Shown here: positions 1-46,854 of the stretch, piece by piece
How positions within the stretch are numbered: position 1 is the stretch's first letter
Layout of the letters: every line of letters begins with the position of its first letter
DNA from: Acidobacteria bacterium RIFCSPLOWO2_02_FULL_67_21
GTDB taxonomy: Bacteria; Acidobacteriota; Vicinamibacteria; Vicinamibacterales; UBA2999
Length of the DNA: 46,854 nucleotides
Assembly (NCBI GenBank): GCA_001767195.1
Contig: MEKU01000046.1
Location: 23,683 to 70,536, forward strand
Direction: 5' to 3'
Program-made: the position numbers and the translations under genes
The notes under the pieces: generated by a model
Database searches by the model: none
Seen by the model: the letters and a program-made list of their open reading frames with translations, nothing else
What the model was told of the DNA's origin: nothing

Positions 1-1468
1 CGTGGGCCTCGGTCGCCGCCATGATCGTTTCGCGGTACGGAATCCGCGGCGGCTTGAGGATCACCTCGACGCCGAACCGGCGTTTCAGCTTGGCCACCGT
101 CACCTCGATGTGCATCTGTCCCTGGCCGGACAGCAGCAGCTCGTGCGTCTGCGGATCGCGCGAGTACCCGATCGTGGGGTCCTCTTCCTGCAGGCGGTGC
201 ATGGCGGTGCTGATCTTCTCCTCGTCGCCACGGCTCTTGGGCTCGATCGCGTAGGAGAGCACCGGCTCAGGAAACTGGATCTCGGCGAACCGGATCCCGC
301 TGGTCTTTTCGGCGAGTACGTCGTTGGTCCGGGTGTCCTTCAGCTTCGCGACCGCGCCAAGGTCGCCGGCCTTCAGCTCCGACACGTGCGTCTGCGTCTT
401 GCCCTGGAGCGCGAGCAGGTGGCCGAGCCGCTCGGGTGCGTCGCTCCTCAGGTTGTGGACGGTCGAATCGGATTTCAAGGCGCCCGAGACGACGCGCAGC
501 ATCGTAATCCGGCCCGCAAACGGATCCGCAATCGTCTTCCAGACGAAGGCCGAATAGGGCGCCGCGTCGGACGCCGTGAGGGTCGTATCCGCTCCGTCCT
601 TCGTCAGCGCGGAGAATTCGCGCTCCGCCGGCGACGGCACGCAGGTCACCACCGCATCCAGGAGCGGCTGAATGCCGATCATATGCAGCCCCGACGTGCA
701 GACGAGCGGGAACAGGCGTCCGCCGACGGTGGCGGTACGCAATCCCGCGACGAGCTGCTCCTGGGTCAACGTGCCCTCCTCGAAGAACGTTTCCATGAGT
801 GTCTCGTCCGCTTCGGCCACCATCTCAATCAGCTGCTCACGCGCCTGCGCCGCCCGCTCGGCCAGCGCCGCGGGAATGTCGACTTCCTTCATCGCGCCGC
901 TGCTGTCGGCCGCGAACGTGAGCGCCTTCATGCCGATCAGGTCGACGACACCGGTGAAGCCGCGCTCCTCTCCAAGCGGCAGCTGGATGGGGACGATTTC
1001 GCGGGCGCAGTCGCGGCGCAGCGCTTCCAGCGTGCGATCCAGGCTGGCGCGGTCGCGCTCGAGCCGGTTGACCGCCACGACCCGCGGCAGACCGAGCGAC
1101 GCGGCTTCGGCCCAGAGCTTCTCGGTCTGCACCTCGACGCCCGCGACGGCATCGACCGTCAGGATGGCCGCTTCGACGACGCGCAGGGCGGACCGGGCAT
1201 CGGTCAGGAAGTTGGCAAAGCCGGGAGTGTCGATGATGTTGACCTTGGTCTGCCGCCATTCGGCGTAGGCGAGGCTGCAGGCCAGGGTGTGCTTGCGGGC
1301 GATCGATTCTTCGTCGAAATCCGTGACGGTCGAGCCGTCGTCGACCTTGCCGAGCCGGGTGACGGCGCCGGCGGAAAAGAGCATCGCCGACACGAGCTGT
1401 GTCTTGCCGCATCCGCCATGGCCCACGACGGCGACATTGCGGATGCTGGCTGCGTCATACACCTTCAT
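1..1468 (-). CDS. EF-G-like translational GTPase (FusA paralogue), C-terminus beyond window
   Basis: Reading leftwards from the ATG at 1468, an open frame of 489 codons runs off the window edge, so about 200 C-terminal residues are missing compared with EF-G proteins (about 690 aa). The P-loop GHGGCGKT (residues 16-23) replaces the GHIDAGKT of canonical EF-G, which is typical of the EF-G-like / EF-G2 subfamily. The switch II DTPGF motif and a later domain-III-like stretch (MHRLQEEDP, GQGQMHIEV) follow. The guanine-specificity motif reads NRLE (134-137) instead of N-K/R-x-D. EF-G proteins translocate tRNA and mRNA on the ribosome using GTP; the role of this subfamily is less certain. An AGGAGGGA ribosome site lies upstream, and the start overlaps the stop of a 58-codon ORF. 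Family assignment is secure, exact function is not. Confidence 0.93.
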   Translation of the reverse strand, partial: MKVYDAASIRNVAVVGHGGCGKTQLVSAMLFSAGAVTRLGKVDDGSTVTDFDEESIARKHTLACSLAYAEWRQTKVNIIDTPGFANFLTDARSALRVVEAAILTVDAVAGVEVQTEKLWAEAASLGLPRVVAVNRLERDRASLDRTLEALRRDCAREIVPIQLPLGEERGFTGVVDLIGMKALTFAADSSGAMKEVDIPAALAERAAQAREQLIEMVAEADETLMETFFEEGTLTQEQLVAGLRTATVGGRLFPLVCTSGLHMIGIQPLLDAVVTCVPSPAEREFSALTKDGADTTLTASDAAPYSAFVWKTIADPFAGRITMLRVVSGALKSDSTVHNLRSDAPERLGHLLALQGKTQTHVSELKAGDLGAVAKLKDTRTNDVLAEKTSGIRFAEIQFPEPVLSYAIEPKSRGDEEKISTAMHRLQEEDPTIGYSRDPQTHELLLSGQGQMHIEVTVAKLKRRFGVEVILKPPRIPYRETIMAATEAH

Positions 1469-1641
1469 ACGGGGTCTCCCTCCTGGCCGCCGACCGGCAG
1501 GTCGATGATGATGGGGACCGGCGCGGGCCTCGCCCGGCGCGCGCGGGCCGGGGACCGGGCCGATTCCCCGGCAGTCGTCAGGGCATCATAGTCACCGTCC
1601 GGAAGCGCCGCAAGGCGGCCATAAGGACGGACACGTGTCAT
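1465..1641 (-). CDS. small ORF (58 aa), possibly coupled to the EF-G-like gene
   Basis: A 58-codon frame starts at the ATG at 1641 and ends in TGA at 1467-1465, sharing ATGA with the start of the EF-G-like gene. The product is basic and proline-rich in its middle and ends in a hydrophobic-acidic tail (PIIIDLPVGG). About three quarters of its third codon positions are G or C, which fits coding sequence here but is not proof. I recognise no family. The ATGA overlap with a strong gene is the main reason to list it; it could equally be untranslated leader. Confidence 0.35.
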   Translation of the reverse strand: MTRVRPYGRLAALPDGDYDALTTAGESARSPARARRARPAPVPIIIDLPVGGQEGDPV

Positions 1642-1657
1642 ACATTTCTGTATACAC
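1635..1657. promoter_or_regulatory. imperfect dyad, possible operator
   Basis: GTGT, one unpaired C, ATACA (1635-1644) pairs with TGTATACAC (1649-1657) across four bases. It overlaps the proposed start of the 58-codon ORF. A regulator site or a promoter dyad is possible, but nothing in the sequence identifies the protein that would bind. Confidence 0.25.
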
Positions 1658-2085
1658 GATCCACCATTCAGACATAGTTGTCTCAGTGCCACCGCCGGCC
1701 GGCGCGCAGGGCGGGAGCGCCGGGGGCCACCCCGCGACCGTCCTCTCTGATGCGCGGTCCGCAGGCCTCGTGGGCGTTCGACCGATCGCTTCATTAATGT
1801 TTGATCTTCTGATTGATCAGACATATTTGTCGTATGAGTGAAGTGCGCGCACTCTGCGGATTCCCCGATTTTCCGGCGCAAATCCGTCGATCCGCCCGCC
1901 CGGGCGCCCAGCGCGAGGTGGCGCTCATCTTGCTCCCGACGTGGGCGCCGCTCACGACGGCCGTGAGCCGCGTTTCCACGATCAACCGACCCCCGGTCCG
2001 TTTCTGTGTGGCGCGCCCGTGAACGACGGGCGCTCGCACGTGCACACCAGCCGCATGGGACCGGGGATGTCCGCTTGGAGGTGAC
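1642..2085. other. long divergent intergenic region
   Basis: About 440 bases separate the leftward small ORF/EF-G-like gene from the rightward amt. No credible gene, RNA or repeat element was seen. It holds an AT-rich patch near 1793-1840, with CTGAT and ATCAG arms two bases apart, which may carry vegetative promoters. It also holds the sigma-54-type promoter listed separately. The region between that promoter and amt (about 140 bases) is an unusually long leader without an obvious fold. Confidence 0.5.
1919..1934 (+). promoter_or_regulatory. candidate sigma-54 (-24/-12) promoter for amt
   Basis: TGGCGCT, four bases, then TTGCT. The invariant GG (1920-1921) and GC (1932-1933) are exactly 12 bases apart as sigma-54 RNA polymerase requires, and 10 of 12 fixed consensus bases match. 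Transcription would start near 1945, about 140 bases before amt. Sigma-54 with an NtrC-type activator is the usual control of amt/glnK genes under nitrogen limitation, so the location makes biological sense. Confidence 0.5.
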
Positions 2086-3453
2086 ATGCGCCGACGAACT
2101 GTAAGTGTCCTCGCCCTCGCCGTGCTGCTGATGGCCACGCCCGTGTTTGCCCAGGGGACCGAGCCCGACCCGATGAAAGTCGCGCTGGATACCGTGTGGG
2201 TTCTGTTGACCGCGTTTCTCGTGTTCTGGATGAATGCCGGGTTCGCGTGCCTCGAGGCGGGTCTGTGCCGTGCCAAGAACGCCGTCAACATTCTGGCGAA
2301 GAACTTCGTCGTGTTCTCGGTGGCGTCGCTGGCCTTCTGGCTCTTGGGCTTCGCGATGATGTTCGGCGATGGCAACGCCTTCGTGGGGACGAGCGGCTGG
2401 GCGTTGACGGGCGCCGACAACAGCCCTGCGATGAACGATGCCTACAGCGGCGTCTACAGCGCGATCAGCTGGACCGGCGTACCGCTGGAGGCGAAGTTCT
2501 TCTTCCAACTCGTCTTCGCCGCCACCGCCGCGACCATCGTCAGCGGCGTGGTCGCCGAGCGGATCAAGTTCCTCTCGTTCATCGTCTTCTCGTTCATCCT
2601 CGTGGCCGTCATCTATCCCATCGGCGGCCACTGGGCGTGGGGCGGCGGCTGGCTGAGCGGGATGGGCTTCGTGGACTTCGCGGGATCGACGGTCGTGCAC
2701 AGCGCCGGCGGTTGGGCCGCGCTCGCCGGCGTCCTGCTCCTCGGGCCGCGCATCGGCAAGTACATGGCGGACGGGTCGGTGCGTGCGATTCCGGGTCACA
2801 ACATGGGCCTGGCGACCCTCGGCACGCTGATCCTGTGGCTCGGCTGGTTCGGCTTCAATCCAGGCAGCACCATGGCCGCCGACGCCGACGCCATCGCGAA
2901 GATCGCGCTGAACACGACGATGGCCGCGGCGGCTGGCGCGCTGGCGGCGACGGCCGTGGCCTGGGTCGCGCTCACCAAGCCCGACCTGAGCATGATTCTC
3001 AACGGCACGCTGGCCGGTCTGGTGGCGATCACCGCGCCCTGCGCCAACGTGAACCTGCCGAGCGCGGTGCTCATCGGCGGCATCGCCGGCGTGCTGGTGG
3101 TCTACTCGGTCCTCTTCTTCGACAAGGTCAAGGTGGACGATCCGGTCGGCGCGCTCAGCGTCCACCTGGTCAACGGCGTCTGGGGCACGCTGGCGGTGGG
3201 GCTCTTTGCCACCGAGGGCGGCCTGTTCTTCGGCGGCGGCGCCAGCATGCTGCTCACACAGCTCATCGGGGTGGCCGGCTTCGGGGCAATGGCCTTCACG
3301 CTGAGCCTGGTCGCCTGGTTCGTGCTGAAGGTCACCCTGGGCATTCGGGTGAGCGCGGCGGAAGAGGCGGAGGGCCTCGATATGGGCGAGCACGGGATGG
3401 ATGCGTATCCCGGCTTCGTGCCCACGCAGGACGCGCGGGCGGAAATCATCTAA
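2086..3453 (+). CDS. amt: ammonium transporter, signal-peptide type
   Basis: The 455-aa product is an Amt/Mep/Rh family channel that moves ammonium across the inner membrane. A cleavable signal peptide is visible at residues 1-22 (ending PVFA before QG). Eleven membrane segments follow with family hallmarks: FACLEAGLCRAKN near the first helix, the signature FAATAATIVSGVVAERIKF, and the pore twin histidines at H205 (STVVHSAGG) and H360 (LSVHLVNGVWG). It ends in EHGMDAYPGF, the tail typical of this subgroup. The ATG has a good GGAGGTGA site. It differs clearly from the second Amt at 8365, so this is not a recent duplicate. The following hairpin and porin gene suggest co-transcription. The likely inhibitor is one of the PII proteins encoded downstream. 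Confidence 0.96.
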   Translation: MRRRTVSVLALAVLLMATPVFAQGTEPDPMKVALDTVWVLLTAFLVFWMNAGFACLEAGLCRAKNAVNILAKNFVVFSVASLAFWLLGFAMMFGDGNAFVGTSGWALTGADNSPAMNDAYSGVYSAISWTGVPLEAKFFFQLVFAATAATIVSGVVAERIKFLSFIVFSFILVAVIYPIGGHWAWGGGWLSGMGFVDFAGSTVVHSAGGWAALAGVLLLGPRIGKYMADGSVRAIPGHNMGLATLGTLILWLGWFGFNPGSTMAADADAIAKIALNTTMAAAAGALAATAVAWVALTKPDLSMILNGTLAGLVAITAPCANVNLPSAVLIGGIAGVLVVYSVLFFDKVKVDDPVGALSVHLVNGVWGTLAVGLFATEGGLFFGGGASMLLTQLIGVAGFGAMAFTLSLVAWFVLKVTLGIRVSAAEEAEGLDMGEHGMDAYPGFVPTQDARAEII

Positions 3454-3464
3454 GTGCGGCATGT

Positions 3465-3488
3465 GCGGCGGCGCAGAGGCGCCGCCGC
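3465..3488 (+). other. intercistronic hairpin (10-bp stem, AGAG loop)
   Basis: GCGGCGGCGC and its exact complement enclose the tetraloop AGAG, just upstream of the ribosome site of the porin gene. There is no U tract, so it is more likely an mRNA stability or processing element than a terminator. Confidence 0.6.
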
Positions 3489-3517
3489 GTTCCCATCATC
3501 CTCAGGAGGACCGAAAG

Positions 3518-4354
3518 ATGTTCTTGACTCGTGCAGCGCGTTACGGATTCCCGGCACTCGTGACCCTTCTCCTCGTGGCGGTGACGGCGGCGCCGGCGAT
3601 GGCGCAGGAGGCCCCGGCCAGCTCGCCCGTCGTGGCGGTCAGCGGCGGGATCGATTTCGTGAACACCTACATGTTCCGTGGCATCCGGCAGAACAGCAGC
3701 GGCCTGGCGACCTGGCCGTACTTCGACCTCGGGGTGGCCGCGTTCGAAGGCGAGGGCGCGCTGAAGAAGGTCAGCTTCAATCTGGGATCGTGGAACAGCG
3801 CGCATTCCGATCCCGGCGGCTGGTACGAGTCCGACGTGTACGGCACGCTCGGCCTCGCATTCGGGGGCGGCGTCAGCCTGGGCACGACCTACACGTCGTA
3901 TACCAGCCCGGACGACCGCTTTACGCACGTGAAGGAGCTGGCCGTCAAGCTGGCCGTTGACGACAGCGCCTATCTCGGCGCCGGGGCGCTCAAGCCGTAC
4001 GCGCTGTTTGCGTTCGAGATGGGGGCCGAGCCGGGCAAGTACCAGGCCGACGGCGGCAGCAAGGCAGGCCGGTACCTCGAGCTGGGCGTGGCGCCCGGCG
4101 TGAGCGGCGCCAGGGCGTCGCTCGCCGTTCCCGTCAAGCTGGGGCTGAGCGTCGGCAACTACTACGAGCTCGACGGCGTCGACAGCACGTTCGGGTTCTT
4201 CAGCGCGGCGGGGATTGTGACCGTTCCGCTCGGCTCGCATTGGAACGTCCATGGCGGCGCCGAAGTCCAGGCGCTCGGCGACGCGACAAAGGCGCTCAAC
4301 GGCGGCGACGGCGAGAGAGTCGTCGGCTCGATTGGGCTCGGATTCGCCTACTGA
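3518..4354 (+). CDS. outer-membrane beta-barrel protein, TorF / TIGR02001-like (copy 1)
   Basis: The 278-aa product starts at the ATG at 3518 behind AGGAGGA; longer upstream frames are not needed. Residues 1-28 form a signal peptide ending AMAQ. The mature part is alternating amphipathic strands, beginning with GGIDFVNTYMFRGIRQ, a signature I associate with the TIGR02001 (gcw_chp/TorF) outer-membrane family, and closing with GSIGLGFAY, an aromatic C-terminal residue suited to BAM insertion. It is a tandem paralogue of the next gene. Function of the family is not established; its place between amt and glnD suggests passage of a small nitrogen compound through the outer membrane. Family placement is from motif memory. 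Confidence 0.85.
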   Translation: MFLTRAARYGFPALVTLLLVAVTAAPAMAQEAPASSPVVAVSGGIDFVNTYMFRGIRQNSSGLATWPYFDLGVAAFEGEGALKKVSFNLGSWNSAHSDPGGWYESDVYGTLGLAFGGGVSLGTTYTSYTSPDDRFTHVKELAVKLAVDDSAYLGAGALKPYALFAFEMGAEPGKYQADGGSKAGRYLELGVAPGVSGARASLAVPVKLGLSVGNYYELDGVDSTFGFFSAAGIVTVPLGSHWNVHGGAEVQALGDATKALNGGDGERVVGSIGLGFAY

Positions 4355-4376
4355 CGCGGATCGCACGTTGATGTGG

Positions 4377-4398
4377 CGCGAACCCTGTTGGGTTCGCG
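4377..4398 (+). other. intercistronic hairpin (9-bp stem, TGTT loop)
   Basis: CGCGAACCC pairs exactly with GGGTTCGCG across TGTT. It ends two bases before the GGAGGT ribosome site of the second porin gene, so its folding could modulate access to that site. Confidence 0.6.
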
Positions 4399-4409
4399 TG
4401 GAGGTGCGG

Positions 4410-5288
4410 ATGTCACGGACTCGCTCGGCATGGAACTGGGGAGCAGGGATAGCTGTTGCGTCGATTCTCCTGGCGTTCGTCGCGGCTCCGGCCGCGGCGC
4501 AGGAGCCGCCGGATCCGAATCCCGGCAGCCTGACGCTGACGGCGAGCATGGACTTTCTGAATGCGTACATGTTCCGCGGAATCCGCCAGGACGACACGGA
4601 AGTCATCATGTGGCCGGCGGCGGACCTGGGGATTGCCGTCTATTCGGGCGACGGAGGGGTGAAGAGCGTTGGCGTGAACGTCGGCACCTGGAACAGCCTG
4701 CACACGGGCGCGGCGGGCAGCGACGGCCCGAGCGGCAAGCTGTGGTACGAGGGCGACTTCTACGCGACGCTCGGACTCGGGTTGGGCGGCGGGGTTGGCG
4801 TGTCGACGACGTATACCGCCTACACCAGCCCGAACAACCTGTTCAGCACGGTCAAGGAGATCGCGTTCAAGCTGGGCGTGGACGACTCGGTCTACCTCGG
4901 GGCCGCTGCGCTCAAGCCGTATGCGCTGCTCGCGCGGGAGCTCGACACGGCACCGGGCCTCGGCCAGGCGGACGCCGGGCTGAACGCGGGGACATATCTG
5001 GAGTTCGGCGTGGCGCCAGGCTGGGCCGGGGAGGCGGCCAGTCTGGCGTTTCCGCTGAAGGTGGGGCTCAGCGCCGGCGATTATTACGAACTTGCCGGCG
5101 CTGACCACACATTCGGGTACTTCAGCGTCGCCGGGATCGCGACGGTGCCGCTCGGAGGGACCACCAGCTTCGGCGCGTGGAATCTTCATGGCGGCGTCGA
5201 ATTTCAGGCGCTCGGCGAGACCACGGAGGCGATCAACGGCGACGGCCACAAAGTGATCGGCTCAATCGGGATTGGACTCGCCTACTGA
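4410..5288 (+). CDS. outer-membrane beta-barrel protein, TorF / TIGR02001-like (copy 2)
   Basis: The 292-aa product begins at the ATG at 4410, five bases after GGAGGT. A signal peptide (SILLAFVAAPAAAQ) is followed by DFLNAYMFRGIRQDD, matching DFVNTYMFRGIRQ of copy 1. The two proteins align through ALKPYALLA, LEFGVAPG and the end GSIGIGLAY. This copy has an extra loop (TGAAGSDGPSGK) after TWNSLH. Divergence is substantial, so the duplication is old and both copies are probably useful. Same uncertain transport role as copy 1. Confidence 0.85.
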   Translation: MSRTRSAWNWGAGIAVASILLAFVAAPAAAQEPPDPNPGSLTLTASMDFLNAYMFRGIRQDDTEVIMWPAADLGIAVYSGDGGVKSVGVNVGTWNSLHTGAAGSDGPSGKLWYEGDFYATLGLGLGGGVGVSTTYTAYTSPNNLFSTVKEIAFKLGVDDSVYLGAAALKPYALLARELDTAPGLGQADAGLNAGTYLEFGVAPGWAGEAASLAFPLKVGLSAGDYYELAGADHTFGYFSVAGIATVPLGGTTSFGAWNLHGGVEFQALGETTEAINGDGHKVIGSIGIGLAY

Positions 5289-5301
5289 GCGGCGCCCGTC
5301 T

Positions 5302-5358
5302 GGAGGCGGGGGATCGCCGCGTGTGGAAGGTATCCCACTGCGGGGCGCCCCCGCCTCC
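5302..5358 (+). other. intercistronic structured element before glnD
   Basis: GGAGGCGGGGG (5302-5312) pairs perfectly with CCCCCGCCTCC (5348-5358). The 35-base loop contains a further weak stem around GTGTGG/CCCAC. There is no U run. It may be an attenuator-like or stabilising structure between the porin pair and glnD. Confidence 0.5.
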
Positions 5359-5388
5359 CGCCGGACCGGCCGCCCGAGGCACCGACGT

Positions 5389-7944
5389 ATGATTGGGGCG
5401 GCTTCACGGAGAGATGCACCGGACATGTCGCTGACCGGGCCTGACGCCGGTTCGACGCTCAGGGCCGCCCTGGAAGCCGCTCGCGAAGACCTGCGTCAGG
5501 AGATCGCCCGCGGCGACGGGGGCCGGGCCGCCCTCCAGGCGCATGCGACGCGCGTCGACGAGCTGCTCCAGCAGCTGTATGTCGAGGCGGGCGTTCCCGA
5601 TCGGCCGGTTGCCATCATCGCGCTCGGCGGCTACGGCCGCCGGCACCTGTCGCTCCATTCGGATATCGACCTGCTCGTGCTGTTCGGCGGCCGCATCGGG
5701 CCGTCGGAAGAGCGGTTCCTCCGCTCGTTCCTGCACCCGCTCTGGGATCTCGGGGTGGTGGTGGGCCATCAGGTCCGCGAGCTCGACGAATTCGCCGACC
5801 TCGAGACCGACAACCCCGAGTTCCTGCTCGCGCTCCTCGATGCCCGGCTCGTGGCCGGCGCCGCCGCCCTGTTCGATCGCCTCCAGGCGATGTTCCATCA
5901 GCCGACGACCCATGCCTACATCCTGCGCTCGCTGCTGGAGCTCGTGGAAGAACGGCACGCGCGGTTCAACGACACGCTGTATCAGCTGGAGCCTGACGTG
6001 AAGGAAGCGCCCGGCGCGCTCCGCGACGTCATGGCGGCGCGCACGATCGCGATGCTGACCGATCCGGTCCTGCTGCGGCGGGGCCCGGCGGATCCCGGCC
6101 GGTTCGAGGACGCGGAGGACTTGCTCCTTCGCGTGCGCTCCGTGCTGCATCTGGAAAGCGGGCGGAACCACAACGTGCTGAGTCACGAGCTGCAGGAGCA
6201 CACCGCCGCGGTGCTTGGCTACGCGGGCGCGGAGCCGCGCCAGCGCGTCGAGCGGCTGATGAGCGACTATTTCCGCCATGCGCGCACGGTCGGCCGGACG
6301 CTCGAATGGGTGCGCCGCGCCGCGCCCGTGCCGGTCGGTCCGAATCTCGGGCTCTCACGCGACGGCATCCGCTTTCTCGACCCCGTACGCGCCGCCGCGG
6401 CGCCGGCGTCCTGGATCGGCGCCTTCCAGGCCGCCCTCGAGGCGAACACCGAGGTGACCGACGAGGCGCTCTCGTGCATTCAGCAGCACGCGGAGCGCTA
6501 CCGGCCCGACGACTTCACGCCGGAACCGCGCGACCGGGCCGCGCTCCTGCGCCTCTTCAGGCCGCGCCCGGGGCTGTACGCGCGGCTGTCCCAGATGCAC
6601 GACTGCGGGCTGCTCGGCCGCATCTTTCCCGAGTTCGATGCGGTCGCGTGGCGGGTGGTGCGTGACTTCTACCACAAGTACACCGTCGACGAGCACACGC
6701 TGCTCACCATCCGGAATCTCGAGCGGCTCGTCCAGACGGATGCGCCCGAGCGTCAGCGCTTCAAGGCCGTCGCCGCGAGCCTGCCGTCGCTGGAGCTCCT
6801 GGTGCTCGCGCTGCTGCTGCACGACGTCGGCAAGTGGCGCGACGACGAGCATGCGCCCGAGAGCGTGCGCATGGCGGCCGAGGCGCTCGATCGGCTGCAG
6901 GTGCCGCCGGAGGCGCGCGAGACGGTGCTCTTTCTGATCCGCCATCACCTCCAGATGTCGATGGTCGCCTTCCGCCGCGACACCGAGGACCCGGAGGTCG
7001 TCCGCGAGTTCGCGCGTCTGCTCGGGACCGAGGATCGGCTGAAGCTGCTCTGCCTGATGACGCTGGCCGACATCGAGGCCGTCAGCCCCGAAACGCTCAC
7101 GCCGTGGAAAGAGGAGCTCATCTGGCGGCTGTACGTCGACACGTACAACCATCTCACCCAGCGGTACGGCGATGAGCTGATCGGCCGCAACGCGGCCGGA
7201 CTCGGCGAATTGCTCACCTGGCGCCCCCACGACCTGTCCGAGGCGGAGATCATCGGCTTCGTCGAGGGGCTGCCGCAGCGATACCTCCAGCTGTTCTCCC
7301 GCGACGCGATCTACCGCCACGTCCGGCTCGCGCGCGACATTGGCCCCGACGAGGTGCACCTCTCGCTCGAGCAGACAGACGGCGTCTGGACGCTCGCCGT
7401 CGTGACGCTCGACAAGCCGTTTCTCTTTTCCAACATCTGCGGCGTGCTCTCGTCGTTCGGCATGAATATTCTGCGCGGCCAGGCGCTCACCAACTCGAAC
7501 GGTCTCGTGCTCGACGTGTTCCAGTTCATCGACGATGAGCGGTTTCTCGCGATGAACCCGGACGCGCATGGCCAGGTGCTGCACGTGCTCCAGGATGTCG
7601 TGTCGGGCCACGCCGACGTGACAACGCGGCTCCGGGGACGCGAGCGGAGCGTCCTGCAGTGGCGGGGCGCGCCGCGCGTAGCGCCGGTCGTGCGCGCCGA
7701 CAATACGGCCTCGGGCCGCTACACGATCCTCGACATCGTGGCCGGCAACGCGCTCGGCCTGCTGTATCGAATCAGCCGGGTCATCTCGCAGCATGGCTGC
7801 GACGTCGACCTCGTGCTCATCTCCACGGAAGGGGAGAAGGCGATCGACGTGTTCCACATCACCAAGGCGGGGATCAAACTGGACGAGGCGGAGCAGCGCG
7901 CGCTGACCTCCGACCTGCAAGGCACATTGGAGGGCACGCTATGA
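5389..7944 (+). CDS. glnD: GlnD, PII uridylyltransferase / uridylyl-removing enzyme
   Basis: The 851-aa product senses glutamine and adds or removes UMP on PII. The nucleotidyltransferase site is visible as GGYGRRHLS followed by D92-I-D94. A PII-UTase helical region follows, then the HD hydrolase motif LLLHDVGK (H478-D479), which removes UMP. Two C-terminal ACT domains begin near 666 (WTLAVVTLDKPFLF) and 777 (YTILDIVAG) and bind glutamine. All catalytic parts are intact and the length is close to the Escherichia coli enzyme (890 aa). I chose ATG 5389 with GAGG nine bases upstream; ATG 5425 after GGAGAG is an alternative. Its TGA overlaps the ATG of the PII gene, tying enzyme and substrate in translation. 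Confidence 0.96.
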   Translation: MIGAASRRDAPDMSLTGPDAGSTLRAALEAAREDLRQEIARGDGGRAALQAHATRVDELLQQLYVEAGVPDRPVAIIALGGYGRRHLSLHSDIDLLVLFGGRIGPSEERFLRSFLHPLWDLGVVVGHQVRELDEFADLETDNPEFLLALLDARLVAGAAALFDRLQAMFHQPTTHAYILRSLLELVEERHARFNDTLYQLEPDVKEAPGALRDVMAARTIAMLTDPVLLRRGPADPGRFEDAEDLLLRVRSVLHLESGRNHNVLSHELQEHTAAVLGYAGAEPRQRVERLMSDYFRHARTVGRTLEWVRRAAPVPVGPNLGLSRDGIRFLDPVRAAAAPASWIGAFQAALEANTEVTDEALSCIQQHAERYRPDDFTPEPRDRAALLRLFRPRPGLYARLSQMHDCGLLGRIFPEFDAVAWRVVRDFYHKYTVDEHTLLTIRNLERLVQTDAPERQRFKAVAASLPSLELLVLALLLHDVGKWRDDEHAPESVRMAAEALDRLQVPPEARETVLFLIRHHLQMSMVAFRRDTEDPEVVREFARLLGTEDRLKLLCLMTLADIEAVSPETLTPWKEELIWRLYVDTYNHLTQRYGDELIGRNAAGLGELLTWRPHDLSEAEIIGFVEGLPQRYLQLFSRDAIYRHVRLARDIGPDEVHLSLEQTDGVWTLAVVTLDKPFLFSNICGVLSSFGMNILRGQALTNSNGLVLDVFQFIDDERFLAMNPDAHGQVLHVLQDVVSGHADVTTRLRGRERSVLQWRGAPRVAPVVRADNTASGRYTILDIVAGNALGLLYRISRVISQHGCDVDLVLISTEGEKAIDVFHITKAGIKLDEAEQRALTSDLQGTLEGTL

Positions 7945-8270
7945 AGCTGATCAAGAGTATCGTCCGTCCGAACAAGGTGGACGAGGTCAAGGACGCGCTG
8001 GCCAGGCTGAACATTGCCGGTATGACCGTCACGGAAGTGCGCGGCCACGGCAAGCAGAAGGGACACACCGCGATCTATCGCGGCAAGGAGTACAACGTCA
8101 GCCTGCTGCCGAAGATGGAGGTCGAGGTCGTCGTGGCCGACGCGCTGGCCGATGAGGCGATCAAGGCCATCGTCGACGCCGCCCGCACGGGAGAAATCGG
8201 GGATGGGCGCGTGTTCGTGTTCCCGGTCCTCGAGAGCTACCGTATCCGCACCGGCGAGAGGGAAGTCTAG
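7941..8270 (+). CDS. glnB: PII signal transduction protein (first copy)
   Basis: This is a 109-aa PII trimer subunit that binds ATP/ADP and 2-oxoglutarate and reports nitrogen status. The T-loop contains YRGKEYNVS with the uridylylation target Y51 at the canonical position. GHGKQKGHT and the C-terminal signature TGEIGDGRVFVFPV are complete. The start overlaps glnD by ATGA and has GGAGGG upstream. It differs from the PII at 9649 at only 10 of 109 residues. GlnB and GlnK cannot be told apart by sequence alone; I named this one glnB from its coupling with glnD. Confidence 0.96.
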   Translation: MKLIKSIVRPNKVDEVKDALARLNIAGMTVTEVRGHGKQKGHTAIYRGKEYNVSLLPKMEVEVVVADALADEAIKAIVDAARTGEIGDGRVFVFPVLESYRIRTGEREV

Positions 8271-8292
8271 GGGACGGCTTGTGTAATATACG

Positions 8293-8327
8293 CCTGGCCA
8301 TTCCGTCCGTATTCCGGCGCGGCCAGG
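8293..8327 (+). other. hairpin upstream of second amt
   Basis: CCTGGCC and GGCCAGG form a 7-bp stem around 21 bases in the 94-base gap between the PII gene and amt. No terminator U tract and no convincing promoter are visible here, so the genes may be co-transcribed. Confidence 0.35.
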
Positions 8328-8364
8328 ACGCCGCACACGGCATTTCATCACACTGAGGTGATGC

Positions 8365-9609
8365 ATGAATCAAGCTGACACAGCATGGATGTTGATCTCG
8401 ACCGCGCTGGTGCTGTTGATGACCCCGGCGCTGGCGTTCTTCTACGGCGGGCTGGTGCGCTCCAAGAACGCGCTGAACACGATGATGATGAGTTTCATCT
8501 CGCTCGGGTTCGTCGGCGTGCTCTGGGCGCTGATCGGATACTCGCTGGCGCTGTCGGCGGGGAATAACTGGATCGGCGACCTCTCCCTCGGCTTCCTGAA
8601 CGGCGTCGGGCTCGACGCCGCGGGTGCGATCGTGCCGATCACGATCCCGCACGCCCTGTACATGGCGTTCCAGGCGACGTTCTGCATCATCACCGCGGCG
8701 CTCATTTCCGGCGCGATTGTCGAGCGCATGCGCTTCTCCGCCTACCTCACGTTCATCTCGTTGTGGTCGGTCGTCGTATATGCGCCGCTGGCGCACTGGG
8801 TATGGGGCGGGGGCTGGCTGGCCGACATGGGCGCGTGGGATTTCGCCGGCGGCACCGTCGTGCATGTGAACGCCGGAGCGGCGGCGTTCGTGGCGGCGTT
8901 CGTCGTCGGCAAGCGGTCCGAGTACCGCGCGTCGACGCTGCTTCCGCACAGCGTGCCGCTTGTGCTGCTCGGCTCCGGGCTGCTCTGGTTCGGGTGGTTC
9001 GGCTTCAACGCCGGCAGCGCGCTCGCCGCCAGTCCCATCGCGGGCCTGGCCTTTGTGACCACGATGCTGGCGCCCGCGGCCACCCTCGTGGTCTGGACGT
9101 TCCTCGACCTGTGGCGGTCGGGCAAGCCCACGGCCGTGGGTGCCGCGACGGCCATCGTCGTCGGGCTTGTGGCGATTACGCCGGCCGCCGGCTTCATCAG
9201 CCCGCTCAACGCGATCTTCCTCGGCGCCATCGCCGCGGTCCCCAGCTATTTCGCGTTGATCATCCGCGCCAAGACGTCCCTGGACGATTCGCTGGACGTG
9301 GTCGCGGCCCATGGCGTGGGCGGCACCGTGGGCGCGCTCCTGACCGGCGTGTTCGCCGAGCGCAGCGTCAACGGCGTGTTCGACGGCCTCATCGCCGGCA
9401 ATCCGGGGCAGGTCCTGATCCAGGGCGCGGCGGTGCTCACGGCGATTGTCTACAGCGGCGTCATGAGCTTTATCCTGTTGAAGGCCATCAGTATCGTGCT
9501 TCCGCTGCGCGCCACCGCCGACGACGAGAGTGTCGGGCTCGACATCACGCAGCACGGGGAAGAAGCGTACATGCACGTTGGCGGCGCATCGGCGCGCACT
9601 CACCTGTAG
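8365..9609 (+). CDS. amtB: ammonium transporter, AmtB type
   Basis: The 414-aa inner-membrane ammonium channel has no cleavable signal peptide; its first helix is MTPALAFFYGGLVRSKN, the usual AmtB opening. The signature FQATFCIITAALISGAIVE, the pore histidines H167 (GTVVHVNAG) and H316 (VVAAHGVGG), and the tail DITQHGEEAY are present. An intact tail of this kind is where GlnK docks in related systems. The ATG follows TGAGGTGA. Lying between two PII genes, it forms the classical amtB-glnK pair with the gene at 9649. Confidence 0.97.
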   Translation: MNQADTAWMLISTALVLLMTPALAFFYGGLVRSKNALNTMMMSFISLGFVGVLWALIGYSLALSAGNNWIGDLSLGFLNGVGLDAAGAIVPITIPHALYMAFQATFCIITAALISGAIVERMRFSAYLTFISLWSVVVYAPLAHWVWGGGWLADMGAWDFAGGTVVHVNAGAAAFVAAFVVGKRSEYRASTLLPHSVPLVLLGSGLLWFGWFGFNAGSALAASPIAGLAFVTTMLAPAATLVVWTFLDLWRSGKPTAVGAATAIVVGLVAITPAAGFISPLNAIFLGAIAAVPSYFALIIRAKTSLDDSLDVVAAHGVGGTVGALLTGVFAERSVNGVFDGLIAGNPGQVLIQGAAVLTAIVYSGVMSFILLKAISIVLPLRATADDESVGLDITQHGEEAYMHVGGASARTHL

Positions 9610-9648
9610 CAGCCGGCGCTGATACCGGCATGGTCTGGAGGGACTCGT

Positions 9649-9978
9649 ATGAAGCTGATCAAGAGCATCGTCCGCCCCAATAAGGTCGACGATGTCAAGG
9701 ATGCACTGGCCACGCTGAACATCTCGGGCATGACGGTCACGGAGGTGCGCGGCCACGGCAAGCAGAAGGGCCATACCGCCATCTACCGCGGCAAGGAATA
9801 CAACGTCAGCCTGCTTCCGAAGATGGAGATCGAGATTGTCGTCGCCGACAACCTCGTGGAGGAGGCGATCAAGGCGATCGTGCAGGCGGCGCGAACCGGC
9901 GAGATTGGCGACGGTCGGGTCTTCGTCTTCCCGGTGCTCGAAAGCTACCGGATCAGGACGGGCGAGAGGGAGAGCTGA
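9649..9978 (+). CDS. glnK: PII signal transduction protein (second copy)
   Basis: The 109-aa product is about 91 percent identical to the PII at 7941, with the same Y51 in YRGKEYNVS. The ten differences (for example R22T, A26S, A68N, D79Q) mostly avoid the T-loop. GGAGGG precedes the ATG, and a small GCCGG/CCGGC hairpin lies in the 39-base gap after amtB. Directly following amtB, it probably acts as GlnK, blocking the channel when nitrogen is plentiful and being released after uridylylation by GlnD. The high similarity suggests recent duplication or gene conversion. Confidence 0.96.
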   Translation: MKLIKSIVRPNKVDDVKDALATLNISGMTVTEVRGHGKQKGHTAIYRGKEYNVSLLPKMEIEIVVADNLVEEAIKAIVQAARTGEIGDGRVFVFPVLESYRIRTGERES

Positions 9979-9990
9979 CGGGCCATCGGA

Positions 9991-10695
9991 TCACGACAGG
10001 GCGTCGCCGCTGAGCGCCATCGCGGCCGCCAGCGCGGCGGCCAGCAGGAGGTACAGGCCCAGAAGCGTCAGGGCGATGCCGCGTGCGGGGCGGCGGTACA
10101 GGACCGAGACGCCGATCGCCAGGACGAGGATCCACCAGACGACGAAGAGATCGACGATTCCGAACAGGCGCGCGAGCGGCGACGCTTCATCCAGCGTCGT
10201 GACGAGCATCCCGAGCGTGAGCGGACTGGCCAGGGTCTCGCGCCCGTAGGCGAGGACGACCGCGACGATCTGGCGGAGCATCAGAACGACGCCGGCATGC
10301 GCGACGACCGCGAGCACGTGCCGGAATCCGGCATTCCCCGGTGACCCGAAGGCCGCGCGGATAGCGGCGGCCACGCCCAGCGCAAGGACAGGCCCCATCG
10401 CCAGCGAGCTGGCCAGGGCGTATGCCGCGCCCTGGTCGCTCGCCGCCGCGAGGGCGGCGTAAGTGGCGTCGTCGACCCGCTGGCCGAACGCGACGGCCGT
10501 CCGCTCCCATTGATCGAGCAGCGCCAGGCGGCCCACCTCTGTCTCGAACACGGCGGCCGCCGTCGCCGCGGTGACGGCACACGTCAGGGTCAGCACGCCG
10601 GCCCAGCGTGGCGCCGCCGCGACCGCCTCGAAGGTGCGGCGCGGCGAGCGGACGACGCCGAGCATCCTGGCGGCCAGCGATTCCCCGATCGTCAC
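9991..10695 (-). CDS. Yip1-family integral membrane protein
   Basis: The 234-aa product starts at GTG 10695, close behind AGGAGGT. The N-terminus LAARMLGVVRSPRRTFEAV is the amphipathic opening usual for bacterial YIP1-domain proteins. About five hydrophobic segments follow (around residues 35-55, 100-125, 130-155, 170-190 and 205-225). Function of bacterial members is unknown. The gene ends 12 bases from the end of the PII gene, convergently and with no clear terminator between them. Its divergent partner is the pilus block, from which it is separated by a palindromic repeat. Longer leftward frames reaching beyond 10695 are shadows of pilB. Confidence 0.8.
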   Translation of the reverse strand: MTIGESLAARMLGVVRSPRRTFEAVAAAPRWAGVLTLTCAVTAATAAAVFETEVGRLALLDQWERTAVAFGQRVDDATYAALAAASDQGAAYALASSLAMGPVLALGVAAAIRAAFGSPGNAGFRHVLAVVAHAGVVLMLRQIVAVVLAYGRETLASPLTLGMLVTTLDEASPLARLFGIVDLFVVWWILVLAIGVSVLYRRPARGIALTLLGLYLLLAAALAAAMALSGDALS

Positions 10696-10712
10696 TCGAC
10701 CTCCTGAAAAAT

Positions 10713-10787
10713 GGGGTCGGGAGTCATTTTTCGAGGACACTGTGCCGATCCGATCCCGAGTGTCCTCGAAAAACGACCTCCGACCCC
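10713..10787. repeat. palindromic repeat, GGGGTCGG family (29-bp arms)
   Basis: The left arm (10713-10741) begins GGGGTCGG and ends TTTTTCGAGGACACT. The right arm (10759-10787) is its complement with three mismatches, across a 17-base loop. It occupies most of the divergent gap between the Yip1 gene and the next gene. A shorter relative with the same ATGGGGTCG/CGACCCCAT core sits at 45500-45530, so this is a dispersed family resembling REP elements. Confidence 0.8.
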
Positions 10788-10800
10788 TTACGATAGCGCG

Positions 10801-11814
10801 ATGGGGTCCGATCGCTTCACGGTGTGCCTGACCGCGGCCGTCCTGTGGCTGACGGGAGCGCCGGCGACCGCCGGCGCACAGGTGGCGGAATCGGTGGGCA
10901 CCCGCGCCCTCGGGATGGGAGGCGCGTTTGTCGCGGTGGCGTCCGACAGCAGCGCGACGTGGTGGAATCCCGCCGGCCTGGCTGCGGGGCCTTTCCTCGA
11001 CATGGCGCTGGCGCGGGCGAAGGTCGAAACGGGGGAGGGAACGGCCGCCTGGCGGCATACGACCTCCTGGTTTGCGCTGGCGACGCCGCCCGTCGGCATT
11101 TCGTATTACCGCTTTCGCATCACAGACATACAGCCATCCGGGCCTACAGCCGCAGGGGGCGGAGACCGAGAAGATAGAGCGGCGGGAGTGCCGGTCCGTT
11201 CGTTGTCGGCAAGCCATCTGGGTGTAACGCTGGTCCAGACACTGATTGCCGGAGTACATGCGGGCGCGACCCTCAAGTACGTGCGAGGGACGGTCCATGC
11301 GGGGCGCAGCGGCGCGGGGATGAGCACGACCTCGGATCTCCTGGATGCGGGCGAGGCGCTGCAGGACGGCGACGCCGACAGCCGGTTCGATGTCGATGCT
11401 GGGCTTCTGGCAGTGGCGGGCCCGGTGCGGCTCGGGGCCCGGATCCGCAACGCGCTCCAGCCGGCATTTGAGGGGATGCGCCTGCCGCGGCAGACGCGTG
11501 TGGGCGTGGCGTTCGATCCGGAGGCGCTGACCGGCGTGCCGCTGACGGTGGCGCTTGATGCCGATGTCGTCACCTACGAGACCGCGTCCGGGCCGCGGCG
11601 GGTGGTTGCGGCCGGCGCCGAGCAATGGTTCCTGGCACGGCGGCTCGGCGTGCGTGCCGGCGGGCGCTTCAATACGACCGGCGCCCGCGAGCGGAGCGCC
11701 ACCGCCGGCGCCAGCGTTGCCGTGCGGTCCGGGCTCTATGTCGAGGGGCACGCCGTCCGCGGCGGCTCGGCCGACGAACGCGGCTGGGGCATTGCCGCCC
11801 GTGTGTCGTTTTAA
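10801..11814 (+). CDS. outer-membrane barrel protein, PorV/TraF-like
   Basis: The 337-aa product has a signal peptide ending AGAQ, followed by RALGMGGAFVAVASDSSAT and WWNPAGL, a motif shared by PorV/UPF0164, TraF-like and FadL-like outer-membrane proteins. Beta-strand periodicity continues to the C-terminal VSF, a terminal phenylalanine suited to barrel insertion. No ribosome site precedes ATG 10801, which lies just after a palindromic repeat; an in-frame ATG at 10711 falls inside that repeat and is less likely. The stop is six bases before pilB, so it probably heads the pilus operon. A role in pilus export or surface assembly is an inference from that position only. Confidence 0.75.
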   Translation: MGSDRFTVCLTAAVLWLTGAPATAGAQVAESVGTRALGMGGAFVAVASDSSATWWNPAGLAAGPFLDMALARAKVETGEGTAAWRHTTSWFALATPPVGISYYRFRITDIQPSGPTAAGGGDREDRAAGVPVRSLSASHLGVTLVQTLIAGVHAGATLKYVRGTVHAGRSGAGMSTTSDLLDAGEALQDGDADSRFDVDAGLLAVAGPVRLGARIRNALQPAFEGMRLPRQTRVGVAFDPEALTGVPLTVALDADVVTYETASGPRRVVAAGAEQWFLARRLGVRAGGRFNTTGARERSATAGASVAVRSGLYVEGHAVRGGSADERGWGIAARVSF

Positions 11815-11820
11815 TCTGCG

Positions 11821-13565
<1,745 letters not shown>

Positions 13566-13566
<1 letters not shown>

Positions 13567-13634
13567 ATCCCAAATCCCAAACTCCAAATCCCAAGACGCA
13601 CCCAGGGCATTTTGGGATTTGGGATCTGGGATTT
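13566..13634. repeat. palindromic repeat, TCCCAAATCCCAA family
   Basis: TCCCAAATCCCAA (13568-13580) is the exact complement of TTGGGATTTGGGA (13612-13624), with further partial copies on both sides. It fills nearly the whole pilB-pilT gap and starts on the pilB stop codon. A related element with CCAACTCCCAA arms lies at 38456-38520. Confidence 0.75.
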
Positions 13635-13649
13635 GTCGAGAGGGCATAG

Positions 13650-14777
13650 ATGACATTACCCGAGCTGCTGCAGAAAGTCGTGGAACTGGACGGATCGGAC
13701 CTGCATCTGGCGACGCGGACGCCGCCGCAGATCCGCGTGCACGGCCACCTCGAGCGGCTCGACGGGCCGGATCTGACGCCGGCCGACACCAAGCAGCTGG
13801 CCTACAGCGTGCTGACCGACGCGCAGAAGAAGCGCTTCGAGGAGACCCTCGAGCTCGATTTCTCCTTCGGCATCCAGGGGGTCGGACGGTTCCGCTGCAA
13901 CCTGTTCCACCAGCGCGGCGCCGTGGGTGCGGTGTACCGGCTGATCCCCGAGCGCATCCGCTCGTTCCAGGAGCTCGGCCTGCCGGCGGTGCTGGCGACC
14001 CTGGCGGAGAAGCCGCGCGGCCTCATCCTCGTCACCGGCCCGACCGGGAGCGGCAAGTCGACCACGCTGGCCGCGATGGTCGACAAGATCAACAAGGAGC
14101 GGCACGACCACATCCTGACGATCGAGGACCCGATCGAATTCGTCCACCAGCATCAGAACTGCCTCGTCAACCAGCGCGAGGTGCACTCCGACACCCAGAA
14201 TTTCGGCAACGCGCTTCGCGCGGCGCTCCGCGAAGATCCCGACATCGTGCTGATTGGCGAGATGCGCGACCTCGAAACGGTGGAATCGGCGCTGCGCATC
14301 GCCGAGACCGGCCATCTGACGTTCGGCACGCTGCACACCAATTCCGCGTCGCAGACGATCAACCGCATCATCGACATCTTTCCGGCGCACCAGCAGAGCC
14401 AGATCCGGACGCAGCTGTCGCTCGTCCTCGAAGGGGTCGTCTGCCAGGCGCTCTGTCCCAAAATCGGGGGCGGCCGGGTCGTGTCGCTCGAGATCCTGAT
14501 CCCGACGCCGGCCATCCGGAACCTCATTCGCGAGGACAAGGTGCATCAGATCTACTCCTCGATGCAGACGGGGCAGGAGAAGTACGGGATGCAGACGGCG
14601 AATCAGTCGCTCGCCACGCTCCATCAGCGGAAGCTGATTACGCTCGAGACGGCGATGGAGAAGTCCTCGAACCGCGAGGAGCTGCAGGACATGATCAACC
14701 GCGGGACCGGGGTCGTGGCAGGCGCGGGGCTCGGGCGCCCCGGCACCCCACCAGTACGCCCCGGGATGGGACGGTAG
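13650..14777 (+). CDS. pilT: PilT, type IV pilus retraction ATPase
   Basis: The 375-aa hexameric ATPase drives pilus retraction and twitching. It has Walker A GPTGSGKS (130-137), Asp box ILTIEDPIEF, Walker B IVLIGEMRDLET, His box TGHLTFGTLHTNSA, and the PilT-specific AIRNLIRE (288-295) needed for retraction. It lacks zinc cysteines, unlike PilB. GAGAGGG lies six bases before the ATG. The C-terminal tail after residue 350 is rich in G, R and P and looks disordered. The gap to pilC is three bases. Confidence 0.97.
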   Translation: MTLPELLQKVVELDGSDLHLATRTPPQIRVHGHLERLDGPDLTPADTKQLAYSVLTDAQKKRFEETLELDFSFGIQGVGRFRCNLFHQRGAVGAVYRLIPERIRSFQELGLPAVLATLAEKPRGLILVTGPTGSGKSTTLAAMVDKINKERHDHILTIEDPIEFVHQHQNCLVNQREVHSDTQNFGNALRAALREDPDIVLIGEMRDLETVESALRIAETGHLTFGTLHTNSASQTINRIIDIFPAHQQSQIRTQLSLVLEGVVCQALCPKIGGGRVVSLEILIPTPAIRNLIREDKVHQIYSSMQTGQEKYGMQTANQSLATLHQRKLITLETAMEKSSNREELQDMINRGTGVVAGAGLGRPGTPPVRPGMGR

Positions 14778-14780
14778 GGT

Positions 14781-15998
14781 ATGGCGACTTTCGCATACAG
14801 CGGGCGGGCGCGCGGCGGGCAGGTCGTGAACGGCGAGTTCATGGCCGACACCATCGATGCCGCCGTCGCGGCCCTTCGGCGCGAGCAGATCCTGGTCACG
14901 AAGATCAATCCCGTGAAGGACAAGCGGGCGGAGGCGCGCCGCAAGGTCGGGACCCGGTCGGTGAAGGCCAAGGACCTGGCCGTCTTCACGCGGCAGTTCT
15001 CCGTGATGATCGGCGCGGGCCTGCCGCTCGTGCAGTGCCTGGAGATCCTCGGCACCCAGGCCGAGGACAAGAAGTTCGGCGAGGTGATCCTGGCGACGCG
15101 CGCCGACGTCGAGGCGGGCGCGTCGCTGGCCGACGCGATGAAGAAGCACCCCAAGGTGTTCGACTCGCTCTTCACCAACATGATTGCCGCCGGCGAGGCG
15201 GGCGGCATCCTCGACGCGATCCTCAAGCGCCTGGCCACCTACATTGAGAAGAACGTCAAGCTGAAGAGCCAGGTCAAGTCGGCGATGGTCTATCCGGTGG
15301 CGGTCATCGTGATCGCGACGGTTGTCGTGGCCGCGATCCTGTGGAAGGTGATTCCCACCTTCGCCTCGCTCTTTGCGGGGCTCGGCGCCGACCTTCCGCT
15401 GCCGACCCGGATCGTGATTGCGCTCAGCGATTTCCTCGTGGCGTACATGCCGGTCATTATCGGCACCATCGTGGCCATCTCCTTCGCCCTCCGCGCGTAC
15501 TACCGGACCGTGGGCGGCCGCATGATGATCGACCGGCTGGTCCTGAAGATGCCGGTGCTCGGAATGCTCATGCGGAAGATTGCGGTGGCCCGCTTCTGCC
15601 GGACGCTGTCGACGCTGCTCGCGTCGGGCGTGTCGATTCTCGAGGCGCTCGACATCACGGCGCGGACGGCCGGCAACGCGGTCGTCGAGCAGGCGCTCTT
15701 CGCCACGCGCAAGAGCATCGAGGGAGGCGACACGGTGGCCGGGCCGCTACGCCAGACCGACGTCTTCCCGCCGATGGTCGTGCAGATGATCGGCGTGGGC
15801 GAGGCGACGGGCGCGCTCGACACGATGCTCGCCAAGATCGCCGACTTCTACGAGGACGAGGTCGACGTCGCGGTGGCGGGGCTGCTCACGCTGCTCGAGC
15901 CGCTGATGATTTCGCTGCTCGGCGGCGTCGTCGGCGGCATCGTGATCGCGATGTATCTGCCGATCTTCAGCCTGATCAGCCAGCTGACGGGGGGCTAG
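14781..15998 (+). CDS. pilC: PilC, type IV pilus inner-membrane platform protein
   Basis: The 405-aa product is a GspF-family protein with two homologous cytoplasmic domains (about 65-190 and 270-395) and three membrane segments. It opens with MATFAYSGRARGGQVVNGEF and carries FTRQFSVMIGAGLPLVQCLEIL in the first half and FCRTLSTLLASGVSILEALDI in the second, the expected internal repeat. It docks PilB and PilT to the membrane. The frame is complete at normal length (about 400 aa). It follows pilT by three bases and lies in the conserved order pilB-T-C. Confidence 0.97.
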   Translation: MATFAYSGRARGGQVVNGEFMADTIDAAVAALRREQILVTKINPVKDKRAEARRKVGTRSVKAKDLAVFTRQFSVMIGAGLPLVQCLEILGTQAEDKKFGEVILATRADVEAGASLADAMKKHPKVFDSLFTNMIAAGEAGGILDAILKRLATYIEKNVKLKSQVKSAMVYPVAVIVIATVVVAAILWKVIPTFASLFAGLGADLPLPTRIVIALSDFLVAYMPVIIGTIVAISFALRAYYRTVGGRMMIDRLVLKMPVLGMLMRKIAVARFCRTLSTLLASGVSILEALDITARTAGNAVVEQALFATRKSIEGGDTVAGPLRQTDVFPPMVVQMIGVGEATGALDTMLAKIADFYEDEVDVAVAGLLTLLEPLMISLLGGVVGGIVIAMYLPIFSLISQLTGG

Positions 15999-16017
15999 TA
16001 CGAATCTCCGTGCGCGC

Positions 16018-17685
16018 GTGGCCGCGCTCATTGCCGTCCGCCTGGTGGTCAGCACACTGCTGCTCGGCTCGGCGACGCTCATCGAGCTGAACCGGCCCGG
16101 CGCGCTGCCGGTCGACCCGTTCTTTCTGCTGATCGGCGTGACCTACGCCGTCAGCATCGTCTACATCTGGACGCTGCGGGTCATCGAGCGGTTTCCCTGG
16201 CTGGCCGATCTGCAGCTGGCCGTCGATGTCCTCCTGGTCACCGGGTTCATCGGCCTGACCGGCGGGATCGTCAGCTACTTCTCGTCGCTGTACTTCCTGC
16301 CCATCATCGCCGCGAGCACGCTCAGCTTCCGGCGTGGCGCGCTGTACATCGCCCTGCTCAGCGCGCTGCTGTACATCGGGCTGGTCACGGCACAGTACGT
16401 TGGCGCACTTCCCGACTGGCTGGGCGGTAGCTCGCTCCCGTTGCCGCTGGGACGGTTCGCCCAGTACACGCTGGCCATCAATATTTTCGGCTTTGTTGCC
16501 GTCGCGCTCCTCTCAGGGTCGCTGGCGGAGCGCCTGCGGTCGGCCGACGTCCGCCTCGAGCACGCCTCCCACGAGATCGCCGACCTCCGCGCGTTCAACG
16601 AGTACGTGATCGACGGTCTCCTGAGCGGCCTGATCACCACCGACGCCCAGGGCCGCATCCTGACGTTCAACCGCGCCGCGGCCTCGATCACCGGCATTCC
16701 GCCCGAGCAGGCGGCCGGCCAGGACGCCGGCGAGGTCCTGCAGCTGCCCGACACGTTCCGGGCGCGGCTGGCCACGCTCGTGCAGACGCGCAGCCTCCGC
16801 CTCGAGTTCGAGTACCGGACCGGCGACGGCCGGACGCTGGACATCGGTCTGATGGTGACGATGATTGCGCTGCCCAACGGCCGCAGCGGGTATCTCTTCA
16901 CCTTTCAGGACGTCACCGAGCTGCGGCGACTCGAGCGCAACGCGCGCCTGCAGCAGCGGCTTGCCGCGGTCGGAGAGATGGCGGCCGGCATCGCCCATGA
17001 GATCCGCAACCCGCTCGCGGCGATGTCAGGGTCGATGCAGGTGCTGCGGCAGGAGCTGCCGCTCAGCGACGAGCAGCGGCAGCTCATGGACATCGTGCTG
17101 CGCGAGTCGGATCGCCTCAACGACACCATCCGATCGTTTCTGGCCTACGCGCGGCCGCAGAAGTTTTCCGTGGCGCGGCTCGACCTGCGGACGGTCGTGC
17201 AGGATGCGGCGGTGCTGCTGCGCAACAGTTCCGAGGCGCACGCGGACCATGTGGTCGATATGGACGTCCCTGCCGAGCCGGTCTGGTACGAGGCGGACGA
17301 GAATCAGATCCGGCAGATCGTCTGGAACATCGCGAGCAACGGCCTGCGTGCCATGCCCCACGGCGGCCGGCTCGTGCTCTCGGTGGAGCTGGATGCGGCG
17401 CACGCGCAGGACGAGGTCGTGCTCGGCGTCCGGGATCAGGGCCACGGCATTCCCGCCGAGGAGCTCGACAACATCTTTCAGCCGTTCCGCAGCTCGTTTG
17501 ACCGCGGCACCGGCCTGGGGCTCGCCATCGTGCACCGGATCGTCACCGACTACGGTGGCGTGATTCAGGTGTCCTCGACGGTGGGCGTCGGCACGACTGT
17601 CCGCGTGCGGCTGCCGATCCGGACGCTGCCGGCGGTCGAGCCGGCCGCGGCTCCGGGCAGCCGCAGCGAGGGAGGGGCCGCGTGA
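16018..17685 (+). CDS. pilS: PilS, membrane sensor histidine kinase
   Basis: The 555-aa product has about six N-terminal membrane segments (1-165), a PAS domain (about 190-300), a HisKA domain with the phospho-acceptor H327 in GIAHEIRNPLAA, and a HATPase domain with an N box (QIRQIVWNIASNG) and G boxes (DQGHGIP, GTGLGLAI). This is the PilS architecture, which senses membrane pilin and phosphorylates PilR. No ATG is available; GTG 16018 is the best start, without a strong ribosome site and 19 bases after pilC. The stop overlaps the pilR start in GTGA. Confidence 0.95.
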   Translation: MAALIAVRLVVSTLLLGSATLIELNRPGALPVDPFFLLIGVTYAVSIVYIWTLRVIERFPWLADLQLAVDVLLVTGFIGLTGGIVSYFSSLYFLPIIAASTLSFRRGALYIALLSALLYIGLVTAQYVGALPDWLGGSSLPLPLGRFAQYTLAINIFGFVAVALLSGSLAERLRSADVRLEHASHEIADLRAFNEYVIDGLLSGLITTDAQGRILTFNRAAASITGIPPEQAAGQDAGEVLQLPDTFRARLATLVQTRSLRLEFEYRTGDGRTLDIGLMVTMIALPNGRSGYLFTFQDVTELRRLERNARLQQRLAAVGEMAAGIAHEIRNPLAAMSGSMQVLRQELPLSDEQRQLMDIVLRESDRLNDTIRSFLAYARPQKFSVARLDLRTVVQDAAVLLRNSSEAHADHVVDMDVPAEPVWYEADENQIRQIVWNIASNGLRAMPHGGRLVLSVELDAAHAQDEVVLGVRDQGHGIPAEELDNIFQPFRSSFDRGTGLGLAIVHRIVTDYGGVIQVSSTVGVGTTVRVRLPIRTLPAVEPAAAPGSRSEGGAA

Positions 17686-19121
17686 GCGCGCCGAAACCCG
17701 GGACGATCGGCGAGCCGCCGCAGGCGCCGGTATCGGCCGCCAGGCCGCGCATTCTCATCGTGGACGACGAGCCCTCGATGCGCGAGATGCTGGGCATCGT
17801 CATGCGCCGCGACGGCTATGACGTCGTCGTAGCGGGGAGCGGGAAGGATGGGATCGCGCGGCTCGAGGCGGAGTCATTCGACCTGCTGCTGTCGGACATC
17901 CGGATGCCCGACCTCGGCGGCGTCGACGTGCTGCGCGCCGCCAAGACGATCAACCGCGATCTCGTCGTGTTCATGATGACCGCCTTCGCATCGACGGAGA
18001 CGGCCGTGGAGGCGATGCGGCTGGGCGCGGTCGACTACCTGATCAAGCCGTTCAGCATGGACGAGCTGCGGCTCAAGGTCCGCCGGCAGCTCGACGCCCG
18101 CCGGCTCCGCGAGGAGAATCTCCTGCTCAAGCGCGCGCTCAAGACGCGCCACGAGTTCTCGAGCATCCTCGGCCGCAGCGATGCGATGCAGCAGGTGTTC
18201 ACCACGATTCAGACCATCGCCGTCACGAGCAGCACCGTGATGATCACCGGCGAGTCAGGGACGGGCAAGGAGCTCGTGGCGCGCGCGATTCATTTCAACT
18301 CGCTGCGCCGCGACCGGCCGTTCGTGGCGTTGAATTGCGGCGCGGTGCCGGAGACGCTGCTCGAGTCCGAGCTCTTCGGCCACATGCGCGGCGCCTTTAC
18401 CGGCGCCCACGCGAACAGGAAGGGGCTGATCGAGGCCGCAGAGGGAGGGACGATCTTTCTCGACGAGATCACCGAGATGCCGCCCTCGATGCAGGTGAAG
18501 CTGCTGCGCGTGCTGCAGGAGCGCCGGTTCAGGCGGCTCGGCGGCACTGAAGAGGTGCTGGCGAACGTCCGCGTGATTGCCGCGACGAACCAGGATCTTC
18601 CGGTGAGCGTTACGGAGGGACGGTTCCGCGAGGACCTCTTCTATCGGCTCAACGTGCTCTCGATCCGGCTGCCGGCCCTGCGCGAGCGCGTCGAGGACAT
18701 TCCGCTCCTGGCGGAACACTTCCTTCAGCAGTTCACCGCGCAGATGGGCAAGCGCGTACGCACGATTTCCGCCGACGCGCTCCGGCTCCTGCAGGAGCAT
18801 CCCTGGCGCGGCAACGTGCGGGAGCTGCAGAACGCCATCGAGCGCGCGGTCGCCCTCGAGCAGACCGAGGCGATTCTCCCTGAGAGCCTGCCAGACGACG
18901 TCCGCCGAGGCGGCGCGCCCGGCGCGAAGGGATCGGGCGGGCGGCCGCTGCCCGAATTGGGCGAGGGGTTCGATCTGGAGAAGCGCGGCGAGGAGTTCTA
19001 CCGGCACTACATCACGCTCGCGCTCGAACGCGCCGGAGGCGTGCAGGTCAAGGCCGCCGAGCTCCTGGGAATGAGCTTCCGATCGTTCCGGTACTACGTG
19101 AAGAAGTTCAAGCTACGCTGA
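17682..19121 (+). CDS. pilR: PilR, sigma-54-dependent response regulator
   Basis: The 479-aa activator has a receiver domain (about 22-140, phospho-acceptor D72 in LLLSDIRMP), a sigma-54 AAA+ domain with Walker A GESGTGKE (190-197) and the sigma-54 contact loop GAFTGA (237-242), and a C-terminal Fis-type helix-turn-helix ending SFRSFRYYVKKFKLR. It starts with GTG overlapping the pilS stop. The next gene, pilA, has a near-consensus sigma-54 promoter and an upstream palindrome, so pilA is the likely target. The linker around 405-435 is rich in glycine and charged residues. Confidence 0.96.
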   Translation: MSAPKPGTIGEPPQAPVSAARPRILIVDDEPSMREMLGIVMRRDGYDVVVAGSGKDGIARLEAESFDLLLSDIRMPDLGGVDVLRAAKTINRDLVVFMMTAFASTETAVEAMRLGAVDYLIKPFSMDELRLKVRRQLDARRLREENLLLKRALKTRHEFSSILGRSDAMQQVFTTIQTIAVTSSTVMITGESGTGKELVARAIHFNSLRRDRPFVALNCGAVPETLLESELFGHMRGAFTGAHANRKGLIEAAEGGTIFLDEITEMPPSMQVKLLRVLQERRFRRLGGTEEVLANVRVIAATNQDLPVSVTEGRFREDLFYRLNVLSIRLPALRERVEDIPLLAEHFLQQFTAQMGKRVRTISADALRLLQEHPWRGNVRELQNAIERAVALEQTEAILPESLPDDVRRGGAPGAKGSGGRPLPELGEGFDLEKRGEEFYRHYITLALERAGGVQVKAAELLGMSFRSFRYYVKKFKLR

Positions 19122-19140
19122 CATTAATTGGCGCGCAGGC

Positions 19141-19157
19141 CTGACAAAATTTGTCAG
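19141..19157. promoter_or_regulatory. palindrome, candidate PilR enhancer site
   Basis: CTGACAAA and TTTGTCAG flank a single central A: a perfect 8-bp dyad containing TGTCA half-sites of the kind reported for PilR in other bacteria. Its centre lies about 128 bases upstream of the predicted pilA transcription start, a suitable enhancer distance. Confidence 0.5.
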
Positions 19158-19198
19158 TTTCGGCCTCCTCCAACGGCGCGCTCAAAATCGTCGAGTTC

Positions 19199-19225
19199 GT
19201 AAGTCACTGTAAAGTCACAGCTTAC
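19199..19225. promoter_or_regulatory. direct and inverted repeats in the pilA upstream region
   Basis: AAGTCAC occurs at 19201-19207 and again at 19212-19218, 11 bases apart (one helical turn), framed by GTAAG and CTTAC. The helical phasing suggests a tandem protein-binding site between the PilR-like palindrome and the sigma-54 promoter. Confidence 0.4.
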
Positions 19226-19250
19226 AGCCATCTCTGGACCTCGTCTATTG

Positions 19251-19266
19251 CGGCACGCCGGTTGCG
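19251..19266 (+). promoter_or_regulatory. sigma-54 (-24/-12) promoter of pilA
   Basis: CGGCACG, four bases, TTGCG. GG at 19252-19253 and GC at 19264-19265 are exactly 12 apart, and GGCACG plus TTGC match consensus fully. Predicted start of transcription is near 19277, giving a leader of about 100 bases. The PilR gene immediately upstream makes the assignment strong. Confidence 0.75.
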
Positions 19267-19375
19267 GTAGGGCGGGCGCCAGGCGAGAGCCGGGCGGAAT
19301 CCAGTTAGACGGAGTTGGCAGTTGACGGTTGGAGCGATACGCCAACTGTCACCTTCTGTGAGGAGCGAGCGACCA

Positions 19376-19912
19376 ATGAAGACAATGAACGACAACAAGG
19401 GCTTTACGCTGATCGAGCTGCTGATCGTCGTGGCGATCATCGGCATCATCGCGGCGATCGCGGTGCCGGGCCTGCTGCGTGCGCGCATGTCGGGCAACGA
19501 GGCATCGGCGATTGGTTCGACACGGACCATCACCAGCGCCGAGGCGACGTTTGCATCGAGCTGTGGCGGAGGCGGCTATGATGTCACCGCTGCCGCCGCC
19601 GGGTTATCAACGCCTCCGATCGCTGGCAGCCCCGCCTTCATTCCGGCTGATTTGACGGCCGCGTTTGCCGGAACGCCGAAGAGCGGTTACGACTTCGTCC
19701 TTGCCGATGGCCCTGCTGGTACGCAGGTGCTCGCCGCCGACATATGCGGGGGCGCTGCGGGGGCGACCTCGACCCAGTTCTTTGCGACCGCCGCGCCGAA
19801 TGTTCCAGGCACAACCGGCACGAGGTATTTCGGGACCGATGAATCGGGCCAGATTCGTCAGGATACTCAGGCGCCCATTGCCGCCATCGGGGACGGCCAG
19901 GCGCTTCAGTAA
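19376..19912 (+). CDS. pilA: PilA, major type IV pilin
   Basis: The 178-aa prepilin has the leader MKTMNDNKG cut by PilD before F10, followed by TLIELLIVVAIIGIIAAIAVP with the key glutamate at mature position 5 (E14). The start is the ATG at 19376 after GAGGAG; a longer frame from 19322 is unlikely. The globular part is rich in A, G, T and P and contains two cysteines, C63 (ASSCGGGG) and C124 (ADICGG), which could form a disulfide. That fits the disulfide oxidase gene next door. A sigma-54 promoter lies upstream and a strong terminator downstream, so pilA can be expressed as a separate abundant transcript. Confidence 0.95.
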   Translation: MKTMNDNKGFTLIELLIVVAIIGIIAAIAVPGLLRARMSGNEASAIGSTRTITSAEATFASSCGGGGYDVTAAAAGLSTPPIAGSPAFIPADLTAAFAGTPKSGYDFVLADGPAGTQVLAADICGGAAGATSTQFFATAAPNVPGTTGTRYFGTDESGQIRQDTQAPIAAIGDGQALQ

Positions 19913-19939
19913 GCACCGAAGGCCACAGGGCTTAGGATT

Positions 19940-20007
19940 CAGGCCCCAGGCTGCAGGATCACTCAGGGCTCTCGAGGCCTGAGCCCTGGGGCCTGGGGCC
20001 TGTTTTT
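19940..20007 (+). terminator. rho-independent terminator after pilA
   Basis: CAGGCCCCAGGC (19940-19951) pairs exactly with GCCTGGGGCCTG (19991-20002), with an inner stem CAGGGCTC/GAGCCCTG, and is followed by five T residues. It isolates pilA from the disulfide oxidase gene. GC-rich sequence of the same flavour recurs at 21359-21386. Confidence 0.8.
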
Positions 20008-20032
20008 GTTGTAGGATGCGTCAGAAACAGCC

Positions 20033-21358
20033 ATGAAGACATACGCCCGCGCGCTCATCATCCTCCTGGCGGCGCTTGCCCTTGGCGCATCGGTCGCCTC
20101 GCTCTACGTGCACTACCGGCTGGTCGCGGATCCCTCGTATACGAGCTTCTGCGACGTCAGCGAAACCGTGAGCTGCGAGGCGGTGATGACGAGCCGCTAC
20201 GGCTATCTCTTTGGCATCCCGGTCGCGGCCGGCGGCGCGATCTGGGGGGCGCTCGTGCTGCTGCTGGGGGTGTTTGGGATGAAGCCGGCCCCGGGCCCGG
20301 CTAAAGCCGGGCACTACGATCAGGGGTCTGCCAAGGCTGCGGCGGACAAGAAAGCCGGGCACTACGAACAGGCTCGTTCCAAGGCGCCGGCGGACAAGAG
20401 CACGGTCGACGACCGGCCGGGCCGGGTCGCCGCTTACATCTTCGTCCTCTCGACGATCGGGCTGGCAGCGGTGCTGTACCTCGGGTACGCGTCGTTCTTC
20501 GTGCTGGGGCAGATGTGCCCGCTCTGCCTGGCGATGTATGTGGCGGTGATCGGCCTGTTTCTGGTCTCGGGCGCCGCGGCCTCCGACCTCGGCGGGGTCG
20601 CCGGCCGCGTGGGCCCGGATCTCGGGCGGATGACGGCGAGCGGCGCGGGCCTGACCGTGGCGCTCGTCTGGGCTGCCGCGTCGATCGGCCTGCTGGTCTG
20701 GTTCCCCGGTGAGCAGTCGGTGTCGGCAAGCGCCCCGATGGCGGAAGCGGTCGCCGCCCCGACCGAAACGCTGGGTGCCGACGAGATCGCCCAGTTCGAA
20801 GCATGGCTGGCATCGCAGCCGCGCGTGGACCTTGCGATTCCGTCGAACGGCGCCCGTGTCGTGGTCGCGAAATTCAACGACTACCAGTGTCCCGCCTGCC
20901 GCCAGGCCTACATCGCCTACAAGGCGATCCAGCAGAAATACGAGACGCAGCATCCGGGCCAGGTGCTCTTCGCCAACGTGGACTATCCGCTCGAATCCGA
21001 GTGCAACAGCGGCGGGATCCACAGCGCCGCCTGCGAGGCGGCCGTCGCCGTGCGGCTCGCGCGCACCCGCAACCGCGGTCCCGAAATGGAAGCCTGGCTG
21101 TTCGACAATCAGGACACGCTGACGCGCGATCGGGTGAAGGAAGGGCTCGCCGAGATTGCCCAGGTCACCGACTTCGATGCGCAGTATTCCACCGTGCTCG
21201 AGTTGGTCCGCGCCGACGCGCAGCTCGGGCAGAAGCTGAACATCACGGGTACGCCGACGTTCTTCATCAACGGGATCCGGATCGCGTCGACGCTGCGTCC
21301 CGCGTATTTCGATGCGGCGATCGAGTACGAGCTCAAAAGGACGTCACAAGGTTCCTGA
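20033..21358 (+). CDS. VKOR-DsbA fusion, membrane disulfide bond-forming protein
   Basis: The 441-aa product joins a vitamin K epoxide reductase-like quinone-linked oxidase (about 1-230, five membrane segments) to a thioredoxin-fold DsbA-like domain (about 250-441). VKOR cysteines are C40 and C48 in the loop and the CPLC pair C162/C165. The DsbA site is C286-P-A-C289, with the cis-proline loop TGTPTFFING. Electrons would pass from pilins or other exported proteins via CPAC to CPLC and quinone. Between membrane segments 2 and 3 lies an unusual insert (about 84-130) containing two 16-residue repeats starting KAGHY, encoded by a palindromic repeat element. Its position after pilA suggests a job in pilin folding. 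Confidence 0.92.
   Translation: MKTYARALIILLAALALGASVASLYVHYRLVADPSYTSFCDVSETVSCEAVMTSRYGYLFGIPVAAGGAIWGALVLLLGVFGMKPAPGPAKAGHYDQGSAKAAADKKAGHYEQARSKAPADKSTVDDRPGRVAAYIFVLSTIGLAAVLYLGYASFFVLGQMCPLCLAMYVAVIGLFLVSGAAASDLGGVAGRVGPDLGRMTASGAGLTVALVWAAASIGLLVWFPGEQSVSASAPMAEAVAAPTETLGADEIAQFEAWLASQPRVDLAIPSNGARVVVAKFNDYQCPACRQAYIAYKAIQQKYETQHPGQVLFANVDYPLESECNSGGIHSAACEAAVAVRLARTRNRGPEMEAWLFDNQDTLTRDRVKEGLAEIAQVTDFDAQYSTVLELVRADAQLGQKLNITGTPTFFINGIRIASTLRPAYFDAAIEYELKRTSQGS
20296..20367. repeat. GGCTAAAGCC-CACTACG repeat inside the VKOR-DsbA gene
   Basis: CCCGGC-TAAA-GCCGGG followed by CACTACG (20296-20318) is a family member identical in core to intergenic copies at 22364, 29497 and 34222. A partial second copy, AAAGCCGGGCACTACGA, repeats 48 bases later (20351-20367). 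Both are read in frame, giving tandem 16-residue units at residues 91-106 and 107-122. Confidence 0.8.
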
Positions 21359-21393
21359 GGGGCCTGGGGCCTGAGGCCCGGGGCCTTCCTGTC

Positions 21394-22359
21394 ATGGCCG
21401 CTATCCGCACGGAAGCGCTCACCAAGCATTACCGCGTCGGCTTCTGGCGTCCGCGTCCCTACGTGGCGCTGGAGGGGCTGACGCTCTCGGTTTCCGAGGG
21501 GGAAGTCTTCGGGTGTCTCGGGCCCAACGGCGCCGGCAAGACCACCACGCTCAAGCTGCTCATGCAGCTGATCTATCCGACCTCCGGCTCAGCGGAGATT
21601 CTCGGACAGCCCGTGGGGGACGTGAGGATGAAGCGTCGCATCGGCTACCTGCCGGAGAATCCGTACTTCTACGACTATCTGACGGCGGAGGAGCTCCTCC
21701 AGTATTTTGCGGGCCTCTTCGGCTACGCGCCCGCCGAGCGCCGGCGCCGGGCCGCCGCGCTCCTCGATCAGGTCGGGATCGGCGCCGAGCGCCGGATGCA
21801 GCTGCGCACGTTCTCCAAAGGTATGCTGCAGCGCGTCGGCATTGCGCAGGCGCTCATCAACGACCCGGAAGTCGTGTTCTTCGATGAGCCGATGTCGGGG
21901 CTGGACCCGCTGGGGCGGCGCGAGATCCGCCAGGTCATCCTGCAGCTGCGCGAGCGCGGCTGCACCGTCTTCTTCAGCTCGCATGTACTCTCGGATGCCG
22001 AAGCGCTGTGCAGCCGGGTGGCCATCCTCGCGTCGGGCCGCCTGGCGGGCGTGGGTCGGCTCACGGATCTGGTGGCGTTTCAGGCGCGCGGCTGGGAGCT
22101 GGTCGTGGGCGGCCTGGATGATGCGGCCCTGGCGCACGCGAAGATGACGCAGCTGGTCGTACGGGACACACCGCTTGGGGACCGCCGCTACGCGCTGGAG
22201 GTGCCGCTGTCGGTGTCCCCCGAGCGCGCCATCGCGGAGCTCACGGGCCGCGGCGCGAGTCTTGTGTCGATCAACCCGCTGCGCGAGACGCTCGAGGATT
22301 ATTTCGTCCGGCAGGTCGCCGCCGCGCCCCACGAGCGGGGGTTGGGGACGGGAACCTGA
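21394..22359 (+). CDS. pilH: ABC transporter ATPase, positional PilH counterpart
   Basis: The 321-aa product is an ABC-2-type ATP-binding subunit: Walker A GPNGAGKTTT, Q-loop region YLPENPYFYDYL, signature variant FSKGMLQRVG, Walker B VVFFDEPMSGLDPLG, and a switch histidine in FFSSHVLSD. A C-terminal regulatory region of about 100 residues follows. The gene sits between pilA and pilD with a permease, as pilH and pilI do in Myxococcus xanthus, so I infer a pilus-linked role; the transported substrate is unknown. No ribosome site precedes ATG 21394, because the upstream sequence is GC-rich repeat. The stop abuts another repeat array. Confidence 0.88.
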   Translation: MAAIRTEALTKHYRVGFWRPRPYVALEGLTLSVSEGEVFGCLGPNGAGKTTTLKLLMQLIYPTSGSAEILGQPVGDVRMKRRIGYLPENPYFYDYLTAEELLQYFAGLFGYAPAERRRRAAALLDQVGIGAERRMQLRTFSKGMLQRVGIAQALINDPEVVFFDEPMSGLDPLGRREIRQVILQLRERGCTVFFSSHVLSDAEALCSRVAILASGRLAGVGRLTDLVAFQARGWELVVGGLDDAALAHAKMTQLVVRDTPLGDRRYALEVPLSVSPERAIAELTGRGASLVSINPLRETLEDYFVRQVAAAPHERGLGTGT

Positions 22360-22363
22360 CGGG

Positions 22364-22590
22364 CCCGGCTGAAGCCGGGCACTACGTACGATCTGTGTAC
22401 GTAGTGCTTGGCTTTAGCCAAGCCAAAGTACGATCTGTGTACGTAGTGCTTGGCTTTAGCCAAGCCAAAGTACGAGCTGTGTACGTAGTGCTTGGCTTCA
22501 GCCAAGCCAAAGTACGAGCTGTGTACGTAGTGCTTGGCTTTAGCCAAGCCGAAGTATACGTAGTGTCCGGCTTTAACCGGACCGGCATTC
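22364..22590. repeat. tandem array of palindromic units (4 x 42 bp plus flanking copies)
   Basis: Four 42-bp units start at 22386, 22428, 22470 and 22512. Each carries GTACGTAGTG and the hairpin core CTTGGC-TTTA/TTCA-GCCAAG. A variant core CCCGGC-TGAA-GCCGGG precedes the array (22366) and a degenerate one, TCCGG-CTTTAA-CCGGA, follows it. The array fills the gap between the ABC ATPase and permease genes. It is the same family found in smc, the VKOR gene and next to aroB. Spacers are not unique, so it is not a CRISPR. Confidence 0.9.
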
Positions 22591-22594
22591 AGAT

Positions 22595-23401
22595 ATGCGC
22601 GTCATAGGACACGTCGCCGTCAACGTCTTCAAGGAGTCGGTGCGCGACAAGGTGCTGTACAGCCTCGTCGCGTTTGCGGCGCTCCTCATCGGCGTCGCAT
22701 ACCTGATCGGCCAGCTCACGGCCGGGCAGGACGTCAAGATCATCAAGGATCTCGGGCTGGCTGCGATTGCCACGTTCGGGCTGCTGATTGCGGTGTTCAT
22801 CGGCATCGGCCTCGTCTGGAAGGAAGTGGATCGGCGCAGCATCTACAGCCTGCTCTCGAAGCCGATCCGCCGCCACGAGTTCATCCTCGGCAAGTACGCC
22901 GGCCTGTCGCTCACGCTGATCGTGAACGTGGCGATCATGACCCTCGCGTTCTATGCGGTGCTGGCCTACATGAACACGCAGTTCTCCGAGGCGTCCCGCT
23001 CGGTGTGGCCCGCTCCGGCCACCGATCCGGGCATGCTGCGCGCGATCGGCCTGATCGTCGTCGAGCTGCTGCTCGTGACCGCCATCGCGCTGTTCTTCTC
23101 GACCTTCTCGAGCCCGCTGCTCTCGGCGGGCCTGACGTTCGGGCTGTGGGTGATCGGCCACTTCAACGCCGACCTGCGGAATTTCGAGGCGGTGGTGGAG
23201 TCGAAGACCGCCGCATACCTGGCCCGGGGGCTGTACTACGTGCTGCCGAACTTCGCGGCCTTTGACATCAAGACGCAGGTCGTCAACGCCCTGCCGGTGG
23301 CGCCGTCGTACCTGGCTGCGACGACGGCCTATGGCCTCGTGTACATCTCGTTTCTTCTCGTCGGGGCCGTCGTCATCTTCTCCAGAAGGGACTTCAAATG
23401 A
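22595..23401 (+). CDS. pilI: ABC-2 transporter permease, positional PilI counterpart
   Basis: The 268-aa product has about six membrane segments and the ABC-2 permease features KESVRDKVLYS at the N-terminus and SIYSLLSKPIRRHEFILGKYAG in the first cytoplasmic region. It should pair with the ATPase encoded upstream. The ATG at 22595 directly follows the repeat array and lacks a visible ribosome site. Its stop overlaps the next start (ATGA). The conserved order pilA, ABC ATPase, permease, pilD recalls Myxococcus, where PilHI are needed for pilus function. Confidence 0.88.
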   Translation: MRVIGHVAVNVFKESVRDKVLYSLVAFAALLIGVAYLIGQLTAGQDVKIIKDLGLAAIATFGLLIAVFIGIGLVWKEVDRRSIYSLLSKPIRRHEFILGKYAGLSLTLIVNVAIMTLAFYAVLAYMNTQFSEASRSVWPAPATDPGMLRAIGLIVVELLLVTAIALFFSTFSSPLLSAGLTFGLWVIGHFNADLRNFEAVVESKTAAYLARGLYYVLPNFAAFDIKTQVVNALPVAPSYLAATTAYGLVYISFLLVGAVVIFSRRDFK

Positions 23402-24303
23402 GCGGGCGGCCCGGCTGTCCGGGCGTGGCGCTTGCCGTCATGGCGACCCTGATGGCGGCCGTCATCGGCCTCCAGGCCGTGCACGAGCGTGGCGGCGGCC
23501 CTCCCGCGTCCGACGCTCCGGAGTTCCTGTACGTGCGGTCGCCGGAGGCGATGCGGCGGCTGGCCCTGTCCTACCAGTCGCTGGTTGCCGACCTGTACTG
23601 GATCCGCGCGGTGCAGCATTACGGCGGCACCCGCCTCTCAGCGAATCCCGACAAACGCTACGAGCTGTTGTACCCGCTGCTGGATCTGACAACCACGCTC
23701 GAGCCGCGGTTCAACGTCGCCTATCTGTTCGGGTCGCTCTTCCTGGCCGAGTCGCCGCCCGGCGGCCCCGGCCGGCCGGATTTGGCGATCGCGCTGCTCG
23801 ATCGAGGCCTGCGGGCGCAGCCATCCAAGTGGGAATTCGCACAGGCCATCGGGTTCGTGCACTACTGGTGGCGCCACGACTACGAGCAGGCGGCCGAGTG
23901 GTTTACCCGCGCGGCGAAGTTCCCGAACGCACCGTTCTGGCTCACCACGCTGGCGGCCACGACGCTGGCGGAGGGGGGCAGCCGCGGGTCGTCGCGAATC
24001 CTGTGGGAGCAGTTCGCGCGCAGCGCGGAAACAGAGGCGCTGCGCAACGAGGCCGTCCGGCGCCTCCAGCAGCTCGACGCGATGGATCAGATGGACCGCC
24101 TCCGCCAGATGGTCGACGCGTACCGGCAGCGGGGCGGTGCGCTGCCCTCAGGCTGGATCGACCTCGTGCGCGCAGGCTACCTGCGTGCACTGCCGGCAGA
24201 CCCTGCCGGCACGCCGTACGTGCTCCAGGACGGCGCCGTGATGCTGGGTCGCGGCTCGCGGCTCTTTCCGCTGCCGATTGAGCCCCAGCGGCTCGTCCAC
24301 TAG
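23398..24303 (+). CDS. TPR-like membrane-anchored protein of the pilus cluster
   Basis: The 301-aa product has one N-terminal hydrophobic segment (about 8-26) followed by helical repeats: LALSYQSLVADLYWIRAVQHYG, a TPR-like unit around YELLYPLLDLTTTLEPRFNVAY, and WWRHDYEQAAEWFTRAAKFP, a recognisable tetratricopeptide unit. It is probably anchored facing the periplasm. The start overlaps the permease stop, so the three genes form a tight unit. I cannot assign a function; a scaffold for the ABC transporter or pilus machine is plausible. The C-terminal part (PYVLQDGAVMLGRGSRLFPLP) is compact and conserved-looking. Confidence 0.75.
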   Translation: MSGRPGCPGVALAVMATLMAAVIGLQAVHERGGGPPASDAPEFLYVRSPEAMRRLALSYQSLVADLYWIRAVQHYGGTRLSANPDKRYELLYPLLDLTTTLEPRFNVAYLFGSLFLAESPPGGPGRPDLAIALLDRGLRAQPSKWEFAQAIGFVHYWWRHDYEQAAEWFTRAAKFPNAPFWLTTLAATTLAEGGSRGSSRILWEQFARSAETEALRNEAVRRLQQLDAMDQMDRLRQMVDAYRQRGGALPSGWIDLVRAGYLRALPADPAGTPYVLQDGAVMLGRGSRLFPLPIEPQRLVH

Positions 24304-24359
24304 TGGACAGTCTCAACTGATGCACTACCATTCGCGACAGCCTTTCGACAGCGAATCTG

Positions 24360-24384
24360 CTGGCCGCGACATCGGAGCGGCCAG
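24360..24384 (+). other. hairpin between the TPR gene and pilD
   Basis: CTGGCCGC and GCGGCCAG form a perfect 8-bp stem over nine bases, in a 109-base gap that also contains CCACTAGTGG and a second CCACTAG. There is no U tract. It may be a weak terminator or mRNA-protecting fold. Confidence 0.4.
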
Positions 24385-24412
24385 TCCCGATTTGGGAAAG
24401 ACGTACCACTAG

Positions 24413-25177
24413 ATGCCACCCTCGCTCCTGCTCGGCTTCGCGGCAGCAGGGTTCATCGTGGGCAGCTTCCTCAACGTCTGCATTCACCGGCTGCCGCGGC
24501 GCGAATCGGTGGTGTGGCCGGGGTCCCGCTGCGCCTCGTGCGGCCGGACGCTGGCGTGGTACGAGAACATCCCGGTTGCCAGCTGGCTCGTGCTGCGGGC
24601 GCGCTGCCGCACGTGCGGGGCGCCGATCTCGCCGATCTATCCGCTCGTCGAGACCGCGACCGCCGTGGTGTTTGCGGGCGGCCTCGCCGTCTACGGCCCG
24701 ACGCCGCTGCTGGCCGTCCGGTTGATGTTCGCCTCGGCGCTCATCGTGCTGTTCGTCATCGACCTGCAGCACCGTATCCTGCCGAACGCGATCACGCTGC
24801 CGGGAGCCGCCCTCGGGTTCCTCGCCAGCTGGTTCCTGCCGCCCGGATGGTTCTCGTCGCTTGTCGGCATCGCGGCCGGCGCGGGTATTCCGCTGGCGAT
24901 TGCCGAGGCCTATCGCCGCGTTCGCGGCCAGGAAGGGCTGGGCATGGGCGACGTGAAGATGCTGGCCATGGTCGGCGCATTTCTCGGCTGGCCTCTCATG
25001 ATTCTCACACTGGTGATCGCCTCCTTTGCCGGCTCGATCGCCGGCCTTACGCTCCTCGCCTCGGGGAAGGGCACGATGCAGGCGGCGTTGCCGTTCGGGA
25101 CGTTTCTCGCGCTCGGGGCGCTCGTCGCGGCGGTGGCCGGCAGGCCGATCCTGGCCTGGTATCTTTCGTTTTATTGA
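24413..25177 (+). CDS. pilD: PilD, prepilin leader peptidase / N-methyltransferase
   Basis: The 254-aa inner-membrane aspartyl protease cleaves prepilins after glycine and methylates the new N-terminus. The N-terminal GSFLNVCIHRLPRRES is characteristic, followed by the zinc-type cysteine pairs CASCGRT and CRTCGAP. The catalytic aspartates lie in LFVIDLQHRILPN and GMGDVKML. Eight hydrophobic segments are present and length is normal. It would process PilA and the minor pilins encoded at 27097-32034. A GAAA-capped hairpin follows the stop immediately. Confidence 0.97.
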   Translation: MPPSLLLGFAAAGFIVGSFLNVCIHRLPRRESVVWPGSRCASCGRTLAWYENIPVASWLVLRARCRTCGAPISPIYPLVETATAVVFAGGLAVYGPTPLLAVRLMFASALIVLFVIDLQHRILPNAITLPGAALGFLASWFLPPGWFSSLVGIAAGAGIPLAIAEAYRRVRGQEGLGMGDVKMLAMVGAFLGWPLMILTLVIASFAGSIAGLTLLASGKGTMQAALPFGTFLALGALVAAVAGRPILAWYLSFY

Positions 25178-25199
25178 GGCGGGTCCGAAAGGACCCGCC
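25178..25199 (+). other. GAAA tetraloop hairpin after pilD
   Basis: GGCGGGTCC and GGACCCGCC enclose GAAA (a GNRA loop), starting one base after the pilD stop. No U tract follows. Its layout resembles the GGCGGACC-TTCA-GGTCCGCC element at 36962-36981 and it may belong to a repeat family. Confidence 0.6.
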
Positions 25200-25205
25200 C
25201 TGCGC

Positions 25206-25232
25206 ATGACTCAGTCCGCCTGCTACCCATGA
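25206..25232 (+). other. 8-codon upstream ORF duplicating the kinase start
   Basis: ATG at 25206 encodes MTQSACYP and stops at TGA 25230-25232, which overlaps the ATG (25229) of the kinase gene. The 19 bases around each ATG (25205-25223 and 25228-25246) are identical but for one base, so the kinase start region has been tandemly duplicated with a 23-base period. Translation of the leader could couple to the kinase; neither ATG has a good ribosome site. Confidence 0.45.
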
Positions 25233-26479
25233 CTCAGTCCGCCTACGTCCTGCTCGGCCTCACCGCCATGGTCGCGGCGCTCGTGGCCGTGCTGACGTTT
25301 GCCGTGCTGAAGTTCGTCGCGGGCGCACGGCAGGCCCGCAGGCACCTGCGGGCCGATGGCGGCCCCGAAGGGGACTTCGTGTCTTCGGCCCTCGAGGAGG
25401 CGATCGCGCGGCTGAAGCAGCAGGAGGCGGCGATGTCGGCGCGAGCGGTCGCCTCGGAGCGTCTCAGCAGCCAGATCGTCGAAAGCCTCACGGCGGGTCT
25501 GCTAGTCGTGGGCGGCACGGGCCGGGTCGAGATCCTCAACCCGGCGGCGCACCGCCTGCTTCGCGTGGGCGCCGCCGAACCGGGCGCCGACTATCGCGAC
25601 CTGCTCAAAGCCGCGCCGGCGCTCAGGGAGGTAATGGAGGAATGCCTGGCCACCAGGCAACCGATCGTCCGCCGATCGGTGCAGATGGACACTCCCGACG
25701 GCCCCGTGCATTTCGGCGTGAGCGTGTCGCCGCTTGGCGATGCCCGCGACCCCGCAGCCATCTGCCTTTTCTCGGATCTCACGAACGTCATCGAGCTCGA
25801 GGAGCAGCTGCGGCTGAAGGAGACGCTCGCACGGCTCGGCGAGCTGACCGCCGGGCTGGCGCACGAGTTCAGAAACGGGCTGGCCACGATCCACGGATAC
25901 AGCCGGCTGCTGGCGCCCGAGGGGCTGCCGGCCGCGTACCGTCCGTATGTCCTGGCCATCCGACAGGAGACCGAGACGCTCGGCCAGGTCGTGACGAACT
26001 TCCTCAACTTCGCGCGTCCGGAGAAGCCCCTGCTCGCGCCGGTGGCGCTGGAGCCCCTGATCCGGCGCGCGACCGACGAGCTGCGACACGAGCTTCCCGC
26101 GGCGGCCACGATCGACATCAGCGGCGAGTTCGGCCGGATCCTGGGCGACGAGGTCCTGCTGCGGCAGATGTTCGGCAACCTGCTGCGCAACGCGGTGGAG
26201 GCGTGCGAGACGGCGGGGATCCGGCCGCAGGTCGTCATCGAGGGGAGGGTTGACCAGGGGCGCCGGACCTGCCGAATCACCGTATCGGACAACGGTCCCG
26301 GAATTCCCGAAGGGGACCGCGCGCGGGTGTTTCAGCCGTTCTTTACGACGCGATCACGAGGAACGGGACTGGGTCTTTCGGTGGTGCAGAAGATCGTGGT
26401 CATGCACAACGGGCGCGTCGCCATCGGCGCCTCGCCGGCCGGCGGCGCCTGCGTCGACGTGAGCTTTCCGGCCGCGTAA
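25229..26479 (+). CDS. NtrB-type PAS sensor histidine kinase
   Basis: The 416-aa product has one N-terminal membrane segment (about 6-28), a short coiled region, a PAS domain (about 75-190), HisKA with acceptor H212 in GLAHEFRNGLATI, and a HATPase domain ending in DNGPGIPEGD and GTGLGLSVVQ. No receiver domain is attached and none is encoded next to it. The nearest free NtrC-type receiver is the regulator at 32660, with the two minor-pilin operons between them, so they may form a split pair. PilS at 16018 is the other candidate partner. The preferred start is ATG 25229. Confidence 0.92.
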   Translation: MTQSAYVLLGLTAMVAALVAVLTFAVLKFVAGARQARRHLRADGGPEGDFVSSALEEAIARLKQQEAAMSARAVASERLSSQIVESLTAGLLVVGGTGRVEILNPAAHRLLRVGAAEPGADYRDLLKAAPALREVMEECLATRQPIVRRSVQMDTPDGPVHFGVSVSPLGDARDPAAICLFSDLTNVIELEEQLRLKETLARLGELTAGLAHEFRNGLATIHGYSRLLAPEGLPAAYRPYVLAIRQETETLGQVVTNFLNFARPEKPLLAPVALEPLIRRATDELRHELPAAATIDISGEFGRILGDEVLLRQMFGNLLRNAVEACETAGIRPQVVIEGRVDQGRRTCRITVSDNGPGIPEGDRARVFQPFFTTRSRGTGLGLSVVQKIVVMHNGRVAIGASPAGGACVDVSFPAA

Positions 26480-27097
26480 CTAGTCGGTCCACTCCCGCGG
26501 CACGCCGTCGCCCGCGGCCCGGCCGAGATGCATCGAGAGCTCCTCGCCGAGCATCCGGGCATCGTGCCGGCGCTTCGCGAGCGTCTTTTCGAGGAGGAGG
26601 CGATCCCTCGCAGAGGCCGCGGTCTGGGGTCCGTCCTGAAGTCTTGTCAAATGCGCCTCCGCGGCCGTGATATCAGCCACGGTCTTGCTGATGCGGGCGC
26701 GCAGGCCGCCAATCAGGCTGCGCCACTGCGCCTCGTCGGGCTTGTTCGCCGGGGCCTCCCAGACGACGTTCGCCGTTCCCGCTGCCGGGTTCTCGATGAT
26801 TCTGGGGCGACGCGTGCTGTCGCCGGCCGGCGGCGTGGCCGTGTCAGCTGCGGCCGTATCAGCGGGGGGCGCCGGCGCCGGCGCGGCGACAGGCTCCGCG
26901 GCGACACTGGTGGCGGCGACAGTCGTTGGCGCCGGGGCCGGCAGATCGTCGTTCGTGTAGGTCCGCGCGGCCTTCTGCTGAGCGCGCTCCGCGCTCCGCT
27001 GTGCCATGTCACCGAGCGACTGCGCATCGACGCTCGCGCTGGACGCAAGGACTGCCAGCACGAACGCGCTCGTCCAGAGGGACCGGCACACACGCAT
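26480..27097 (-). CDS. secreted coiled-coil protein, AQSLADVA family (left copy)
   Basis: The 205-aa product has a signal peptide (SAFVLAVLASSASVDA), then QSLGDMAQRSAERAQQ and YTNDDLPAP, a proline/alanine-rich linker (about 55-95), and a C-terminal helical coiled-coil (about 120-205). It is a paralogue of the protein at 32107, which has the same signature (QSLADVARQEAERR, VYTND), linker and coiled-coil. Each is the last structural gene of one minor-pilin operon. No known function. The ATG overlaps the preceding PilX-like stop (TGATG), and the gene ends directly against the kinase gene. Confidence 0.8.
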   Translation of the reverse strand: MRVCRSLWTSAFVLAVLASSASVDAQSLGDMAQRSAERAQQKAARTYTNDDLPAPAPTTVAATSVAAEPVAAPAPAPPADTAAADTATPPAGDSTRRPRIIENPAAGTANVVWEAPANKPDEAQWRSLIGGLRARISKTVADITAAEAHLTRLQDGPQTAASARDRLLLEKTLAKRRHDARMLGEELSMHLGRAAGDGVPREWTD

Positions 27098-28434
27098 CAC
27101 CGCACCTCCCGCCAGCCCGTCACGGTGTACAGGTTGGAGCCCAGCCCGCCGTTGTACGTGATTGCGACGCTGCCGCTGATCGAGTTGGTGTGCACGAGCG
27201 TCTCGACGTCCTCGGCGTTCTCGACCACGATCTGACCGAAGAGCGAGGGGCTGCCGCTGAAATTGATCTGCTCGTGAACCAGGATCTGCCCCTGCGCCGA
27301 CAGCGGGTCGGTGCTGTCGAGGCCGCCGGAGATCTCCAGATCGCCCCCCGCCACGAACAGGAGCTGGTTGGTCTCGGGCGCGATATCGGGGCTGCCGCTG
27401 ATATCGATCGACTTTTCCGCGATGAGGGTGACGTTCCACGGATCCGGGGTCTTGCCGGAGAAGCTGCCGGGGCTGCCCGAAATGGTGGCGTTGCCTTCGA
27501 CGTAGTACGTGCCGTCCACCGCCGAGTTGCTGTTCATCGTCCACGTCTGACTCCCCGCCGACCATTCCCAGGAGTTGCAGGACGTCTCGGCCGACCACGT
27601 GCACAGGACCGTGCCGGCGCCGTCCGTCATCGTGCCGTCCGACGTCAGGATGAAGTCGGCATGCTGCAGGTAATCCTCGGGATCCACGGTCGGGAGCGGC
27701 ACTTCCGGCGCACCTTCGATGGCTGCGAGCGAGCCGGTGTACTCGCCGGACGTGCTGATAGTGCCCGAGATGGAGGCGGATCCGCCGGAGATCACCATGT
27801 CTCCGTTGGAATGGACGTCCCCGTTGGTGCCGTCGATGTCGACGCTCCCTGAGATGTCCAGGTCGCCGTTGGTGACGAGCGCCCCCAGATCGTACGGACC
27901 GATCACCGCCTCCAGCGTGACGGTCGTGCTGTCTTTGGCCCGTCCGATGGCCCGGACGATGAGCTTCAGGTTGTTGTCGGTGGTTGCCACGTTGTCTTCG
28001 TCGTTGGTGGCATCGCCGTCGCCGTTCAGGATCGTCGCGTCGGCACCGCGAGCCGGATCGTCCTCGTCCATGACGGCCACTTCGTATTCAGCGGTCGAAT
28101 CGGACGCCGCGTTGAGATCGATGGGGGTGCCGAGGTCGATGTCGAGGACGCTGAGGTCGGCGAGCAGCGCGTCGAGACCTGGTTCGACGGCGCCCGGATC
28201 GATCGAGCGGATGTGGTCGACGACGACCTGGACCGCATGATTGAGCCCCGCCTCGGCGGCGGTGCGGGCCTGCGCCGCCGACGCGTGGTTGCGGGCGACG
28301 AGCGTCTCGGTGCGTCCGCTCACGCCGAGCGCGGCGGCCAGCGCCGACATCATCATCAGCAGGAGCAGCACGCCGATGAGCGCGGAGCCACGCTCGCTGC
28401 GGGCGGTCGATGAAGCGTGCGGCATCGTCTGCAT
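27097..28434 (-). CDS. PilX-like minor pilin assembly protein with beta-helix-like repeats
   Basis: The 445-aa product has a PilX-type N-terminus (RSERGSALIGVLLLLMMMSA, then TETLVARNHASAAQARTAAEAGLNHA). From about 190 it contains recurring short strands of the type DISGS, VISGGSASISG, TISGSPGSF, DISGSP and EISGG, suggesting a stacked beta-helix, the style of polymer-forming or bactofilin-like repeats. Cysteines C-T-W...SC lie near 275-285. At 445 residues it is far longer than Pseudomonas PilX. It is probably exposed at the pilus tip or base. It follows pilW by two bases and overlaps the next gene. Confidence 0.8.
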   Translation of the reverse strand: MQTMPHASSTARSERGSALIGVLLLLMMMSALAAALGVSGRTETLVARNHASAAQARTAAEAGLNHAVQVVVDHIRSIDPGAVEPGLDALLADLSVLDIDLGTPIDLNAASDSTAEYEVAVMDEDDPARGADATILNGDGDATNDEDNVATTDNNLKLIVRAIGRAKDSTTVTLEAVIGPYDLGALVTNGDLDISGSVDIDGTNGDVHSNGDMVISGGSASISGTISTSGEYTGSLAAIEGAPEVPLPTVDPEDYLQHADFILTSDGTMTDGAGTVLCTWSAETSCNSWEWSAGSQTWTMNSNSAVDGTYYVEGNATISGSPGSFSGKTPDPWNVTLIAEKSIDISGSPDIAPETNQLLFVAGGDLEISGGLDSTDPLSAQGQILVHEQINFSGSPSLFGQIVVENAEDVETLVHTNSISGSVAITYNGGLGSNLYTVTGWREVR

Positions 28435-28436
28435 GG

Positions 28437-29087
28437 CTACCGCGTGCGCAGCCGGACTTCGGTGGTGAGCGCATACGCGGCGGCTTCGCCGGCCTGGATC
28501 GACGTGCGAGCCTGCGACCGGGCGGTGATGGCCACCTGGACGTACGCCACGAGGTCGGGATCGGTCGTGGCCACGCGCGCCGAATTCAGGTACGTGAAGG
28601 TCAGGCCGCCGATGACCGGCTCGGTCATCGTGACCGGATCGTCGTCGGCATTGTTGTCCTGCCGCGTGATCACGAGCTCATCCGGATCGTAGGCGATCGT
28701 GACGTCCTCGCCTGCTCCGTTAACCGGGTCGCCGCATGCCCCGGGTTGGCCGCCCAGCAGTCCGTCCGGCGGGTTGATATCGGCATGAATCTGCACGTCA
28801 TCATCATCGCCGTCGCCGTCGGGATCGAGGGTAATGGCGCTGAACGCCGCCGACGCGCACGTCGACACGGAGATGCCGTACGGGTTCGTGCCCGCGTTCC
28901 GGAGCGCCTGAGAAATCCAGTCGAGGGCGAACCGGACTTCCTCCTCGGCGGTCGTGTCGTCGAGCTGGGTGCTGTACGAGCGCTGGATCTGCGACGCGAG
29001 CGCGACAGTGCCGCCGAGGACGGCGGCCGTAATCGCCATCGCGATGAGGAACTCGACGAGCGTGAAGCCGCGGGTGTCTTTCACCAT
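28437..29087 (-). CDS. PilW-like minor pilin (left operon)
   Basis: The 216-aa prepilin has the leader MVKDTRG cut before FTLVEFLIAMAITAAVLGGT, with glutamate at mature position 5. The C-terminal part is beta-rich. A DPDGDGDDDDV segment (about 103-113) looks like a calcium-binding loop. Two cysteines (STCASAA and PGACGDP) could pair. The start overlaps the preceding PilV stop. The size and operon place between PilV and PilX match PilW. Confidence 0.85.
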   Translation of the reverse strand: MVKDTRGFTLVEFLIAMAITAAVLGGTVALASQIQRSYSTQLDDTTAEEEVRFALDWISQALRNAGTNPYGISVSTCASAAFSAITLDPDGDGDDDDVQIHADINPPDGLLGGQPGACGDPVNGAGEDVTIAYDPDELVITRQDNNADDDPVTMTEPVIGGLTFTYLNSARVATTDPDLVAYVQVAITARSQARTSIQAGEAAAYALTTEVRLRTR

Positions 29088-29533
29088 TGGCGGATGATCG
29101 TGCTCAGCTCGACCTGTCGTCCGAACTGCCGCGCGCGGCGGTTCTCAACCCGCACGGTGAGCACGCGCGTGTCGAGGACCGGACCGTCATCGACCTCCCA
29201 GCGCACCGTGATGCCCTCGACCGGCTCCTCGAAGTAGTTGGCCACATCGTTGACGAGGCTGCCGCCGACCGCCACGGAAGGCGCCGTGTTGAAGTTGAGC
29301 TTCATCAGCTCGTCGATCTTCTCTTCGGCGAGCCGCGTGCCCCGTGCCGCCTCGCGCGCGCCGAGGTGCATCTGCGTCGTGACGCCCAGCAGCGCGGCAA
29401 TGGACAGCATGCCGGTCGTCAGGATCAGCGTGCAGATCAGGACCTCGACGAGCGTGAAGCCGTCCTGGCGTCTTCTAGAAGCGGTTTCATAACCGACGTA
29501 GTGCCCGGCTTTAGCCGGGCTGAAGCCCGGCAC
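29081..29533 (-). CDS. PilV/GspI-like minor pilin (left operon), start uncertain
   Basis: The prepilin segment QDGFTLVEVLICTLILTTGMLSIAALLG shows the cleavage site and E5. The rest (EKIDELMKLNFN, VRWEVDDGPV) is PilV/GspI-like. No ATG lies close upstream: the nearest in-frame start is GTG 29533, inside a palindromic repeat, giving a 150-aa protein whose leader includes residues encoded by the repeat (PGFSPAKAGHY). A TTG further up would overlap the FimT gene. Either the repeat inserted between gene start and leader and now provides initiation, or the true start is non-canonical. The stop overlaps the next gene by seven bases. Confidence 0.75.
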   Translation of the reverse strand: MPGFSPAKAGHYVGYETASRRRQDGFTLVEVLICTLILTTGMLSIAALLGVTTQMHLGAREAARGTRLAEEKIDELMKLNFNTAPSVAVGGSLVNDVANYFEEPVEGITVRWEVDDGPVLDTRVLTVRVENRRARQFGRQVELSTIIRQW

Positions 29534-29579
29534 TACGTACGGAATTGGGCGCCCGTGGTCGGTTATGAAACCGGTTCTA
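29475..29579. repeat. nested palindromic element between fimT and pilV genes
   Basis: Outer arms of 22 bp with one mismatch (29475-29496 and 29558-29579; core CGGTTTCATAACCGAC) enclose two adjacent hairpins of the CACTACG family, CCCGGC-TTTA-GCCGGG and a GGGCTTCAGCCC-type core. The right outer arm contains the stop codon of the FimT-like gene (29577-29579) and the left side encodes the N-terminus of the PilV-like protein. The outer arms look like ends of a mobile unit. Confidence 0.8.
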
Positions 29580-30020
29580 CTCAAGCTGCACCCGCCCGCT
29601 CGTGGATACCGTGACCGTTCTGTCGTACGCCGCGTTGCCATCCGTCACGATGATGGTGCACGGGCAGGCGCCTGCCGTCGGCCTCCCGTCGGTTTCAAAC
29701 GGAATGTCCACGGTGCCCGCGTCAAAACTCACGCCGGCCGTCAGCGTCTGCACGTTTCCGACAGCCACATTGGTCGTGTCGTCGAAGACCTGATACGTCC
29801 CGGCGCCGGTGTCGAATCGGAGTTCCAGAAGGCGATTCCTGGCCACCGCCTGGAAGCGGGCCGCGCGAACCGTGCTGCCCACCTGCTGCCCGGCGGAGAT
29901 GACGCTGTAACGGTCGATGCCGGCTTTGACCGTCGGTGCGGTGATCCCCGCGAGAATGCCGATGAGGGCCACCACGATCAGGATTTCAATGAGCGTGAAG
30001 CCTTCGGCCTGGCCGCGCAT
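29577..30020 (-). CDS. FimT/GspH-like minor pilin
   Basis: The 147-aa prepilin has the leader MRGQAEG and mature FTLIEILIVVALIGILAGITAPTV. A GspH/FimT pattern follows (RYSVISAGQQVGSTVRAARFQAVARN, then FDTGAGTYQVFDD), and a CPC motif lies in GACPCTIIV. I chose ATG 30020, behind GGGGG; a longer frame to 30098 adds an unlikely N-terminus. It opens the left minor-pilin operon. The right operon has no FimT gene. The stop codon lies in the arm of a palindromic element. Confidence 0.85.
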   Translation of the reverse strand: MRGQAEGFTLIEILIVVALIGILAGITAPTVKAGIDRYSVISAGQQVGSTVRAARFQAVARNRLLELRFDTGAGTYQVFDDTTNVAVGNVQTLTAGVSFDAGTVDIPFETDGRPTAGACPCTIIVTDGNAAYDRTVTVSTSGRVQLE

Positions 30021-30070
30021 GTACCCCCGATCAACAAGATGCGTTCCCGTGCTAAGTGATTGACTGGAAA

Positions 30071-30114
30071 GAATTTTAGGGAATTTTGCTCGCTGCATGT
30101 GGCATTTTGCGACA
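30071..30114. promoter_or_regulatory. repeats in the divergent minor-pilin control region
   Basis: GAATTTT occurs at 30071 and 30081 (10-base spacing), followed by the imperfect dyad TGTGGCA-TTT-TGCGACA (30098-30114). The region lies between the two divergent minor-pilin operons, so these are candidates for a shared regulator site. No sigma-54 motif with correct spacing was found on either strand here. Confidence 0.35.
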
Positions 30115-30211
30115 TCCCGATTACGAATATGGCGGGCCGGCTTTGCGGCCCGGCTGACGACGCTTCAGGGGCCCGGACGACGATCCTGCATCGGCAACCG
30201 GGGAGGGAGGA

Positions 30212-30224
30212 GGCAGATTCTGCC
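30212..30224. promoter_or_regulatory. dyad GGCAGA-T-TCTGCC
   Basis: Perfect 6-bp arms about a single T lie in the divergent region, 69 bases before the right-hand PilV gene. It may be a protein-binding site; no known regulator is implied. Confidence 0.25.
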
Positions 30225-30292
30225 CGGGCATCTCTCGCCCAAGCCTCTAAGTTCTTATCGGTCAACAGGTCACAGGAGTCCATGCCCAGGGC

Positions 30293-30718
30293 ATGCCCGT
30301 TGCCCTGACAGCGGGCATCATGGCTGGTTCAAGTGACCGCCCTCGGCCCCGGCTGACCGGCGTACCTGGATTCTCGCTCGTAGAGGTTCTTGTGGCCAGC
30401 GCGCTCCTGGTGACGGGCGTAGCTGCGCTCGTACAGCTCTTTGCGATCGCCACTCGTGCCACCAGCGACGCCCGCGACACCACGATCGCCGCCGTGCTGG
30501 CGGAGCAGAAGATGGAGGAGCTGCGCTCGGCGGCGTTTGCAGCAGCTCCGCCGGGTGAATCCGAGGAGCATCTCACCGGGTTTGTCCGCCGGTCGAGGAT
30601 CGAACCGCTTCCGCTGGATCCGCAGGACGCGGTCGTGATCACGGTCGAGGTGTTCCGGCCGGGCCGACAGCTTCCCGCGAGCCGTCTGATCACCGTCAAG
30701 GCTCGAAACGTCCCATGA
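30293..30718 (+). CDS. PilV-like minor pilin (right operon)
   Basis: The prepilin contains LTGVPGFSLVEVLVASALLVTGVAALVQLFAIA with a G-F cleavage site and E5, and a short C-terminal domain typical of PilV/GspI. ATG 30293 gives 141 aa; ATG 30320 (MAGSSDRPRP) is in frame and gives a shorter, more usual leader. Ribosome sites are weak for both. The stop overlaps the next start (ATGA). It is the counterpart of the PilV-like gene at 29081. Confidence 0.82.
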   Translation: MPVALTAGIMAGSSDRPRPRLTGVPGFSLVEVLVASALLVTGVAALVQLFAIATRATSDARDTTIAAVLAEQKMEELRSAAFAAAPPGESEEHLTGFVRRSRIEPLPLDPQDAVVITVEVFRPGRQLPASRLITVKARNVP

Positions 30719-31455
30719 TCCTGCGGCGCTGGAGATCCGAGGCGGGCGTCACAATGACAGAGGCGCTGGTGGCGAGCCTCATTTCCCTCACTGTCACCGC
30801 GGCCGTCCTGGCGCTCGTACATCCCGCGCGAGGCATCTTTCAGGCGCAGCCGGAGATGGCCGAGATGCACCAGCGGCTCCGGGTGGCCGTCGACTCGATC
30901 GCCCGGGATCTCCTCATGGCCGGGGCGGGCCGGCCAGCCGGTGCGGCGGCGGTGATGCCCTATCGCGTAGGCGCCCGCGAAAGCGACATCGATGCCGGCG
31001 TGACCTTTCGTCCGGATGCGGTGAGTGTCCGCTATGTGCCCTGGGAGACCGAGGACATCGTCTCGCGTACCTACTACCTTCAGAGCGACCCTGAGTCCGA
31101 CACGTTTCAGCTGATGCAGTACGACGGCGCCGTCACCGACCTTCCGCTCGTCGATCACGTGGTCGGCCTGGCATTCACGTACATGGATGCCGGCGGCGTT
31201 TCGCTCGACCCGGCCGTATTCCAGGACGGCCCATGGGAAGCGGACCCGGAGACGGGCAGTCCCTTTGATGAGGATCTGCGGAGGATTGGCCGGGTGCGCG
31301 TGATGGTGCGGTTGCGCGCGGCGCTCGCGTCGATGCGCGGCGCGTCGGGCGCGCTGTTCACGCGCGGAGGCACGTCGACGTCGGCCGAGCGATTCATTCC
31401 AGATCTGCCGGTGGAGTTCGACGTCACGCTTCGAAATCGGAATGCGGGCGGGTAA
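30715..31455 (+). CDS. PilW-like minor pilin (right operon)
   Basis: The 246-aa product has a prepilin N-terminus, RSEAGVTMTEALVASLISLTV, with G-V cleavage and a glutamate at mature position 5. QPEMAEMHQRLRVAVDSIARDLLMAG is the PilW-like helix region, and a beta-rich C-terminal domain follows. It overlaps pilV by ATGA. Its TAA is in the same frame as the following PilX-like gene, only two codons before that gene's ATG. Confidence 0.85.
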   Translation: MILRRWRSEAGVTMTEALVASLISLTVTAAVLALVHPARGIFQAQPEMAEMHQRLRVAVDSIARDLLMAGAGRPAGAAAVMPYRVGARESDIDAGVTFRPDAVSVRYVPWETEDIVSRTYYLQSDPESDTFQLMQYDGAVTDLPLVDHVVGLAFTYMDAGGVSLDPAVFQDGPWEADPETGSPFDEDLRRIGRVRVMVRLRAALASMRGASGALFTRGGTSTSAERFIPDLPVEFDVTLRNRNAGG

Positions 31456-31461
31456 GCGCCG

Positions 31462-32034
31462 ATGACGCTCGTCACCGCACTGATGTCGACGGCGCTGCTG
31501 GCGGCGCTCGGCTCCGCGATGGTCGTCGGGACGGTCAGCGAAACGATGATTGCGGCGGCGTTCCGCCACGGGATCGAGACGTTCTATGCCGCAGAGGGTG
31601 CCGCGGCCGCGGTCGCCCAGGAGCTCGCCGGCGTTCCCGACTGGCAGCGGATTGCCGATGGCGACGAGGTGTCGCGCTTCGTGGACGGAGCCGCGACCGG
31701 CATCCGTCGGATTGGCGCCGTGACGCTCGATCTGGCGCAGGCCACCATTGAGGTGAACGCCCTGGCGGGAGCGGCCGCACCGTGCCGGCTCTACGCATAC
31801 GGCCGTCTGGGCGACCTGGTGCCCGGCGCTCGAGAGTCGTCGATCTACCTCGCCGTCTGGGTGGCTGAATATGCCGATCCCGAGGCCGAGAACGAGCCGC
31901 CGGCACTCGTCCTGATCGGCCGGGCCTATGGACCGACCGGCAGCCGCCGCACGGTGGCAATGACGCTGTCCCGCCCCACCGATTCCGGTGATCCCGATGG
32001 CATCCGGATACTGTCGTGGCACGAGCTCCGCTGA
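31462..32034 (+). CDS. PilX-like minor pilin protein (right operon), no prepilin leader
   Basis: The 190-aa product starts MTLVTALMSTALLAALGSAMVVGTVSETMIAAAFRHGIETFYAAEGAAAAV, matching the hydrophobic helix and following region of PilX proteins. The usual positively charged leader and glycine are absent because the ATG lies inside what would be mature sequence. The upstream gene ends ...NAGG, then stop, in the same frame, so a leader may have been lost or exchanged by a stop codon. It is much shorter than the left-operon PilX-like protein. Confidence 0.75.
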   Translation: MTLVTALMSTALLAALGSAMVVGTVSETMIAAAFRHGIETFYAAEGAAAAVAQELAGVPDWQRIADGDEVSRFVDGAATGIRRIGAVTLDLAQATIEVNALAGAAAPCRLYAYGRLGDLVPGARESSIYLAVWVAEYADPEAENEPPALVLIGRAYGPTGSRRTVAMTLSRPTDSGDPDGIRILSWHELR

Positions 32035-32047
32035 CGATCCGGCAGCC

Positions 32048-32076
32048 TTGACGCGGGCATCCGTGAGCCTGACAAT
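32048..32076 (+). promoter_or_regulatory. possible vegetative promoter
   Basis: TTGACG, 17 bases, GACAAT, ending 30 bases before the AQSLADVA-type gene. Spacing is ideal and five of six bases of the -35 box match consensus. It may allow separate expression of that gene and the NtrC-type regulator. Confidence 0.35.
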
Positions 32077-32106
32077 CGTAGTGACCCTCAGGCCATACGA
32101 CTGCAC

Positions 32107-32659
32107 ATGTATTCACAGGTCGCGTTCCGGGCCGTTGCCGCACTCATCCTCGCCGCGAGCGCCGCGCAGGCGCAGTCGCTCGCCGATGTGGCGCGGCAGG
32201 AGGCGGAGCGGCGCAAGGCCGTCACCTCATCCGGCAAGGTGTACACGAACGACACGCTCAGGGCCGAGCCTCCGCCTTCTACGCCACCCCCCGTGGCGCC
32301 GGCCGCACCGCCCGCGGCAGAGCCCGCGCCGGCGGCTGCGCCGCCTGGTGCGCCTGCTTCACCGGCTCCCGCCGGCGGCGCTCCCGCGACGCCACCCGCG
32401 CCACAGACAGAAGCGGACTGGCGGACGCGCGTGGCGACCGCCCGCGATGCGCTGGCGCGCGCGCAGACGTTTGCAGAGGCGCTGCAGAGCCGCATCAACG
32501 CGCTCACGACCGATTTCGTCAACCGCGATGATCCGTCCCAGCGCGACGTGATCGCCACCGAGCGTCAGAAGGCGCTTGCCGAGCTGGAGCGCGTCAAGCA
32601 GGAGATCGGCCAGCAGCAGAAGGCGATCGCCGCCATCCAGGACGAGGCCCGCCGCGCGG

Positions 32660-32685
<26 letters not shown>
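32107..32685 (+). CDS. secreted coiled-coil protein, AQSLADVA family (right copy)
   Basis: The 192-aa product has a signal peptide (AVAALILAASAAQA), QSLADVARQEAERRKA, the motif VYTNDTL, a long P/A linker (about 58-100), and a charged coiled-coil (about 100-185) ending RRAGVPAGWVR. The left copy at 26480 ends GDGVPREWTD, a related pattern. The domain order and both signature motifs are shared, so these are true paralogues closing the two minor-pilin operons. A periplasmic adaptor or pilus-base protein is possible; function is unknown. No ribosome site is evident. It overlaps the regulator gene. Confidence 0.78.
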
Positions 32686-34103
<1,418 letters not shown>

Positions 34104-34105
<2 letters not shown>

Positions 34106-34243
34106 GCTCGGCTCAAGCCGAGCACTACGTACTCGGCTCAAGCCGAGGGCACGACGTACGGTGCTGAGCTCGGCTAAAGCCGAGCACTACGTACGGTACT
34201 GAGCACTACGTACGGTACGTAGTGCCGGGCTTTAGCCCGGCCC
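34104..34243. repeat. cluster of CACTACG-family palindromes
   Basis: Hairpin cores CTCGGCTCAAGCCGAG (twice), CTCGGCTAAAGCCGAG and CCGGGC-TTTA-GCCCGG are separated by CACTACGTAC blocks. The cluster fills the gap between the convergent regulator and aroB genes and overlaps the aroB 3' end: the aroB stop TAA lies in the TTTA loop of the last hairpin. Confidence 0.88.
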
Positions 34244-35350
34244 CTTCCTCTTCTGCAGTCCCAGGCGCTCGAGCACGGCCTGGAGCTCTTCTTCCGTGAC
34301 GTCATCGATCGTCAGCGTCGCGCCGATCTGGATCGGAATCACGACGTGCAGCTTGCCGTGGACCACCTTCTTGTCGCGCCGGACGACCTCGAGGATCTCG
34401 GCGACCGGGAGGTCGACGATCGGCGGCAGCGGGCCGAGCTGGGCGAGGAGCCTCGAGAGCGCCTGCCGCTCGCGATCCGCCAGCGCGCCCCGGGCGACGG
34501 CCAGGTCGGCGGCCGCGAGCATGCCGTAGGCGATCGCCTCGCCGTGGCGGAACCGCCGGTACCTGGTGACCGCTTCCAGCGCGTGGCCCACCGTGTGTCC
34601 GAAGTTCAGGATGCGGCGCAGCCCGCTCTCGCGCTCGTCCTTCGACACCACCTCCGCCTTGATGCGGCACGACTCGACAATGGCCGGCAGCAGCACGCCC
34701 GGATCGCGCGCGAAGATCGCCGTCGACTCGCGGGCGACGCGCTCGAACAGGTCGCGGCTGGCGATGACGCCGTATTTGACGACCTCGTACAGGCCCGAGC
34801 GGAATTCGCGGCGCGGCAGCGTCGCCAGCAGCCCCGGGTCGATGAGGACCGCCTCCGGCTGATGGAAGGCGCCGATCAGGTTCTTGCCGAGCGCATGGTT
34901 CACGCCGACCTTGCCGCCGATCGAGCTGTCGACCTGCGCGAGCAGCGTCGTCGGCACGTGCGCGAGCGCGATGCCGCGGAGGAATGTCGCCGCCGCAAAC
35001 CCGGCGGTGTCGCCGACCACGCCGCCGCCGACCGACACGATCGCGCTCCCGCGATCCGCGCCTGCGCGGATCAGCCCGTCGTAGATCCGCGAGACCGTCT
35101 GCAGGTTCTTGAAGCGCTCGCCGTCGGGGATCAGGATCGGCTCGACGCCGCCGAGCGCCCGTCCGATCCGCTCCCCGTGAAACCGCCAGATGACGGGTGT
35201 CGAGATGACGAAGCGGCGCGCACCGAGGTGATGCGCATCGAAGATCTCGCCCGCGCGGTCCGCGAGACCGTCGCCGATCAGGATCGAGGAGACGTGCGCG
35301 CCGGTCCTGACATCGACCCGAACCGCGTCCTTGAGGAGATCAGAGGGCAC
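34232..35350 (-). CDS. aroB: 3-dehydroquinate synthase
   Basis: The 372-aa enzyme converts DAHP to 3-dehydroquinate, step two of the shikimate pathway, using NAD and a metal ion. Motifs include the glycine loop SVGGGVVGDTAGFAAATFLRG, TTLLAQVDSSIGGKVGVNH, KDERESGLRRILNFGHTVGHALE with zinc ligands, and RHGEAIAYGM. Length is normal. The start is GTG 35350, without a good ribosome site and only 23 bases from the divergent nadB. The last residues (KGPG) and the stop codon are encoded by a palindromic repeat. Confidence 0.96.
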   Translation of the reverse strand: MPSDLLKDAVRVDVRTGAHVSSILIGDGLADRAGEIFDAHHLGARRFVISTPVIWRFHGERIGRALGGVEPILIPDGERFKNLQTVSRIYDGLIRAGADRGSAIVSVGGGVVGDTAGFAAATFLRGIALAHVPTTLLAQVDSSIGGKVGVNHALGKNLIGAFHQPEAVLIDPGLLATLPRREFRSGLYEVVKYGVIASRDLFERVARESTAIFARDPGVLLPAIVESCRIKAEVVSKDERESGLRRILNFGHTVGHALEAVTRYRRFRHGEAIAYGMLAAADLAVARGALADRERQALSRLLAQLGPLPPIVDLPVAEILEVVRRDKKVVHGKLHVVIPIQIGATLTIDDVTEEELQAVLERLGLQKRKGPG

Positions 35351-35373
35351 GAAAGCATTGATAGGATAGCACC

Positions 35374-36915
35374 GTGCATCTGGACGCCGAGTTCCTCGTC
35401 ATCGGCAGCGGCATCGCCGGTCTGCGGGCCGCGTTCTCGCTTGCCGAACGAGGCGACGTCATCATGCTCACCAAGGCGGATCCACGCGAGAGCAATACCG
35501 GGTACGCGCAGGGCGGAATTGCCGCGGCGATCGGTCCGGACGACTCGCCGGCGCTGCACGCGCGCGACACCATGGCGGCCGGCGACGGCCTCTGCGCGGC
35601 GGAGGCGGTCGACGTGCTCGTGCGCGAAGGCCCGCGCTACGTCCGCGAGCTGATCGAATGGGGCGCCGCGTTCGACCGCGAGGCGTCAGGGCAGCCGGCG
35701 CTTGGCCGCGAAGCGGCGCACAGCGTCCGGCGCGTGCTGCACGCGAAGGACGCCACCGGGCGCGAGATCGCCCGGCTGCTCGGGTCGCGCGTGAGCGGCC
35801 GGCCGCGCGTCCGCGTGATGGACGACGCGATGGCCGTCGATCTGACGGTCGACAGCGGGACCTGCTCCGGCGCGACATTCGTGACGGCCGCGGGCGTGCA
35901 GGGCGCCGTCACCGCGCGGCAGACCCTGCTGGCCACGGGGGGCGCCGGTCAGGTGTTTCGTGACACCACGAACCCGGCGGGCGCGACCGGCGACGGGATT
36001 GCCATTGCCGCTCGTGCCGGCGCCCGCGTCATGGACCTCGAGTTCGTGCAGTTCCATCCCACCGTGCTCAATGTGGAGGGCGCGCCCCGCTTTCTGCTGT
36101 CGGAGGCGCTGCGCGGCGAGGGCGGACGGCTGATCAACGACGCCGGCGAGGCGTTCATGGAGCGGTACGAGCCGGCCGGCGACCTCGCGTCGCGCGACCT
36201 GGTGGCGCGCGCGATGTTCCGCGAGGTCCAGCGGACCGGCGCGCCCGTCTACCTCACGATGGCGCACCTCGACGCCGGGTTCGTCCGCACCCGGTTTCCG
36301 ACGATTTCGCGCGCGTGCGCGAACGCCGGCCTCGATCTGGCGCGGGACCGCATTCCGGTGAGCCCGGCGGCGCACTATCTGATGGGCGGCGTGACCACCG
36401 ACCTCGACGGCCGGACGTCGCTGCCGGGGCTCTTTGCGGCCGGCGAGGTGGCGTGCACCGGCGTCCACGGGGCGAACCGCCTGGCCAGCAACTCGCTCCT
36501 CGAAGGCCTCGTGTTCGGCGCGCGTGCGTCGGCCGCCATGCAGGGCGCCCCGAAGGCGGCCCGGCTCGCCGGCATCGATGTGGACGACGCCGCCTGGCCG
36601 GCTCGGGGCACCGAGTCAACCCCGTCGGCATCCGACGTGCGCGATCTCATGTGGCGCGCCGTCGGGCTCGTGCGCGCGCGCGGGCCGCTGCACGAAGCGG
36701 TCGAGCGTCTCGCAGCATGGGTCGGCGCCGTGGCCGCGGCCCGGCAGACCGGGGCGTGCGACCCCGAGCTGCGCCGCCTCGCCAACCTGGCCACGGTCGG
36801 CTGGCTGATCGCCCGCGCCGCACTCCGGCGCGAAGAAAGCCGCGGCGCGCACTTCCGGTCCGATTTTCCGTCGCGCGACGATCTACACTGGAAGAAACAT
36901 ATCGCCGATCGCATC

Positions 36916-36927
<12 letters not shown>
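35374..36927 (+). CDS. nadB: L-aspartate oxidase
   Basis: The 517-aa FAD enzyme oxidises aspartate to iminoaspartate, the first step of NAD synthesis. The FAD-binding VIGSGIAGLRAAFSLA is at the N-terminus; ESNTGYAQGGIAAA, HPTVL, and HGANRLASNSLLEGLVFG are all family hallmarks. A helical C-terminal domain follows. The start is GTG 35374 with AGGA upstream. The stop TGA forms part of the loop of a GGCCGGCC palindrome. nadA and nadC are not in the window. Confidence 0.96.
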
Positions 36928-38448
<1,521 letters not shown>

Positions 38449-38455
38449 CGCCGAC

Positions 38456-38520
38456 AACGCCCAACTCCCAAGACGCCAATTCCCAACCCCTTGGAAGTTG
38501 GGAGTTGGACATCGGGCGTT
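38456..38520. repeat. palindromic repeat between convergent proS and tatC
   Basis: CCAACTCCCAA (38461-38471) pairs with TTGGGAGTTGG (38498-38508), reinforced by an outer AACGCC/GGCGTT pair. The tatC stop codon overlaps the right edge. It belongs with the TCCCAAATCCCAA element at 13566. It could serve as a bidirectional terminator, though U tracts are lacking. Confidence 0.7.
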
Positions 38521-39355
38521 ATGTCTCGGTCTTCCTCTTCCTGCCCACGAGCCAGGCCAGCCCGATGCTGAAGATGTAGAGGAGCACCAGCGGCCCTGCC
38601 ATCGCGACCAGCGACACGCCTCCGCCGTCGGGTGTGACCACGGCGGAGATGATGATGATGAGCAGGACGGCGTACTTGAAGTTGCGGACCATGAAGCCCG
38701 CCGTCAGCACGCCCATCCGGGCGAGGAACAGCACCAGCGTCGGCATCTGGAACACCACGCCGAATGCCAGCAGCAGCCGCAGGTAGATGGCGAATGCCGG
38801 CTCGATGCGCGGCATGAACGTCAGGATCTCGGTGGTGAAGCTCGCGAAGAACCGCCAGGTGAGCGGGAAGACCACGTAGTGCGAGAACGCGGCGCCGCCC
38901 ACGAAGCAGAGCGACGACATCAGCACGAACGGAATCGCCCACTTCTTCTCGTGCGAGTACAGCCCGGGGGCGACGAAGAGCCAGACCTGGGCCATCACCG
39001 CGGGCGACGCGAGGCACAGCCCCGCGATCAGCGCGATCTTGATGTACAGCATGAACGCCTCGGCCGGGTCCGTGTACACCATCGTCGCGCCGGGCGGCAG
39101 CATCTGCTGCAGCGGCCGCATGATGAAGTCGAAGAGGCGATCGATGAAGACGAAGGCGATGACGAAGCCGGTCAGGACCGCGATCAGCGCGTAGACGATG
39201 CGGCGGCGGAGCTCGTCCAGGTGGTCCAGGAACGACATCCGGGCGCCGTCGTCAACGGCGTCGGCGTCCGGCGCGTAATCCCCGTCCCGGACCCCGTCGA
39301 GGTCATCGTCGGGCGACGGGGCCGGAGTCTTGTGGGGAAAGGGGACGAGCGCCAC
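38519..39355 (-). CDS. tatC: TatC, twin-arginine translocase receptor subunit
   Basis: The 278-aa inner-membrane protein recognises twin-arginine signal peptides. It has the N-terminal MSFLDHLDELRRRI, six membrane segments, and the conserved PGLYSHEKKWAIPF and FGVVFQMPTLVLFL. An extra N-terminal tail of about 39 residues, rich in Asp and Pro, precedes the TatC domain and may instead reflect a downstream ATG at MSFLDH. The GTG start lies one base after the tatA stop, so the two are coupled. Confidence 0.95.
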   Translation of the reverse strand: MALVPFPHKTPAPSPDDDLDGVRDGDYAPDADAVDDGARMSFLDHLDELRRRIVYALIAVLTGFVIAFVFIDRLFDFIMRPLQQMLPPGATMVYTDPAEAFMLYIKIALIAGLCLASPAVMAQVWLFVAPGLYSHEKKWAIPFVLMSSLCFVGGAAFSHYVVFPLTWRFFASFTTEILTFMPRIEPAFAIYLRLLLAFGVVFQMPTLVLFLARMGVLTAGFMVRNFKYAVLLIIIISAVVTPDGGGVSLVAMAGPLVLLYIFSIGLAWLVGRKRKTET

Positions 39356-39356
39356 C

Positions 39357-39686
39357 TCAGGCGACGGGGCCGGTTCCGGTTGTACGGGTGACGGTATCCT
39401 CAGCCGGCGGAGCAGGGGTCACCGGCGGCGGCGTGGCCGACGGCGGCGTCGCCGCGGCGGCGACCGCGGAGTCCTGTTCGGCTTTAATCGCGTCGCGCTG
39501 GTCGTGCTGCTCTTCGATGCGGATTTCCTCTTCGAGCGTGCTGCGGAGCTCGTTCGACGCCTTCTTGAACTCCCCGATGCTCCGGCCGAGCGACCGGCCG
39601 AGCTCGGGCAGCTTTCGCGGTCCGAAAATGATGAGCGCGATCACCAGGATGATGATCAGCTCCGGCATGCCGATCGACCCAAACAT
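39357..39686 (-). CDS. tatA: TatA/TatB-family translocase protein
   Basis: The 109-aa product has a short N-terminal membrane helix ([29 protein letters not shown]), an amphipathic helix with [15 protein letters not shown], and a flexible A/T/P-rich tail. [10 protein letters not shown] with a phenylalanine at the helix end is typical of TatA. It multimerises to form the pore. No separate TatB is seen, so one TatA-type protein may serve both roles, as in many bacteria. GGAG precedes the ATG at normal distance. Confidence 0.95.
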
Positions 39687-39710
39687 AAAGGCTCCAGTCA
39701 GGCCACAGAC

Positions 39711-39732
39711 CCCGGGGCGGAAGGGCCCCGGG
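39711..39732. other. CCCGGGGC hairpin upstream of tatA
   Basis: CCCGGGGC and GCCCCGGG surround GGAAGG in the divergent tatA-ctpA gap. On the tatA strand it would lie in the mRNA leader. The compact stem-GGAAGG-stem form resembles the other repeats of this window. Confidence 0.45.
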
Positions 39733-39824
39733 TCGTCTTCGGCGAATTCCCCGCAAGTGCTTCATTGGATTATAGAAATCCGATCTGGACGGGGTCAAGG
39801 TAACCGTTTATAGTTTTGACAGAT

Positions 39825-41450
39825 ATGCGCAGCTACCGGTCGGCCTCCGCGGCCGCCTTTACGGTCGTTTTCTGTGCCTTCCTCGGCGGTATGTACGGCC
39901 GGAGCGCCCTGGTCGCGCAGGACCAGATTCCCGACCAATACAAGGTTTTCACCTCTGCGCTCGGCGCCATCGAGGGCACCTACGTCGGCGAGGTCGAGTC
40001 GGACCGCCTCGTCTACAGCGCGATCGCCGGCATGCTGCAGACGCTGGATCCGCATTCGAGCTTCATGGATCCGCGCAGCTACGCCCAGATGCGCGAGCGG
40101 CAGGAGGGCCGGTACTACGGCCTCGGCATCTCGATTCAGGTCGTCGACGGCGGGATTACCGTCTTCTCGATCTTCGAAGGGTCGCCGGCCTACCAGAAGG
40201 GGCTGCGGCGCGGCGACGTCATCGCCCAGATCGAGGGGAAGGACACCAAGGGGTGGACGAGCGATGCGGCGGTCCGTCAGCTCCGCGGCGCGCGCGGCAC
40301 GCCGGTCCATGTCGGCATCCGGCGCGCCGGCTACGACAAGCTGATCGAGCTCGACGTGATCCGCGACGAGATTCACATCCCGACGGTGCGCGCCGCGTTC
40401 ATGATCGATCCCACGACGGGGTACATCCTCCTGTCTGATTTCGGCGAGAACACCGACCAGGAGCTCGGGCGCGCGCTCCGCGATCTGACCAGTGCCGGCA
40501 TGCGCCGGCTCGTGTTCGACCTGCGGAACAACCCCGGCGGCGCGCTGGATCAGGCCATCCGCGTGTCCAACCGCTTCCTGCCGCGCGGCGATCTGATCGT
40601 CTACACGCGCGGCCGTGTGCCGAACTCCGATCAGGACTACCGCGCCTCGCAGCAGAGCGAGTTCACGCGTCTGCCGATGATCGCGCTCGTCAACCGGAAC
40701 AGCGCGAGCGCGTCGGAGATCGTCTCGGGCGCGCTGCAGGACCACGATCGCGCCCTGATCGTGGGCGAGACGACGTTCGGCAAGGCGCTGGTGCAGTCGG
40801 TCTACCGCGTCAGCGGCGGCGCCGGCGTGGCGGTAACGACCGCGCGCTACTACACGCCGAGCGGCCGCCTCATCCAGCGGCCGTGGGACGGCTCGTTCGA
40901 CGAGTACCTGACCTATACGCTGCGCGAGCAGGATCCGGCCCGGGTGCACAGGGCCGAGGACCTGAAGTTCACCGACGCCGGCCGCCGCGTCTACAGCGGC
41001 GGCGGTGTCGAGCCGGATCGCCGGCTCGACGGCCCGACCGAGGGCTTCAACCCGACCCGCTTCGGGCGCACGCTGTTTGCGCGCAACCTGTTCGACACCT
41101 TTGCCCAGCGCTTCTCGCGCGCGGGGGACCGGCGGATCACGGCGAGCCCGAACGGGCCGCTTCGCGAGTTGACGCCGGAGTTCCAGGTGACCGACGCCGT
41201 CCTCGCGGAGTTCAAGGACCACGTGCAGGAGTCCAGGCTCAAGATCGACGAAGAGGCGTGGAAGCAGGACGAGCGGTTCATTCGGGCGATGATCCGCTTC
41301 GAGATCGATCTCGATCTGTTCGGCGCCGAAGCCGCCCGGCGGAACCTTGCACGGCAGGACCCGCAGCTGCAGCATGCGATCACGCTCTTCCCGGAGGCGG
41401 AAGCGTTGATGCGGCTCGGGGATTCGGCTGTGAAACGAGCGGCGCGCTAA
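39825..41450 (+). CDS. ctpA: carboxy-terminal processing protease, S41 family
   Basis: The 541-aa product has an N-terminal membrane anchor or signal segment (about 6-24) and acts in the periplasm. A PDZ domain (about 95-175; GRYYGLGISIQVVDGG, SPAYQKGLRRGDVI) precedes the protease domain. The catalytic serine is S295 in NSASASEIVSG and the lysine K320 in TTFGKALVQ, 25 residues apart as in E. coli Prc. A C-terminal extension of about 150 residues is predicted helical. The start is ATG 39825; TTG 39816, part of TTGACA, is an alternative. A strong hairpin ends the gene. Confidence 0.94.
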   Translation: MRSYRSASAAAFTVVFCAFLGGMYGRSALVAQDQIPDQYKVFTSALGAIEGTYVGEVESDRLVYSAIAGMLQTLDPHSSFMDPRSYAQMRERQEGRYYGLGISIQVVDGGITVFSIFEGSPAYQKGLRRGDVIAQIEGKDTKGWTSDAAVRQLRGARGTPVHVGIRRAGYDKLIELDVIRDEIHIPTVRAAFMIDPTTGYILLSDFGENTDQELGRALRDLTSAGMRRLVFDLRNNPGGALDQAIRVSNRFLPRGDLIVYTRGRVPNSDQDYRASQQSEFTRLPMIALVNRNSASASEIVSGALQDHDRALIVGETTFGKALVQSVYRVSGGAGVAVTTARYYTPSGRLIQRPWDGSFDEYLTYTLREQDPARVHRAEDLKFTDAGRRVYSGGGVEPDRRLDGPTEGFNPTRFGRTLFARNLFDTFAQRFSRAGDRRITASPNGPLRELTPEFQVTDAVLAEFKDHVQESRLKIDEEAWKQDERFIRAMIRFEIDLDLFGAEAARRNLARQDPQLQHAITLFPEAEALMRLGDSAVKRAAR

Positions 41451-41500
41451 GACACCATACCCCACCCTTTTGGGCTCCCAGCCCAAAATATTGTGGTGTC
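41451..41500 (+). terminator. rho-independent terminator after ctpA
   Basis: An inner stem TTTTGGGCT-CCC-AGCCCAAAA (41468-41488) is enclosed by GACACCA (41451-41457) and TGGTGTC (41494-41500). The A and T flanks of the stem allow termination in both directions. It separates ctpA from smc. Confidence 0.75.
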
Positions 41501-41555
41501 AGTTTGGCCTTGCCACTAGGGCTTGGCCTGTTTAGACTCTCGGTTGTATTTCCAA

Positions 41556-44500
41556 ATGCGTTTAGAACGTCTCGAGATCCACGGATTCAAGTCGTTCTCC
41601 GACCGTGCGGAGCTGGCCTTCGACCACGGCGTCACGGCAATCGTGGGGCCGAACGGCTGCGGCAAGAGCAACGTGGCCGACGCGATCAGCTGGGTGCTCG
41701 GCGAGCAGAGCGCCAAGAGCCTCCGCGGCGATCGGATGGAGGACGTGATCTTCAGCGGCAGCGACGCGCGCAAGCCCGGCGCGACGGCCGAAGTCCGGCT
41801 GCGGCTGACGGGCCTCCCGATGCCGCCGAACGCGGCCGACGGCGAGCTGGTTGAATTCGCGGCCGTCAGCCATGCCAACGGCAACGGCCACGGGAATGGC
41901 AACGGCCATGCCCCCGCCAACGGCAACGGCAATGGCAACGGCCACGGCCATCATGACGTGGCCGCCCTGTTCACGCGCGACATCGAGGTCACCCGTCGCC
42001 TGTACCGCTCGGGCGAGAGCGAGTATCTGATCGACGGCGAGGTCTGCCGGCTTCGGGACATCCACGAGCTGCTGATGGACACGGGCCTGGGCGCCAAGGC
42101 CTACGCGATCATCGAGCAGGGCAAGATCGGCATGATCCTCAGCTCGCGGCCGACCGACCGCCGCCAGCTGATCGAGGAAGCCGCCGGGATCACGAAATAT
42201 CGCTCCCGCCGGCGCGCGGCGGAGTTCAAGCTCGAGGCGGCGCAGCAGAACCTCACCCGCATCGACGATGTGGTGTTCGAAGTGGAGAAGCAGCGGAGCG
42301 CGCTCAAGCGCCAGGCGGCCAAGGCGCGCCGCTACCGGCGGCTCCGCGACGAGCTCCGCCGGTGGGAGAAGGTGCTGGTGGCGCGCCGCTACCGCGAGCT
42401 GGCGGGGGCGATTGAATCAGCGCGGGCGCGGCTGGCGGAGGCGCGCGAGCGCGAGACCGCGGCGTCCGGGCGCGTGGCCGAGGTCGAAGCGGACCTGGCG
42501 CGCCTGCGGATCGAGCAGGCCGAAGCCGACAGCCGGGTGGCGCGCGTGCGCGAGGACGCCCACGCGCGCGAGCTCGACATCCAGCGCCGGCAGCAGCAGC
42601 AGGGACTGAACCGGCAGCAGGCCGACATGCTGGACGCGCGCGGCCTCGAGCTCGGGACGGAGCTCGACGATCTCGAGGCGCGGCGCGAGCCGGCCCGGCA
42701 GGCGATTGGGGAGCGGCGCGACGCGGTCGCGGCGGCGGAGCGGTCGCGCGATGAGGCCGCGGAGGCGCTGGCGGCGGCCACCGGGGCGCTCGGGACGGCG
42801 CAGCAGCAGATCGAGGGGCTCGAGTCCGACGTCGAAGCCGCACGCAGCGGCGTCTTTGCGGCGCTCAATTCCGCGACCGCGCTGCGGCATGCCATGGAGC
42901 ACGCCGCCGCGCAGCGCGATCGCGTGGCCGCGACGCTCGGCAAGCTGGAGGTCGAACAGGCGGACCTGCTGCGTGAAGCGGACACGGTGCAGGGAGACCG
43001 GACGGCGGCGCATGCGGCGCTCGATCGCGTCCGCGGGACGATCGAGGAGATCAGGCTGCAGACCGCCATGCGCGAGTCCGAGCTGATGGCGGCGCGCCAG
43101 GAGCTCGACGCGCACCTGCGGCTGGTCCGCGACCGCGACCAGGAGTTGACGCGCGCCGAGGCGCGCCTCGCATCGCTCGTGGAGCTCGAGGCGTCGCGCG
43201 CCGAATTCGGCGACGCCGCACGGATGGTGCTCGTGCAGGCGAACGGGCGCGTGAACCAGCAGGGGGCGGTGGCCGATTACGTCGACGTCGACCGCCGGTA
43301 CGAACGGGCCGTCGAGGCCTGCCTTGGAGACCTGCTCCAGCACGTCATCGTCGAGCGGCACGAACAGGCGGCTGCGGGGCTCGCGCTCGTCCGGGAGCAG
43401 GACGCCGGCCGCTGCGGGTTTGTCGTGATCGATTCGGAAGGCGGACCTGCCCGCCTCCGCCAAGGCTTCGGCGAGGCGCGCCCGGCTCTCGACGATCGTA
43501 GAGGCGGGCCTTCCCGCTTCCGCCAATGGTTCGGCGAGGCTCGCCAAAGCGCCGAAGGCGCGACGGCGGCAGGCCCGCCTGCCGGGGTCATCCCGATTGC
43601 CAGCGTGCTCCGCGTGACCGGCGCGTACGCCGCCACGATCCAGCAGGTCCTGCCCGAGGCGTATGTCGCCGAGAGCTTCGAACAGGCCGTGTCGATGTCT
43701 CGGCGGACCTCCGCCCCTGTGGCCACGCTCGAGGGAGACGTGCTGCGCGGGCCGCACGTCGTTTCGGGCGGGGCGCGCGTCGAGTCGCGCGGCATTCTGG
43801 CCACCAAGGGCGAGATCAAGGAGCTCCGGGAGCGCATCGCCACCGATCGGGCCGAGCTGGCGCGGTTGACGGAACAGACTGCGGTGCTCGACGCCGCCAT
43901 CGCCGAGGGCATGAGCGCCGTCGGCGCGCTCACGGTTGAGCACCACCGGCAGGAGATGGCGATCGTCGCCCACGATGCGCAGCTTGCGCGGACGACCGAT
44001 GAGACCGCCCGGCTCGCCCGCAAGGGTGAGGTGATTGCGTTCGAGCGCCGGCAGGCTGACGAGGAGCGCGCATCGCTCGAGGCGAGGTATGCAGAGGCCG
44101 AGACCTCGGTTGCACGGCTGCTGGAGGACCAGCGCCGGGCTGAAGCGGAGCTGACGGCAGCGCAGGGGCGTCTGATGACCGCGCGTGAGACCGTCGACGC
44201 GCTGGGCGCCAGCGCCGCGGAGGCGCGCGCCGCGCATGCGGCGATGATCGAGCGCGCCTCGGCGCTCGCCATCGAGGTGATCAGGCTCGAAGAGGCCGCC
44301 CGCGACATCGAACAGCGTATTTCGACGCGCGTGGCCGAAATCGAGCAGGCACGCGGCCGCCGCGAGGCGCTGCTCCGCGCGATCGAGGACGACGCTCGCG
44401 CAATGGACGGCGACATTCGCGCGCTCGAGTCGGCGCGCGAAGACGTTCGCGCAGCTGACGGGACGGCCGCGGAGGCCCGTAGCCACGTCGAGGCTCAGGA

Positions 44501-45503
44501 CGCGGTCATCCGCGAGGCGCGGCGCGTGCTCGAGGAGATCCGCGGCCAGGCGGGCAGCCTGGAGGTGGCGCGCGCCACGGCGGAGAGCGATCTCGGCCAT
44601 CTGGCGCAGCTGTGCGCCGAGACCGTGCAGGCCAGTCTGGACGAGGTGCTCGCCGACGTGCAGCAGATGGAGCAGGCCGGCGAGACGACGCCTGACGCCG
44701 CGGCGATTACCGCCGAGGAGCCCGATCCCGATGCCGACGAGGGCGAGGGAGTGAACGTAGTGCCGATAAACGTAGCGCCGGGCTTCAGCCCGGCCTCCGA
44801 CGATCCGACCGTAGTGCCCGGCTTTAGCCGGGCCGTGCCGGCCGAGAGCCGGACCGGCTCGATGACCGCCGAAGAGGCGATCGCGGCGCTCAAGGGCAAG
44901 ATCGACCGGCTCGGCCCCGTCAACATGATGGCGATCGAGCAGTTCGACGAACTGGAGACGCGCCACACCTTCCTGACCACGCAGCGCAAGGACCTGGTCG
45001 ACTCCATCGCGCAGACCTCCGAAGCCATCAAGCGCATCGATGAGACCTCGAGGGTGCGCTTCAACGAGGCCTTCACGGCGATCCAGCACAACTTCCAGCA
45101 GACGTTCCAGACGCTGTTCGGCGGGGGCCATGCCGGGCTGACGCTGCTCGACGAGAACGATCTCCTCGAAAGCGGCATCGACATCGTCGCCTCGCCGCCC
45201 GGCAAGCGGCTGCAGAACGTGCAGCTCCTCTCCGGAGGCGAGAAGGCGCTCACGGCGATCGCGCTGATGTTCGCGATCTTCCGCTACAAGCCGAGCCCCT
45301 TCTGTCTGCTCGACGAGATCGACGCGCCGCTCGACGACGCCAACGTCGGCCGGTTCGTGGAGATGCTCGAAGGGATGCTGGACAGGACGCAGTTCATCCT
45401 GATCACGCACAACCGCCGGACGATGGAGATTGCGAACCGGCTGTACGGGGTCACGATGGAAGAGCCGGGCGTGTCGAAGCTCATCTCGGTGCAGTTGAAT
45501 TAA
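41556..45503 (+). CDS. smc: chromosome partition protein Smc with repeat-derived inserts
   Basis: The 1315-aa SMC ATPase compacts and segregates DNA. Walker A GPNGCGKS is at 31-38, the signature LLSGGEKALTA near 1226, and Walker B CLLDEIDAPLDD with D1253-E1254. Long coiled coils flank the hinge (about 520-720). Typical Smc has about 1150-1200 residues; three inserts explain the excess: an Asn-Gly-His-rich run (107-134), a hinge insert with two 21-residue units beginning GGPA/GGPS (about 629-677), and a segment with VAPGFSPA and VVPGFSRA (about 1066-1099). The last two come from palindromic repeat DNA read in frame. ATG 41556 was chosen over an upstream TTG because MRLERLEIHGFKSF is the canonical N-terminus. 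Confidence 0.96.
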   Translation: MRLERLEIHGFKSFSDRAELAFDHGVTAIVGPNGCGKSNVADAISWVLGEQSAKSLRGDRMEDVIFSGSDARKPGATAEVRLRLTGLPMPPNAADGELVEFAAVSHANGNGHGNGNGHAPANGNGNGNGHGHHDVAALFTRDIEVTRRLYRSGESEYLIDGEVCRLRDIHELLMDTGLGAKAYAIIEQGKIGMILSSRPTDRRQLIEEAAGITKYRSRRRAAEFKLEAAQQNLTRIDDVVFEVEKQRSALKRQAAKARRYRRLRDELRRWEKVLVARRYRELAGAIESARARLAEARERETAASGRVAEVEADLARLRIEQAEADSRVARVREDAHARELDIQRRQQQQGLNRQQADMLDARGLELGTELDDLEARREPARQAIGERRDAVAAAERSRDEAAEALAAATGALGTAQQQIEGLESDVEAARSGVFAALNSATALRHAMEHAAAQRDRVAATLGKLEVEQADLLREADTVQGDRTAAHAALDRVRGTIEEIRLQTAMRESELMAARQELDAHLRLVRDRDQELTRAEARLASLVELEASRAEFGDAARMVLVQANGRVNQQGAVADYVDVDRRYERAVEACLGDLLQHVIVERHEQAAAGLALVREQDAGRCGFVVIDSEGGPARLRQGFGEARPALDDRRGGPSRFRQWFGEARQSAEGATAAGPPAGVIPIASVLRVTGAYAATIQQVLPEAYVAESFEQAVSMSRRTSAPVATLEGDVLRGPHVVSGGARVESRGILATKGEIKELRERIATDRAELARLTEQTAVLDAAIAEGMSAVGALTVEHHRQEMAIVAHDAQLARTTDETARLARKGEVIAFERRQADEERASLEARYAEAETSVARLLEDQRRAEAELTAAQGRLMTARETVDALGASAAEARAAHAAMIERASALAIEVIRLEEAARDIEQRISTRVAEIEQARGRREALLRAIEDDARAMDGDIRALESAREDVRAADGTAAEARSHVEAQDAVIREARRVLEEIRGQAGSLEVARATAESDLGHLAQLCAETVQASLDEVLADVQQMEQAGETTPDAAAITAEEPDPDADEGEGVNVVPINVAPGFSPASDDPTVVPGFSRAVPAESRTGSMTAEEAIAALKGKIDRLGPVNMMAIEQFDELETRHTFLTTQRKDLVDSIAQTSEAIKRIDETSRVRFNEAFTAIQHNFQQTFQTLFGGGHAGLTLLDENDLLESGIDIVASPPGKRLQNVQLLSGGEKALTAIALMFAIFRYKPSPFCLLDEIDAPLDDANVGRFVEMLEGMLDRTQFILITHNRRTMEIANRLYGVTMEEPGVSKLISVQLN
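41874..41957 (+). repeat. low-complexity NG/H-coding repeat in smc
   Basis: Iterated GGCAACGGC and GGCCAC hexamers and nonamers encode 28 residues of Asn, Gly and His with one Ala-Pro-Ala break, within the N-terminal head domain. It looks like slippage-expanded DNA. The histidines could bind metal. Confidence 0.8.
43436..43580. repeat. in-frame repeat in the smc hinge
   Basis: Two related 63-base units (around 43452 and 43515; each contains CGC-TCCGCCAA and TTCGGCGAGGC) are linked by GTAGAGGCGGGCC. The second unit carries the same GTAGAGGCGG start as the palindrome before proS. The DNA stays in frame over the whole insert. Confidence 0.7.
44771..44833. repeat. two CACTACG-family palindromes inside smc
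   Basis: CGTAGCGCCGGGC-TTCA-GCCCGGC (44771-44794) and CGTAGTGCCCGGC-TTTA-GCCGGGC (44810-44833) match the intergenic family at 22364 and 34222 almost base for base. They are read as VAPGFSPA and VVPGFSRA, close to the start of the C-terminal ATPase half. Confidence 0.85.
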
Positions 45504-45530
45504 ATGGGGTCGACCTCCGACCCCATTTAA
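45500..45530. repeat. perfect palindrome spanning the smc stop and next start
   Basis: TTAAATGGGGTCG and CGACCCCATTTAA are exact 13-bp arms around ACCTC. The smc stop TAA (45501-45503) lies in the left arm and the final A begins the next ATG. It shares the ATGGGGTCG core with the element at 10713. Confidence 0.85.
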
Positions 45531-46642
45531 TGAACGAAGACAAGTCCGCCCGCTACCATCGGCTTCGACGCCGCGTCTCGGTGGCGAGCACCGGAGCGGC
45601 GGCGCTCCTGCTGGCGGTCCTCATCCTGACCGGCGGCTCCATCGCCCTGCGCGATACGGCCGCCCGGCTTGGCGGCGGATCTTTTCCGCTCACCATTGTC
45701 GTGTACGTCCTCCTGCTGGCGCTCCTCAGCGAGCTGGCGCAGCTGCCGTTTGCGTTCTATCAGGGAGTGACGCTGGAGCGCCGGTACGGCCTCTCCACCC
45801 AGACTACCGGGCGGTGGTGGGTCGACAGGCTGAAGGCAGATGGTCTGGGGCTGCTGTTTGCGGTTGCGGGCGCGGTCATTCTGTACGCCTGGCTGCGCTG
45901 GACGCCCGGCCTGTGGTGGCTCCTCGCGGCGATCTGCTTCTGGCTGATGCTCGTCCTGATGGCGCAGCTTGCGCCGGTGCTGCTTCTGCCGCTGTTCTAT
46001 ACGTTCAAGCCGCTCGACCGCCCGGCGCTTGCCGCGCGTCTCGTGGCGCTGGCCGAGCGTGCCGGGGCACGGGTCCTAGGCGTGTTTGAATGGCAGTTGA
46101 GCGACCGGACGCGGAAGGCGAATGCGGCGCTGACCGGCGTCGGGCGGACCCGCCGGATTCTGCTCTCCGATACGCTGCTGGCGGAGCATTCCGACGACGA
46201 GATCGAAGTGATCCTCGCGCACGAGCTCGCGCATCACGTCCACCATGACATCTGGAAGGGGATGGCGCTCGAGGGAGTCCTGCTCGTGGCGGGGTTTTCT
46301 CTGGCCGATCGAGTGCTGAGTGCGGCAGCGGGGCAGTCGGGATTTGGCGCCAAGGACGACGTGGCGATGCTGCCGCTGCTGCTGCTGGCTGGAGGAGCGG
46401 TGTCGCTGGGGCTGCTGCCGGTCGTCAACGCCCTGTCACGCGCGCACGAGCGGCGGGCGGACCGCTACGCGCTGGAGATGACGAAGAACTCCGCGGCGTT
46501 TGTGACGGCCATGAAGCGGCTTGGCGCGCAGAACCTGGCGGAGGAGCGGCCGTCGCGGCTCGTAGAGCTGCTGTTCTATTCGCATCCGCCCATGGCCACC
46601 CGCGTCGAGGCGGCCCAGGCCTGGGCCGGCAACCACCCATGA
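45530..46642 (+). CDS. M48-family membrane zinc metalloprotease (Ste24/HtpX-like)
   Basis: The 370-aa product has about five to six membrane segments (roughly 20-38, 55-75, 105-122, 128-150, 250-270 and 280-300). The zinc site HELAHH (H231, E232, H235) precedes RAHERRADRYAL, which supplies the third ligand. FYSHPPMATRVEA is the typical C-terminal signature. YGLSTQTTGRWWVDRLK resembles the Ste24 CAAX protease N-terminal region. Such enzymes degrade membrane proteins; the substrate here is unknown. ATG 45530 directly abuts the palindrome and lacks a ribosome site. The stop overlaps the next gene. Confidence 0.92.
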   Translation: MNEDKSARYHRLRRRVSVASTGAAALLLAVLILTGGSIALRDTAARLGGGSFPLTIVVYVLLLALLSELAQLPFAFYQGVTLERRYGLSTQTTGRWWVDRLKADGLGLLFAVAGAVILYAWLRWTPGLWWLLAAICFWLMLVLMAQLAPVLLLPLFYTFKPLDRPALAARLVALAERAGARVLGVFEWQLSDRTRKANAALTGVGRTRRILLSDTLLAEHSDDEIEVILAHELAHHVHHDIWKGMALEGVLLVAGFSLADRVLSAAAGQSGFGAKDDVAMLPLLLLAGGAVSLGLLPVVNALSRAHERRADRYALEMTKNSAAFVTAMKRLGAQNLAEERPSRLVELLFYSHPPMATRVEAAQAWAGNHP

Positions 46643-46854
46643 CACACATCACCTACTCCCCTCGCGAACGCTTCTGGTTGTGGACTCTTGCGGCCTTCGG
46701 ACTGGTCTTCGGCAACGGCGCGTTCGTCTACGGCCTCCTGTTCGAACTGAATGCGCTGGCGGAGGCGATGGCCAATCCGCTCGCCGCCGCCTTCATTGTC
46801 GAGGCGCTCGTGCTGACGGGCGCCTTCGCCTACCTGCTCGGGCGCTGGGGCGTG
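46639..46854 (+). CDS. membrane protein, truncated by window end
   Basis: The ATG overlaps the protease stop (ATGA), and 72 codons are open to the window edge. Two hydrophobic segments are visible: FWLWTLAAFGLVFGNGAFVYGLLF and NPLAAAFIVEALVLTGAFAYLLG. The short cytoplasmic start is ITYSPRER. No family is recognised. Translational coupling suggests a function linked to the protease. Confidence 0.6.
   Translation, partial: MTHITYSPRERFWLWTLAAFGLVFGNGAFVYGLLFELNALAEAMANPLAAAFIVEALVLTGAFAYLLGRWGV

Follow-up and report, generated by a model that had tools for sequence, protein, structure and literature searches.

Tandem TIGR02001-related barrels in an acidobacterial amt-glnD-PII block as candidate outer-membrane channels for ammonium and other small monovalent cations

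In the genome of Acidobacteria bacterium RIFCSPLOWO2_02_FULL_67_21, we analyzed a stretch of 46,854 nucleotides (contig MEKU01000046.1, positions 23,683 to 70,536; hereafter, the window) that contains a nitrogen block encoded entirely on the plus strand. The block begins with an ammonium transporter gene, amt1 (2086-3453; TIGR00836, 402.8 bits; PF00909, 397 bits; TIGR03644, 460 bits, which is under that model's own cut-off), followed by the genes for two outer-membrane barrels, barrel A (3518-4354; 278 amino acids) and its tandem paralogue, barrel B (4410-5288; 292 amino acids). These are succeeded by the PII uridylyltransferase gene glnD (5425-7944; TIGR01693, 501.5 bits against a cut-off of 519.4; PF08335, above its cut-off), a first PII gene of the glnK/glnB type (7941-8270; PF00543, 103 bits), a second ammonium transporter gene, amt2 (8365-9609; TIGR00836, 432 bits), and a second PII gene (9649-9978; PF00543, 105 bits). 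The gaps from amt1 through barrels A and B to glnD are 64, 55, and 136 nt, and the start codon of the first PII gene overlaps the glnD stop codon, with an overlap of 4 nt. A sigma-54 (-24/-12) type promoter site, TGGCGCTcatcTTGCT (that is, TGGCGCTCATCTTGCT), lies on the plus strand some 150 nt upstream of amt1 (1919-1934). Upstream of the block lies a divergent EF-G-like gene. On its 3' side, positions 11821-19121 carry a type IV pilus-like block, in which a sensor/response-regulator pair succeeds PilB-, PilT-, and PilC-like genes.

Both barrel genes are intact open reading frames, preceded by the ribosome-binding sites AGGAGG (A) and GGAGGT (B), and both products have an N-terminal signal-peptide-like stretch (ending APAMAQ|E in A and APAAAQ|E in B) and a C-terminal aromatic beta-signal (GLGFAY and GIGLAY, respectively). 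The dN/dS ratio is approximately 0.24 between A and its 75% identical orthologue and 0.34 between A and B, which are 57% identical, and both barrels are thus under purifying selection. Given these features and the family scans of the neighbors, all on one strand, the original prediction of tandem barrels between amt and glnD was correct. On a tree of the family, A clusters with the single copy of one related genome (G028) and B with the copies of two others (G199 and G285), so the split between A and B probably predates these genera.

The same prediction had called the two proteins "TIGR02001-like", which stands as a statement of homology and fails as one of formal membership. TIGR02001 ("TorF family putative porin") has a cut-off of 47.15 bits, which neither A (31.0 bits) nor B (22.7 bits) reaches; against PF09694 (Gcw_chp; gathering score, 24 bits), A scores 21.4 bits and B has no match. 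When the acidobacterial set was aligned with a proteobacterial TIGR02001 set by hhalign, the N-terminal 106 columns matched with an E-value of 7.5e-10 and a probability of 96.5%, and the motifs YxFRGIxQ, GxWxS, and a YExD-type motif are common to both sets. The acidobacterial barrels form a separate, long-branched clade on the tree. In other words, judged by sequence comparison, the window barrels are homologous to TIGR02001 but lie beyond its curated limits; because they match the family and yet score under its cut-off, we regard them as a divergent side-branch.

Among 297 genomes of the phylum in a first draw, 11 contained a homologue, all of them in the order of the window, and in 10 of these the barrel adjoins amt, PII, or glnD. 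Of 100 genomes of this order searched with a profile, 26 had a barrel; 13 further loci were taken as a held-out set, of which 10 are linked in the same way. The total is thus 20 of the 24 genomes examined, all of the same order and mostly with sigma-54 sites, and the remaining four have only unlinked copies. In the commonest layout, the barrel immediately precedes glnD-PII and amt is found on either side; the barrel keeps its place next to glnD-PII even where protein identity falls to 35-45%. A different family of the order has tandem barrel pairs as well (genomes G206, G584, and G606). The extra, unlinked barrels of G199 and G116 were set aside, as their scanned neighbors are not nitrogen-assimilation genes (in one, an amino-acid permease). 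The second barrel of the window's own genome was likewise rejected as a potassium copy, since KdpC is absent from that genome.

A sigma-54-type promoter ahead of the block had also been predicted, and this is borne out: the site at 1919-1934 is the sole match to TGGCNCN5TTGCW within the window, where 0.19 are expected, and it is conserved in relatives. Seven of ten loci, the window included, carry a strict site on the coding strand, 100-265 nt upstream of their first gene, out of only eight strict matches across the entire ten loci on both strands; in 2000 runs with shuffled sequences, the mean was 0.01 loci with a strict site and the maximum was 1. In the held-out loci, which were not used to define the pattern, the strict form gave one match only, and a fixed-weight score was therefore needed; by this score, six of the 10 linked held-out loci have a site ahead of the first PII gene (P <=0.018 each). 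Among the 24 acidobacterial genomes, a NifA-like sigma-54 activator adjoins or lies inside the block in eight sister loci, and the window's genome contains rpoN and, elsewhere, a 58% identical relative of this activator. In genome G116, an unrelated porin of the BBP2 family (PF07642; L023:3146-4486) with its own strict sigma-54 site lies ahead of the barrel-amt-glnD-PII block. Taken with the published NtrC-dependent nlmA-glnK-amtB operon (PMC3023670), the conserved sites and the activators of the sister operons make nitrogen control of the barrels, as originally proposed, a well-supported inference from sequence and analogy.

We also surveyed the Pseudomonadota, in which about half of the sampled genomes (137/249) have TIGR02001 matches. 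Among the 120 top-ranked loci, each inspected over approximately 6 kb on either side, 31 have amt or PII beside the barrel. In these best 120 loci, the barrel is directly ahead of PII in 16 and directly behind amt in 13, on the same strand and within 163 nt. Recurrent linkage to amt or PII genes was the sequence-based test on which the original prediction had been staked, and in both phyla the linkage is strong; it takes several gene orders and, judging by the tree, has arisen many times independently. This supports the original proposal in part. Control genes in the same 120 loci were found in 0-4 cases (EF-G, 2; PilC, 4; PilB, PilT, SMC, and two metabolic genes, 0), which rejects chance linkage; a PilR query matched 22 loci, as expected from the great abundance of response regulators, KdpE among them.

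A second partner emerged from the same survey. In 13 of the best 120 loci, kdpB and kdpC are near the barrel, and in 12 of these it is apparently within the operon (L087, L120, L130, L145, L150, L152, L164, L165, L167, L168, L171, and L173). In eleven loci, the barrel is no more than 120 nt from the kdp genes, and its position varies: between kdpC and kdpD, kdpB and kdpD, or kdpB and kdpC, or ahead of kdpB; in L173, it probably lies ahead of a putative kdpA. The barrels of L183 and L182 have kdp/amt nearby without clearly belonging to the operon. On a FastTree phylogeny of 134 barrels, for which the counts are approximate, the amt and kdp labels interleave, requiring at least 13 and at least seven changes, respectively, on well-supported branches. 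Six genomes (G467, G342, G478, G454, G386, and G379) have one amt-linked and one kdp-linked copy, and in G467 these (L086 and L087) are sister copies on the tree. Approximately 63% of the proteobacterial family members in this sample are beside neither amt nor kdp. Other neighbors include a microcompartment shell (BMC) gene together with a gene of the amino-acid-permease family, which may form an ethanolamine system (L089:5956-8822); a conserved amidohydrolase-like gene directly 5' of the barrel (L099, L110, L114, and L115); and a CysW/CysA-like pair of ABC permease and ATPase genes, also directly 5' (L084:3782-6705 and L098:5986-8865). Among the partners looked for in this non-exhaustive survey, no comparable recurrence was seen for those of anions or sugars.

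An AlphaFold2 model of barrel A, built on a five-sequence alignment and of moderate confidence (mean pLDDT, 67.5; pTM, 0.65), has twelve main antiparallel strands closing a barrel, as in the KdgM/NanC fold; this holds for barrel A, the only one modeled. Among solved structures, the model comes closest to KdgM (Z 19.8; rmsd 1.6 over 163 residues), a COG4313 channel (Z 19.7), and NanC (Z 19.3), of which KdgM and NanC are small-solute porins; a sequence search of solved structures gave no match. The predicted fold is porin-like, and the substrate is not readable from it. The putative lumen of the model has eight acidic and three basic residues. We tried lumen and total charge as a marker of ammonium selectivity and rejected it: family members without amt or kdp are more acidic, so the charge counts do not discriminate.

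Based on the tandem order of the genes, their signal peptides and beta-signals, the model of barrel A, the recurrent linkage, and the conserved promoter sites, we infer that the barrels are made under nitrogen starvation, reside in the outer membrane, and pass ammonium or small monovalent cations. Both genes would encode small, monomeric, 12-strand outer-membrane channels, transcribed from a sigma-54/nitrogen-responsive promoter jointly with the ammonium transporter and the PII/GlnD sensors, so that the pore would be made at the same time as the high-affinity importer of the inner membrane. When fixed nitrogen is scarce, the barrels would raise the permeability of the outer membrane to ammonium, and periplasmic ammonium could thereby keep pace with Amt. 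We put the chance that the barrels are such nitrogen-responsive channels at about even. The divergence of A from B predates the genus, which makes a difference in affinity or gating between the two barrels probable.

Ammonium and potassium ions have nearly equal radii, and the recurring pairing with the uptake systems of both suggests that the barrels let either of these small ions across the outer membrane when its supply is low. A pore for monovalent cations is the simplest reading because it covers both partner systems, and outer-membrane channels of nutrient starvation for such cations, here ammonium, appear to be the best interpretation of the window pair. More tentatively, and with somewhat less than an even chance in our estimation, TIGR02001-type barrels in general may be small monovalent cation channels, whose paralogues have been repeatedly recruited into high-affinity operons for ammonium (amt-PII-glnD) and potassium (kdp), giving Gram-negative bacteria a dedicated outer-membrane entry under starvation.

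The objections to this view include that general porins already pass ammonium and that gene neighborhood indicates co-regulation, not substrate. The kdp linkage agrees with a channel suited to ions as large as ammonium and potassium, and also with a non-specific starvation porin, that is, a non-selective channel for small solutes that several starvation regulons (nitrogen, potassium, and others) have recruited as a means of making the outer membrane more permeable overall, in which case the neighboring gene would mark the trigger. Family members beside the CysA/W-like transporter, the permease and microcompartment genes, a Kef-like antiporter, and the amidohydrolase point in this direction, as does the acidobacterial operon to which the BBP2 porin is added under the same type of promoter. 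Against this, the two commonest partners by far among those looked for serve ions of near-equal size, and those for anions or sugars do not recur likewise among the neighbors surveyed. We consider this chief rival possible but rather unlikely. It is improbable that the barrels serve another small nitrogen compound scavenged under nitrogen limitation (methylamines, ethanolamine, amino acids, or urea): the barrel of L089 directly adjoins its permease and shell genes, and the family is named after TorF of TMAO respiration, but none of the recurrent neighbors, Amt, PII, and Kdp, handles organic nitrogen. That the barrels are instead periplasmic or envelope proteins modulating or sensing Amt-PII, in keeping with the placing of NlmA "most probably in the periplasm" by the Herbaspirillum authors (PMC3023670), is very unlikely in view of the signal peptide, the aromatic C-terminal beta-signal, and a 12-strand model with Z of about 19 to KdgM/NanC.

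The usual assumption is that general porins carry ammonium and potassium across the outer membrane; we know of no dedicated outer-membrane channel for either. A widespread family that recurs in ammonium and potassium operons makes this assumption directly testable, and the linkage offers a rule by which many proteins annotated as "TorF family putative porins" could be given a function. In the limited collection of literature searched, we found no paper on TIGR02001 or Gcw_chp, and none on a barrel in kdp operons; other papers may mention them.

Among known systems, KdgM and NanC resemble barrel A in the fold of its model but share only 6-8% identity with it, and their solutes are acidic oligosaccharides and sialic acid. 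The closest counterpart of the window block is the nlmA-glnK-amtB operon of Herbaspirillum seropedicae, which is co-transcribed and NtrC-dependent, with expression 21-fold higher under nitrogen limitation, and whose NlmA is membrane-associated with no assigned function (PMC3023670). The likeness, a membrane-associated protein encoded beside amt and PII, is drawn from the published description of the operon. H. seropedicae has one copy, ahead of glnK, and its operon is described without glnD, whereas in the window two tandem copies separate amt from glnD, which is itself part of the block. The linkage to amt-PII and the nitrogen control are thus already published for H. seropedicae (PMC3023670); the acidobacterial variant, with its tandem pair between amt and glnD and its conserved sigma-54 sites, and the pairing with kdp are, as far as we have checked, new.
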